Source: Cyanodermella asteris
Lineage: Eukaryota; Ascomycota; Lecanoromycetes; Ostropales; Stictidaceae
Assembly (NCBI GenBank): GCA_900618795.1
Contig: UYJD01000002.1
Span: 1 to 64,000 of the forward strand
Direction of reading: 5' to 3'
Length of the DNA: 64,000 nucleotides
Shown piece by piece: positions 1 to 64,000 of the stretch (position 1 is the first letter of the stretch; each line of letters starts with the position of its first letter). The notes below the pieces were generated by a model. That model saw nothing but the letters and a program-made list of their open reading frames with translations. It was not told where the DNA came from and searched no databases. Both the position numbers and the translations under genes were made by a program.

Positions 1-451
1 AAAAAAGCACCCACCGCAGCGCGGTAACTAGAGTGACCGCGCGCAGTTCTATAACAGCACTAACAGTCAATATATAGCTTGTTATTGCTATAGTAACTGC
101 CTCTGACAGCCGGCCTTAATATAGACTACGGCCGGGACCGGTTGTGACGAAGTTAAATACATCGTAACGAGATAGTAAAGGTGGAACCGTAAAGGGAGGA
201 AAGCCGTAAATAAAATAAGGGCCGCCACCAAACGTGTATTTACGAAGTCTCCGTATCAAGGGGAGTTGTGAACATGGCGGAGCGATAGCCACGACAGGCG
301 GAGGGACGCCTCCATATGAGGAGGGAGCGCTTCTCCAGAGGTGGAGGGCGGCGGGCGCGCTAACACGGAAGACAAATGACGATCAAGTCTGGCCGCAGCT
401 TGAAATCAGTCGCAAGATCGCATTGACTCTGCTTCTTGATCATTCGCAATC
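1..451. other. Left edge and leader of SRP receptor gene
   Basis: No gene is visible. The first 230 bases are richer in A/T and in short TA-rich words than the rest of the window, and contain a CCGGCC/GGCCGG inverted pair around 110-136. This could be the edge of an old repeat or transposon, but there is no terminal repeat or coding remnant to support that. The last 200 bases before 452 are the likely 5' leader and promoter of the SRP receptor gene. Confidence 0.3.
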
Positions 452-2410
452 ATGCTGGAGAACTTCGAGGTCTTCACCACCTCGGGCATCGTCCTATACA
501 GCAAAGACCTTTCTGGGAAGGGTCGTCCTACCAGGGTTATTAACAGTCTCATCCGCGATGTATTCATAGAGGAGCGCGCAGGTAGCGCAGGCCTTTCTGA
601 TGCTCCCGTCGCCCGCAACCCCCCGTACAGACACGACAAATACACCCTGCGATGGACCGGCGCGAAAGACTTGGGTCTCATATTCGTCGCTGTCTATCAG
701 TCTTTGGTACAACTATCATGGGTTGACAAGCTTCTTGACAGCCTGAAGACCATCTTCGTGGAACTGTATGGCGACCAAGTCCGGAATCCCTACGCAAGCA
801 CTGTCGAGTGTGACAACTTTGGCAAATACTTCGATCAGCAGTTACGCGAGCTGGAGGGCAATGAGGCTGCGGCGTCGCAATCAGAGTCCGCTGCAGAATT
901 GACCCCTCCCTCGAGTTCTGGCGAAGCAGCAGATGAACCGCCTCCTCCTATTCCCGGTCTGCTCAAGGCACCAGCAGCAAAGAGCCAGCCTACTTCAAAC
1001 GATGCGACACCGCAGATAACGCCAGACACGTCACGACCGGGCACACCTGGCTCCGCCGTCATCACCGGCAGGCCGAAACTGTCAAGACGCGCGAAGGCAC
1101 GAAACAACAATGCGCTTGTCGGGAATTCGACGCCCGCATCGTCTGGAGATGAGTCAAGAACCAACCCAAACTCGAGAGCCGTCAAGAGCGGGAAGAAGGG
1201 GCGGAAATGGACAGAAGATGGGCAGATAGACGATGATGGGGACGTGCAACTAGACTTTTCTGAACAAACGGACTCTACGATGGCTCGGTCTATGGAGGCT
1301 GTAAATGCCTCGGAGGTCGGCACAAGAACGAAGAAGGGCGAATTCATTCTCAGAGATCTAGACAATGAGGTACACAGCATATTGGCGGAAGCAAAGGCAA
1401 AGAAACAGCAGCAACAGGGAGGTGCCTCTGGTCTGGTCGGATCAGGCCTCGGTGCGATCAGCAGCATGTTCCGCAACGTCGTCGGAGGGAAGGTTCTCAC
1501 CACGGAAGATTTAGAGAAGCCTCTCGCTGCCATGGAGAAGCACTTGCTTGAAAAGAATGTTGCACGCGAGGCGGCAGTACGGATATGCGAAGGTGTCGAG
1601 CGCGATCTCGTGGGCAAGAAGACAGGCAGCTTCGAGTCCATCGAGTCCGCTATCAAGGCATCCGTAACGACCTCGTTGCAGAAGATGCTCACACCGACGA
1701 CCTCACTGGATCTTCTACGCTCCATCGCAGCTGTCACTAAACCCTCTGCCGCAAACCCCTTTGCTAAGCCTCGGCCTTATGTCATTTCAGTTGTTGGTGT
1801 CAACGGAGTGGGCAAATCGACCAATCTGGCAAAGCTTGGGTACTTTCTCCTTCAAAACAATTTGAAGCTCATGATTGCAGCCTGCGACACATTCAGGAGC
1901 GGTGCAGTCGAGCAGCTGAGGGTACACGCCCGAAACCTGACCGAGCTATCTGACCGCGAGGGCCGCGGCAGTGTTGAATTATTCGAGCGTGGCTACGGTA
2001 AAGATGCCGCCGACATTGCCCGACAAGCAATCGAATACGCGACCAACCAGGGAGCCGACGTCGTCCTCATCGACACTGCCGGGCGGCAGGTCAGCAACCA
2101 ACGACTGATGGGAAGTCTAGAGAAATTTGGCCAGCTCGCGAAACCAGACAAAGTTCTCATGGTCGGAGAGGCCTTGGTGGGCAGTGACAGTGTGGCTCAG
2201 GCCAGGAGTTTCAATGCCAGCTTTGGTAAGGGTAGAGGTCTCGACGGTTTCATCATTTCAAAGTGCGATACCGTCGGCGACATGGTTGGGACACTGGTCA
2301 GCATGGTGCATGCTACCGGCATTCCCGTCGTCTTCCTCGGAGTCGGGCAACACTACGGTGACCTAAGGACACTGAACGTTGACTGGGCTGTTGGATTGCT
2401 CATGAGTTGA
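452..2410 (+). CDS. SRP101: Signal recognition particle receptor subunit alpha
   Basis: Single-exon gene of 652 residues. In this family the protein docks the SRP-ribosome complex at the ER membrane and, with SRP54, forms a GTPase pair that releases the signal sequence to the translocon. The N-terminus (MLENFEVFTTSGIVLYSK) is the longin-like SRX domain that binds the beta subunit. Residues about 130-320 are a low-complexity charged linker, then comes the helical N domain and a G domain from about residue 440. Visible motifs are G1 GVNGVGKST (about 448-456), DTFRSGAVEQL, DTAGR (about 541) and SKCD, a variant of the usual TKCD guanine-specificity motif (about 602). Length and domain order match fungal homologues. 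The ATG at 452 starts directly at the SRX domain, so the start is well supported. Confidence 0.96.
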   Translation: MLENFEVFTTSGIVLYSKDLSGKGRPTRVINSLIRDVFIEERAGSAGLSDAPVARNPPYRHDKYTLRWTGAKDLGLIFVAVYQSLVQLSWVDKLLDSLKTIFVELYGDQVRNPYASTVECDNFGKYFDQQLRELEGNEAAASQSESAAELTPPSSSGEAADEPPPPIPGLLKAPAAKSQPTSNDATPQITPDTSRPGTPGSAVITGRPKLSRRAKARNNNALVGNSTPASSGDESRTNPNSRAVKSGKKGRKWTEDGQIDDDGDVQLDFSEQTDSTMARSMEAVNASEVGTRTKKGEFILRDLDNEVHSILAEAKAKKQQQQGGASGLVGSGLGAISSMFRNVVGGKVLTTEDLEKPLAAMEKHLLEKNVAREAAVRICEGVERDLVGKKTGSFESIESAIKASVTTSLQKMLTPTTSLDLLRSIAAVTKPSAANPFAKPRPYVISVVGVNGVGKSTNLAKLGYFLLQNNLKLMIAACDTFRSGAVEQLRVHARNLTELSDREGRGSVELFERGYGKDAADIARQAIEYATNQGADVVLIDTAGRQVSNQRLMGSLEKFGQLAKPDKVLMVGEALVGSDSVAQARSFNASFGKGRGLDGFIISKCDTVGDMVGTLVSMVHATGIPVVFLGVGQHYGDLRTLNVDWAVGLLMS

Positions 2411-2647
2411 TGATATATTCTAATGCAAGCCGGTATATTCTTGACCATGTTCATCTTTTTGTTCGCGTAGCATACGACTCGAACCCAATTCGTGCATGTG
2501 ATATTCGCGATTGTTGCGGTAGATCCTTCGATGGTGTAGCATCTCAAGCTGTGCAGAGCCGCCACAACGACTCGAGGCCTTTTCCAACGTCCGTTACACA
2601 ACGTTTGTCCAGCTACATGTGTCCGCAACCCTGATGAGTCTTCGACT

Positions 2648-2829
2648 ATGTCTTTCGAAGATGACATGGTACCTCGGGCCTTGCTACGAGTGAGTCTCTA
2701 CTATCAGAGGTCCTTCATAGTGCTCTCATCTGAGCATCGACATCTTCTCAGATAGTTGGTGCCGTGCCTTGGAATCTTGTTCGACAGGGACCGAACAAAT
2801 GCATGCCGCCAACTGTACGGCTCCACTGA
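2648..2829 (+). CDS. Possible 39-residue two-exon microprotein
   Basis: Exon 1 is 2648-2689 and encodes MSFEDDMVPRALLR. It ends at a consensus donor GTGAGT. The intron is 2690-2751 (62 bp, ending TTCTCAG). Exon 2 is 2752-2829 and continues in phase with IVGAVPWNLVRQGPNK, then nine more residues to a TGA. The spliced peptide reads as one coherent segment: acidic N-terminus, amphipathic middle, basic C-terminus. The splice sites are better than chance would usually give. It lies 240 bp downstream of the SRP receptor gene on the same strand, so it might instead be part of a longer, unseen transcript. No family was recognised. The call rests only on splice signals and the look of the peptide. Confidence 0.4.
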
Positions 2830-3066
2830 CCATTGAGCTCCTCGACGAGGTAGCCACGCAGCTCAGGCTACAAAGACCGTGATGACAAAAACCAGCACAT
2901 GTCTACATCCCAGTGCAGGCAGACCAACTGCGCCCCACGACCAAAGCCTATATATATATATGCTTCCGGCCGCAATCGCCCAACCCCCATGTACCGCCCG
3001 CACGTATCGAATCCGTCACCAATTCGCCTCGACCGAGCGAGTCCCCCCAAAGTTTCCTGTCCCCCT

Positions 3067-3513
3067 TCACTTCCTCTTGTCGAAAATGTCCCTCGCCCCC
3101 TCCCTCCTCGCCTCCTTCTCCTCATTCGCCTTCTTCCTCTCCGTCAGCGCCTCGAGCTTCCTCTCGACCCCGAACCTCTGCGTCATCAGCTGACCCCGCT
3201 GGCTCTCCAGCGCCGAGATGCGCTGGGCGATGATCGCTCGGACGTCTTCTTTCGGAGGAGCCGGCCGGGCTTTCGCTTCGGGGTCTTGCGCCTAAGACAC
3301 CACCCATGTCAGTATAATCGGGGGGGGGACAGAACCACCTTGGACGCGGGGGAGGTTTGGGGGAAAAACGAAAGCGGATACCTGTTCTTTTGGGAGCGCA
3401 GGCGCCTTCTCGCGGTCCGCTTTGATTTGCGCGCCGGCGATGGCGCCCGTGGCCGCGATGCCTGCGGTTCCGATGGCGAGGATCAAGCGTTGCGTTTTGG
3501 TGTAGACCACCAT
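3067..3513 (-). CDS. Small membrane-anchored coiled-coil protein, unknown function
   Basis: Two exons on the minus strand: 3382-3513 (44 codons) and 3067-3291. They are separated by a 90-bp intron (3292-3381) with donor GTATCC, a CTGAC branch motif and acceptor TTAG. The product is 118 residues. The N-terminus MVVYTKTQRLILAIGTAGIA continues as an Ala/Gly-rich hydrophobic segment to about residue 28, a likely membrane anchor or mitochondrial inner-membrane signal. The second exon is strongly charged and helical, rich in Lys, Glu and Arg, and is predicted as a coiled coil (residues 60-115). The layout (one N-terminal anchor, basic helical tail, about 120 residues) resembles small mitochondrial assembly factors of fungi, but no family was identified. 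The start is the only ATG giving the hydrophobic N-terminus. A run of alternating TA lies just beyond the stop at about 2949-2962. Confidence 0.72.
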
Positions 3514-4119
3514 TGTGGGAGGGGGGAGATATCAACTTTTGTTGAAAAAAAAGGTGGCAGGAATTCATTCGCAGCTTTTTGTGGCCGGCCGCGGACCCGG
3601 GAAGGGGGCGATACTCAATTCTTTTTTTATAACATTGTGGATAATGCAGTGTAGGGACTGCCAAAAAAAGACTTGTCTTGAGCTTTTGGGGGGGGAATAA
3701 TTGTAGAAGCCTCTGTGTAAAAGGCGGAGAGAATACACTATATCTACCTTGGTAGCTTTCGAAGCTCGTTGGTGTTTCTAGCCTCCCCAGCTGGAGATCG
3801 GCTCCGGCGGCTCCGGCGGCTTGTTCTCCGCCCCTCGTGTCCGTTGTGCACGCAGGCGGGCGCGTGGAGTGGGGAATGGGACTTTTGGGGACAGTCTTCG
3901 TCATCCAGGTACGGGCTCGAGTCAGCGGCGTGCATCAATTTGAAAGGGCCTCAAATATGCAGTTCTATCCCATGAGAATAACAAGTCCCTTCTGAAAATA
4001 TCCTTCTCCTTGTCTCGAGTACCTTTACTGTCAAGCGTGAATAGTTTTTCGTCCGCAAAACTTATTCGGGAAGGTACAAATTTGTGAAGATCAAATACTC
4101 AATTACACCACCAAAAATC
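3514..4119. promoter_or_regulatory. Divergent intergenic region between 3067 and 4120 genes
   Basis: About 600 bp separating two divergently transcribed genes, so it must hold both promoters. It contains several homopolymer runs (A around 3545 and 3663, T around 3621, G around 3690), typical of fungal nucleosome-depleted promoters. No gene is seen. Confidence 0.45.
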
Positions 4120-4936
4120 ATGCCCGTTCCTCGCGTATTCATCATCCGCCACGGCGAGACCGAATGGTCTCTCAATGGCCGACATACTGGGACCACGGAC
4201 CTGCCATTGACCGAGAACGGCGAGAACAGAATACGCGCCACGGGGCGCGCCTTGGTCGGCGACGATAGACTCATCGTTCCCTCCAAGGTTGCGCACATGT
4301 GAGTGTTGAAACCCCCCTCCCTTCAAAGGCGCGTTGAACAAGATTCATACTCATTCCGGTGCCAATGGCAGTTACGTATCTCCCCGCCATCGCGCCCAAC
4401 GCACTCTCGAACTCCTCGATGTCGGATGTCACGACCGTCTCCCCTGGTCCGACAGCGAGCCCAGCAACAAATCCGGCTTGGAAGACAAGGCCAAGGTACA
4501 AATCACCGAAGATGTCCGAGAATGGGACTATGGTGACTACGAAGGCAAGACGTCTGCGACTATTCGCGAGGAACGAGGTGCCGCCGGCGAGTCGAAGAAA
4601 TGGGACATCTGGACCGACGGATGCCCGGGCGGCGAGTCTCCAGCTCAAGTCACTGAGCGCCTGGACAGCGTGATTGCTGATATCCGGAGGCGATTTCATC
4701 AGCCGGCTTTGGATGGCAAGTGCGACAAGGGCGATGTGCTTGTAGTCGCTCACGGGCATATCTTGAGGGCATTTGCGATGAGGTGGATTGGACGGGAATT
4801 GACGAGTGGGGTTTCAATGATTCTTGAAGCAGGTGGCGTTGGAACGCTGAGTTATGAGCACGGGAAAATCGATGAGCCAGCGATCCTGCTGGGCGGTGCT
4901 TTCATGTCCGATGTTGTTGATAAAGCACAGAAATGA
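4120..4936 (+). CDS. SHB17: Sedoheptulose-1,7-bisphosphatase-like histidine phosphatase
   Basis: Two exons, 4120-4298 and 4372-4936, with a 73-bp intron (4299-4371, GTGAGT...GCAG); the product is 247 residues. The spliced join reads [14 protein letters not shown], restoring the conserved family core. The RHGETEW motif at residues 10-16 carries the phospho-accepting histidine. A second catalytic histidine is in VVAHGH near residue 190. Segments [25 protein letters not shown] and [20 protein letters not shown] match yeast Shb17 more closely than glycolytic phosphoglycerate mutase. In yeast that enzyme hydrolyses sedoheptulose 1,7-bisphosphate to feed riboneogenesis in the cytosol. The ATG at 4120 is preferred over an upstream in-frame ATG at 4084 because homologues start a few residues before the RHG motif. 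Confidence 0.9.
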
Positions 4937-7900
4937 TCGACATGAGATCCGAGTCTCAGGTAGTGCAATGAGTTGAAACATCGCACAGCTGTGAACAACT
5001 CCAACCGGTCTGTAGTCCCCACTTACCGTTTGTTTCCTCAAGTCGTGGTCTGCGGGAAGCTTCCATCAGCTTGACAGTTTCCAGCGCTCCCCGGGCATTT
5101 TTGATGCGGAGTCCAACGACATCAGAGCGCTCACCATGAGCAGACAGCTATACGTTCAGCTCCCAGATCTCAGGGCTCCATAAGCAAGCAGATTCAAAGA
5201 ATGAAGCACTAACGAACCCCCGTAAGACTTTGGAATTGCGCTTTGCAAACCCAGCTCACGGCACACGTCCAACTGCTCAACCAAACACACAATTATGCAC
5301 GCCGAGTGAATGTCTTGATTCCGGTCTCCTATGTGACAAATCTCTCGCCGACAGATGACTAACCGACTCACCTCAAGCTGCGTGCTATCGATTTCCATCC
5401 ATAGACCTGGGCATTGTCTGACTACATTCAGCGTCCCGTCAGCATTCAGCCATTTCACTGAAACGGGATGCAGAGCGAAGATCTCTCGCTTAAGCAATAA
5501 CGCAAGGCATCTGTCAAGGAGTCGATTGGATCAAACCCTTGGAAGTGGAGAGCGTAATTGCGGGCGGGAAGGAGGCCGCAAGCATCACGAAATAATTCGC
5601 TCCAAAGGACGGGCCGTAACCGTCCAGGGCAGGTCATCGACTGGGAGCGTACTGTGTGATGAGTGTTCCGAGTGGTCAGTATTTCTCGTAATAACATGCG
5701 AGATCACTGAGCCGGACCCGGTACTCCGGCCGACTGCATGGAAATCGGGCCTAGCCTTTTGACCAGCCTGCCAGCTGGGCTCTCCATTGTATTGTACGTA
5801 CCGCATGCTTTCGTACCGTAATGTGAGGCCGCTCTAACTGCAGTACGCAGACCGCTTTCTGGAAACATGAAGCACAACACCATCTTTTGACTGATCACAT
5901 GGCCGCCGCGTGTGCTTGGCGCATGGATGAATTGCGACTGGATGTCAGCATTCGGGACTCCGTGATGGTGATCAGAAGACAAGCGAAGGTGTCCAGGGCA
6001 ACTGCAGAAGACGTTGATGGAGGCTGGAGTGGCTTGATGCTGTCGTGTTCATTGTTGTTTCCGGGCTGGGCTGATGCATTGAGTTGACGACGAGGTCAGT
6101 TGATCGTTAAACACGAGCACGATCATTGACGTCTTCTCTGGTATTCTGAAGTATGTGCGCATAGAGATTCATCGGCTTGACGGGTTGGTTTTCAGGTTAG
6201 TGGCTATGATGCCGATCGGTGGCCTGATGTCGAGGTTCGACGCTCCTCCCTTGATTGCAACGAAACACCTGATCCGTGCTCATCATTGTTCGGAGAAGGA
6301 TATGCGAATATCCGGTGGTTGACAACACTTCGTGCTGTGTGCTCCGAGCAAGACGGACCAACAAGCGACCGCTTTCTGTGGACGGGGTGGAAAGCCAGAG
6401 CCATGGATTGCAGCCGGCCAGGGCGGCCTAGTAGGATGATCGATGCCTTTTGACGGCAACGTCTCAAATCTTGTATGCACGTCAGTCCCAGGATCTGCTG
6501 CTTCCATCTCCCTGGTTGGTCCGCGCTGGCTCAGCATGTCAGCACTTGAAAGGATGGTGGCTTTTGTACCATAAGTCTCGCCGCATGGCCGCTTGATCTC
6601 ATGAGCCTAGTACGAGTGTTGTGCACGTTGGACGAGCTGACTTGAAGGGCTGAAATTCGGTAAGTTGTACTTGCTCGCATTCACCGCGCTGTGTGGTCCC
6701 AACAGCTTCGACTGAATGGAGGTCATAATATGACAGAGCAAGAAACACTACCTGCCGCGGCTGAAAGAGAGCTTGTACCAAAGGATCCTCTCCGACCCGC
6801 GCGGGTTGGTGTTTGTTTAAGGTAAAGTCGCGTCAATCCGTAGCAGATGTACGCACACGTGTACGTTGGTGGGATACAAGACATTCCACACCTTGAATTG
6901 AGGAGTTTGTTGGTAGACGTGCCTTCGTGAATTTGTGATTATCCAGTGGCATCGCTCGCATAGTCATGGCGACCAGGATGTCGCAGTCTCGTTCTGCCCA
7001 TGGCGCAGTGATGTGTCCGACCGTTGGTTGATCTGGCACTGGTTCAGAGAAGCATTCTGTTGCCTCTACTGAAGTCTCACGAGGGCCGTAAGAAGAGCAA
7101 TATTGACCCCCTGCGTTATATCTGTTGCATTTAGGCGTGCATATCTATGTCATTGTCAGTGATGGTTACGTTGGGCCATCGGCTCAGTCTCGCGTTGGCA
7201 GTTGCCGAGTCCAGAGACGGGCCAAACGCGGGCTGGCAATCGACCTGCTCATGCTGTACAGATGGGTTCCGATCCCACCACCTGCATAGTTATTTGCTCG
7301 CATCAACGATTGGGTTCAGGCCGAACCGAGCTGAAAATGCAGGAACATGAGCGTCATTTAAAGTTTGACCATCGAACCCAGGGCAATTTGGCCCTTGGCC
7401 GATAGGCAGTCGGTAAGCCGAGAATCAGGCCTGAACATTGAGAACCTGAACTTGGACATACATGAGCTGGGCTGAAACTGGCAAGTTTCTGCGAGCCCGA
7501 TATTTGACGAGCCCTCGACCTCTAGAGAAAGCGAACTGCGCCGCTTCGAATACACTTATCGTCCGCGTCAGCGATCGACCAGAAAGCGAGCACGCTACGG
7601 GACAGCGCTGAAACCTTGTTGGCCTGGAAAGTTGCAAAAGACGGGATGGACCCAAAAGACGGCTTGTAAGTTTTTATGTATCACGGGGCGGTACCCGCGA
7701 AGATATCCCAACACCAAGGTACGGGGGCGCGTAAGGAATCGGTGCCTCCCTCACACGGGCCAGGTACGGGATACTAGAGGTCACCGTGACTCTGGCCCTG
7801 GGCTGCACTGTATATATTGCATGTCAGCGCAAGCCGCGTCTGGCAGTATTGCTTTGCTTTGAGCCCTGGACTGCCCGTGACGTTGGCCTGCAATGAGATG

Positions 7901-10479
7901 ATCCATGCTAGACTCCACGCCGAACCGTGCTTGGCAACAGTTCTCCGCACATTGTGCTGTGTGACGGACGGATTGACTTGGTTGTATTGCAGGTGCAGGC
8001 AGCTTGTAGGCCAAGGGCGGGTGACAGGGAAAGCATTCGATCCCGAGTGGAGGAGACCCAACGGCCGCATTGCTCACGCACGGCACGGGTCGAGCGCCAG
8101 CGGTGGTCGTGGGGACCGCCGGCCTGGAGGCCATACAGTGTGTGGCCTTGCTTTCAGCGAGCGAGGGAGGGCGGTCAGAATGATGGGCGGATGGTAATTA
8201 TTGTGGTCGCATCGAGGGCGTCAGCAGTAGTCCTAATGGTCGTCGCACACCCGCGGCTCAATGGAGTCACGAGGTACACGGATTGAATTCGGGAACCAGG
8301 GAAACAGGCAAGTCAAGCTGAGACGATGTCTCCGCTGTGCCGCAGGGCCGTAACGGCGTATGAGATAGTCTTGAGATTCGGGCCGCGGCGTTGGAATCGG
8401 ACAACGCCATCATTGGAGAATGCAGAGACTGAGGTGAGCCAACGCCGAGTCTGTGGTGGTGCTGCAGGACCGTCTGTACTCGTCCGACGATGTGTGCAGT
8501 GTTGTTGGGATTGACGCAGGAACGCCAGAGGATGCCGTGCAGGGGTGAGGAGATAATGCAGCTTCGCCGAGGCAGTGGAGAGTGGAAGCGACGTCGAGTC
8601 TAGCTCGCGGCCTGTCTTGCGACGCCGACAATCCTTGAAGCTCCAATGGCTGAGCCGCCTCCGGCAAACAGTGCGCTTGCTCAACGCCACGAGACTATGG
8701 TTTGCAGCACATTTTTAGCTAGCATGCGCAGCAGCAGGCGCAGTACAACCTTGAAATATGCTTTAGCGGCGCCGTAGAGACACGGCGTCGGCCTAAGTAG
8801 GTGCGGGCTCTCCGCCAGGGCGACAAGCCTGCATTGCACGACTTGCCTCAGCCGTCAGGAAGGGTATGCGGTTGGGAGAATAGATATACGAACGAGGATC
8901 GGCCGCAAACGTGCAGCGCTCTGTCTGTATACTGTTTCAAGCGTCTGGAAGCGAATCCTTGCGGGCGGGAGAGCGCTGGTGGTGCCATGCGTGAGCCTTG
9001 GTCCAAAGCGTCGAGCTCACTTCGCTTAATCTGACGGCTGCTTGTAAAAGCCCTGCTGGCAATGTTAGTCCTCTCGAGCCAAATGTCCAGCAGGACAGAC
9101 GCCAAGCAGAGGGATTTGGTGTTGGAGGTCGAGCATGGCTGACGCAGCATGACACGACGATAGACGGCGTCAACACAACGGCCGTTGGCACGAGAAAAGA
9201 GGGGGGCTTTTTTGTACCTGCTTCTGCTCGAGCCTGCGAACCAGCAATAGCTCGAACATGAGCATTGGCACCGCATATCACGTCCATGTCGACTTTTGCC
9301 GTCGACACCCGAAGCACGCATCGGCGGGGACGAGCGTCAGCTTACTGCAGTGTATCCCAGAGTCAGTTGGCCCGTTACCGCATCGCACGCTTCACACCCC
9401 AAGGCCGGCAATCCCGTCGTACAGATTCGAGGCTTCCTCCTCTTTCACGCATCTCCTGCACGCGGACGAGAACCTGCACGGACATGTGCCGCTGCCGGCC
9501 GCCTCTAGTCAAACTCTGCTCCCTCGGTCGAAGACGTGTATCACTCACTGCTGTCTCAGGATTCGCCGTTGCCTTGAGCGGGCACGAGATGATGAGACTC
9601 GAAGGGATGAGCGGCGCCGCGCTGTCAGGGTTCTGATGCCGCTCGCTGAGTGGCACGGCAATTCTAAGCTGCGGCAGGATAGAGACCTGCGAGTCGACAG
9701 CTGCAGGACAGAGTGAGCGGACGATCAGCGCCCTTGCCACTTCCGCTTCTTTCCGTTCTGTTGTGCCTTGCTGGCGTTGTGCTGAGCAGACATGTCAAAC
9801 GGGCGACGTGAAGTCTACCTTACGTAGCGTACAGCTCCAACAGACCCCACTTGGCAGGGCACAAGCGAGCGAGATGGCATCAATCTTCGTTGGCCGGCCA
9901 AGACGCCACTATATGCACTCTTGACTAAGCTATGCAGCCCTGCCCGCCATAGTCCTGTCCCTATTTCTGGACCTTGTCGATTGCACTGAATTTGCAGCCG
10001 GCGGTGGAACCAGCCCCAAACTGCCATTTCAGACGTCTGGCCGGTACTTACATCTCGAGTCTGGGTATTACTCATCTCGCAAATAGTCGTCTCACCATGG
10101 TCTCGGAAATGCAGGAAAAGATATCAATTGGATCACACTTCGTATGCTGTCCGCCTGTCCACGTATTGGAACTGTTCATGTCTGCGTGCCAATTGCTTCA
10201 TAATCCGGGCTTCTGCCACCGAACGCAACTTGGCCATACAAACTTTCTTGCTACAGACCGCCTCCATGAAGAACCCGAAAAAAGGATGAGAGGTAAAAAT
10301 CGCAGTGCAGCCGCCAACGCCTCGAGAAATTCCCGCCATGATGATCAGCATGCGACCCTGAGACGGGACAAACGCGCCAACCCGTACCACAAAGCCGCCC
10401 CATACTCCTCGTCCCCTGACACACCTTCCGCCCGCTGGGGTTCTCTTTTAGACCAGGTTATCCCCAGAACTGGTCAGCC
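4937..10479. other. 5.5-kb stretch without a convincing gene
   Basis: Base composition is like the rest of the window, not the AT-rich signature of repeat-induced mutation. Many short open frames occur on both strands but none resembles a known family. The best candidate is on the minus strand at about 5156-5500, described as a finding. The right end is the 3' flank of the Zn2Cys6 gene. No tandem repeat, tRNA or transposase was recognised. Confidence 0.4.
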
Positions 10480-11988
10480 TTACGGCGCTCGACGGTTGAG
10501 CCTGCTAAGCATCGAACTGTCCGTGTTGCTGCGGCCACCTTGTGAATCGCTGTTGTCCAACATGTCGTTTATACGCATGCCGTTCGGTCGTCCATTCTCG
10601 CGGACCTGACCCCCCGGGCTCGGACCTCTGCCATCGTTGGTCGGTGGAAGAACTTGTGGTGGGTGCGGGCTGCCTGGATAGGGGCCGTAGCTGTTGTTCG
10701 GTGCCGCATTGACGCTGCCGTGCGGGCTTGCAGATTCGCGGCGTGCTTCGTAGCTATAGTTGCTGGTGGGGGATGTGCGATGCTGTGTGGTAGGAGTCGG
10801 CTGCTGAGCTGGTGCCGGTTGTTGACCTTGTGCGTAGTAGCCTCCCTGATATGGCGGGTTCGGATAGCTTGCCGTGGTGCTTGCCGGGCTGATGGGCGTC
10901 ATGTGGTTGGGATCAGGATAGTGGTCGTATCCAGAGGAAGTCCGACGATTCTGCGCAGAATGTAATGTCGGGCTCTCTGAATACGGCGGCGACAAAGGAG
11001 ACAACTGGATGCCGAGGCGAGGAGGGGCATACGCCCCGTCATCCGATGTGCGCTGTCGCTTGCTACTCACCTGGTCATCATGTGGAGGAGCATGGTGAGG
11101 CGGGCCATGAGAGCCGTATGCCGGAGGCGCCGTCGGATACGGAGCCGGAGCACCATATGGCTGGTTGGGGTTTGGAGGAGGCGGGTAGTGCGCGTCCGAG
11201 TGGGCTGGCGGCGGAGCGCCCAGTGGCTGGCCGTGGGCTCCGTACAATGGCGGGCCTCCCTGCTGCGGATACATGGGGTGTCCATTAGTTGCTGCTTGAG
11301 GATGTCCCTGGTTGCGTAGGTGCGGATAGGCGGTATGCGCCGGTACGAAAGCGTGCGTCTGGCTGGACACTGGTGTAAAGATGCACTCTTGATTGAAGCG
11401 CACGCAATTGCTGCAACGTCCTTCTGGGTTCTGATCGAAACCATGGCATCGGATCTGTACATGACAAGTGAGATTAGCAAACCGGTCCGCGACCCTAGCT
11501 TTCGAATGTGCACTTCATACCTTACGACGTCGGCAATATCGGCAGGCTATGGCAGTACGCTGTCGCGGAGCCGGCTGGTTGAATTGATGGGCAGCCTGCT
11601 GGGGCGCCTGCTGGCCATAGTTCATGGGCGGCGGGGCCTGTTGAGCGTACGGATCATAGTGGCCTGGTGGTGGAGGAGGGGGAGGAGCATGCTGTTGACG
11701 ATACATGTCCTGATGAACCTGCGGGGGCGGCGGTAGAGTCAACATATCGCCTTGATGCTGTTGCTGCTGCTGTGGCGGAGGCGGCTGGCTAGACTGGTTC
11801 TGCTGGTAGGGTGTATAGCCCTGCTGTTGTTGCTGTTGAGGATAGCTTGTGTAGTGAGGTGGTGGATGTTGCGGGCCAGGCTGTGAGTGATTGGGGGCAC
11901 GGTTTGAGGGCGACTCTCTGCCGCCTTGAGGCTGGTTGTGATTCCAGTGCGCTGGTTCTTCTCTGCCTCGTTGTGGAGCTGATGACAT
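10480..11988 (-). CDS. Zn(II)2Cys6 transcription factor, Gln/Pro-rich
   Basis: Two exons on the minus strand, 11521-11988 (156 codons) and 10480-11454, with a 66-bp intron (11455-11520, GTATGA...TACAG) placed inside the zinc cluster; the product is 480 residues. The spliced binuclear cluster reads CRYCRRRKIRCHG, then GRCSNCVRFNQEC, i.e. C-x2-C-x6-C-x10-C-x2-C-x6-C (about residues 149-179), the fungal DNA-binding Zn2Cys6 fold. The N-terminal 145 residues are Gln/Pro/His-rich with poly-Q and poly-P runs. The C-terminal 300 residues are Pro/Ser/Tyr-rich with a basic SSKRQRTSDD patch, a possible nuclear signal. No fungal-specific regulatory domain is visible. The first true ATG is at 11988 (MSSAPQRG). 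The gene has a very long gene-free upstream region, suggesting complex control. Target genes are unknown. Confidence 0.85.
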
Positions 11989-14900
11989 TTGCAAAAGACA
12001 GTGGCGCGGCGCCGTAGAAGCTGGAGCGCGACGAAGGTGGAGGTAAGGGGAGGAGGGTTAGCGAAGCAGGGATGTGCTCCACATGGTAGTTGCCGGGGCA
12101 GCTCGCAGCGGTGGCAACGAGCGCGCGAAAGAGGCAACAAACGGACGAGGGACAGTTCGCTTTGAGGTCGAGGGCGGGATGGTGGCAGGAGTGGCGACGG
12201 CGACGGCGACGGGGGAGAGCAGGTCGCGGAGAAGGTGGTGCAATCCGAGCAAGGCTTTGGATGGTGGAGTAGAGGGTCGAGGTGGGTATAAGAGGCCGGC
12301 CAGGCAAGCAGTCGCAGAGCAAAGCAGTCGCAAAGCGCAGAAGTGTGTGTCTGGCGGATGGCAGTTGCGGCAAGCGGCGCCCTCTGACCCAGCGAGTCAG
12401 AGACCCAGAAGGCGGCAGAGCAGTAGCAGCACCCGCGCTCCCAAGACTTCAATCAGCAGCCGCCAGCCAGCACGCAGGACGAAGACACAGACACGGATAC
12501 GGATACAGAAGCAGAAGGACGACGGTGCCGTACTGCCCGACCGCTGCGAAAGAAACAAGGACTTCCCGGGCCTGGCTTGGAGTACCGTGTAATCTACAGG
12601 AGGACCTCCTGGCTTACTTACTTTGTCTTATGCCCAAGCTCACCAACTACTGCTTACTGTAGTACTCTCGGCCCTGCCCAAGGTGATGATCGAGCACACC
12701 AGCAGCATATACACATACCGTCTGCAGCCGTCCGCTGACACTACTATAGTGCTGTATCGGTAGTGATCGCCCTCGAACATGCAGCTTACATTTGCAGATT
12801 CGCCCGCCTTGTCGACGCTGTTGTATGTGCTTCCAGAGTTTACCGGTGGATCCGTATCTTTACGCCATCGATACTGCTGAACAGACGCGGCTCGCCATGC
12901 TACGCTGTTCCTTACCTTCCCGCAGCAGCCGTACCGTACATCTCGCAACGCCCATCTCTGCTCGCCGCCGTCAGTTGATCTCTCCAACAGAAATAGATGC
13001 CAGCAGCAGTGCCGTTCACTCGTACGCATCTGGAAAATGTCGTGACATGACATCGACGGTCGACCTGCTTCCCCCAGCGAGTCTCGTCTGCATGTACACC
13101 CGTCTTTGACGCAAGCCCTAGCCGCTTTCTGGAACGCCTGATCCATATTCGTGTCGTCCGGCGACCTTGGAGAGAAAGCTGGGCAATGATCCTCATGCCA
13201 TACCACAGCATAGGGCAATCAACGCCGTTCCGCGAGCAACGGTCGAACCCATTATCCGAGCAGACCTGCCAACCACACCTACCCAAGGCATTACAGGCTC
13301 TGTGACGTGAAGGTCTTCCCCTCAGTATGCGCTACCGCTCTGCTGCATGCTGCTGTCCGACTCGTCCACTGTCGCGAACAAAACGGTGATACCATCCTTG
13401 CCCTCGTCGTCTCGACGTACTCCTGTGTGTAAGGGAAAAAAAATATCGTACCGGACAACAGGGATGGTTAGTAACTTTCGTTGCCTTGCTCGCCCCTCCG
13501 GCTCAGGGCGAGCGCCCAGCCGTCGACCCACTGGGCCGCACGCGTGCAAAGCAAGCATGGTGGCTTGGGAATCGCTGGGATTGGGGCTGCTGACGCCTTC
13601 CTCTCGCTTCTGAGCACGCTGATAATCTGTTCCTGCTTCGCCGTCCGCTGCTTGACTGCTTGCTTGCATAGGTAACTTTGAGACTCGTCGTCGCAGCTTG
13701 CCCATGGCGCTCACTCGCTGTTGGCCCCCGACGCCCACGGTACTACAACGTGCAAATGGGACGCTCTTAGCAGCCCTTCCCGCTTGGGAGATCAATTGTG
13801 GCATCGGTTCCTCGCAGAATGCTCCCAGACGGCCGATTCCATCATTTGCTCTTCACCGGTCCGTGTATCCAAAGGCGCATGCGAACATTGTAGGTATGGC
13901 CTGTTCCGCAGAGCAAGGAAAGTTTCGGCATCATCGAACTGGCCCAGCCCATGCTGCTCCATCGGTGTGTGTGCCTTTGCCTGTGAGCCATAGCCGAGTC
14001 AATGGTTTCAGGACAGACGTCTGCGGCCTCCCAGCTTGGCAGGATCCGGGACGCGAAGGCGTGCAGCATGCCTGGTCGCGTCGACGGGAGAGTAACCGCA
14101 TATTGCCGTCAATGCCGGTGTGCTTCCATCTGGTCTCGGGGCTGCTGTGCGACGAAGAGCGTACAGGATCTGATGGCGAGGAGAGGAAGGTTCCTGAGGC
14201 GGAGGTGGTGGTGGGAAGGCTGCGGTTCGAATGCTTGGGCGCTTGGTCAAAAAGTAAGGTTACTGGCGGGCCCGTTGGCATGGGTCGATACGGCGGGCAG
14301 AATTGTGGACCATGGCGGGCAGGCAAAAAGCTGTTGCGCAAGTACTGCAGCACCTGCTTACACTATTACATACACAACTACCTCGATAGATATCACATAT
14401 GCGCCCAGTATGGAACTTGAGGATGTTCCCGAAGCTCGCTGGTTCAATTGATGATCGATCATGTCCAGATGTGTTCCCCATTCTGGCCTGCGCCACGACT
14501 TTTTTAGCAACCCTGGTCCAACTTGTTACATACCTCCGATCTCCCAACTTTCAAGTTCCCACTCTTGCCCGCCCACGGCGCCCAGCCCGCACTTCGCGCC
14601 GACACACCACTGGAATCACGCATCGCCCAAGTGCGGAAGGCCAGTCGTAGCGCGTCTTGTCGATTCCAACCACGGCCCTGCCGTAGCCTGTCCCTGGCCA
14701 TGGCCGCATTCACAATCACCCGACAAGGTTTTGCCCAGCAGCCACCCGGGGCATCGATTCAAGCGGCCAAGAGAAACCTCAGCAGCGAGATCTTCGTGTG
14801 GAGAATTTTGCCAGACACCGCGCGCAACGTGTGCGGGTGGCAGCTCCCGAGTGTCCCACCTAAGGAACTGATTGTCGTCATGCCGGCGTCTACCAGCGTC

Positions 14901-17900
14901 ACCTCTCACCAAACACGCACACCGAACACAGCAGTGCAGCTACGCTATTCGACACGGGCGTCCCAAAGTAGCGTCGTTGGGCGGCTCTACCGCGGTCCCG
15001 CTCGCGTTCGCCCACACGACTAGAGTCAAGGCAAAACTCGAAAAGTCGGAACGCCCATCCTCCTGAGCGGAAAAGGCCCATACTAACGTCAGATCTGGAG
15101 AAACTCAGATAGTGGGACCTGCTCAATGGATCCACCGTAAAATCGGTGTGCTCACAGCAAGGGTTGAGCGCATCACAAGCTTGCGTGTCTTGCACGTCTT
15201 TGAGGGAGCTGCTTCAACGACAGGCCACGATTTGCTCAGCGCAAGGTAAACTGTACGGTTTGCTACTCCGACAAAGTGTGTAGGAATCATGTCGGCCGGA
15301 CCACGTCCTCGTTGTTGGCCGCGTGATGTTCTGGTGCGGACCGAGGATCCAAACACGAGCATGGCGGCTAATGCAGGTTGAAGGGCGGGACTTGAGTAAG
15401 AAATACTCTTGACAAGCCCAGAAGAAAGGGAGTAGCGGTGAGACGGATTGGGGTCGAGCGTAAGGCTCAACGACCGTTTGCAGTCGTAGCGATACTGAAA
15501 AATGCTCCGAGCCTCCAGGACGTGGCCTGCTGGGACGATAGACGCTTCACGTCAAGTTGAAATATCGCAGCACCGAAACAGGCAGTCCTCGGCGGCGTTT
15601 CCGACTTGCAGCTAACTGGGGAAGCTCTCGCGTATGCTCGAGCAATACGAGCAAAGACCTTGCTGATCCGTAGTATGCTTTGCCATGAATATTTCGAAAA
15701 GCGGTATGGGACGACGTAAGGCTGAAAGCACCATATACCGAGGACGATTACTCAAGGGGTGCTCGGTCGGACTTCTGTCCGTCGCCCTTGGCTCCAGTCT
15801 CCACCAACTGGCTGGAAATCAGTCCTGATACATACTATTCGGCGAGATTGTGGTCAGAAATCAGATATAGTTTGGCGGGGGAGCAGTGGCAGTGTTGGCG
15901 TGGGAGGGTGTGAGGCCGGCATTTCGCGGGAAGCATTAGTTACAGTACAGTATTCGCTTGCTCTGGCCGGCGCCATATCACCATGCTTCTCAGCCCTGAC
16001 AATGTTATCCACGTGCAACGATATCAGGGGGCAGCATGATAGAACATCCTCGTCAACGGGAAATGATGCTTCACATGTGGATGGTGTATCGACGAGTCGA
16101 AGCGCATTTGCTACAGGTCTAGAGGATGTAGGATCGCGGGCGGTCTTCCTGCGGCCGCCATCCACACAGTGCTTGCTTCACGGTAACTAATGTTATTAGC
16201 AGCCTGCTTGGGTGCCGCTTTTCCATTCCATGTTTCCGCCGTCGAGTCGCCGTGGTGTCGCACAGCGGCCGGGTTTTCCGTTGTTGTGTTGGTCAGCGTC
16301 CTTTGTGCGTACCCGAAGTCAGCAGCGAGGGGCGCTGCAAAAACGAGCAGCTGACCAGCCTGCCGGCGCAAGCAATGGGCGGATACTGATGATGGCTGGC
16401 TGGCAATTGCGCAAGCATCCAAGGGCAGCATCCGCGGCAAGGTTAAGGTGTGAGCGGCACGGCACGCTGGGGTTGCCCAGGAGGTCTCTCATCCTTCACG
16501 CTGACTGATTCGAGGGTTAGCACCGGCCAAGTGGTACTGGGTCAGATGCTAGCCGTCTCCTCGCCGGCCACGGCTCTGCGTCGTTGCTGTCGTACGTCCA
16601 GTACTTCTTTTTACAACAGCATCCTGGCCACATGATCCTACTCAGCTGCGTCGCGAGAGCGATGTTGGGAAGTTGATACAGCCTTGCAGCAATTTGCCTT
16701 CGAAAGCGGCTTGAGTGACTTCTCGCTGACCACGGTGTTGGTCATTCTGTAAAAGCAGGCAACGTCGCTACTGCATGGCTGCGACGCCTTTGCGGTGAAC
16801 GACTTATGCAGCCTTGTTCAGCTGCAAGCCCGAACACAAGCCTTACAGTTTGCGCCCCTCGACGATTCCGTCTAGATCTCGGAGCCTGACTCGTTGAAGT
16901 CTTGGCTCAGCCAGAAACCTGATGTCGGGCCAGTGCTCCCAGACTAGACAGCACGTTTTCTCACTGCTCGATATTGTGTATATCCTTGCAACCAGTCGAC
17001 ATTTCTTGTGGCGGTCCCACGGGCAATACTCGTTGAGAGTGCGAGCCTGCGTACGTGACCAACGGTCCCAAGTCCATTTTGCTGGTCGGGCCAGCTGAAT
17101 GTACATGTGCAAAGTCGGGATGGCGACTGTCTGATCTTCCTCGCCAACGGAAAGCAGCCAGATGGAGTGCTTGCAAACTTGACCAGACGAAACTCGGAAA
17201 CCCAGAGGATGCGGGTCTATGCTTGGCTCATTAGACACCAGCCGCGTTATCGACCAGGTACCTGAAATCGCCGTCTTACGCTCCTGCCTCAAGTTGAGCT
17301 TGCAGGCCAGTCAAGCTCTCTGCGTAGTATTCACGGTTGAGGAGGCCACGGGCACATGGTCGGCGTTACCGTTGGTTGAGCATTGATTGCACCTCGTCTG
17401 TCATGTCTTTGGACTTGGGCGACATGGGTCCGAATCTCCGAGACGGTATGTAGCGATCTCACTTTACCGTGTCCCGCTGCGCTCCGTGCGAGTCGCGTGC
17501 GATGCTTAGCTCGAGGCAAGGTGTCAAGAATAGCGGAAGGCGAAAGTTTCAAGCACAGAGGGGTCAACAGCCCTCACCGTGGGACTAGGGCCAGTGCGGT
17601 AGGGAGTACCGCAAATCGGAAACGGAACTGGAGCACGCCGAGGCGGCACCAGGCGTCTTCGATAACAGCTGAGCGTTATGTATACAAGCGTAGCTATGGC
17701 ATCCTTGACGAAGCGATGGTCGACGCTGGTGATGCAAGCAAGCCTGTTCCGGCTACGACTCCTGCAAGTCAATGAATAATATCACCTCAATTCCGCCACC
17801 TGGTGACCAACGGGAAACGCTATCACTGGCTCTGGCCATGATGGTGCGGTTGCTGGAATCACCTTGATCGTCGACGCTACGGCAAGGCGTGGTCGTCAAT

Positions 17901-20900
17901 GAAGACCTTGGCCGTCGGGGGCCAGAGGCTAGCACTGGCTTTGTCGGTTATATGCTTCGCTATCGTCTGAAGCTGTGGGCTTGAGAGCGCAAGTCCGTGC
18001 AACCTGCTAGCGGGGCAGGCCAGCTGCAGTGGTGGTCAATCGCAGATTCTTCTCATTGAGGCTAGTAAACGTCAACAGCACACGATACAGCAACTGACGT
18101 GCAATGTGATACTATTCGAAATCCAGACAGAGCTATCGTAAAGATTATCCTGTCTGTGAACTTGTGCCTTGCCAGTTGGGAGCGCAAAGCTGGAGAGGCT
18201 GGTGTAAGATTATGCTGCTGTCGCATAGTCGCATAGACGCTCAGCATCTGCGTCTGCTGACTGGACGGCAGCAAATTAGCATCATGACAGCTTCGCGATC
18301 AGTCGCCATCAATTTACGGTGTGTCTGACGTTCAGCCTGGCATCGTGTTGGTGGTGCTTGACATCTGGCTCCGTGTCGTCGGGCAGCTTCGGCGGGATTG
18401 CGGAAGTTTAACGGAAGCTTGGACTGTCAGGACACTCTCGCGTGGTCTCGCACGCGAATCAGGCTGAGCATCACGGTGGCAGGGGAGACAACGGCTGTTG
18501 CCATATGCGAGATGCCGCCGAGCAGGGAACGAAGAGTGCTTCTGATGTCTCATAGGCGCCCAGCCACTTGAAGCGTCGATCCGTGTGCGTAAGAGATGTT
18601 GTCTCCTGCTCGATTGGGACCGCGAACTGCATCGCGACCCACGGCTACCTAGAAAAGCCAGCCAGAAGGACTGCGAAGTCGAAAAGTCTCTAGCAGTGGT
18701 GTCGACGATCCAGCGGGCTCTAATCAGAGTCGACAGCGCTACACCATATCCTTGCCTGGAGTGGCCTCTTGGCTGGCTATACCCACCCTGGACGATGCAG
18801 CAAGGGGGGACGTAGGTTTTGACGGCAGCGGAATGGAAGCGCGAGCGCACCGTCATCGCATGGCTGGGGTAACCATGAATTCGCTGATTCTGTGTGTCGA
18901 GCGACGAGCAGCGCGGACCTGGGTGGCGAAGATGGCCGTGTCCTGTCAAGGGCTGTCATGTCTTGAGCTCCCACGAACCTGGCGCCGGGGTGAGAGGCGG
19001 GCCGCAACGGCGTTTGTGATACCGCCCTAGTATCCTTCGTAAGTTTGAAAAGCACCTTGTTAGGTAACCTTCACGAAGGTAACTTTCCACTGCCCATTAG
19101 ACCTGGGCAGAATTTGAATCACGAGCGGAAGTGTTCTTCAGCGTCAACTGTGGTGCAGACCATACCAGCGCCCGATACCAACTGCTTAGAGCTTCCCAGG
19201 CGTTGAGTTCCTATCATCCTCGTCGTATCTTTTGTCCAACAACAAACAAAATAACAGTACATTTTGGCAACATTTCGGCAACAATCTGCGCAATCTTTCT
19301 GTGCAACAAATTTATGGTCAAAGAACGCGGCTCTTTCGCCCTTGAGGGCAATGATGAGGCTTGGACACATCACCATAAATGCACAAGACTTACCATTTCC
19401 GCTCAAGTGGAGGAAACATTGTAGAATATGCCGTTCGAAGCGCCTTCGATTCCGTAGCCTCGCTGCTGGCCAGACCAAGCCCCCGCCTGCTGCTCACGCA
19501 TTTAGCCCGCAGCGTTGTAGAACGGCAGAGCCGCCATTTTTGATTTGCTACAGTAAGCGAAACGAGGCGCTATGAGCGGATATGCTACTGTTTGCCATCT
19601 AGATGACAATCAATTGCCGTGCTTTCTCATTACCTGCATCTGCTCGAGCCATCGGCGGGTATCTATCTCCCACCGTAGCACAAACGGCAGCCCTTGTCTG
19701 AGCGGACCGAGCGGGCACGAGTGATCCATGGCCACGTCGCCGCGAGGATCTATAGCAACAAGGGTGTGTCCATCCCAACTGGCAGTAATGGCAAAGAGAA
19801 GGTCCCGGCTCTGGTCAGATGATCGACTCCTCCTGCGGCCCTAATGCAGGCTGGCGAAGTTGCGACACAAGACCACCCTTGGTGTTCACACGTCAAGGTT
19901 TGTTCCAGCAAGGATGTTGAAGCTTGGGCTTCTCGGCCCGTCCGCTGCCCTTCTGTCGTCTGCTTCAGTGCAGAGCCGTTGGGGCCACGAGGGCTTGTGT
20001 AATGCCATGGTCACTGCGGAGGCCAGCACCCTTGAGGCTGGCGATCTCGGTTCTTGCCATCACCTGCCATCTGGAAGAATGCTAAACCACGGTGCATTCT
20101 GCCAATACGGCTTCAAGTAAGTATTCTAGAAGACATGTATTAGCTCTGAATTGAATGTATAGGAGCCGAGTCTGCATGATATCGTGGTAGCGACTGCTCA
20201 AGCTAATACAGTAGTGCGTACTGGCTGGACTTTTGATTTCTCGGTATTGGCCCTGATCAGTTCTTGGAGACATTCTCCATTTCCCAAGATATGTCTCTTG
20301 TCCTTCCATGATGTCTCGGCCTGGTTAGGTCTTGACTTCTATTCCTGGCTTGCTCGCTACCAGCTGCCAGCGCGGTGATTATCGCCAGCCCTGCCTGAAC
20401 ATGGCAGGAGCGGTGTGACTGCTCAGCGGCGTAGCAACTCGACTCGACACACAGTCGGGAAACGATCCATGGCGCCCAAACGCCATCTCCTCACTGCTTA
20501 TTGTTATTACGCGCTGCGAGCGCGCTCGCCGCCCGCAGCTGACGAAAGCACGGCCGGTGACGCGGCGGCAGAGGGCTGTGGAGTTGAAATCTGATCTCCT
20601 CTGCTACCGAGATCATCCAAGATACTGGTACAGTCAAGACCACACCCAACAACCGCACCATATCGACCATGTGCCGCTGCCTTCCGCCGCGTCGTCATTA
20701 ATGTCTTGCTTTCTCTGCCAAAGTCCCAAAAACGAAGAGCCCAACCTCGATTTCGCGGCGGTACAAGAGCCAAGTCAGCTCGTCCGCGGTTGGCCACCCG
20801 TCATCAACCCAAGCCCCATCATCTCGACCGTAGCAAGATTCCGTCTGATTTCTAACTTTCGCTCTGCCCTTTTTCGGATTCGGACCCAGGGATTTGGCTC

Positions 20901-21506
20901 GGGACTCTGTCTCATGGCCGTCTGACAGCGCCCCGTCGCCGGCTTCCCTTGGGACCGGTGCAGCGGTGCTCTCTTATTAGCCCTCGCTGCATGTCATCAG
21001 CAAGATCACGGGAGCAACATCTCGCTTTCCAGCAACTCTCAGCGCGGGTTCGTCGAAGCAAGGCTGCTGGCCGCTCCTACGTACTGTAATCAAAGAGGAC
21101 TTCCTACTATGGTGGCCTTCCCTTCGTACCGACCGCTGTTACCCCGACGGTTCGTGTGAGACCTGACTGGCTAGTTCGCTCGTCCGATCTACTCTTGTCC
21201 AACGCAATCTTGGTCAGGCTGGGCTTTGATTTCACTTTCCGCCACGATTAGACACGGGAAGCCGTCCCGCTGCTGCATGCACTCGGCCGCAGACCATGAC
21301 CAATGATGCTACCGCCATGAGAGACCCGTTACGAGCTCAGGCCCATCCATGCTGTTTCGGGAGCTACGGCCGCGTGGTTCAGCACAGAAAACGTCAGATT
21401 GGGTTGGACACAGGTACGGTATGCTTACAGTATGGCATCGGTGTCTCACTCCCAGCCTGACATCGACAGTACGTTCATTGAATAATGCTCTGTCTTCAGG
21501 TCGTGA
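11989..21506. other. 9.5-kb stretch without a convincing gene
   Basis: This is the upstream side of the Zn2Cys6 gene and the downstream side of UBP6. The first 600 bp are CT/GA-skewed, as expected for a long 5' leader on the minus strand. An imperfect palindrome lies at 19064-19083 (GTAACCTTC / GAAGGTAAC, one mismatch, 2-base loop). Open frames of up to about 240 codons exist but their peptides are not protein-like. Composition is not AT-rich. No RNA gene or transposon was recognised. Confidence 0.4.
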
Positions 21507-23294
21507 TCATGCTTTTTGAGCTGCCGACAACGCTGAAGCACTGTTGCCAGCCGCCTCTTCATCGGTGGGAAGCTCAATCGCACGATACAGAAGTATGAGA
21601 GCAGAATGGCTCTCACCGCCCCCTGAGAGCGTCTCAATTTTCTCGGCATCCACCTCGGAGACTTTGTCGTCGTTGAACCACCACCACTTACCGTCCTCTT
21701 CCTTGCGCTTGCCAGTCTTCGAATCGACGGCACCCTGCTTCTTCACATAAGCCGTGTAATGTCCACTGTCAGCGCTGGCGCCTTGGTGTGTCACTACGCC
21801 ACGTAGTTCGTAGATGCCCGACTTGTTGGCCGTGTCGTCGGTGGTTTTCTGCTGGCTGATGAGCTCGTGAAGCTCCTTCTTGGCTTTCTTGACCAATTCG
21901 GCTTTCTCTGCCTCATATTCAGCATCTGTCTTGAAGACCTCGTCAGTCATCTCCGTATCGCCATCAGCCGGCTTCTTCTCCTTCTCTTCGGCCTTCTCCT
22001 TGTTCTTCTGTAGCGGCTCTTTCCTGTCAGCCTCTCCAGCTCTGTCAATTTCTTGCTGATGGGCACGCTTTTGCCTCTTGCGTGCGCGAACCATGTCTTC
22101 TTCATCTTTGCGAATCTCGCGGACCTTGTCACGAACAGGGATAAGTTCCTTCTTCAGCGTATCCGCGCAGAACTCTACAACATCCAGTTCAGCCGGGAAA
22201 GTGACCTTTCGCATAATCTTTGCTTTTTTCTGTGCCTCGCGCTTCCAAAAGAATCGAACAAAGTGTACGGTCAGATACTTCGGTAGTCGCGAGATGCGTG
22301 ACGTCTTCGTGTAAGTTGCTTCGCGTCCCAGAAGTTCCGAATTCTTCTCGAGCTTCTCCTCAAGACCGGCACGAATACCTTCACCGAGGTGGTTTGTGTC
22401 TTTAGTGATGTGGCAGTTCAGCTTCAAAAAGGGCTCTGTGCCTTGAACTGGTTCTTCGCCCAGCTCAGAAGCCTGGCTCTCGTCACATTTGAGTTCCGTT
22501 TCGAGTTTACCTGACATGTAGCTGTCTACGTAACTGCTCGTCGATGAATTTGAGCCTGCATCATCCCCACTTGAGTTTTGACCGTTGTTGACTTTGAGCT
22601 TGGAACGTAGCTGAGTAAGAAGTTGACTCCATGCCTCTTCAGCGTCCTGCTGTGCAAAGCCCTGACCTGTCCGCGACCGTTCTGCAAATTGTGGGAAAGC
22701 CTGTCGGAACGCCTGCAAAAACGCAAAAGGAGGAAAGCCGTCTTGTGTCTCTGACATTTGCTTGTAAAGGTTGCGGAGGTTCATGGTGATGTCACTCGAG
22801 CCTCCTCCTACGCCCTGCAGACCAAACTGCGCGTAGTCGGCAGCAGAAGGTCCGGTTGAAGCAGACGGAGTGTATTTCAACAACTGATCCTGCAGCTCGG
22901 GCATCGCACGCATGACTTGCAGCGTCGAGTTGAGGTAGCATGTGTTTCCCAGATTCTCAAGACCAGCAGGTATCGCACCCTCCTGCTGGGCAGCCTCCGC
23001 TTCCGTCATGTCTTCCATGAATCGAACCTTCTCTTGCGGTCGTGAGATCAAACTGACACCTTCGGCTGATGGTGTCCCCATCATCATGAACGTCTGGCCG
23101 GGCTTCGCGTTGAGCTTCGACAAGTCTGTGTCATCTTTAAGCTGTCCGCCTTTGACCAGCACCTTTTGTCGCTCTGGCTCAACGCCAGTCAAAGAGAAGA
23201 GCTGGAATTTGAAGGTCTCGCCGGTGGCGGTTGGGTCAAGCTCCAGCTCATAGAGCTTGCCCTGGTGTTTGACTTTCACAGGTATGGCCGCCAT
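21507..23294 (-). CDS. UBP6: Proteasome-associated ubiquitin carboxyl-terminal hydrolase 6
   Basis: Uninterrupted frame of 595 residues on the minus strand. The orthologues (yeast Ubp6, human USP14) bind the 19S regulatory particle and remove ubiquitin from substrates docked on the proteasome. Residues 1-75 form the ubiquitin-like domain that binds Rpn1 (MAAIPVKVKHQGKLYELELD onward). The USP catalytic domain starts near residue 108. The Cys box GLENLGNTCYLNSTLQ gives nucleophile Cys119. The His box is DSGHYTAYV near residue 515, and WWWFNDDKVSEV supplies the third catalytic residue. A Lys/Glu-rich insertion (about residues 395-480, including KNKEKAEEKEKKPADGD) is longer than in yeast. The ATG at 23294 starts directly at the UBL domain. 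It shares a 432-bp divergent promoter with ARPC4. Confidence 0.95.
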   Translation of the reverse strand: MAAIPVKVKHQGKLYELELDPTATGETFKFQLFSLTGVEPERQKVLVKGGQLKDDTDLSKLNAKPGQTFMMMGTPSAEGVSLISRPQEKVRFMEDMTEAEAAQQEGAIPAGLENLGNTCYLNSTLQVMRAMPELQDQLLKYTPSASTGPSAADYAQFGLQGVGGGSSDITMNLRNLYKQMSETQDGFPPFAFLQAFRQAFPQFAERSRTGQGFAQQDAEEAWSQLLTQLRSKLKVNNGQNSSGDDAGSNSSTSSYVDSYMSGKLETELKCDESQASELGEEPVQGTEPFLKLNCHITKDTNHLGEGIRAGLEEKLEKNSELLGREATYTKTSRISRLPKYLTVHFVRFFWKREAQKKAKIMRKVTFPAELDVVEFCADTLKKELIPVRDKVREIRKDEEDMVRARKRQKRAHQQEIDRAGEADRKEPLQKNKEKAEEKEKKPADGDTEMTDEVFKTDAEYEAEKAELVKKAKKELHELISQQKTTDDTANKSGIYELRGVVTHQGASADSGHYTAYVKKQGAVDSKTGKRKEEDGKWWWFNDDKVSEVDAEKIETLSGGGESHSALILLYRAIELPTDEEAAGNSASALSAAQKA

Positions 23295-23726
23295 GCTGTC
23301 TGGTTTCTGGTTTCTGGTTACTGTGGTCAGAAATTTTGCAAAGCCTGCAGGCGAGAAGAAGACGAGACTTACAAGGTGGCGGCGACAATATGTCGGTCAG
23401 TGTTTACTTCAGCAAGCATGGAAGGATCTCGTTTCGGAGCTTGCGGGCTGCACCCCGCCGTGCATCATAGTGGCCACGCCAAGACTGTGTGCCTGGCAGC
23501 TGCACCCACCACCGACACTCAATCCATGCCATTAGCGTGAGGGTATAGTCAAATGAGGACACACCGGCTCATGAACGAAACTCCACCAAAGCGCCAATCG
23601 TGTATTTGAATTCACCCGTCAGCGTCGGGGAACGACCTATCGACTTGAACGCTTCGAGCCCCACGTGCGTCTGTGTTGTAGCTCATCGACTTGTGAATGC
23701 ATTGAGACGAGCTGATACGCTTCATA
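23295..23726. promoter_or_regulatory. Shared divergent promoter of UBP6 and ARPC4
   Basis: 432 bp between two head-to-head start codons with no coding potential of its own. It must hold the promoters and 5' leaders of both the deubiquitinase (minus) and the ARPC4 gene (plus). No clear TATA box is seen, in keeping with housekeeping promoters. Confidence 0.6.
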
Positions 23727-24453
23727 ATGGTAAATATGTTAGCGAGACTGGTCTCTACGAGCGTCCAGTTGACATCGAGACAGTCGCAGTCCCTCAGACC
23801 GTACCTCCAGGCTGTGCGAGCGTCGTTAACGGCAGCTTTGGCCCTTGCGGATTTCCCCTCTCAGACATCGGAACGACACAACGTCCCTGAAGTGGAAGCA
23901 GCATCGTCTCCCGAGGTCTTGTTAAACCCTCTCCACGTTTCTCGGAACGAAAATGAACGTGTATTGATCGAGCCGGCCGTCAACTCGATACGAGTCAGCA
24001 TCAAGATCAAACAGGCAGACGAAATCGAGAACATTTTGGTCCACAAATTCACTCGATTTTTGACGCAGCGAGCGGAGGCTTTCTTCATCCTGCGCAGGAA
24101 AGCGATTAAGGTTGGCCAAATCGGAATTTGAATGAGGGACACCGACAATGAGTTCAGACTAACGACGTGCCAGGGTTACGACATATCGTTCTTGATCACC
24201 AACTTCCATACTGAGGAGATGTTAAAGCACAAGCTGGTTGACTTCATCATTCACTTCATGGAAGAGGTCGACAAGGAAATTTCGGAGATGAAGTTATTTG
24301 TACGCTGCGTTTCGACAGGTTGTGTGCAATTTCTAACATGAATGCAGTTGAACGCACGAGCACGTTTCGTTGCAGAGTCTTTCTTGACACCGGTATGGCA
24401 AGATATGGTGGCTGCATGTTGGAAGATACGCTGACACGCCGCAGTTCGACTGA
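23727..24453 (+). CDS. ARC19: Actin-related protein 2/3 complex subunit 4 (ARPC4)
   Basis: Five exons: 23727-23729, 23784-24110, 24174-24299, 24348-24392 and 24445-24453, giving 169 residues. Introns are 54, 63, 48 and 52 bp, all GT-AG, with CTAAC branch motifs in introns 2 and 3. The first exon is only the ATG, and the last is Phe-Asp-stop. The spliced protein begins [20 protein letters not shown], contains [20 protein letters not shown] and [19 protein letters not shown], and ends AESFLTPFD. This is the near-invariant ARPC4 sequence, so every junction is supported by family conservation. ARPC4 forms the scaffold core of the Arp2/3 complex with ARPC2 and is needed for branched actin nucleation at endocytic sites and hyphal tips. 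Because of the tiny exons the gene is easily missed by simple open-frame scans. Confidence 0.95.
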
Positions 24454-26685
24454 TTGCTTAGTTACAGAATCATCGCGCTGTGCATACGAATACAGCGACG
24501 GTGTTGTTTATGGCGGTGACACAAGTCCTCGGTGGCCGCACTCGGCCAGTCCAGAGAACACCAGCTGCCCCAATGTGTGCGTATCAACAAAACGGAATAT
24601 AAGTCTACGGACATTTGGCTCATACAAAATTTCCCGAGCCCGAGTTGTGCCAATAATCGCTGCGCTCTCGCTGTATCTGAAATGTATGACTGTAATGCTA
24701 GGCTTTGGATGGCATTTTCACCAGCTCAGGTTTTCTAGAACTGCCACGGAAAGCTTCGGGGCCTCTGCCCACTCTGGGGATCTCCAAAGGAACGGTTTGG
24801 CTTGTGTGTGAGAGCGACCCGGTTTGACAACGGAGTCGATCCACCAGATGCTACTTCTCAAACTGGAACTGTCAACTGAATATACTTAGCAGACCTCGAC
24901 TGGTCTCTACCATCCGTTGACGACCCAATTTTGGACCCGATCGAGTCGGCCACCGAGCTGGTAGTGGGAATGATGGAGCGCAGTCGGCTTTCAGACTCTC
25001 ACAAGAGGCGCGGGCCATCCGAGAGCCTCGTCCCACTCCGCGTCCTTTCATATGAAACATGCGCAGGCTCCACACATAGGATTGAGACGACCGCCAAATA
25101 CTTTTATGAGTCCTAGTTCTGCATGGTGTGCTGGGACTTCAAACGACTCGAGCTCCAAATAGTGCCTTCGTCCTGATTGTTTCTTTGAGCTCAAGGGGAG
25201 GTTTCCTGCATTATTGACTCGGCTGACCTGACTTGACCACTGTCTTGACTCGGTATACTTGAAGGAGCTGAATATTATGTGAGACCGAGAGCTGAATCAT
25301 ATTTCCAAGGTTACTTAGTGGGTGTCCCTGCCAAAACAGCCACCCAGGAATCAAACAACCAACAAGGTCGTCGAATGTTCTCGCAGCTTGAATCCGAATG
25401 CTAAAGCTGGGAGTTTCATCCTGTTCCCTGTAAAGAAGTTGCTGATCCTTGAGGAGATGAGAGGTCCCTAATGTGTTTTTGAATCCCACTGACTTCGTGT
25501 TGTCACAGACATGACTGGGTAACTCAGTACGACAGGCGTCAGTCACATACTTCCCGTTCAAGAATGGTAGTGAGACAAAAAGTGCTGAGGCTTGATTATC
25601 ACCACTCGGTCGACGAAAGCACGGTGGGAGCAAAGAAAACGCTACCGATGGCCTGTCCAGCCAGGTACCCAGCTAAATATTCAACCAAAAACCCAGCTAG
25701 GTATCTAGATAGGACCCCAGCTTACTATCCTAACAAGCACCTAAAAGCATATTTGGAGAATGATCGATGTCGGTTCTACGGTATATACCTATGTACATGG
25801 CGCAGTAGTTTTTGCGTGTGATCTCGTCACGACGAAAGCTGGCGGGGCCTTCTTTCCACCCGCCTTGAAAGTCGACAACTTGGGATATACACCAGCGCGG
25901 CAACAGCTTCTGAAGCAGGATGCGGCTGGTCGATCAGGATGCTTTCAACAGTAGACAAGGGAAAACGGGAAACAAACGCAGAAGCCCCACAGACAGGCCG
26001 AATTCGTCCGGCTGGATGCATCGTGACTACGATAATTGTTTGGAAGACACGTCGGCAATCTGGAGTCTGAGTACATACCCCCAATTATCACTGGAAAGAA
26101 TAGGGTCATGTTTGTGATTGACAGATAGTTTAAATGAAAGGGTCGCTCAAGGTCTGATCGGTGCGTTTTTTTTTTCACGTTCAAAGAAATTATTGGAACG
26201 CAATAAACATAAAGTGGAGTGTTCTGCCGGTTCAACGGCACCCACATGTCGTGTGTCGGTTTGCAAGAAATGCTGCTGACACTTCTGATATGCTGCGCCT
26301 TACTGTTTGCCCACCTTCGAGGTAGACAATGGTCAGACTGGCTGTCTTACTTGGCAGATGTTCCTCGTGTTGAAACAGTGGACTAGGCAGCCTACCGCCA
26401 TGCTTAACGTCCACGAACAAAGCGAACTCACCGAAAACCAGGCCCACGAGTCCCAGCATTGTTAAAAAACCATGAGACCCCGTTAATACGATCGCTCTCT
26501 CGCCGTTTCTATCTCCCAACAAAAAAATTCGTGTACATACAGAAAGCCCTTAAATATAGAGCGGCCCGGCAAAACAGTCCTCACACGCTTCCTCCTCTCC
26601 ATCCCCTTTCTCCCATCACGCTCGCATTGTGATGGGAGCAAGTTGCTAACCTCTAAAAGCAGCCACGCATCGCCTCCAGTCAAGA
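24454..26685. other. Gene-poor interval with weak coding traces
   Basis: No recognisable gene. Weak traces are a possible multi-exon gene or relic on the plus strand (about 24532-25116), a 140-codon frame on the minus strand (25211-25633) with natural-looking composition, and a frame at 26232-26522 (minus) holding a hydrophobic segment. None matches a family I know and none has a complete, convincing splice model. Short homopolymers occur near 26165. Confidence 0.3.
25657..25754 (+). repeat. 24-base coding-like minisatellite
   Basis: Four imperfect 24-base units built on CCCAGCTA-type words; the central A of CCAG falls at 25671, 25695 and 25719, exactly 24 bases apart. In one plus frame (from 25564) they encode the 8-residue units ARYPAKYS, TKNPARYL, DRTPAYYP and NKHLKAYL, i.e. 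roughly xxxPAxYx. Whether this is translated is unknown. Confidence 0.5.
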
Positions 26686-27167
26686 TCAATCTGCAGCACC
26701 AGCGGAACAGCAACCGGAATCGTGACCACATTCGACTTGGGTGCAACCGCAACCAGATTCAAGCGTGTCGTGGTCATACGAGATGAGGTTCAGTCCGTCG
26801 GCCGTCTCACTCGACAGCCCAGCAGCCTGGATGAGATCCTTCTTGGCGATCAGAGAATCGATCGCCTGCGTACTGTTCGAAGCGATGGGATTGGTGAACC
26901 ACGACAGTGAATGCGGNNNNNNNNNNNNNNNNNNNNNNNNNGGAACAGATTGTGCACTTCTTCAGAATGGCGGGCTTCAGATGATTACTCACGCGGCGCG
27001 AAGGTCATGGCATCGTAGTATGCGATGCGGTTGGTACGGTTGACTCCCGAGAAGAATTCGCATTGGAGATTGCACTGATGGCGATGACAAGGAAGGATGA
27101 GAGAAGCACCATTTTCACCATCTTCGATGGTCGTAGTGACAATATGAGACAGAGTATTGTAGACTTC
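26686..27167 (-). CDS. Part of an unrecognised cysteine-rich protein (crosses assembly gap)
   Basis: Two exon segments on the minus strand. The upstream one, 26993-27167, follows an acceptor GCGCAG and encodes 58 residues including EVYNTLSHIVTTTIEDGENG, LPCHRHQCNLQCEFF and NRTNRIAYYDAMTFAP. It ends at a strong donor GTGAGT. The downstream one, from the gap edge at 26916 to a TGA at 26686-26688, encodes 76 residues including NPIASNSTQAIDSLIAKKDL and a cysteine-dense tail, SGCGCTQVECGHDSGCC. The intron acceptor is probably inside the run of N. Cysteine spacing suggests disulphides or metal binding (CxC-x4-C-x5-CC near the end; CxxxC-type pairs upstream). The 5' part was not found: upstream sequence has stops in this frame, so more exons or a broken gene are possible. 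No family was recognised. Confidence 0.6.
26917..26941. other. Assembly gap (25 N)
   Basis: A run of 25 undetermined bases. It interrupts the intron or acceptor region of the cysteine-rich gene on the minus strand. The true length of missing sequence is unknown. Confidence 0.99.
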
Positions 27168-30100
27168 CTGCGCTTCGACAGTCCAGAGTCACCAGCCTCG
27201 ATCTTGAAGATACAGCAGCCAGACGGTTCCTCTTCCTATTTCCGCTGTATGAAATGTCCTTGTAGAATGATCTACCTCGTTTAGAGCTCTGGCGGACGTC
27301 ACTACTCCTCAGAAAGGAGATTCTGGACCTAGATCATTGCGATCTTGGTCGCGAACTCAGAGATTGAATCATAAAGAAGGAATGGTTATTGGTCTGAAGA
27401 CTACATGCCCGTCATCCAGTTGCGATTCGATTCACAGCAAGCTTGGTAGTTCACGTTATGACCTGAAGGAGGAAATCAAAACATTTCACGTTTCGGCGAC
27501 AAGACTCTCACGGGTAAAGCAAGCGAGCTCGGCGAGCAGGGCCAACAACGGAGCGAGACCAGAGCATCTAGACTTCTCGTTGCAGAGCTACATCCAACTG
27601 AGTCGTGCGTTGAGCATGAAGCTGATATGAGACGTGCAGCAGACGGGCCCGCGTTGGGGGTTGAAGTTGCAGCTCAGCGTCGGCACTTGGCTGTGACGCC
27701 GAGATGGGCCGGTCTGGAACACACGGGGGCCATGATCCTTGCAAAAGCTCACAACATTGAACAGGGTTGGATTGCGCTCCAGGCTCTACAAACATGACCC
27801 CACGAGCGAAGCATCATACTGTGATAGCATCGATGAGATTTGCATGCATCCCCAGCTCTGGAAATGGGCAATGATGCGAATGGGTCGTGCTCGCATCTAC
27901 ATCGAGCTTAGGGGGCCTAGACGCTGGTTCGCGGGCACGACCTTCGCTGATGCTGCCAGCAGCTGAGCGAAGACTCGGTGCGTCATCCGAAAGCCCTCAA
28001 TGTTGAAAGGTTCCGTTCCAGGTGACCTACTACATCACACTACTGTAAATCTCTGACAGACGATGAGACTAGAGTGGTCGAAATGCAGTCTGCACAATTG
28101 CAAAGTCATGTTCACGGACAAGTCCAAGACCCGATGGCCGGCCGCTCGAGCTGAGGAAAGTCTCTGCAGACGGAGCATTCCAGATGCCAACGCGTTTGCA
28201 GACGTTGCATTTTCTAATCGATGAGCTGCCAAACTTACCAGAGTCTTGCCTGTGACGCATTCGTGCATATCGCATGTGTTTAATGCTCTCAGTTTCGTGT
28301 TTAACCGGCGGCATATGGCTGCGTCGCCAGATGCCGTGGACTTCACGAGGCAGAGCAAAATCGCCGAGACTTTGCCTTTGATTCCTCGCCGTATGACTGG
28401 TCGGCTCGTTAAGGATCCCAAGCACTGGGTACGAGCCAAAACTGCAAACGGTAATCGAGCACGTACGTACGGTATTGTTTTGACAATCTGCTGCCTACCG
28501 ACTACCGCCGGTCACCTGCTGAGTCTGTATGCGGAGATGAATCTCGGTGAAGATGACCTGCGGCGGCAGTCGACGCCTCGGGCATGCACCCTTGCTGCCC
28601 TGAATCCAGCGGCATGGTCATGGCGACAGCCACCAGGCTGAGGGCAGCGGAGACGGCCAGGGCTTTGAAGAAGGCGTCATGTCGACATGGCCCGCTGCGA
28701 ACTCCGGCCGACGCCTCTGGCTGGCTTGCGTCCGGGGACGGCAGTGTCAGCGTCGACGCCCTGGCTCAGAGGCTTCAGGTACACCGACGATGGGAGAGGG
28801 CCCAGCGATTGGGAGGCTTTCTGGCGGTCGTGCTGGCAGAGCCCGAGCCCTCGGTTCCGGAGCAGATTTTACAGAATGACGATCATGCTTCGATCGGCAC
28901 GGCCTTCGTTCGACTAGCGGGATCAGAATGATAATTACAGCATTGACGCCGATCGATCAGACGGCCCGCAGGCGCCGAGTCAAATACCGAATTGCTGTGC
29001 CAGAAGCCACCTGCAGTCATCACGTTTCCGACATGACGTCCAAATCACGAGCGGCCAATACGAAGGACGGACGCGGAAGCAGCAGGTCCCGAGGGCTACA
29101 GTGTCGCTTTGATTATTGCGCATGAGCGGCGACCAGAAAGGGGCACAAGTCGGGACGGTGGGGAGAGCGTAGGATACGTAGAAAGAAATGGAGGGCGGGG
29201 CGGAAACAACCGCAAGCGTCAGCAAAGTGGACGGTCTCAAGCAGGGTCACGGAGCTGCAGACCAATGAAGCGACCAGGACGCAGACATCGGTCGTCGCGA
29301 CTCACGTTGCGTAGTGGGTGGTAACATCTGTCAGGCCGAACGAAAGTGGTTGGCAGCTGCAAATAGCAGCTGACAGGGTAGCACCAACAGGACATACAGT
29401 AGGGGATCTTGGCCCAAGAAGGAAGCGCTCGTACAGCTACGGCAAGTTCTCAATGAAATGCTGTGTGTGCAGCAGGGGCAATTCTTCGCTTACGGCCCGC
29501 GTTGATTGGGCCTTCGATCGAGACGACCCGAAGCGTGCTAGCGGGGAAACTGTACGGACGTCACGCTTCTCGAGCCTTTCTCAGCCTGGCTTCGATCGGC
29601 GTCGCCGAAAGCTTGATGCGGGTCTGCCTCCTGTACTTCTGCTTCCATTCCATTGCCATGCCCGTGCGCCTGCCTCTTCGTGCTCGCTTCTGTCGTCATG
29701 CTTCGAGAACACGGAAGGAACGTTCGACTGCAGCAACGGCGCTTTCCTCCCACCTGCCTCTTCGGGAGCCTACATTTTGACTGCCTGCATTCCAAACGAG
29801 CTTGTCACACCGTCATCACCGTGCGTTGCTGCATGCGGACGCGGTCGTGACGCTTTGTTATCTTTAACCTTCTTCGGGGACCAGCAAACGTCCAGTCTGA
29901 CAGGTTGCATTCTGTAAAAGCTCACTAGCGCAAGGGTGTGGCTTGCTGCGCGCACGTGGAAGCCTCAATTCTCTTTCGAGCTCTTGCGCCGTGCTGGCTT
30001 GTGCTTCCGCCGACACCTTTGCCCTCTTGAGCATCTCTAGCCGTGAGGAGCATGCACGTCTACCACCTCGCTTTCGAGCCCTGGCTGCACTGTACATTGG

Positions 30101-33071
30101 ACCTCTGCAGCTTTGACTTTCGCAAGCAACAACAATCTGTTTCCAGGTTTTCGACGTGCTCGGGGTGTACCGAGTGCAATCCAGATCGCGACAGAGTTGC
30201 CAACCTTTGGACGTACAGTACATCAACAGCTTGTCGATACCAGCATTGGCACGGCTGCACCTGCACGGTTCGTCCGGCGTCTCGGCGTTGTTGATGCAAA
30301 ATCGACACGTTGTGACCTGTGCGAAGCGCTGACACACCCTAAACTGGTGCGACTCTGCTTCAGCACCTTCATCTGTCTATTTCTGCAAAGCACTATGCGG
30401 GAGACTGCCAACAAAGACAGGGGAATCACAACGAGGACCCACGTGCAACTATACAAGGGAGGCCAAGGCAATGGGAGAGGAGGAACGCTTGGACACGCTG
30501 ATTATCTTTCAGTACCGTTGTTCCTTACCCAAGCCACTGTGACGGGCCGGCCCCGATGGCGACAGGTCGAAGCGTTGGCTTTGCCCTACCTTTTGGGTGG
30601 TGAAATGCGAGTTCCACCACCAGTCCAGTCTTGCATCTTCCCACGACGCTGCGCACGCTGCAATCTGATTCGTTCTCTCCCGAAAGGGAAAAGATCTTTG
30701 GCCACGCGAGATGTTTCCATACTGCCGGGGCTCGTTTGCGTTGCATCCCGCCGTGATCGTCTCTGCTGCTCACCGATGATCCCGCCAGCGACCTGCGCTG
30801 GCCATCGACGTCAATTCAACCACTTGACGCATGCGGCTCAACTCGTTGCTAACCTTCTGCGCAACAATCGCAATACAGTATACGCTTGCGTCTGGATCTG
30901 CTGTCAATGCGTGCGACCCTTGTTCGCTGGACCCTCAGTTGCAATTTGACCGTGTGCAGCGCCCACGCCTGCCAGAGGCAAGCTGAGAACCATGTGGCAC
31001 TGGGTCTCAACGACTTGACGCCCTGCGTGCAGAGATTACGCGCCAGTCGCAGCCCGAGCCTGCTCTTTCGACAGGATGGCCTTGTTTCTGCACTCCGACC
31101 AAATTGGTGACAGCGCTCTGAAGGACACATGTGGTTCGCTTCTGGACAGCTGCATCCCGGTCAATATCCCTGAGCGCCTAGCTGCACCAACGCTTGCCTC
31201 AGCAGCGTGTTGTACTGTTGCCGTTGCATTCCGGGATGGTTGCTGATGCCGTAGCGGACAGTGGTCTCCTATGCCCTCTTGGGACGCATATTCACAAGTC
31301 TTACGTCGTCGACAATGGAACTTTCCAAGCCGCATTTCGTACAACACACCCCTGTCCTGGCGACGGTAGGCGTCCTCCTGAGCGCCTCTGCCTCGTGGCT
31401 CTTTGTGCTTCATTGACACGACCTGTAGCCCTGATCCTTGCTCGTGCAGATCGCTCAATCAACGGATCAGCAGTCAAGTCAGGCGTCGCAGTTGACTTTG
31501 AGAATCTGACAAGCTGGAATTTGGGGATCGCGAACCAAGCATGCTTGCTTGACCTCAGCATCAGGCTGCATAAAGGATTGCCCGGGCCTGGTCGTACCGA
31601 CACCATCTACCCCAAGTATTGCCCATACGCGATGCTCGGCGGCTCGGGGTAGCCATCTACACTGCCCTTTCATACACCGGCCAAGTGAGTAGTAATCGTG
31701 GTGACATCTGCTTGCCGCCGAGGTGGCTTAAGGCGCGTGCACAACATCTGACCATTGAGCGGCCGCATTGCTGTTTGCTCGCCCACCTTTCTCATGCTCA
31801 CTGATGCCTCTGAAGCGATAACGGCGTATGGGGGACAATGACAGTTGCGTTCCTTCATCTCATGCACGTGCAATTGCTGGCTACAGCCGGCCCAGTACCC
31901 CTTGGACTCTATTGGCTTGAGAGCCGGTCTCGTTGTCGACGAAGAGTACTCAGGGGTTCAAGCCTTGTCCTTAGCTAGGTTCGAGGCGCCCGGGTGGCAG
32001 GCAATGTGCACGCCACGGGGTCCGGGGAGCGTCAGTGTCAACCCGCAGGGCCGGCTCGAGCTACTGTACCAGACCTTGTCTGTGCAACGAAAGAGCTGAT
32101 GGTAACACCACTACTGCAGGATTGTCATTGTTACCTGCGGTGCGTGAGTTTGGCAAAGAGATACGATGAGCTGTCAAGTGTCAAGACTCGAAATTGAGGA
32201 TCAAAAGTCTCGGCAATGGCAAGGTGGTCGCTCGCGACTTTGCATGCCCTCGCATGTGGCCCCGTCAGCGCAGGCGGCCATCGGGCAAATAACGATTACG
32301 ACAATTTGTATTTCGAAATTCGATGCAGCACCGCGTTCCGGCGGCAACAGTCTTGCAGAAAGCTATTATTGCCTCGAAAAGGCGATGCGATGATTGGGGT
32401 CTCGTTACTGAGTTACAGCACTGATGATTTGGATTTTGGAGGCGGAGGACCTCAGATTTGACATGCTCGATCGCACTGACATTCCGCCAATCGATGCACA
32501 ACCAACGGAAGCATCCTGAGCCCGCCATGCTGCTTCGGGCAAGAGCAGAGAGAGCATGCATCCTTTGCCAGGCCGACTTTGGGCCATCCGACGCGTGATG
32601 CGATAACCTGGCGGTAACGCAGAGCTCACGCTCGCAAATCCGGCGCGGAGGCTACGGTTGGCAGCTTACCGGGGCTGACCTCGAAGCATGTTCAGGACAA
32701 TCTTCGAAGCTGTTCTGTAGGCGCTGCATGGGGTGGCGGACAACCAGGCGGCAAGACCTGCTCGTTATTGCATGCTGAGGACTGCTGCAGAAGCAGAAGC
32801 TGCACGGTGAACAGGCTCGAACAAGGTTGCTGTAAGAGATGGAACACAACAGTCAAGCAACGCTGCGTGCATTACTACCGAATTCATCCTCGACGTTCAT
32901 CTGCCGCTCTTCTGGCAGCGTCCGTGCTCCCGCCCAGCTGGACCTTCTACGCGATTAGCCTGTACCACTGACCACCAAGGCCACTCGACCATGCTATCGC
33001 GGTGTTATGAAAGTGAGCGTGTCCAATATGCAGCTACAGTCGGACCGGATGCTAAGGCCGAGCACGATCAC
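27168..33071. other. About 6 kb without a convincing gene
   Basis: Both strands hold many short open frames whose peptides do not look like conserved proteins. The longest, 30113-30949 plus (278 codons), opens at a TTG and is rich in Arg and Cys; it is noted as a finding but not called as a gene. No RNA gene or mobile element was recognised. The interval lies upstream of the C2H2 regulator and may hold its distal control region. Confidence 0.35.
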
Positions 33072-33092
33072 GAGCATGAGCATGAGCATGAG
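33072..33092. repeat. (GAGCAT)n microsatellite
   Basis: Three and a half copies of GAGCAT; in one plus frame it encodes alternating His and Glu. Confidence 0.9.
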
Positions 33093-33432
33093 ACGACAAC
33101 AGCAGCTGCCCCTGATTGGACGGAAGCAGTATTGAAACGAGGGCAATATTACCAACTGACTGACGAAGGTAAGGAGAACCACGCCAGTCTTACGCTCTCT
33201 ACACTCCGACTGATCAGGCTCAGGCCCCTCACCAGCGGTGGCCGTTCCTATATTTCAGGTCGTCCGTTCGCCTGCTGACAGCTCGTGTCGGGTCGTGTCG
33301 GCCTCTCGCTCCCTCGACTCGTGCCCACGTCTCCTTGAGAGCCTGCGGGTGTGGTCCTCGGCGTCCATGGGCTTCTAGTAGGAGTTTTCTGGCGAAGTGT
33401 GCCTGTCTCAGAAGCCGGTCTCAGACCAGTGT

Positions 33433-33459
33433 GCAGCAGCAGCAGCAGCAGCAGCAGCA
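33433..33459. repeat. (GCA)9 trinucleotide microsatellite
   Basis: Nine perfect GCA units in the region upstream of the C2H2 gene. Confidence 0.95.
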
Positions 33460-33659
33460 ACGACAGGGCTGCTGCGTACGCCACCGAACGACGACGATAC
33501 GGGAGTTCTGAGCAGTGAAACCAGCAAGCGTGTCGCGAGAATAGGCAGTCTGCAACAGTGCAACTACGAGGCCGGCAGGGCACGTTCGCTTACAAGCCGG
33601 GGGTGGTTGGTTGTATTCTGCATTGCTGCGCGCGCCAATCTCCCGCCGCGCGCTGTCGC

Positions 33660-34300
33660 TCAGTCGCTCCTGCCTTGGAGGAAAAAAACGTGCGATCAAC
33701 ACCGGATCGGCAGGAACGGTCGAGCCAGCTTCCAGCACTTCTGCGAGCCAGACTTGCGGCCGTTTCGCTCCCTCGCCCTCATATCCCTCGAGCTGGCCCC
33801 CCCCCTCTCGGGCCACTCACGGCCAGCGCTACCACGCTACTTACTCACACATTTACTGCAATCCTTACCGTCCATCTTTACACCCTCTCGAGCCGCGCTG
33901 TAGGGCCTGGATGCAGCGCGCCCACCCACGCGAGCCGTCAACACCACCGCCTTGTCCGCGCGCCCTCCCATCGCCATCCTCCAACTTCATTGCTCCTGGC
34001 TCATATACATCGCCGGCTACGCACGTCTCTTCCTCTTCTCTCCTCCCTTGTCGCTTCAGCTCCTCACTCACCACCACCCGCCGATCCATACCCTTTTCAC
34101 ACACTCGTCGCCTCCCACTCGATCCCGGACACCGTCATCTCCAGAGTCGACATCGCCGTTGACAACCTCACCCATCAGCTCGCCCTCGACGCCACTGCGC
34201 CGCCCCTACCAAGACACGGCGGCTTTCATCCCCTCTCCATCGCCGTCATCTGGTCTTCAGCCGAGACAAAGCCCTTTCTCGCTTTTTCGCGCGGCTCTGA
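33660..34300 (+). promoter_or_regulatory. CT-rich leader upstream of the C2H2 regulator
   Basis: Strongly pyrimidine-rich plus strand, rich in CCCTC, TCTTCC and CACCACC words, as in long 5' leaders and promoters of fungal regulator genes. The skew lowers stop-codon density and creates long accidental frames here. The only ATG I see from 33840 to 34390 is at 33911. The hidden first exon of the zinc-finger gene should lie in or before this stretch. Confidence 0.5.
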
Positions 34301-36011
34301 TCAAGTCGCTGCACCCTCGCCAGTCTGGCCTTCCCGGCTTCGATCCACTCTGCAGCCGGGGCGTCGGATTTTTACCGCCATCAGCAGCCCTCCAACGCTC
34401 CTCTGACGCCGCCTCTCGACGACTTCGTCCTCGACAACTCTTATCCAGGCGCCGGCAGCGAGGCCCAGTTGCCCTCTCTGGACTACTCACACCCGTCTGC
34501 CGGTCACTTCTGGCCTGGCGACGTTCCCGTCCCGCCCCATCACCAGCACCAGCTCCAACAGTCCTACCAGCCTGCCATTGACAACGGCAAGCAAGAGGGG
34601 CGCTCTTTACCCCAAGACCCATACAATCACGCTATGACAGCAGTCGTGATACCACAGCCCGGTATGCCTTCTGTTATGGACGCCATCAACCCGCCTCCGA
34701 GCTTCAGCGCCCGCAAGACGCAGGCCTCTAATATGCCCGTTCCTGGCCGCATAGACCTGCCCGTCAACCCGGTCACGCAGAAGTTCAGTAGTGCCCTCCC
34801 TATGAATCATGGCCAGCAGGGAAGCATCAGCAGCCTGCTAACTCCTCCTTCCAATATTTCAGGTGACAGCCTCAGCCCCATTTCGTCCGCGGCTTCGACA
34901 CAGCATGCTGGTGCCGGTACTCAGGGAATTCCTCCCTTCACACCCAACGGTTCGTGGAACGGGCCCGGAGGCACTGGTCTGACTCCTATCCTCAGCTCGG
35001 GCACAGGCACCACACCACAGTCGTGGGGCTCCAACTTGAACTTCCCTCCTCCCAAGAACATGTGCTCGCTTCTTGGAGGGCTGGTTGGCACGACTGTCAG
35101 CCCAATGAAGTCCGAAGCCCTGCCGCCTCCTGCGTACAACATGAACGACCTCCATGCCCTTCCCACCTCATCAAGCGCCCATGTCAACATGACACAGTCG
35201 ACAACGGCAACGCATCACAACGGGCTTCCTGCTCACCAGCCACTTCCGCAACACATGTCGTACATGTCCATGCAGCCCGCGCCTCTCACTGCGAACGCGG
35301 TGGCTAGCCTACCGAGCCAGCACAACGGAAGCGATAGCTATATGCGCGCGCCGCCAACGCCTGCCACTTCCTACTACGGGAGCCAGGCGTCGAACACGCC
35401 TCTCCAGCCGAGCTTCCCGTTCAGCGCTTCGTCTCCTCCCGCTTTGAGCCCTCCTCCTCGCATCTCACCAGCGCAGTCTGCCTCGAACTTCTCCCCACCT
35501 CCCCTCTCAGGCACACCCAACAATGCCGGGCACCAGCCGTTCCAGCCGAGACCTTTCTTCAGCATGGGTGGGATGTCGAATGTTCACGGGTACCCGCCTT
35601 TCAACAGCGGACTGGCTGCTCAGCAGCATATGCCGTTTTCTGACGGCCGGGCTTACCAGCACGGGATGCTCGGCGCCCCTCAGCTGGCTCACAACGACCG
35701 ACCGTTCAAATGTGACCAGTGCCCTCAAAGCTTCAACCGCAACCACGATCTCAAGAGACATAAGCGCATTCATCTTGCCGTCAAGCCATTCCCTTGCGGG
35801 TGGTGCGACAAGAGCTTCAGCCGAAAGGATGCTCTCAAGGTCAGTCTACACTCACCACGCACATGAATCGTTTGCTAACATACAACAGAGACACATTCTT
35901 GTCAAAGGTTGCGGCAAGGCCATGGCCGGCAAGGACGGCGAAAAGGGTGACGATGACGACTCTAAGAGTGAGAGCGAAGGCGAGGCGAGCTCTGGAAACG
36001 CCGCCGCGTGA
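34301..36011 (+). CDS. C2H2 zinc-finger stress regulator, Seb1/Msn2-like (5' end open)
   Basis: Supported exons are about 34354-35839 and 35889-36011, with a 49-bp intron (35840-35888, GTCAGT...AACAG, CTAAC branch). The body is Pro/Ser/Gln-rich with TPPLDDFVLDNSYPG near its start. Two C-terminal fingers follow: FKCDQCPQSFNRNHDLKRH (C-x2-C-x12-H-x3-H) and FPCGWCDKSFSRKDALK, which splicing joins to RHILVKGCGK (H-x5-C). The tail is acidic and Lys/Ser-rich. This finger pair is typical of Trichoderma Seb1 and Aspergillus MsnA, which bind AGGGG stress elements in the nucleus under osmotic and oxidative stress. The frame is closed by a TGA at 34298 and has no ATG before 34469. An upstream exon is therefore needed, with the best acceptor CTCTGCAG at 34353. 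Five copies of a structured element follow the stop. Confidence 0.85.
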
Positions 36012-36077
36012 GGTCGGACTGCTTCGATATGACGATACCCTCCCAGCGACGGCCGGACAGTGCATCGCTAGAAATCA

Positions 36078-36439
36078 GCAAGACTGTCACCCCGAGACTT
36101 TGGTTACGGAACGTGATCTCTTGTATGCATGAAAAAGGGCGGCCAATTGTGAAGCGAAGCATTTACTGCGCCGTTACAAATGATACCACAAAGGACGCAG
36201 GACAGCCACCCCGATACTGACGTTACGGAATGTGGTCTCCTGCCGTACCTACGTCGATGGTGATAGACTGCTCTCCCGAGGCGTCAGCTACGGAATAGAG
36301 TCTCTGCCCATCTCATAATATTGCCGTCACGAGACTGCCCTCCCGAGACTCCGGTTACGGAATAGGGTCTCTCTGGCATTCTTCTTCTGTTTGAGTCGAG
36401 ACTGTCACCCCGAGCTTCGGTACGGATTGTGATCTCTCG
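36078..36439 (+). repeat. Tandem array of five covarying hairpin elements
   Basis: Units lie at 36078-36124, 36197-36243, 36264-36306, 36331-36373 and 36397-36439. Each has the order: outer stem, internal loop (CTG or CAG on the left, TC on the right), a 4-bp stem, invariant CCCGA, a small hairpin, TACGGA, then the right arms. The 4-bp stem is TCAC/GTGA, CCAC/GTGG, CTCT/AGAG, CCCT/AGGG and TCAC/GTGA in units 1-5. The outer stem is CAAGA/TCTTG, GCAGGA/TCCTGC, TAGA/TCTG, GAGA/TCTC and CGAGA/TCTCG. The arms change in concert, so pairing is kept while sequence drifts. The mispairs (outer stems of units 1 and 3, inner hairpin of unit 5) are G-U on the plus strand but would be A-C on the minus strand, pointing to plus-strand RNA. 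The array begins 66 bp after the C2H2 stop codon, so it is probably in that gene's 3' UTR or a downstream transcript. Confidence 0.85.
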
Positions 36440-37121
36440 CACTCGGTTGTTGCATTGCGGAGGCTTTGGACAGTGATGGTGAATGAACATTGTACGACCA
36501 ATCTCTGGATTCGACGTCAGTTTGCATTTGTTCAGCGAAGGCGCTTTGTTGGGGAGGAACCCATTGTTTATTGATGCACGGCGAGTTACCGCCAAGAAAC
36601 TTCTCAGATCTTATCCTAGACGTCCCCAAAGCAACGCAGTTACGGTTGGAATGACGAGGAAATTCATTTCTAGATTAGGTGTAATATATGCTCCTCTTGA
36701 ATCATCACATGTGTCTCTGCGCTTTTGTTACTGCTTGATGTATTTCGAAGTATCGTGCGACGTGCCTCGTCTCACGTTGCGAGTTTGCGGCAAACAACCA
36801 GGTCTTCATCTCGAACTACAACACCCCCTCGCCCGAGAACTTTCCTCATCATCAAGCCTTCAGAGCTCCATATCCAGCCTTCATACATCACACTTTTGCC
36901 GATCTGCCTGATCAAACAACGCTTATAGGATAGTTCATCAGCGCCGTCCACTGGACTTGAGCGCAGCGCTCAAAATGGCAGATGCATTCCCATGCCAGCT
37001 GGACTTTGAAGGTTCTTCGTAACTCTACCTAGCCGCTGTGCGCCGCCGATATGGCAGGAGATTGGTGATCGCGATCGTCCGTCCGTCCGTCAATTGTGCG
37101 TCCTGTGCATGCTCACCAAGC
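36440..37121. other. Convergent intergenic region, right part
   Basis: Lies between the hairpin array and the 3' end of the minus-strand SLIP-GC-like gene. Only short unconvincing open frames are seen. It probably holds the transcript ends of both neighbours. Confidence 0.4.
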
Positions 37122-39077
37122 TCATGTCGGTCTGAATTCCTGCTGTTGTCGATCCATCTTCGAACCGATTCCGGATCCTGTACGCTTGTTATGAGAGCGC
37201 GACAGCAGGTCCCCAATCTGCATCCGTGCATTCACAAGACATTCGGCGATGGCTTCCACTGCCGGGTCGCTCTGTGCCGACGTTGCGCCGTTTGCGTCGA
37301 TGTAGTCGACGATCCTGTTGAGAGTCGATTCGATCCCGAGCACTTGCTTGCGATGGGAGAAGCGGACATCCTTTGCTCGCATCCGGCTGAACTTTTCCAT
37401 GATCTGCGGTACGCCGGTGCATTCCTCGGTCTGCATATCGTTGAATACGGAATCGCGATCCCTTGGAATCTCATCGCAGGTCGCTCCGTTGGCCGTTGTT
37501 CTTGCAACGGCTCGTTCATATGCCTCCGGGTGGAAATGGTTGACACTGATTTGTTCCCTGCCAAAATCCACCAGTGGGTCCTGGATCGGCGAGTCGGCCG
37601 CATTGGCGAGCAGGGATTGCATTCGCTGACCGCAGTCGTCCTCGTAAAGTCCGCAAATCTCTGCACGGGTAGGAGCGAGTAGCAAATCTGTCCGATGAGC
37701 CATCACGTCGTCGTGCCGCGACTGACGGAAAAGGATCTCGCACTCGTGTGCAGCCGCTATTTCTTCGCACCGATCAAGCCCTGCTCGCCGCATGTCCAGG
37801 CTGTCTTGTGTCTCTTGGTAGTTTGCTCCCCAGCGGAAGGTCGGGGCCGCAGATGATCCACTATCCGGCAAACGCCTTCGCAAATTTCGAAGACTTTCAA
37901 CGGCCTGGACGACGGTAGTCTTCGCCATGGTAGCGCATTCTCTGGCTGCGACGGCTTGCCGACGCAAGTTTTGCACAGCTTTCAAGTCTTCGATGATCAC
38001 TGGCTCAAGATTCCCGACTTCTGCCAATACCGCCGCTGGTGCAACCTGGTCCATGCTGTCCCATTCGGCCCATACCTCAGTGAGTATGATCTGAACAAGA
38101 GTAAAGGCGTCAAGGGCTCGAACGAGTCGAGTAGCAACAGTTTGAAGTGCTCCGCTGTCGCGTCTGTGGTGCCGGTACTGGTCTAGACCGGACTCACAAA
38201 CAGTAAAGACAGCTCCGTTGCACTTCGCGAGAGCAGCAAGCGCCCTTTCCCTCCAAGCAGGATACGGAATGTAGTCAAGACTGATGTCTGAAGGAGGGAG
38301 GCACCAAAGAACTAGGCCATCACGAAGATGGTCAGATGGAACCCTCACAACAATTTTCGATATCAGTGGCCAGGGCGATTTGTCTCGGCGGTCGCAGGCA
38401 AATGCGCGAAGCGCACAAGAGACTCCCGCAGCCTTATCAAAGGCGAATGTGTTGAATTTCAGGTTATATTGTCCTTTGCGACTGAACAAATCGGCTGCGC
38501 GCTCTTCGTACTTCAGTAGCTGCCGTCTCTGATCCAAAGTTTCGTGCAAGTCCGGGAACAGAGTCTTCAGGTACTGAAGGGCGGATTGAAAACGCACGTA
38601 AGCAGCGCCACTGCTGATGTGCCAGCAACCGTCGTCAGAACGCCAATAGCGCGAATGCCGTAGATGACCTTCAGGATTGATGTAATCATTGACTCGCGAG
38701 ATCAACTCGCTCCGTATTTCTTCGTCACTGAAGAATTCAATCTCAGCCTCGATGCGATTGGTGCGACTGTATTGGACCGCGACGAGAGTAAGAATGTTCT
38801 CAGGTATGAGACCAGGATATGCAATGGCTTTATTGATGATCCACGACTTCCACCTGTATGCGGGTCCAAAGATTGCGACATTGGTAGTCTGGGAAGGCGA
38901 GCAGTTACTCGGATCTTGCAAGGTCTGCCCAAGCGCGCAGGCGACCTGATCACCATCGCAGAGCTTGGCAGCAAGAGAGGAGACATTGGACACGATCGAT
39001 GCCGCAAAGGCGGGCGTCGCAGAGACATCGAGGGAATCAAAGTGCTCTTTCATCTCGAAATGGCCAGGAGCAGGCAT
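37122..39077 (-). CDS. SLIP-GC/dynamin-like protein with degenerate GTPase motifs
   Basis: Single uninterrupted frame of 651 residues on the minus strand. The layout follows fungal proteins related to nuclear GTPase SLIP-GC: TNVAIFGPAYRWKSWIINKA at the P-loop position (residues 65-84), IEAEIEFFSDEEI after it, WPLISKIVVRVPS, then DGLVLWCLPPSD where these GTPases have VLVDLPG. A long helical C-terminal half follows. The P-loop lacks the glycines of GxxGxGKS and the Asp-x-x-Gly switch is replaced by CLPP, so GTP hydrolysis is unlikely; only the Lys-Ser pair (77-78) remains. This is inferred from motif loss in an otherwise intact frame. Such proteins are often multicopy and fast evolving in filamentous fungi. 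The ATG at 39077 is the first in frame. The role is unknown. Confidence 0.7.
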   Translation of the reverse strand: MPAPGHFEMKEHFDSLDVSATPAFAASIVSNVSSLAAKLCDGDQVACALGQTLQDPSNCSPSQTTNVAIFGPAYRWKSWIINKAIAYPGLIPENILTLVAVQYSRTNRIEAEIEFFSDEEIRSELISRVNDYINPEGHLRHSRYWRSDDGCWHISSGAAYVRFQSALQYLKTLFPDLHETLDQRRQLLKYEERAADLFSRKGQYNLKFNTFAFDKAAGVSCALRAFACDRRDKSPWPLISKIVVRVPSDHLRDGLVLWCLPPSDISLDYIPYPAWRERALAALAKCNGAVFTVCESGLDQYRHHRRDSGALQTVATRLVRALDAFTLVQIILTEVWAEWDSMDQVAPAAVLAEVGNLEPVIIEDLKAVQNLRRQAVAARECATMAKTTVVQAVESLRNLRRRLPDSGSSAAPTFRWGANYQETQDSLDMRRAGLDRCEEIAAAHECEILFRQSRHDDVMAHRTDLLLAPTRAEICGLYEDDCGQRMQSLLANAADSPIQDPLVDFGREQISVNHFHPEAYERAVARTTANGATCDEIPRDRDSVFNDMQTEECTGVPQIMEKFSRMRAKDVRFSHRKQVLGIESTLNRIVDYIDANGATSAQSDPAVEAIAECLVNARMQIGDLLSRSHNKRTGSGIGSKMDRQQQEFRPT

Positions 39078-40050
39078 CGGAGCGTAAGGGCGGGATCACT
39101 GCTTGAGTTCGTGCTTCGACACAGGACGTCCAAGGCGTAGCTGTACCATACACTGATGAACAAAAGTGAGAATCACGAAGGTTGTACTCAGATAGCTGGT
39201 GGTGAACCCTGTTTTTGAGCTGGCCTAGAGTCTGGCGCTTTTATGGCCGGCTTGTGGTGGACTTATCGGGAAAGTTTTGCCAGGAGAAGACTTTAAAAGG
39301 GTCACTTGGAATGACCTTGGCTTCGCGGAAGGGAATGTTCCGTTCGGTGAAGAGTAGCCGAGACTGTGCGTACGCCTTTTGGGATAGAGAGAGGCGGCAT
39401 GTTCGCTCACCTACTCTCAGCAGGCTTGTGAATGCTATTCGCGGGACAATGGGAGCCATCAAAAGACCACAGATAGGTCATCCGCTGACTCAAACGAACA
39501 AGAAGCTTGATCAGCTGGCTCAACAAGTAACAGGACAGGTTCAACATCGCGCAGTTTTTGCATTCCATACCTACAAGGTGTGTCTGTGATCAATGATCGC
39601 CACTCACAATATGGTGTTGCACTGTGCCGATGCTTCGAAGCGTGTGCTGCAGTCACTTGCACCAGATTCACGTGCAACGTGCTATCTTTCGCTGGGACTT
39701 CTCCAAAGGGCGATCATCGTCGATGCCGCTCCAAACGTCCGTGGACTTTGCAACATGTGCGAAATTCTGTCATGCCTGTCATTGAGGCTCAGTGTGAGCG
39801 AAGAGCGGCGGAAGTCAGAGTCGAAGTTGCTCGGGCGCTTCGTGCATTGCTTGGCGGCTCCCAGAACGTGTCTGTCTCGTGTCAGCCTCGTGTCAGCCAG
39901 CTAAAGTGCACCCATGATGGCGAAACATGAAGAGCGATCGCAGCTGAGCTTCAGTCTTTCGAATACGGTAAATTCTATCCACATCAAGTGTCAAATTCGT
40001 TCTGCCCGGCAGAAATACAAGCCCCCAGTCTTCCGATGACCAGCAAGACA
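39078..40050. other. Intergenic region upstream of the SLIP-GC-like gene
   Basis: About 970 bp between the start of one minus-strand gene and the end of the next. No gene is visible; it should hold the promoter of the SLIP-GC-like gene. Confidence 0.45.
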
Positions 40051-41509
40051 CTACAGCTTTGCCTTCTTCCCAGCCAGCTGCAAGCCCGTCACGTTCTCTA
40101 GCTCTTTGACCGCATCGTCAACGTGGCCCATGTTGACCTTGATCGTCCGCAAGCCGACTTCTCTCGCCGCCTTGAGGTTCTGCCCAATGTCATCCAGAAA
40201 GCAGATGTCCTGCGCCGTCACGCCACTTCCTCCCCTACTTCTGTCAAACTCATCCAGCTTGTCAATCGCATACTTGTAGATGGCATGGTCTGGCTTGCGC
40301 AGCCCGATGTCGGCGCTGCCGACGAAGACGTCGAAATGTGAACGTACACCTCTCGGGTCGTCGGAAATATCCTTGCTCCACGGGTGATCGGGAGGGAAGT
40401 TGACAGTGTTCGACAGCGCCCCGACGATGTATTTGCCGGAAGCTTTGAGGTTCAGCAGCGCTGGATACATGTGTGGATCTGGGCTGCGCGAGCGGCCGAT
40501 CATGTCCCAGAAAAGCGTCGTCGAATCAACGTTCGGCAGGGGAGGGATGCCATCGGTCTTGGAGTAGCCGGTGTCATCTTGGCCTGGCAAAGGGCTTGAT
40601 GAACTGCCTTCATTCTTGAGACTGGTCGGATCACCGAGCATGTTCTTTTGGTAGCTCTGCTTTAGGAAATTGCCGCTTGACGGCCGTGCAGCTGATGACG
40701 ACGATGGCGACGGTGGTGCCGCACTACTCGAGGAAGACCCATCCTTGGAGTATCCTGTATCTGCCTGATCCGGGATAGGACTTGACGAGCTTCCTTCGTT
40801 CTTGAGGCTGGTAGGATCCCCGAGCAAATTGCTCTTATAGCTCTGCTTCAGTGAGTTTTGTGGCACGCTGCTCCTGCCAACTCCGGCGGCATTGTCTGAA
40901 GCACTGCCCTTTGAGTAGCCTGTAGCTTGGTCCTCGCTAGCGACAGGCTCAGAGGAGGATCCCTCATTCTTCAAGCTCGTCGGATCTCCCAGCATGTTCT
41001 TCTGATACCTCTCCTTGAGTGAGTTGCCGCTGCCCGTACTACGCGCATTTGTAGCCAGCGAGATGGAGGGGGATGCACCGGCTTCTTCAGGAGTCGGAAC
41101 TTTTGATGAAGTTTCTGCCTTCAGACTGACCGGGTCGCCGAGCTGGGATGCCTTCGCCTTGGCGGTGTCGGCAAGTCTCCTCTTGCGGTTCTTGAAGATC
41201 TTGTGATACGCGTCCCAAGATTCCTGGCGATTGAGATCGGCCTTGAAGCCTGCAAAGAATTCATCGCCCAGCTTCAACTCGCCCCTTTCCAGCCTGTGCC
41301 AGGCGCCACGTGGTGCTGCTTGCGAAATTGCGAAGTTGATGTAGTCCTTGGGCAACCCGTTCTGTGTTTCGTAGTCTACAATAGCTGACATCGGCGAGAC
41401 AACCTGCTGTTGTCAGTACACAGTATATGCAGTCAGAACAGAGCGGCTTTCAGGAGATACATACGCAAACCCCACCGATATCAAAGAGAATGGCCTTTGG
41501 CTTGGACAT
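40051..41509 (-). CDS. HAD-superfamily hydrolase with repeat-rich insertion
   Basis: Two exons on the minus strand, 41465-41509 and 40051-41403, with a 61-bp intron (41404-41464, GTATGT...GCAG); the product is 465 residues. The first exon supplies MSKPKAILFDIGGVC with nucleophile Asp10 and the DIGGV form of HAD motif I seen in the epoxide-hydrolase/ACAD10-type branch. Motif II is in GALSNTVNFP, the motif III lysine is in GLRKPDHAIY, and motif IV is CFLDDIGQN. Between the cap start (SWDAYHKIFKNRKRRL) and WDMIGRSR lies a low-complexity insertion of about 200 residues with repeated GDPTSLKNEG and TGYSK units. An alternative acceptor three bases upstream would add one Gln. The substrate is unknown; related proteins act on phosphate esters or haloacids. 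It is divergent from the DUF4470 gene. Confidence 0.85.
40560..41030 (-). repeat. In-frame tandem repeats inside the HAD gene
   Basis: Three strong copies and one weak copy of a roughly 170-190-base unit encoding LKQSYQKNMLGDPTSLKNEG, then a Ser-rich stretch and DTGYSK. The GDPTSLKNEG codons lie near 40615, 40800 and 40975; a diverged copy (GDPVSLKAE) lies near 41130. Linkers between units vary in length and are Ser/Pro/Ala-rich. Confidence 0.85.
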
Positions 41510-42442
41510 TGTGCACAAGGTCTATCAGACCACTACGAAGGGACAATTGTGAACCGTTGTAAGATGATCGCGAGGAACAGCAGTGAGATTGAGCATCAAA
41601 TCACATATGGAAAGGTACAACAGCAGCAAAAGATCAGCTAGGAGTGATGATGTATTGACTAGATAGCGTTTGGACGCTCAGATGAGGGCGTGTCGCTGAG
41701 CCTCGGTACGCCAATAGCGGTCGATTGAGTTTCACCCGCGTGCTGCATAAGCATGGCAGGCAGCTGATGGGACGCCATACAGTATCACCTCTTCCCTTGT
41801 GTGTTAGAACTAACTCGAGGATGTCCTGAGCTGTGAGTCTTTGCTCCAGACGACTTATCTCTTTCGAATGTTTTGAATCGCGGTAGATCTCTCACGGAAT
41901 CCTGTTGTCTTCACGTGCGGGGTTTTCGCACCCTTGTTCACTATAGGATGAATGGCACCTCGAGGAAACAGCTTTGGCACTATCAAGGTCGCTTGTAGAC
42001 ATGTTGAAGATGCGAAGTGACCGAGGCGCTCTGTGTGCTGTCGAAATCGCGAGCACATGGCATCACACATGTGGTCCGCTCAAGAAGCAGCGCTCGTCGT
42101 CGTTCCCGCTGCCACTTTTCACGGAGTCGCCTGAAGGTTTGCTGGCTCAATGATTTTGACCCGACCTTGCAAACTCAGTACGAGGCGCACTGTTGAATGT
42201 TCTAGCAGGGCTGCCTTCACCAGACCTTCCGGCATTTTGCAACATACGATCTTGCAATCTTGATTGGAGCTTGTTTGCAACAGCAGCTTGCTGTGGACTT
42301 CAGTTCGCCATCAATTTGGTGCTTGACCGACTTCCCCCTACACCAACTTCCACTTCTCCTTTGGTTCACTTTCCTTGATCAACCGGTACTAACTCGAGTC
42401 ATAGCCGCAAGGGTACAAGGGCCCGATTGCAAGTTGCAAATC
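41510..42442. promoter_or_regulatory. Divergent promoter region between HAD and DUF4470 genes
   Basis: About 930 bp between two head-to-head start codons. No gene is seen. The right end (42193-42442) is open in the frame of the DUF4470 gene but lacks conserved sequence, so it is taken as leader. Confidence 0.5.
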
Positions 42443-43291
42443 ATGATTCGACCTACCGTCATCAATACACTGACCTTTTTCTACGCCCTTAGAAACACCC
42501 CTGCTGTGAGCCTGACTCAGGACCTTGCACCGGAGCATGATGCGGACATACTCTTACTCGGCTGTGGCGATGCTCGCAACATTCTTTTCACATCTTTTGC
42601 GGACCCCGGCCGCCGGCTGGACGTGACCTGTTGTGACATTGAGCCGGCCATCTTGGCTCGCAATATCCTGCTCTTAACTCTCATTGCCGACCAGAAAGCA
42701 TCGGACGACGACGTTTGGGCAATCTACTATCACTACAGGATCGGTGATTCAGCTTCGAAAGTTCTGCAAGATCAGCTCGAGCTCCTCTTGTCGACATGTG
42801 AATCACGATCGCAATGGGATTCGGGCTCTTATGGAAAATGGATTTCATTCCTTGACCAACACACGTTTGACAGGATCGTCCTGCTTTGGAATACCTGGTG
42901 CATTCGACACGTTCCAGACAGCTTGAAGGGAGAGTGCAAGGAAACATTGAACAAAGCACTAAAGAGGACACTCGAAATCAAGGAAAAATTCCTTGGAAGT
43001 GACGCCATCGCCTTGACGACACTTCGCAATGCTGCTCCCGCAACGATGAACGCTATTCAGTCTCTGCCAAAGGTCGCAAAGCATTGGTGGAAGACAGGGA
43101 CACTCGAGAACGAGCCACAAAAAGACGCCAAGACGCAATACTTGAACCCTTCGTTGCTATCACCATCACATCCAGGCATCAATCTACACTACGGTCTTGA
43201 ACCCCTCGGAGGTTTTCCACTTGCACCGGGGTATATTGCGCTGGATCGAGACTCCGAGTTCCACGTGGCTCGACCTCAGGGACTCTGTTGA
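42443..43291 (+). CDS. DUF4470-domain protein, short
   Basis: 282 residues from the ATG at 42443 (MIRPTVINTLTFFYALRNTP). An upstream in-frame extension to 42260 has no conserved look. The N-terminal DUF4470 region shows the typical start, then DADILLLGCGDARNILFT (about residues 33-50), a glycine motif like that of nucleotide- or SAM-binding folds, followed by VTCCDIEPAILARNILLL. In fungi this domain is common in proteins that also carry a MYND finger or a long C-terminal region. Here the frame stops soon after GGFPLAPGYIALDRDSEF, shorter than the relatives I recall, and no MYND finger is present. An unrecognised downstream intron or C-terminal truncation is possible: another frame at 43197-43406 stays open over the end. 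Function unknown. Confidence 0.7.
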   Translation: MIRPTVINTLTFFYALRNTPAVSLTQDLAPEHDADILLLGCGDARNILFTSFADPGRRLDVTCCDIEPAILARNILLLTLIADQKASDDDVWAIYYHYRIGDSASKVLQDQLELLLSTCESRSQWDSGSYGKWISFLDQHTFDRIVLLWNTWCIRHVPDSLKGECKETLNKALKRTLEIKEKFLGSDAIALTTLRNAAPATMNAIQSLPKVAKHWWKTGTLENEPQKDAKTQYLNPSLLSPSHPGINLHYGLEPLGGFPLAPGYIALDRDSEFHVARPQGLC

Positions 43292-44352
43292 GTTGCTCGA
43301 GATGCATGAAGGTGAAGTATTGCTCAAAGGATTGTCAACGTTTGGACTGGAAGATACACAAGACAGATTGCTGCTTAGACTGATGTCGGAAAGATCAAAA
43401 ATGTAGTGACCAAAAAATTTGGGCGCATACAGACCTTTCATCGTCCATTCATATGAGATCTCGCTCAATGCGCTGTGCTCACCTGAGTGGTTATTCATTC
43501 GAACATACTCAGGCAAGCCGGCAAGGCAAGGCCAGGCCATCGCCCCCAGTCATGACCGCAAAGATGGCCTGCAACAATGCAGCATTGATGACGCTCGGAA
43601 AGGTTTCATGGGCTTTTAGAGGCGCCCGCGGTTATCACCGGCTTGTATCTCGATGTTTAATGGTATAAAACACGGAACCCGTGTGCTGAGAACCTTCTCG
43701 GCCTGTATCGACCATGATTCACATGCAGCGTTCATTTGACGGAACTGCATCTCCAGGCGCTAAATGACGAGCAAAAAAAATCAAAATCAAATTTGTGCGG
43801 GCTTGGTGTTCGAAAGGTATTCTTCCACGTTTCCCCGCTCGTATCCCCACTGTTGCATCGGTGCACCAGCCCGGCCGAGCGCGAAGCTTTTACCGGGTCA
43901 CGACGCCATGCACGATGCAATAAATTGTCGCAGCGAAGCTCGCCGGGGTAATTGACAGGTAAGCAGCTGGATACGGCAGTCTTCTGCCGATCAGTGTCTT
44001 GAACGCCTTCCTAGAGCGAGCAAGGATCGCCGCAAGCTGCCCCGAGATCTCCACAAACACCATTTCAACCCAGTGGGTTCCCGCGGCCGTCGGTATGACC
44101 AGGACATTCCAATGCACCTTCTGCGGCACCATCGCGTCGTTTAGTCGCGACCCGTCAGGCTGCCTACCGTCTTCAAGCAGGCGCCATGCTTGGCTACCCG
44201 ACTTTACAAACTAACTTCTCCACGTCGGATGCCGGGCCTGACAGCTCCACGCCAGGGACAGCCTGTGGTGGTTATATATCCAGCACGCCCGGCTGATTCG
44301 ACTCTCGACTGAGGCTCTTGCTGCTTGAGCACTTCACACACGGTAACCGACA
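43292..44352. other. Intergenic region before the GH92 gene
   Basis: No convincing gene. The 43197-43406 plus frame may be a lost C-terminus of the DUF4470 protein. The right end carries the TATA box of the mannosidase gene. Confidence 0.4.
44273..44278 (+). promoter_or_regulatory. TATA box of GH92 gene
   Basis: TATATA within GGTTATATATCC, 75-80 bases upstream of the start codon at 44353, a normal fungal spacing. Confidence 0.55.
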
Positions 44353-46836
44353 ATGGGTCTCGCCATTGTCAGCTCGTTCCTGTGTGCCCTTGGGGCCGCT
44401 GGATCTCTCGTCCAGGCACGAGACTTGTCCGCTGACAGTCTGGACTCGCGACAACAACCGCAAGCAAGCAATGGCTTCGGATTTGTCGACCCCCTCATCG
44501 GCACGGACAACGGTGGACATGTGTTCGCCGGCGCGAGTCTGCCATTCGGCATGGCCAAAGCCGTTGGCGACACCAATGTGCGTAGAAAGCAAATGTGACT
44601 GCTGGAGCGACGCCGAGCTAATGCCAGTAGGGTGATGAAACTCAAGCCGGATTTGCTTCAGACAATTCAATGATCACAGGCTTTAGTCATATGCACGATT
44701 CAGGTACCGGAGGAGTGAGTCGGATTTTCGGAATGCCATCGAGCTAGCATATCTAACTCTTGTCAGGGCTCTTCGCTGGGCAACTTCCCAATCTTCCCTC
44801 ACGCGTCTTGTCCCAACGATGACCCGACACAGTGCAAGTTCGACAAGAATGGCCGTGCGGAGAACTATGTCCCGGGCTCGGTCAATGCTACCCCAGGCTA
44901 TTTTGCTTTGACCCTGTCGCAATCTCAGATCAAAGCTGAAATGACCGTGACGAATCACACCGCGTTATACAGGTTCACCTTTCCTGACAAGAAGACCGAC
45001 ATCAGCAATGGGAATGGCACCCTCAGTCCGCTGATCTTGGCCGAGGTGACCGACTTGACCAACTCCAACTCGAATGGCCAAATCCAAGTCGACTCCAAAA
45101 CCGGCAGAATCACGGGAAGGGCTACTTTCAACCCATCTTTCGGCCAAGGAAACTACCAACTTAGCTTCTGCGCCGATTTCTCCGGCGCTTCAGTCCAAAA
45201 AACCAGTGCGTCGCCCCCAGATATCCAAGGAGCATACGTTAAATTTGGTGCACCGAAGTCAAAGAATCAAATTCTCGCGAGGGTTGGAGTTAGCTTTGTC
45301 AGTAATGAGCAAGCGTGCTCCAATGCAGAAAAGGAGATTCCCGACTACGATTTCGAGAAGGTTCACAGCGCAGCTATATCTGCCTGGCGGAACAAGTTGA
45401 ACGTCATCTCTATCCAAGATGGCGGTGTTAGCACAAATCTGAAGAAGACTTTCTGGAGCGGCGTTTACAGGGCCATGCTTAGCCCGCAAGATTACACCGG
45501 AGAGAATTACCTCTGGCAGAGCGATGAGCCGTACTATGATTCCTTTTACTGTATCTGGGACTCGTTCAGGAGCATCCACCAGCTTATCACCCTCTTGGAT
45601 CCCGTATCTCAAACGCGAATGATTCGCAGCCTGATCGACACTTACAGACACGAGGGCTGGCTGCCTGATTGCAGGATGTCACTTTGCAAGGGCTTGACGC
45701 AGGGAGGCAGCAATGCTGACATTGTTCTTACGGATTCGTACCTGAAAGGCATCAAAGATGGTGTGGACTGGGCTACAGGGTACGAAGCGGTGGTCAAAGA
45801 CGCCGAGAGCGAGCCCCCAAACTGGGACATCGAAGGTAGGGGCAATCTGGCAAGCTACCACCGCCTGGGTTACGTTCCGATTAACGACAACGACTACGGC
45901 GGAACTAGGACCCGATCCATCTCCCGCACTGTCGAGTACGCATACGATGATTTCTGTATCGCTGAGATGGCCAAAGGCCTGGGGAAACAAGCCGACGCAA
46001 GCAAGTACTTTGGAAGGTCCAGCAACTGGAAGAATTTATTCAAGGCCAACCAAACGTCAAACTTCCCTAGCGGCAAGAACACTGGCTTCACCGGATATCT
46101 CCAGCCCAAGAATCCAGACGGGTCTTGGGGCTACCAGGATCCCTTGCTCTGCTCCCCACTCAATGATTTTGACGGCTGCTATCTCAATCCTTCAGGCCAC
46201 GAAACATACGAGGGCAGCTGCTGGCTGTATACATTCTTCGCCCCTGGTGACATGGCAGCCCTCATCAAGACCCTTGGCGGGGCTGACAGCTTTGTCAAGC
46301 GCCTGGATTATATGCACGATCAGGATATTGTTTACATAGGAGATGAGCAGGGATTCTTCACAGTTTTTCAATACCACTTCGCCGGACGTCCGGGCTTGTC
46401 GTCAAAGCGCGCTCATTACTATATTCCAGGCTCGTTCAACGACACCATCTCCGGCATTCCTGGCAACGACGACTCTGGTGCCATGGGCTCTTTCTCGACT
46501 CTGACAATGTTGGGCATCTTCCCAAATCCCGGTCAAAATGTCTATTTCATCACGCCGCCCTTCTTCGAGTCTATTAGCATCAAAAGCCAGGTCACCGGAA
46601 AGACTGCGACGATCAAGAACATCAACTTTGACACTGCATACAAGAACATTTACGTCCAGAGTGCGAAGCTCAATGGTCAGGATTACACCAAGAGCTGGCT
46701 TGACCATAGCTTCTTCCTGAACGGTGACACCCTAGAGTTGACGCTTGGACCGACGGAAAGCAGCTGGGGCACAAAAGATGCGGATTTGCCTCCCAGTTAT
46801 TCGACCTCTGGTCCTCATCCTGGTGTCGGCCAGTAA
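44353..46836 (+). CDS. Secreted GH92 alpha-1,2-mannosidase
   Basis: Three exons, 44353-44577, 44631-44714 and 44767-46836, with introns of 53 and 52 bp (both GT-AG; the first has a CTAAT branch). The product is 792 residues. A signal peptide, MGLAIVSSFLCALGAAGSLV, precedes FVDPLIGTDNGGHVFAGASL, the GH92 start motif. Spliced segments include GDETQAGFASDN and GFSHMHDSGTGGGSSLGNFP. Later landmarks are YDSFYCIWDSFRSIH, NDNDYGGTRTRSISRTVEYA, YLNPSGHETYEGSCWLY and GNDDSGAMGSFSTL, which carries the paired acidic residues used as catalytic base in the family. GH92 enzymes are calcium-dependent exo-mannosidases with inversion, acting here outside the cell on mannan or N-glycans. Length and motifs are complete. 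The gene converges with the minus-strand gene at 47044. Confidence 0.93.
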
Positions 46837-47043
46837 AAGTTTTGGTTGATTATTGTTCATTAGCGCTAACACAACGCTCCTCCAGCGAGCACGAATTTAT
46901 CTAATGATCAACGGTTTCTTCCTTCTTCGTCCTGCTTCGATTACTCGGACGCGGCAGAACACCCCCACCATCTCCCCCGAACAAATGCCTGTCTTTGTTC
47001 GTCCTCTGGCCTTAAGCTCCTACTGTTTGCAAATCCTGGGTGA

Positions 47044-48183
47044 TTATAGCGATCCGGTATCGCTTTGTTGTTCTGTTGATGCGCTGACGGTCCTTTTCTT
47101 GCACAGACATTGCTCTGGCGAAACGTGACATCGCTCACACGGCATGCCGTAAAGTGACTCGCGACGTGGAGGCCACTTGGTCCGGACCGTCGATATTTCA
47201 GACGGCGCCCGGAGATCGAGCCCGCGATGCTCGTGAGCTCGAGTGAGGAGCGATTGACGCCGTTTCGGCCACATAGAAGGGACCGCGCTTAGACCCGACG
47301 ACTCAGTCTCCTGGCTATGGCTATGGCCCTCGCCCGTGATATTGTATAGCGATTGATGCCGTGTCGGCCATACAGGCGGCTCATCTGCCGCTTCAGCCGA
47401 AGGGTTCAACGCGCTGATGGACACGGCGCCCACTGCGTCAGCGCCAGCATTCGCAAACCCGTCTGCCAGCCTTCTCACGTCTGCATTGCTTCGATCTGCG
47501 CCTCTCGCTTCTTGTTCAACCAGTGCCGGCTTGGTTGCGCCCGTTTGCGACAAACTCGAACTCTTCGGCGATGCAGTCTTCCCGGCATCCAACATCACCG
47601 GCATCGGCGCTCGCGGGACCTCGCTTTTCGGTAACGAATAGGGGATCGCCGGCACATCGTACAACGAACTGTCCCTAGACCACGAGATTGACGGTGACAC
47701 CGATGGCGCCGCCGCAGCCCTACCTGTACAGCCTCCACATATTGAAGCGAAGAAGCTGCGTGCGTATTGCGAGATGGTCCAGCCTTTGATGTCGCTTGGC
47801 TCCTCCACGAATGTGTCGGTCACCTCCTCATCCTGACTCTTCTCATCATCAACAGCATGCTGGATCTCAGGGCTCTGATTATTGGAGCTTTCGATTGTGA
47901 TGTCTTCTTCTTTCCAGTCATGTATGATCACGGTGAATTGTCGCAGCTTCTTGGCGCGCTCGCGCTCTTCTTCGGTGCAATACCGGACGAGCGAAAGATT
48001 ATGAATGATGGGAGCTTTTGTCGTGTTGGACACGGATGGCGTGCCTTCGAACCGCGCGTTGCTGGCATCGTTGGTTATCGGACTTGAGGTTACGGTGAGA
48101 GTGGGAACTTGGGCATCACTCAGGCTTCCAGCACGTCTGATGCGTGTGGCTGTCTGAGGCGCTGCTTCATATGTGACTACCAT
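47044..48183 (-). CDS. Unknown protein with repeated WPxRRxSLY motifs
   Basis: Uninterrupted frame of 379 residues on the minus strand. Residues 60-95 (IIHNLSLVRYCTEEERERAK, then LRQFTVIIHDW) look folded; most of the rest is Ser/Pro/Ala-rich and likely disordered. Three related motifs lie in the C-terminal third at 32-33-residue spacing: WPTRHQSLY (272-280), WPKRRQSLL (305-313) and WPPRRESLY (337-345). A weaker one, SWSRDSSLYDVP, is near 167. Two of them contain R-R-x-S, the protein kinase A consensus. The C-terminus has CERCHVSPEQCLC, a possible small metal-binding cluster. No signal peptide or membrane segment is seen. No family was recognised. Composition and the long frame support a real gene. 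Confidence 0.72.
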   Translation of the reverse strand: MVVTYEAAPQTATRIRRAGSLSDAQVPTLTVTSSPITNDASNARFEGTPSVSNTTKAPIIHNLSLVRYCTEEERERAKKLRQFTVIIHDWKEEDITIESSNNQSPEIQHAVDDEKSQDEEVTDTFVEEPSDIKGWTISQYARSFFASICGGCTGRAAAAPSVSPSISWSRDSSLYDVPAIPYSLPKSEVPRAPMPVMLDAGKTASPKSSSLSQTGATKPALVEQEARGADRSNADVRRLADGFANAGADAVGAVSISALNPSAEAADEPPVWPTRHQSLYNITGEGHSHSQETESSGLSAVPSMWPKRRQSLLTRAHEHRGLDLRAPSEISTVRTKWPPRRESLYGMPCERCHVSPEQCLCKKRTVSASTEQQSDTGSL

Positions 48184-50364
48184 GATGTGAACGAAGTTTA
48201 CGATGGTGATGAGTGGTTTTGCGCAAGATTCATGGTAAAATGGGAGGTGAGGGGTTAAATCTCACTATCATCGGATGTATTGTGGTGCACTCACTTTTTC
48301 TTCAACGCGAGCATGGTTGCCTTCCACGGCGTGCTCGCGACGCGTCCAGCTACTGTCGCTGTATGTGGAGCAAACGATATGAGAAGGAAAGCGGTTCTTG
48401 ACCTGCCTCCTATTTTTCCGGTTGCCCACGAAGCTTGTTCTCATTTCATATCCCGACTGTTGACTCGAGTTGAGCTCACTTATTCGCCGCTCCTTCGTCT
48501 TTCCCAAATGCGCCGTAACCACACTCTTGGATCGTGTCCAAGCCAAATATCAAGGTTTGGACAGCCACATCTTTGCCGGTACTCTATCGCAAGCGACTCG
48601 TAAGCTTCCATGACTTCTTTTGCTGAGTTCTGGCCGGAACCGCCCGTCCGCACGGTATAACACCGATTCGATTGAGATCAAAAGCCAGCATACTGTCGGC
48701 ATGACCATGAATCCGGATTCCTTTCAGAATGGTGAGCCAATGTCGTCATTGCCGTGATCCGTCGCAGTGTCGGACATTTCCGCCACATCGGCTTTGTCGT
48801 TGCTCGAAGAAGCTGCGGTCTGAAGGCCGGAGAGCGAAGCGGTGTCTGTCGACTGGTTTTGAGGATCAGGACCTGTAGCGTTGCTTTTGTCGGCGTCCAT
48901 GAGCGCGGTGAAAACGCAAGCATCGAAGTTGAGTGTCATTCTGGCTTACCGATGAAGTAATGCGCACAGGAGAAAGCTCGTATCGTTGTTGTGGAGTGTT
49001 TTGGAGATGAAGGAGATGGATATTTGGTGGGTTGACGATGGGTACAACAAGTGTTGACCACATGGAAATGGCAAAAAAACCACTTCGAGTGTTTATGTAT
49101 TTAGTGGAACAATTCAGGACAATGTGTCAGTGGTTCTTTCACTGATGGTGTGGCCTTGAGAGCACGGCTTCTATGCTCGGCCACTTCACAGCTCGCGAGC
49201 GACGTCCGAAGAACAATGGACATTGTGACAACGTGAGTAGATGTGGACTCAGGTCTTGCAGGTGTAGCATTGTTGGGAAGTCTCATTAATTTGCAAGTCT
49301 CTCGTAGCGGGAGTGTGGGCCGAACGGTGCGGTTGGGGTGCTGAGCTGAGGCATAGTCGCGACATCCAAAGCATCAACGAGAGTGCTCTCATTGATCGTA
49401 TCATCGACACGTACTTTCATGTTGGGAGCGGCAACGATGAGATGAGATCGATTGTTTGTCTGTGTCATCCACTTTGGCATTCATGAGCACATGGATCTGA
49501 CTGAATCGCCTGCTTTTGCGGTCGAAGCCACCTCGCCAAACTCATCTTTCCGCATGTTGCTATGCAAGTACAATTTCAAGGGATTCAACCACATTGGGGA
49601 CACGCTGAATAATGAGCATAGTCTGCCAGAAGTTAGGAATGAGTAGATACACAACAGAACCATTTACTTCGAGATCTAAGGTTCGTGTCCTTGGGCTTGA
49701 GTGGTTTGCGCGGTACAGTATAGCCTTTAGTGAAGGAATATGACCGCTGACGGCAATAAGGAGAAGTCAACGCAAGGCATCATCGAGGCAGTCTTCTATT
49801 GAGACAAAGCTCCATCGACCGTGCATCCCGGCTTCGATGGTACTTTCATGTCGCTTACAGCGCTCAATCCATGTCGTAGGTGTAAGGTTCCCCGCACGGT
49901 CGTTCCCGCACTAGTATTGGAAGGAATCGCATGAAACCCTAGCTCGTTAGATGACATGGCAGTACCCGCGAAACTTCAAGTCAACACTCAGGTCTCGCAC
50001 ACGTATCTCATTGTAAACCGCAGGCCCCTCCATATCTTGAGCCGCGTGGCCTTTGTGCCGCTAGGCACAATTACCTCAAATGGCCTCGATTCCGGTTTTG
50101 GGATTGCGGAATTGTGCGTTGTGATGCATCGCGTCACCCACGTTGCGATTACAGATCGAACACAGAAGCTCGTGCCTTTAACCGAAACGACCGGGATTGC
50201 ACGGTAGTATTAGTGAGATGGAATCCTCCCTCGATGCTGCTTTTATGATATAAGTCTGAAGAAGCAAGCACTTTTTCTTGGATCCTTGTGGCTCTCTGCT
50301 CAACGCAAACCTATCCCTCCAGTGCCCCTTTTTTTGGTGTGCACAATTCTTACATCCTACCAAT
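48184..50364. other. Divergent intergenic region with short open frames
   Basis: About 2.2 kb between two head-to-head genes. A run of short minus-strand frames (for example 48724-48939, acidic and Ser/Thr-rich, and 49286-49480) has fairly natural composition but no recognisable family and no splice model I could support. Promoter elements of the GH12 gene should lie near 50200-50360. Confidence 0.35.
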
Positions 50365-51225
50365 ATGAAGTTCGTTCTCTCTCCATTCACCACAGCTTTG
50401 CTGGCCAGCTGCGTCGTTGCTGCTCCTACTCCTGCCACTACTTCTCTGGAGAAGCGGGCCAGCACCTTTTGCGGACAATATGATTCAGTCACGGCAGGAG
50501 CTTACACTCTGTATAACAACCTATGGGGAGAGTCGTCCGGTGGGGGTTCCCAATGTACGACCGAAACAAGCTTGTCGGGCAATGCACTGAAGTGGTCGAC
50601 CTCCTGGTCTTGGTCGGGCGGCTCTTCTCAGGTGAAGTCGTATGCAAACGCCCGCATCACAGTCAACAAGGCTCTGTCTGCCATCGGCCAGATCCCTTCG
50701 AACTGGAATTGGGGGTAAGATGAATTTTACCATGCCACGCCTCGTTCTGATATTGACATGAATGCAGCTACACCGGCTCAAACATTGTTGCTGATGTCGC
50801 CTACGACATTTTCACTGGCACTTCGTCCTCCGCATCCCCATCGAATGAAATCATGATCTGGCTTGGTGCCTTGGGTGGTGCTGGCCCGATCAGTTCGACT
50901 GGAAAGCCCATTGCAACTCCAACGATCAACGGCGTTAAATGGAACCTCTACAGCGGCCCGAACGGATCCATGACCGTGTACTCATTCGTTGCACAATCGC
51001 AAGCTACGGCGTTCTCGGGCGACCTGAACCTGTTCTTCACCTATCTTGAGAACAACCAAGGGCTGTCAAAGAGTCAGATCATGCAGACAATCGGTGCAGG
51101 AACTGAGCCTTTCACTGGCAGCAATGGTAAGTCGTCCCATAATCTCACCGCCTGCTTGTGTTCGGAAACTAATTTGAGCCATAGCCGTCTTTACGACTTC
51201 GTCTTACAAAGTCAGCGTCTCATGA
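50365..51225 (+). CDS. Secreted GH12 endo-beta-1,4-glucanase/xyloglucanase
   Basis: Three exons, 50365-50714, 50768-51126 and 51185-51225, with introns of 53 and 58 bp (GTAAGA...GCAG and GTAAGT...ATAG); the product is 249 residues. [20 protein letters not shown] is a signal peptide, followed by a short propeptide ending in LEKR, a Kex2-type site, and the mature start [10 protein letters not shown]. The GH12 landmarks are [36 protein letters not shown] and [12 protein letters not shown] with nucleophile Glu144, and GTEPFTGSN with acid/base Glu230. The last exon encodes [13 protein letters not shown], the family's closing beta strand. The enzyme cleaves beta-1,4-glucans such as cellulose or xyloglucan with retention, outside the cell. 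Complete by length and motifs. Confidence 0.95.
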
Positions 51226-51429
51226 AGGACTGAGGCTGATTGTTAGGCGAGCGTTCCCTTATGGACAAAACGTATGCTAGGAAACAGTCACAAGAGTGTA
51301 CGAGGATTTGGCTTTCGCAGTTTTTCTGAACATATATGGAATTGCCGATTTCCGGCTGTTGCCGGTTCTGACCCTGCTTCCGAGTCCAAGAAAAAAATAT
51401 CGTTCAAGACACATAAACAAGCACCAAGC

Positions 51430-53424
51430 TCATTTGCCCAACTGTACACCAAAGGTACCTCTTTTCTTCGAGGTCGCATCCGCGGCATTGGAATAGTTCG
51501 ACATCTGGCTGTTGTCCAGCAGACTCTTTGATGCCGCCTTCTTCTCTTCCTCAATCTTCTTGAGGCGTTTCTCCGTTTTCATTTTGCCGCTGCCCTTGCC
51601 GTGAAACTGATGACTCAGATGCTTGAATGCCTCCTTCTCATTCAGCTCGCGGCCAAATTCGTCCTTGTGGGTGAGCTCGAAGCTGGGTTTATAGTTCTGC
51701 TCGTAAAATCTCGCCATGCGCTGACTCTCTTGGAATTGTCGGTTTTCGTTCTCCTTACGATGCATCTCCTCACGATCCCGCTGCGAATGGCCTTGGTACC
51801 GTCCTGTCTCACGACCTGCAAGACGTTGTGCTCTGGCTTTCGTCTCCGCTTCGGTTTCGATGCGGCGTTTCTCGGACCTGAACATTTGGGAGGCGCGGGT
51901 GTCATCGTTCGCGTTCTCACCAGCGTGTGCATCCCACATTCCTCGATTCTTGACAAATCCGAACACGCCTCCGATGCCTTTGTTGAAAGTTGTCTCTGTG
52001 CCGAGGCCAGCCCCGCCCTCGGCAGTCCCTTCGCCAGTTTCGTTCATGGCGGGATGTTTATCAGCCTGAGACCCATCATCCCGCATTTCAGTATCCTCGT
52101 CAGCACCGGGTGACCCTCGCGCGGGACCTTCGGGAGCGGCCTGGCGGCGCAAAGCGGCTTCTCGTTCTTCCTCGATTTCGCGCTGCCTTTCGTCAATGTT
52201 GTCGACAAAGAAAGTAGTTTCGTCTATAATTAGGCCACCGTCTTCCTGCTTTTCGTCCTCTTGCATTGCGTTAGCCTCTTCATCCTTCAGCTGTCTAGCA
52301 AGATCTTCTGGTCGCATCTTCTTTCGTTTCTTGAGAACTTCTCTTCGCTGTCGCGCGAGAGATGCTTGTAAATCTTCATCGTCGAGAAAGGTAGCAGTTT
52401 TGCGCTCAGGAACTGTAGCAGTGATATCACCGTCAACATCCATAGCTCCGGCCGCCACTCTTCCGTTTGCGCTTTGCGATTCTTGACCTGTCCCGCCGAG
52501 CGCATCAGCTTCATCGTCAACGACTTTCCTTCGGGTGGACTTCTTCTGCTTCTTCGGCTTGCGAATCTTGATGTCCTTGGGATCCGCGTAGTCTGATGTG
52601 GGTACCTCCTTCAGGATGTCGAGGCTGATCGCCTGGCGCTTGATCCGTTCACCCAGTGTAGCTTTGTCTGATTGCTTCTGCTCCACCGTCTGGCCATCTT
52701 CATCGAGCGTGAAACGCTTCCTCTTTTTACCATCGATGACCTCGTCGTAGTGCTTCAGAAATCCACCGTCCCCATCTTCGTCCATCTCATTGGGGTTGTA
52801 GACCGGCTTCTTCTTTTTAAGATCCAGACGCTCGTCTCGCCGCTCCTGTTCTCTGAGATTGACATTCTCCAACTCATCGCCCTCCTCTTCGTTTTCGTCG
52901 ATGGTCGTGTCCTTCAGAACCAGTACATGTTCGTTCTCGTCTTCGAAATCGCCCAGCTCGTGTCCAACACGGACACCAGCAAGATCCTTGGCGGTATAAG
53001 CCTGTTCTTCTCGAGCCTTGAGTTCTTCCTCAGTCTTGCGAAGCTTCTCGCGCTCCTTGTCAATCTTCTTCTGCCTCTTTTTCTGGCCGATTAGCCATGA
53101 CCGCGTGTCCTGTTCCTGGTCGTCTGCCTCACCTAGACCTGAGCCTTCCAGTTTGCGGTCGCGCGCAGCTAGCTCTCGCGCTTTCCGAACGGCCTCTTTC
53201 CGCTTGTCGCGAGCGATGCGGTCTTTCTCCTCCTGCTGCATCCGCCTGTAGTTGGCTTCGGCCTGCCCCTCGCGGCCTTCGAGAGTTGCGTTAGGATCAT
53301 CGTCGGAGTCGTCGGAGTCTGCAGCTTCTTTAAAGGTAGGACCTGCGCCAGGCACTGGTAGTAAAGGGAGGCCAAGCGACTTGCGGATCTTGTTCGTCTC
53401 CTCGATGGAGAACGCGTCCGCCAT
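51430..53424 (-). CDS. SNU66: U4/U6.U5 tri-snRNP protein, SART-1 family (Snu66)
   Basis: Uninterrupted frame of 664 residues on the minus strand. The N-terminus SIEETNKIRKSLGLPLLPV is the family's opening motif. A long Lys/Glu/Arg-rich helical region follows, with RSWLIGQKKRQKK, DLAGVRVGHELGDF and VLVLKDTTIDE, then YNPNEMDEDGDGGFLKHYD, and in the C-terminal half GGVFGFVKNRGMWD and FELTHKDEFGRELNEKEAFK. These are SART-1 landmarks. In yeast and humans the protein holds the U4/U6.U5 tri-snRNP together and is needed for pre-mRNA splicing in the nucleus, in keeping with an intron-containing genome. The ATG at 53424 (MADAFSIEE) starts just before the conserved motif. Its end lies 204 bp from the GH12 stop (convergent). 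Confidence 0.93.
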   Translation of the reverse strand: MADAFSIEETNKIRKSLGLPLLPVPGAGPTFKEAADSDDSDDDPNATLEGREGQAEANYRRMQQEEKDRIARDKRKEAVRKARELAARDRKLEGSGLGEADDQEQDTRSWLIGQKKRQKKIDKEREKLRKTEEELKAREEQAYTAKDLAGVRVGHELGDFEDENEHVLVLKDTTIDENEEEGDELENVNLREQERRDERLDLKKKKPVYNPNEMDEDGDGGFLKHYDEVIDGKKRKRFTLDEDGQTVEQKQSDKATLGERIKRQAISLDILKEVPTSDYADPKDIKIRKPKKQKKSTRRKVVDDEADALGGTGQESQSANGRVAAGAMDVDGDITATVPERKTATFLDDEDLQASLARQRREVLKKRKKMRPEDLARQLKDEEANAMQEDEKQEDGGLIIDETTFFVDNIDERQREIEEEREAALRRQAAPEGPARGSPGADEDTEMRDDGSQADKHPAMNETGEGTAEGGAGLGTETTFNKGIGGVFGFVKNRGMWDAHAGENANDDTRASQMFRSEKRRIETEAETKARAQRLAGRETGRYQGHSQRDREEMHRKENENRQFQESQRMARFYEQNYKPSFELTHKDEFGRELNEKEAFKHLSHQFHGKGSGKMKTEKRLKKIEEEKKAASKSLLDNSQMSNYSNAADATSKKRGTFGVQLGK

Positions 53425-54206
53425 GATGGTCGAGGGAGCAGGTCAAAGCAAAGACGGTCAGAAGCCCCTCCAAACTGTCCGGTGTTACGCGAATGATGAT
53501 ACTAGGCACCAAAGCATGTCAGACTAAGCTTGTTGAGACCAGGCGACACGAGAGTGCAGGATGTATGGCATAATCTTGAAGGACTCGGAGATGGGATCCG
53601 CGACTTCCATTTGAACACATCACGTGATTGGATGCTTGTGAGAAATGATTTGATGATAGATAGCCTTCCAATTTCATCAAATGCGTCTGCAGTTCGACAA
53701 CTTGAGATACAAGAGTAGTGCGACTCTGTCGCCAGGGCTTCTTGAGCTGGCAATATTGAACCACTCGTTTACGTAGCTTGCCTCGTCTTTCTTTCCAGCG
53801 TGTCGAGCAAAGATAATTCACCAAATTTAACTCTACTCGGCTTTCTTCCGAAGTGACTGGGTAGATAGGCAGCGCAGAAAGTGGGCGACTGAGCTGGCCC
53901 AACTGCTGCATATACACGGTCAAACCTTGCTCGCTTCATATGGACGCTCAGCTGAACGCTCACTCCGACAAGGGATGCAGGAGAAGAGCTCAAGGCGCGG
54001 GGCAGGGCCGAGAGTGCCTGTTTCGAGTTGCGTTACGACATTGCAAGACCCACACTCTACCACGTCCTTCTTGCTCAGGCCACTGCATTGTGTATTGTCC
54101 GATGCCTGGGCATAGCATAATATTCGAAATGAGTCCCTGTGTTTAATTTCAGAAGTTCTTGCTCTTCGGATCGTGTTTCAACCTTGTTGGTTCCAGGTTC
54201 ATTGCA
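53425..54206. promoter_or_regulatory. Divergent promoter region of Snu66 and nitrilase genes
   Basis: About 780 bp between two head-to-head genes. No gene is visible. Confidence 0.5.
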
Positions 54207-55332
54207 TGAGTGTATGCCTGTGTAGCTAGATTTCCACGCCATAGATCGCAGACACCCTCAAGTTCCTTCAACCTGTCCAACAGCATGTTCTCCGAACTCT
54301 CTCACAGTTGCTGTCAGTCAGCGCTTTACACAGGAGACCACCGCTGCGACGCTTGCGGACCTCACCAAAGCTGCTCAAGACGCAGCGCACAAGTCGGTTT
54401 CCCTCTTGCTCTTCCCAGAAGCCTACCTTGGCGGCTATCCTCGCAGCTCAACCTTCGGAGCATCCATCGGTTCGCGGACCGATCAAGGTCGGGATTCGTT
54501 TCTAGAATATTTCAAATCGGCAATTGACCTGGGTGACACGCCCCAAGGCGCTGGAGATGCATGGGTGGATCGAACATTACCTCTTCCGTGTGCCGACAGC
54601 AGTACTGGATCTGCTTCCTTCCGCGGCGATGGTACACGGGAGCAGCTTGAAAGTGTCGCCACCCAAACCGGTGTTTTCCTTGTGGTTGGACTTGTCGAGA
54701 AAGCCGGCGGATCGCTATACTGTAGCGCCGTATACGTTGACCCGACACGAGGCGTGATCGGCAAGCGGCGGAAGGCGATGCCTACGGGGACCGAGCGGAT
54801 CGTATGGGCACAAGGCCAGCCTAGCAGTTTGAAAGCTGTGAAAGCAAACATCAAGGGTGTGTCTGTTACGCTCGCGGCGGCCATCTGCTGGGAGAACTAC
54901 ATGCCGCTGCTGAGACACTCAATCTACTCGCAGAACGTCAGCATCTATCTTGCGCCCACGGCTGATGCCAGAGACGCGTGGGTTCCATTGATGAGAACGG
55001 TTGCGTTGGAAGGTCGAACCTGGGTCTTGACGGCGAACCAGGCTGTGAGGTACAAAGACTTGCCAGAGTGGGTGAGCAAGGGTGAAAACGAGACGTGGAA
55101 GACTCTGGATCCGGAAGGGTGGGCGAGCCGTGGTGGAAGCGCAATCATTGCGCCGAACGGTGATGTGGTGGTAGGCCCGAGCTGGGAGAAAGAGAACGAT
55201 CTGCTGGTGGCTGAGATTGACCTGGATGATTGCTTGAGGGGACGCCTCGACTTTGATGCTGCTGGCAGCTACTCGAGAATGGATGCCTTCAAGTTGACAG
55301 TCGAGGGACTAGATCTGAATCCACCGGCCTGA
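54207..55332 (+). CDS. Nitrilase-family carbon-nitrogen hydrolase
   Basis: Proposed exons are 54207-54210 (ATGA) and 54308-55332, giving 342 residues. Exon 2 is firm: it reads [20 protein letters not shown] from a clean CTCTCACAG acceptor. Exon 1 is a guess, because the conserved frame has no ATG of its own. The ATG at 54207 with donor GTGTATG gives MIAVSQRF. The Glu-Lys-Cys triad is visible: [10 protein letters not shown] (Glu39), [12 protein letters not shown] (Lys157) and [10 protein letters not shown] (Cys195). [13 protein letters not shown] and an [20 protein letters not shown]-terminus are typical of true nitrilases, which turn nitriles into acids and ammonia, rather than of amidases. 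The substrate is unknown; fungal members include cyanide- and arylacetonitrile-active enzymes. No signal peptide is seen, so it is probably cytosolic. Confidence 0.88.
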
Positions 55333-56199
55333 AAGGTTGGCCAAATCAGGGGAGCCTTTACTCAAATCGAGCAACGAACAGGCTTTTGGCACGCGGCTGT
55401 CTTTAGTGCGCGTTCGCTGACTTGAACTCGACAGTCCTTGCAATTCGCACTTGACTTGATGCTCCAAGCAGGGAGATGTCGGAGCATGAATGTTATGGTG
55501 ACTTGGCCCGTCCCCTCTATATATGATTTTGTGCGCCAATTCACATCAAGCTGAAGGTGGAAGAAGCTTCTCCTCAAGCAATTGAACAGTCTGAACTGGA
55601 ATGGGTGACAATTTGTTTGAAGCGCATTTTCTTTCCATTGTCCCTCCACGTCACCACCGCATCACAAACGATTCACCAACGGGCAAAAGTACACAGACCA
55701 ATCACCTTCACGAGCCACTTAGAACCCTTCAGGTCACAAGACCATACCAGCAGAAAGACCCTGTAAACGGCCATACAACCCTTTCTGACGACGAGCGGTC
55801 TCAGCTTCCAGCATTGAATCGCAATGAGCAGCAACAGCGAGCCTGCCAAGTGAAGCAAAACTGCCACAAGAAGCACCACAGAGTCAGCGAGATCATTTCC
55901 CTTTCGAGCAGAAAACAATCAGCAATTCTTAAATCACGAACGCAAAAAGCTGCGCAGCTGTGAGCGAGCCCATTCACCAATAACAACCGGTGATGAACCG
56001 CCTGCGCGACCAAATATCAAAACCACAGACAGCACAGAGCTTGCGAATCGATCATTCAGCCACCGCATGATAGTCCCTTCGATCACGCCTGAAGCACACA
56101 AACTCTTCGTCATCTTCAACACCAGCAACGTAATCCAGCTGCCACAGAAATAAGGGCGTCCTGCTTCACAACGCTTCCCTGTCGAGACATTGCGCCAAA
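55333..56199. other. Intergenic region
   Basis: About 870 bp. The last 400 bp on the plus strand are rich in A and C with few T-rich blocks, as in fungal 5' leaders. No gene is seen. Confidence 0.45.
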
Positions 56200-56751
56200 A
56201 TGTCCACCGAGAGGACTTTCAAACCTACCCGCCCAAGGCCACAGGTCTTCTTGAATGGAAAGCCGCTCAAGCCGGCGTCCCGTACAGCGGCCCGTGCCAG
56301 GTACATCCCCGGTCCGCGCGATACGACTGGTCTGCGAGTGAGCTTCTTCCCTGAGCCGACCGACACCCGCATCGTCCGGCGCTGGCAGAACGGACCCCCG
56401 AAGATGCACTCGACCTGGAAGTACAACAACAAGGTGGATTGCGGTCACCGACCGGCCAGCGATGGGTGTCCGTGGGGACACTGCAAGAACCGTCATGGCT
56501 TCGTTGGAATGCAGTTCGAACCTGACGGCAACCATCATCGCATGACCAAACAACACATGCTGAGTACGGAGCACAATTGCCGTGTACCGCCTGTCGAGGC
56601 ACAATACCTGCACTGGATGGCCTTCGATCCGGGTTTCGTTGAAGACTGGTACGAGCGCGCGATCCAAGTGTACTTGAGAGAGAGTCAAAGGGATGCGTGG
56701 AGTGACCTGGCCAGGGTCGTACGACAGGTTCCACGGGCGACGAAGGCTTAA
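56200..56751 (+). CDS. Small basic protein with one CCCH zinc finger
   Basis: Single-exon frame of 183 residues starting MSTERTFKPTRPRPQVFLNG. The N-terminal 45 residues are basic and Pro/Arg-rich, possibly nuclear or RNA-binding. Residues 81-99 read CGHRPASDGCPWGHCKNRH, fitting C-x8-C-x4-C-x3-H, a CCCH-type zinc-binding pattern found in many RNA-binding proteins. The region after it (EHNCRVPPVEAQYLHWMAFD, then VEDWYERAIQVYLRE) looks like a folded helical domain. Only one finger is present and no other known domain is visible. No family name can be given with confidence. Codon use and the well-formed ending argue for a real gene. Neighbours give no functional hint. Confidence 0.68.
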   Translation: MSTERTFKPTRPRPQVFLNGKPLKPASRTAARARYIPGPRDTTGLRVSFFPEPTDTRIVRRWQNGPPKMHSTWKYNNKVDCGHRPASDGCPWGHCKNRHGFVGMQFEPDGNHHRMTKQHMLSTEHNCRVPPVEAQYLHWMAFDPGFVEDWYERAIQVYLRESQRDAWSDLARVVRQVPRATKA

Positions 56752-59700
56752 CGGTCGAAACCATGGGAAGTCAGGCTCCGTGCGGCGAGCGGAACAGAAG
56801 TCCGGCTTCGCACCTTGGTTCAGATTACCGCTACTACCAAGGTTCTCTCTTAGAAAACACACACCATCCCCAGTCTGCTATCAGCTAGTAACCTGCCCTC
56901 TGCCTGTCTTTGCTGTATTGACAAGGCTGTAATGGGTGCAAAATTCGGTCATTGTTTCGTTGTCGTGCAATTTCTGGACCATCTCGTCGCATTTCGGGTA
57001 GCGAAAAAAGTAATTGGCCGAGCGTTTATGCATGAAACAATTTTGTACAGTGTTGGAATACGTTTCTGCAAGATCTAGCATGCCTCTACTCAGCATTTCC
57101 AGTCGCCACAATGTTTGCCTGGATTTGGTTCTCGGTATCATCCGGTGGGTATCCTGTGGTCATCACGCCCTCATAAAAGGTACCTTGGGCACCACTACTT
57201 GGGGGTTCCATTTGTCGAATGTATCGCAGCTACGCGAAAGTGTTTACGAATCATCATCCTACATGTCGTGAAGACTTGGGGTGTCTTTGTTTTCAGCATC
57301 GACTGAACTCCGGACAGTCAAACTCACCACATATCACGCTCCTCGGTTGCAAAAAGTAGTGATGATATAATGGCGTCCGCAATTGACTGTTACTGGACAG
57401 TGAGATTTGCGATATTCTGAGCTGTCCCAAATTCACATTTGCAACGACTATTGCCAGCACGTTCCAGTCGGGTCTCTTTCTGTAACAGTTTGATGCATTC
57501 CTTGCCGAGCACTACCCCGTCATCGCAACTGACACGTCGTGTCACAATACGACAGCGAACATCATCGCCTTCGTTGCACTACGGATCATGCTTCGAGCCA
57601 TTCCGATCACATGCGAGACCTGGACGTGCTCTCTATACGACGAGTTGTACTGAATGAAGGGAGACTGGCTCTACGCGAAATCTTCCGATTTCCGCCTTTT
57701 CTCCGTGGACAATGAATACCTGAAAGGCTACCTGAACAGCTCAGCAAGGCTGTTCACCTCGGGTGTGTTGTTCATTGTCTATCCAATCAGTTTTGTGCCG
57801 GCAGATAGTTGTGCCGGGGCCGAGGTAAGTGTTTCGTGCGACATGTCCTTCTGTCTGCGTGCTGCGTCTGACATACCGACAACTGTTTGCCACAGTGCCG
57901 TTACGCTTTTGCTCACGACTGAGGCAGATAGTGATCCGGTGTTCTCCAGTATCACTGGAGCATAATTTATACTACACTGATGTTTAGGAAAGCGGTCGCT
58001 GGACGGTGAATTGGTTAACGCGGAGTGCGTTCCACACTCCCGACGTCTTATCATTCTCTTATCTCAGGCCGAAAGCAACTTTTGTACCACACCCATTTGT
58101 GGCACACGAGTGCTGCAGTCGCTTCTATCCAGTGATCCAACGGAATCGGTCTGTGCTGATAAGCAGGAGCCACAATTCTGCACGATTACGATTACCCTAG
58201 CCTTGATTGGCGACGGAACTTGGCCATTGTGCAACCCAGATGCAAAGGCACCAGCTAGGCTCCACCTCTGGTCACAACCTCGCTGCTTGATCGAAACTTT
58301 CCATCGCGCATACCATGGGCATTGTCTCTCGGCGGACTGGTTGTCGTATGTCCACAGCAATGTCCCGGTACTGCCTCGGTGCTGTCGCGCGTGAAGAGCA
58401 GGCCGTTCTGGTTTTCACGGCCGTAGCAACTGAAGGCTCTTTCGAACGTTGGACATTGCCACTGTTCGCAAGATTTGTTCCTCAATCCGCAAACAAATAT
58501 GTGTTGATATACTGCATAGTGTCATGCAAATTCATGTCTAAGCTGGATTCATCTCACTTGCAGATCCATGGAGCAGTCGTTACCAGCAGCTAATGAACAG
58601 GACGATTCGCTTCGGGCGGCATGAACCTCAGGCTTGGTATCAACACAGATCATGATCCGTGTGCCGGTCCACCGATCGTGCATTGAAGCTGTCACCGTTA
58701 TGGACCTCCTGCGATGTGGCTCACGCCAGGAAGATCTGGTTTGTGTTTCTCCGTGGGGCAGACTTCCACGTTTGAGCAATCTTGCCTAGTTGGGCGGAAT
58801 GCTATCAGCATCCAGGAACAAGCTTTCCTCTTCAGGGATGCAGCAATCCGAAAGTTCCGGCTTGTCAGAGCGCTTGCTCAACAGACCCCTGTCTTCCGCA
58901 TCCCTTAGCGCTGTCGATCCCTTCTATTGAGTTGCTCTCTCACAGCCAATAACCACACCTCAGGCAAGTATCCTTGATAGTTATCTTGCGCTTATGCATT
59001 TCTAGCCTTTGGTCACAGATCCGTCGTTCCACCGCTATAACGGCTGTATCTCAAGAGGACTAGAGATGCGATTTGAACTGGTATCCTCGACGCCAAATAT
59101 GGAAGTTCTGCTTTGCATGTCGCCTTAGCCCAAGCTATGGCGGTAATTTTTCTCTGCCCAAGGCGATGCATAGCTGTTTGCGGCTTATCTCACGGACAGA
59201 CGACACAGCAAGCCTGCTATTCTTTGCCGTCTGCGCCGAAAGCAATACAGCCCACTCTTTCTGGGAGTAACGCCATGAACCGGAAAGGGCCGTTGTACTT
59301 TGCTGAATCCCAGTTTCTTATCTGTTGTACCGCGGTCGTCTCAACCGAGACGTTTGACCTCGTTGCATGCACTACTGAAGAGGCTCAAGATGGATCTACA
59401 TTGCGCTTGGGTGGCGACTTCAGCATCTCCGGGCCTCCTATCAGCATGTGATTGCGCTATTGTTGTTTGGGTCTCCAAGGGTGTCCGCAAGGGGAAAGGC
59501 TGGCTCCCTCCATCAAGCAAAGGGTTCGTCATTTGGCTTTCTGTGGCTCAACGTCTATTCATTCGGTCCCCGGTCGTCCATGTATCGGATTCAGATCTGC
59601 TCCTCAGAGTCTGGTAGTACCAACTGTAGTGTCCGCCACACCCTGAGGCCGACACTCATTTCTGAACCTCACGCTCTGCAAAGCAAGCAGGCGATTTGAT

Positions 59701-60214
59701 ACAACTAAGGTAACAGAATGCTTGTACAGGTAGGTGCAGACGTTTATGCCAGCTCGGCTAATTAGCAATTGTCCTTTGTTCATCTTCTTCTCAAAATGAG
59801 CCTGGCAATCTCATGAAGCCGATGCAGTCATCTGGCGGCTCAACGTGATAGTCTGAGTTGCTACCCGTGGGGACCCGCTGATCATCACTTGACGCCGGCA
59901 TTTCGTGGCTTGCTCAAAACCTAGTTAGTTTAAGGTGATAATCAACAGCACGTTTATTGGCCCACACCAACTGGACGACAAGGTGCTCCACCAGCAGAGC
60001 TCTCCCAACGTTGCCGACATTGTCCTTGCCGCGGAAGAACTGAATATCGATAATTGATCTATCACACCTACATGGTAAAGCCTCGAAGAGCAGGTGCACA
60101 AGAGAACATAAATATGTCGCTCACCCCCTGCACTCAGGATTTCGATCCCCATCCTCTCCAACAGATCGTCGATATCACAACCACTGCCACTCATAAGTCA
60201 GGCACTCCTTCAAC
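56752..60214. other. 3.5-kb stretch without a convincing gene
   Basis: Slightly more T-rich than the flanks. Frames such as 57654-57965 (plus) exist but do not resemble known families. The last 150 bp include AACATAAATATGTC near 60105, a possible TATA-like element of the peroxygenase gene. Confidence 0.4.
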
Positions 60215-61594
60215 ATGCGCTCCGACTTCCTCCTCATGGCCTCGGCGGCCACGGCCTACCCGTTCATGGGCCCCGGCATGGAGAATGAGAAGCGAATTGA
60301 CGACCTCACTGCTCGCGTCGGCTCTGTCCTTGGACGCGAAGCTGTCAACGCTGCAGCTGAGCATTCCAAGAACAAGAGACAACTCATCTCCGGTCTGCTC
60401 GGCAGTCTTGGTGGAGGCCTCAACCTCGAAGGTATTCTGCAGCCTCTAAGCGGTGTTCTCGCCGCACTTGACATTCCCACTCCTCAGCCCTTCGGCCTCA
60501 AGGAGATTCCTGGTGACGATCCTGACCACCAGTTTATCGCTCCCAAGGCTAGCGACGTTCGCGGTCTTTGCCCTTCGATGAACACCCTGGCCAATTACGG
60601 CTACATTTCCCGCACGGGTATCACCACCCTTGCCGAGTCATCTAATGCTATTCAGACTGTCTGGGGCTTCGGCTACGACCTTGCCACCTTTCTGGCCGCC
60701 CTCGGTCTCATTGCTGGTGGTGACCTGCCCACCGGAAAGTTCTCCATCGGTGGCGCCGACAGCCGTGTGCCCAACACACTCGGCCCGGCACTGGGTATAG
60801 ACAAGCACGGCACATTTGAGATCGACGGCTCCATCTCGCGACAGGACAACTACTTTGGTAACCAAGCGGATTTCATTCCCAGCCGATGGAAGGCGATCCG
60901 CAAGCAGGCCGAGACCGTCGGCGGCGGATACTACGGCCCCGAGATGTGGATCGAGAACCAGAAGCAGAGCTACCTGATGTCACGCAACACCAACCCCGAG
61001 GCTGTCCTGAGCGTCAAGTACTTCGCCGTCTCTCTCGCCGAGCGTGCCTTCATGTACCGCGCCTTTCCCAACGGTACCACCCCCGAGATCGCCGATGCTG
61101 CCAACATCGAGCCCTTCTGGCTGGAGAACAAGTTTCCCAAGAACTGGTTCCGCCGCGACACGCCCTACGGCCTTGCCAACTTGGCCGTCGACCTGGTCGA
61201 CCTGTACGCCGGCTATCCCTTCGAGCTCGGTGTCAACAACGGTCTCGACAGCTTCACCCCGCTCGGCGAGGACATCAGCGGCAAGTCCGTCAACGACATC
61301 ATGTGCTTCGTCCTCACCAACATCTTCGACACCGTTCCCGGTTCCGTACAGCCCCTCCTGGCCGAGAATATTGACACTTTCGCCGGCTTCGTCTCTGGTA
61401 TCCTGTCACCTTTCTTCGCCCCCTTCAACTGCCCGGAAGTCAACAGCTTCTCTTCGCCCGGTGAGAGCTGCAAGCTCGGCACGGGCGGAAAGCAGACTTG
61501 CACTGACCCGAGCGGTAACCCAACCAACCCGGCGGACAACTCTGGCATGCTCAAGGACACCCCTGCCCCTGGCAAGCCTTTGACCAACCAGTAA
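60215..61594 (+). CDS. Haem-thiolate peroxygenase (chloroperoxidase/UPO family)
   Basis: Single-exon frame of 459 residues. The N-terminus MRSDFLLMASAATAYPF is a short secretion signal. DVRGLCPSMNTLANYGYISR carries the axial Cys119 of the haem-thiolate site. The usual Pro-Cys-Pro motif is Leu-Cys-Pro here. The distal acid-base region is FEIDGSISRQDNYFGN (Glu202, Ser206, Arg209), matching the E-x-D-x-S-x-S-R-x-D pattern of peroxidase family 2. The rest (GYYGPEMWIENQKQSYLMSR, AERAFMYRAFPNG, VNNGLDSFTPLGEDISGKS) matches long ascomycete members. Such enzymes use hydrogen peroxide to oxygenate or halogenate organic substrates outside the cell. A Pro/Asn-rich tail follows the domain. It converges with the protease gene, with 234 bp between the stops. 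Confidence 0.92.
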   Translation: MRSDFLLMASAATAYPFMGPGMENEKRIDDLTARVGSVLGREAVNAAAEHSKNKRQLISGLLGSLGGGLNLEGILQPLSGVLAALDIPTPQPFGLKEIPGDDPDHQFIAPKASDVRGLCPSMNTLANYGYISRTGITTLAESSNAIQTVWGFGYDLATFLAALGLIAGGDLPTGKFSIGGADSRVPNTLGPALGIDKHGTFEIDGSISRQDNYFGNQADFIPSRWKAIRKQAETVGGGYYGPEMWIENQKQSYLMSRNTNPEAVLSVKYFAVSLAERAFMYRAFPNGTTPEIADAANIEPFWLENKFPKNWFRRDTPYGLANLAVDLVDLYAGYPFELGVNNGLDSFTPLGEDISGKSVNDIMCFVLTNIFDTVPGSVQPLLAENIDTFAGFVSGILSPFFAPFNCPEVNSFSSPGESCKLGTGGKQTCTDPSGNPTNPADNSGMLKDTPAPGKPLTNQ

Positions 61595-61828
61595 AGGATG
61601 GACAGCACTGCTCTCGGTCGCAGGTCGAGAGCTTGGTTGATCTAAGACTGCAACCAGTTTTAATGATGAGATTGCCATGGAAGACCGATCACTCAATTGT
61701 CAATCCTTGGACGATGAGAATGTCATATACGTAATGAATGAACCCAAATTTCAAACATTCGATGCCATCTGCAAGAGTTGCCAAGAAGTTCGTTGCACCT
61801 TGCCCAGTCTGTGATTGCTCCTGATCGC

Positions 61829-62881
61829 TCAGCCACGCGACAAACTCACTCTGAAACCACTTACAACGGCCTGCTCAGCCCCAGTCTTGTTACCGTAGTC
61901 ATACACCACGTAGACATTCTTCAAAAAGCTCTGGCCCATGATGCATCCACTATCGATGACCTGCGGCTGGCCTGTACACTTATTGCCAGTGTTCGGAATC
62001 TTGATCGAGCTCTGCGGGACCGCATACTCAATACCTCCAACCTCAAACTTCATGTCCGGTAGCTTCGCATCGCAAGGATAACTGTAAAAGCTACCATCCT
62101 CTTCGGCCTGATCGACCTGCTTCCAGTAGTTCGCGACCATGCTCCGCGGAACCTTCATGTACGTGGTACCAGTGTCGAGATCGCAGGTCGCTTCGCCTTG
62201 ACCGGCCTTGACACTCACATCCCAATGCGGGTTGTCCTGGTCGACGGGCACCCAATTCACCTCCCCATAGCCGTCCGGAATCTTCGTGTATCCGATTGCA
62301 ATCTCACCACGCTCGAAGTCCACGCTCACGACCGGCTCCTGCAGATGCGGCGCAATCTCCTGGATCCACGAGTCCGTCTGTGCTTTGCCGGCAAACTGTG
62401 AGGGTCGCGACGCAATGCCCAAGATGCCATCGTAGCCATCAAACTTGTTGCCCTTTGAGTTGATCTTGTCGGCGATTCCGAAGGAGAGGGAGTCGAGCTC
62501 CAGGCCGCCGACGGTGACGGGACCTGTGTGGACGCTGCCGGAGACCTCGCCGCTGCCGTAGGATATGTCGAAACTCTGGCCCGTGGACTGGGTGCCACTG
62601 AGCTTGTCGGCGTTGGGCCCTTTGATCCAGAGGCCGCTGGAGCCGGTGTCGAGGAGCACGTTGAACGTTTGGCCGCCGACTTGGATGGGGGAGATGTATT
62701 CTCCGGTACCGGCGCGTTGAGTGGCGCTCACGGATCCGGTGAGGGTACCTGAGGAAGAAGCAGCGTCGGCGCGGTTGATGATGGGAGTCGGATCTTCTCC
62801 GGTGATCCCATCAAGTGGAAGTGCTGCTGCGAAGGAGATGAATGCTTGCAGACCAGCAACGAGATGCTTGTTGATAAGCAT
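61829..62881 (-). CDS. Pepsin-like secreted aspartic protease
   Basis: Minus-strand frame of 350 residues from the ATG at 62881. The frame is open further upstream, but that part precedes the TATA box and lacks a signal peptide. MLINKHLVAGLQAFISFAAA is the signal sequence, then a short propeptide (to about residue 55). The first lobe has FNVLLDTGSSGLW (catalytic Asp78) and the flap SYGSGEVSG (Tyr108). The second lobe has ATCDLDTGTTYMKVP (catalytic Asp236). FDGYDGILGIA and GCIMGQSFLKNVYVVYDYGN are family landmarks. Two cysteines bracket TGQPQVIDSG, as in the conserved C-terminal disulphide. It should act at acid pH outside the cell. The propeptide is shorter than in aspergillopepsin I, resembling other short fungal pepsin-like proteases. 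Confidence 0.93.
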   Translation of the reverse strand: MLINKHLVAGLQAFISFAAALPLDGITGEDPTPIINRADAASSSGTLTGSVSATQRAGTGEYISPIQVGGQTFNVLLDTGSSGLWIKGPNADKLSGTQSTGQSFDISYGSGEVSGSVHTGPVTVGGLELDSLSFGIADKINSKGNKFDGYDGILGIASRPSQFAGKAQTDSWIQEIAPHLQEPVVSVDFERGEIAIGYTKIPDGYGEVNWVPVDQDNPHWDVSVKAGQGEATCDLDTGTTYMKVPRSMVANYWKQVDQAEEDGSFYSYPCDAKLPDMKFEVGGIEYAVPQSSIKIPNTGNKCTGQPQVIDSGCIMGQSFLKNVYVVYDYGNKTGAEQAVVSGFRVSLSRG

Positions 62882-63012
62882 GCTGGGCAGTGTTTGAGGA
62901 GTTTGGTTTCGTTTGATTGTCTGATGTCGGTTTTCTTCAAAAAGGCAATGCAATCCTGTAGACTGGAATGGATGCTGGGTTGGAAATGTGGAAGCTGCGG
63001 AAGTACGAGTCC

Positions 63013-63030
63013 TTATATACACACTATTGG
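63013..63030 (-). promoter_or_regulatory. TATA and CCAAT boxes of the aspartic protease gene
   Basis: Read on the minus strand, a CCAAT box (63026-63030) is followed by TATATAAGG (about 63010-63018), some 130 bp upstream of the start codon at 62881. The order and spacing fit a strong, regulated fungal promoter. Confidence 0.6.
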
Positions 63031-64000
63031 GTTCCCTCCAAGCAGAATCCTCATACTCGAAGTCCTGGATTTTGAGACAGGACTCTTCACGAAAGAGAAG
63101 CACAGGCCGACCTGAGAAGCCCGAGGACCACCATCATAGGTCCCAGTTCAAGCCACGGACGATCCTCATCTTGCCACGATGACTGCTTCGAGGTCAATAT
63201 CACGGAGGAAACTAGAATTACCTGTAGGACGTGAAATGTCATCACAACGCCGGGACCTGATTGTGGTTCGTGATCTGCTCGACAATGGTGAATAGATAAA
63301 GCTCAGCTTCGTCGTTGCAAGCCACAGAGATCATATGCTGCGTGGCTCTTCGCGCTTGCAGGGGTGACATAAGGCCGCTTGACCTAAATGGAAAAACAAC
63401 TCCTCGCAGACAGCTGATCATGAACACACGAGGTAGGATAGACATGGTGGTGAGACAAGCCATGGTTTGGGCCATGAGCGGCCGTTGCGGGAAGCTGTGA
63501 CAAGGGGCATGGGGCGAGGTTGCATCCGCAAGTTGCGCCATGCAGATCAAGCCAAAGCCGCACGGCATCTACGGCATAATGCACAATATCGCATGACATG
63601 TCCACTCTGATAGGCCATGTTCGACTTGTATCTAGGCAAAAAGATACGACATGCTTGCAGACGTTGACTGGTGCTGGAGACGCCGTTGAATTCTGTCCGA
63701 CGAATACCCCTGCTTAGATCCCAGCGTTCTTGGGGCCGTCCAAACGTCCTGGATTTCGACCGTGACATTGCATCAAGATAATGGCATGTGCACTGCTCAT
63801 CGCGCTGTATCGTTATTGCATGTAAGCGATCAAATGACGACAAAGCGAGTCAAATGTCGAAGGTGGTAGTGACTGACAAGAAAGAGCAACAAAATGGCGC
63901 ATTCTCGCGACGTGGGCCTTGCAGGAATCTCAAGGATACTGACCAGCAGACATGAAGACCTGTGTTGATATAATGCGTAAAAGAGCAAAACTCCTGATGT
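63031..64000. other. Right edge, no gene seen
   Basis: Only short unconvincing frames on both strands. The left part is upstream sequence of the aspartic protease gene. Confidence 0.4.

Follow-up and report, generated by a model that had tools for sequence, protein, structure and literature searches.

The locus and its five-unit array

The window, that is, the whole 64,000-nt stretch of DNA analysed here, contains a C2H2 zinc-finger gene followed on the same strand by five copies of one 45-47 nt element (plus strand, 36078-36440), the first of which starts 67 nt past the predicted stop of the gene (Table 1). Joining the ORF (34634-35839) to the exon from 35889 gives a predicted protein that reads ...DALKRHILVKGCGK...; an alternative acceptor two bases further was rejected, as it breaks the second finger. 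The two fingers (FKCDQCPQSFNRNHDLKRHKRIH and FPCGWCDKSFSRKDALKRH) are taken here to resemble the second and third fingers of yeast Swi5/Ace2 rather than those of Msn2/Seb1. The original prediction had spoken of a Seb1/Msn2-like stress-regulator gene; the domain supports a C2H2 protein, whereas the Seb1/Msn2 label is unsupported, and "stress-regulator gene" is best dropped because of the presumed likeness to Swi5/Ace2 fingers 2 and 3. PDB searches returned zinc fingers of many kinds among the matches listed (the best 60 of 268 and the best 60 of 286), and no Msn2 or Swi5/Ace2 chains were among these. The next long ORF (651 aa) lies on the minus strand, with its stop 682 nt beyond the array, so it and the C2H2 gene would converge on the gap in which the array lies. 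The genes of the window and the predicted intron suggest a filamentous ascomycete.

Table 1. Coordinates of the array units and adjoining genes in the window.
Feature	Position	Strand	Remarks
C2H2 zinc-finger gene	34634..36011	+	ORF counted from 34634; possible true start upstream
Predicted intron of C2H2 gene	35840-35888	+	next exon from 35889
Predicted stop of C2H2 gene	36009-36011	+	from the predicted splice
Hairpin unit 1	36078..36124	+	core CCCGA at 36091
Hairpin unit 2	36197..36243	+	core at 36210
Hairpin unit 3	36262..36308	+	core at 36275; lower extension GAUGG/CCAUC
Hairpin unit 4	36329..36375	+	core at 36342; lower extension UGCCG/UGGCA
Hairpin unit 5	36396..36440	+	core at 36409; apical loop C(UUCG)G
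Convergent ORF, 651 aa	37122..39077	-	no Pfam match at E 0.001

Three further observations concern the neighbourhood. A perfect (GCA)9 lies about 1.2 kb upstream of the C2H2 ORF (33433-33459), possibly in its promoter or 5' leader. A 446-aa minus-strand ORF (40051-41391) has two HAD-type hydrolase matches just under the Pfam cut-offs, preceded by three copies of LGDPTSLKNEGSSS, an odd addition for such an enzyme. Farther along, a Peroxidase_2 family ORF (60215-61594, plus strand) adjoins an aspartyl protease ORF (61829-62881, minus strand).

All five units announced by the original prediction are present on the plus strand (cores 36091-36409), and all share the CCCGA and TACGGA that it had pointed out, matching CCCGA-N(4-16)-TACGGA. 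This pattern, which was composed after the units had been seen, has five matches across the 64 kb, always in the array and always on the plus strand, against 0.15 matches expected per window, and none of 100 shuffles reached five. From unit 1 to unit 5, the core-to-core spacing is 119, 65, 67, and 67 nt, a near-constant period in units 2-5. Pairwise identity is 57-80% over 45-47 aligned columns, so the copies must be old or fast-changing; Tandem Repeats Finder did not report the array. A covariance model scan of the window recovered the five units only, and neither the pattern nor the model found additional copies on either strand of it. A possible sixth unit, decayed but in register with the others (36458..36515, plus strand, GACAG ... 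AATCTC), was rejected: its 2.3 bits (E 4.4) are not significant and may be chance, being no better than minus-strand matches of 3.5 and 2.3 bits (filters off, 35900-37200). The segments 36128-36193, 36012-36074, and 36446-36520 showed no unusual folding (z -0.67, 1.07, and 0.41), and 36012-36460 showed no sign of coding, with 3 to 7 stops in each of the six frames and a longest open stretch of 68 codons.

Beyond the window, pattern scans of viral contigs gave no matches to patterns that demand near-consensus copies, and a protein scan that took the finger region as query turned up no relative in collections that are viral and prokaryote by description. The pattern scan of bacterial and archaeal genomes gave two matches, where rough arithmetic puts about five down to chance, and the covariance model matches neither locus. 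Because the collections are viral and prokaryote by description, these scans say nothing on conservation in fungi.

Hairpin structure and compensatory change

Folding each unit alone, as the original prediction had proposed, yielded a common hairpin core as the minimum-energy structure in all five; what varies between them is how long the outer helix is and how the apical part is built, with two pairs in units 2 and 5 and three in units 1, 3, and 4. The outer helix is topped by an invariant GA/UC and is followed by a lower internal loop (CU/C, or CA/C in unit 2), an inner helix of five pairs that begins with an invariant G-U (columns 16-47, 5/5 units), an upper internal loop (C/AAY, where unit 5 has AUU), an invariant CCG/CGG helix, and an A/A mismatch. 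Above the mismatch, a G-U, replaced by U-U in unit 2, is followed by one or two further pairs and by variable four-base apical loops (UUUG, UGAC, GUCA, UCCG, and UUCG). The C-TTCG-G tetraloop described earlier for unit 5 is there, closed by C-G, and the stem sequences listed with it are correct on the alignment. Internal-loop columns are invariant in 6 of 9 cases, versus 14 of 34 paired columns in the five-unit alignment. With no structure supplied, RNAalifold drew 20 pairs, namely 16 of the 17 used here and four basal ones; units 2-5 form extra basal pairs when their flanks are included, and the basal pairs at columns 8-54 and 9-53 are each broken in two of the five units.

Units 1-5 are equalled in folding energy by 3, 3, 46, 17, and 18 of 200 shuffles, respectively, and the 529-nt region taken together shows no unusual stability (plus strand z -0.85, with 21 of 100 shuffles as stable; minus strand z -0.62). 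Stability alone is weak evidence; compensation is the convincing part.

The covariation set consists of the five paralogous copies from this one locus (17 pairs, 83 cells). In total, 78 of the 83 cells pair (94.0%), a proportion that none of 500 shuffles reached. Among paralogues of this kind, a change inherited by several copies enters the count repeatedly, and the changes are not independent events on a tree; on this count, both sides changed in 7 of the 17 pairs (12 cells), a number reached by 10 of 500 shuffles. The covariation score of 0.447 (shuffles 0.203 +/- 0.050) was reached by none of 500, and it fell to 0.03-0.10 when the partner was shifted by 1-3 columns. These values bear out the earlier claim that the stems change in step. 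A count of further pair types was not above chance (365 of 500 shuffles). With five sequences, a column pair taken singly is weak evidence, because only 6 of the 20 column pairs that are paired in all five units and show a double change belong to the structure. Four doubly changed pairs are stacked in one uninterrupted helix, which none of 2000 column shuffles reached. Arms swapped between units, scored on the seven doubly changed pairs and hence on pairs selected for varying, gave 34 pairs in the true combination, against a mean of 23.8, and none of the other 119 combinations had as many; for example, when the 3' arm of unit 3 is set against the inner 5' arm of unit 1 or of unit 5, none of the four positions forms a Watson-Crick pair.

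The original prediction had suggested a covariance model of the units, and one built within the window from units 1, 2, and 5 recovered the held-out units 4 and 3 at 44.6 and 37.5 bits, versus 27.0 and 10.9 bits for a sequence-only model of the same alignment. The structure gain in the held-out units is thus 17.6 bits (unit 4) and 26.6 bits (unit 3), part of which comes from invariant pairs, because structure also adds 20.1-23.4 bits to the training units. All five units had been considered when the structure was drawn, so the hold-out is not entirely blind; units 1, 2, and 5 folded singly show the same helices as the drawn structure. The units thus represent a structured RNA element with covariation, in that compensation among five paralogues goes beyond that of shuffles, and we hold it to be very probable that the hairpins have been selected as RNA.

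Read on the plus strand, the cells that are not Watson-Crick include eleven G-U and one A-C. Two conserved pairs supply nine of these eleven G-U cells, which are therefore not independent. The original prediction had stated that all such pairs are G-U, which is almost correct, given the one A-C cell. Pair 26-35 carries U-U in unit 2. In the 529-nt context, the mean pairing probability of the inner helix in units 1-5 is 0.95, 0.98, 0.80, 0.56, and 0.96 on the plus strand and 0.14, 0.10, 0.00, 0.07, and 0.71 on the minus strand. The plus-strand helices have mean probabilities of at least 0.92 in units 1 and 5, of 0.79-0.98 in unit 3, and of at least 0.98 in unit 2 except for its apical pairs (0.58), and those of unit 4 have 0.09 (outer), 0.56 (inner), and 0.76. 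On the minus strand, units 1-4 show 0.00-0.19 for the outer and inner helices, whereas unit 5 reaches 0.92 (outer) and 0.71 (inner); the CCG/CGG helix stands at 0.89-1.00 in units 2, 3, and 5, and units 2 and 3 have their apical pairs at 0.63 and 0.66. When units 2 and 3 are folded singly, the minus strand gives the lower energies (-22.7 and -16.1, against -20.6 and -14.2 on the plus strand), and the distance of unit 2 from its shuffles is alike on both (minus z -2.76, plus z -2.81). On balance, the G-U excess and the pairing probabilities in context favour plus-strand RNA, and the earlier reading of selection on that strand explains the data better than its opposite.

Putative role of the array

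The position and strand of the array make it likely that it belongs to the C2H2 mRNA, where its place would be the 3' UTR. A cluster of protein docking sites fits best, because the loops and core are conserved, the helices are of free sequence, and five repeats stand in a row after the stop codon. The chances that the hairpins are protein-binding sites at all seem to us evenly balanced, and we would give similar weight to the fuller model, in which the cluster lies in the 3' UTR and each unit is a putative docking site for one copy of an RNA-binding protein. Under this model, every hairpin would dock the same protein, which may read the conserved internal loops and the CCG/CGG core while the helices of free sequence hold the shape. 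Five sites in a row would allow multivalent binding, and this could set the stability, translation, or localisation of the regulator's transcript. One candidate binder would be the C2H2 protein itself, by autoregulation. That the five-hairpin array represents a new fungal cis-acting RNA family bound by its own Swi5/Ace2-like C2H2 factor is very doubtful; if true, a DNA-binding regulator would count its own protein on its own mRNA. Whatever the binder, the array offers a ready bait with which to identify it and would make a test case for how multivalent binding controls the mRNA of a transcription factor in filamentous fungi.

In our judgement, most of the remaining odds are shared by four other explanations. 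One point against protein docking is that binding of a small molecule, or catalysis, would be expected to look no different in the sequence: small conserved internal loops round a short invariant core, with variable helices and a variable apical loop, would also suit a ligand aptamer or a self-cleaving ribozyme in each unit, working without a protein in a tandem riboswitch or cleavage cassette. We consider this unlikely, as no Rfam class was found on the array strand at E up to 10, the host gene encodes a C2H2 protein and not a metabolic enzyme, and a single stem without a junction would be small for either. Moreover, for two fungal 3' UTR structures beside metabolic genes, there is evidence against their being riboswitches (PMC8216456). 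The array also lies shortly past the predicted stop and before a convergent ORF, and its tandem hairpins could be a processing or termination signal, subject to RNase III-like cutting or fixing the 3' end by blocking an exonuclease; such a signal would not be expected to keep invariant internal loops and CCCGA/UACGGA bases, the stability of the hairpins is modest, and we see in it a minor possibility.

A separate noncoding RNA, or several small RNAs, could arise from the array outside the C2H2 mRNA, given that position and strand are all that ties the array to the gene in the sequence. The 67 nt past the predicted stop would be short for an independent promoter, no Rfam small-RNA match was found on the array strand, and this explanation appears improbable. 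Least probable of all is a DNA-level repeat, that is, a decayed tandem repeat or mobile element whose arms were kept alike by template switching or gene conversion with no selection on RNA. The tandem layout, the near-constant period in units 2-5, the imperfect inverted repeats, and the good folding of units 2 and 3 on the minus strand are what such a repeat would leave behind, but arms match within units and much less between them, asymmetric internal loops persist and are well conserved, and no further copy was found on either strand of the window. In addition, arm-to-arm copying should have removed the G-U at columns 16-47, which is kept in all five units. Protein docking remains the explanation that we prefer.

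Comparison with known structured RNAs

Rfam 15 contributed no family at its gathering score in the window, and in 36000-36560 at E up to 10 it returned H19_2 alone, on the minus strand and at 16.1 bits against a gathering score of 50. The original prediction had named no matching RNA family, and the comparison agrees: none at threshold and none on the array strand. Among the titles listed from the open-licence literature, none names such a tandem hairpin array.

Several short RNA elements are, like the putative docking sites, read by one protein, among them the iron-responsive element, the Smaug/Vts1 recognition hairpin, and the kink-turn. The iron-responsive element has a bulged C five pairs below a CAGUGN loop, and the Smaug/Vts1 hairpin carries a CNGG loop on a stem. 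The bulged C resembles a feature of the units, and neither CAGUGN nor CNGG occurs among the five apical loops; the units contain no tandem GA/AG of the kink-turn kind.

In ASH1-type zip-codes, which are bound by She2p, a CGA triplet in a loop and a single C in a second loop lie 4-5 bp apart (PMC3474952). They are stem-loops with bulged regions in the mRNA of a regulator, as the units probably are, and both have a CGA triplet and a single cytosine. The CGA of the zip-codes sits in a loop, whereas that of the array, present in 5/5 units, is predicted to have its C and G paired and only its A free, so the zip-code arrangement described there is not found in the array (PMC3474952).

The closest parallels come from surveys of candidate motifs. 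Among those of Li and Breaker 2017, such as rps0 in 3' UTRs, are hairpins with conserved internal loops like those of the units, some of which are thought to bind protein for feedback control; rps0 differs from the array in having two hairpins, one with GGGGAAAG elements (PMC5640933). "Tandem" and "zinc finger" are absent from the main text of that paper as excerpted, and the excerpts of PMC5640933 and PMC8216456 describe no tandem or C2H2-linked motif, a comparison made at the level of description. Gao, Jones and Rivas 2021 report fungal structured RNAs that are predominantly single copy and mostly of unknown function (PMC8216456). The array differs from the 17 names in Table 1 of that paper, none of which is a C2H2 factor and four of which are intergenic, and it is like those elements in being structured and supported by covariation, with some of them in 3' UTRs (PMC8216456). 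Beside them, an array of five units in which the loops stay constant and the stems are freely exchanged would count as an RNA family not described before.
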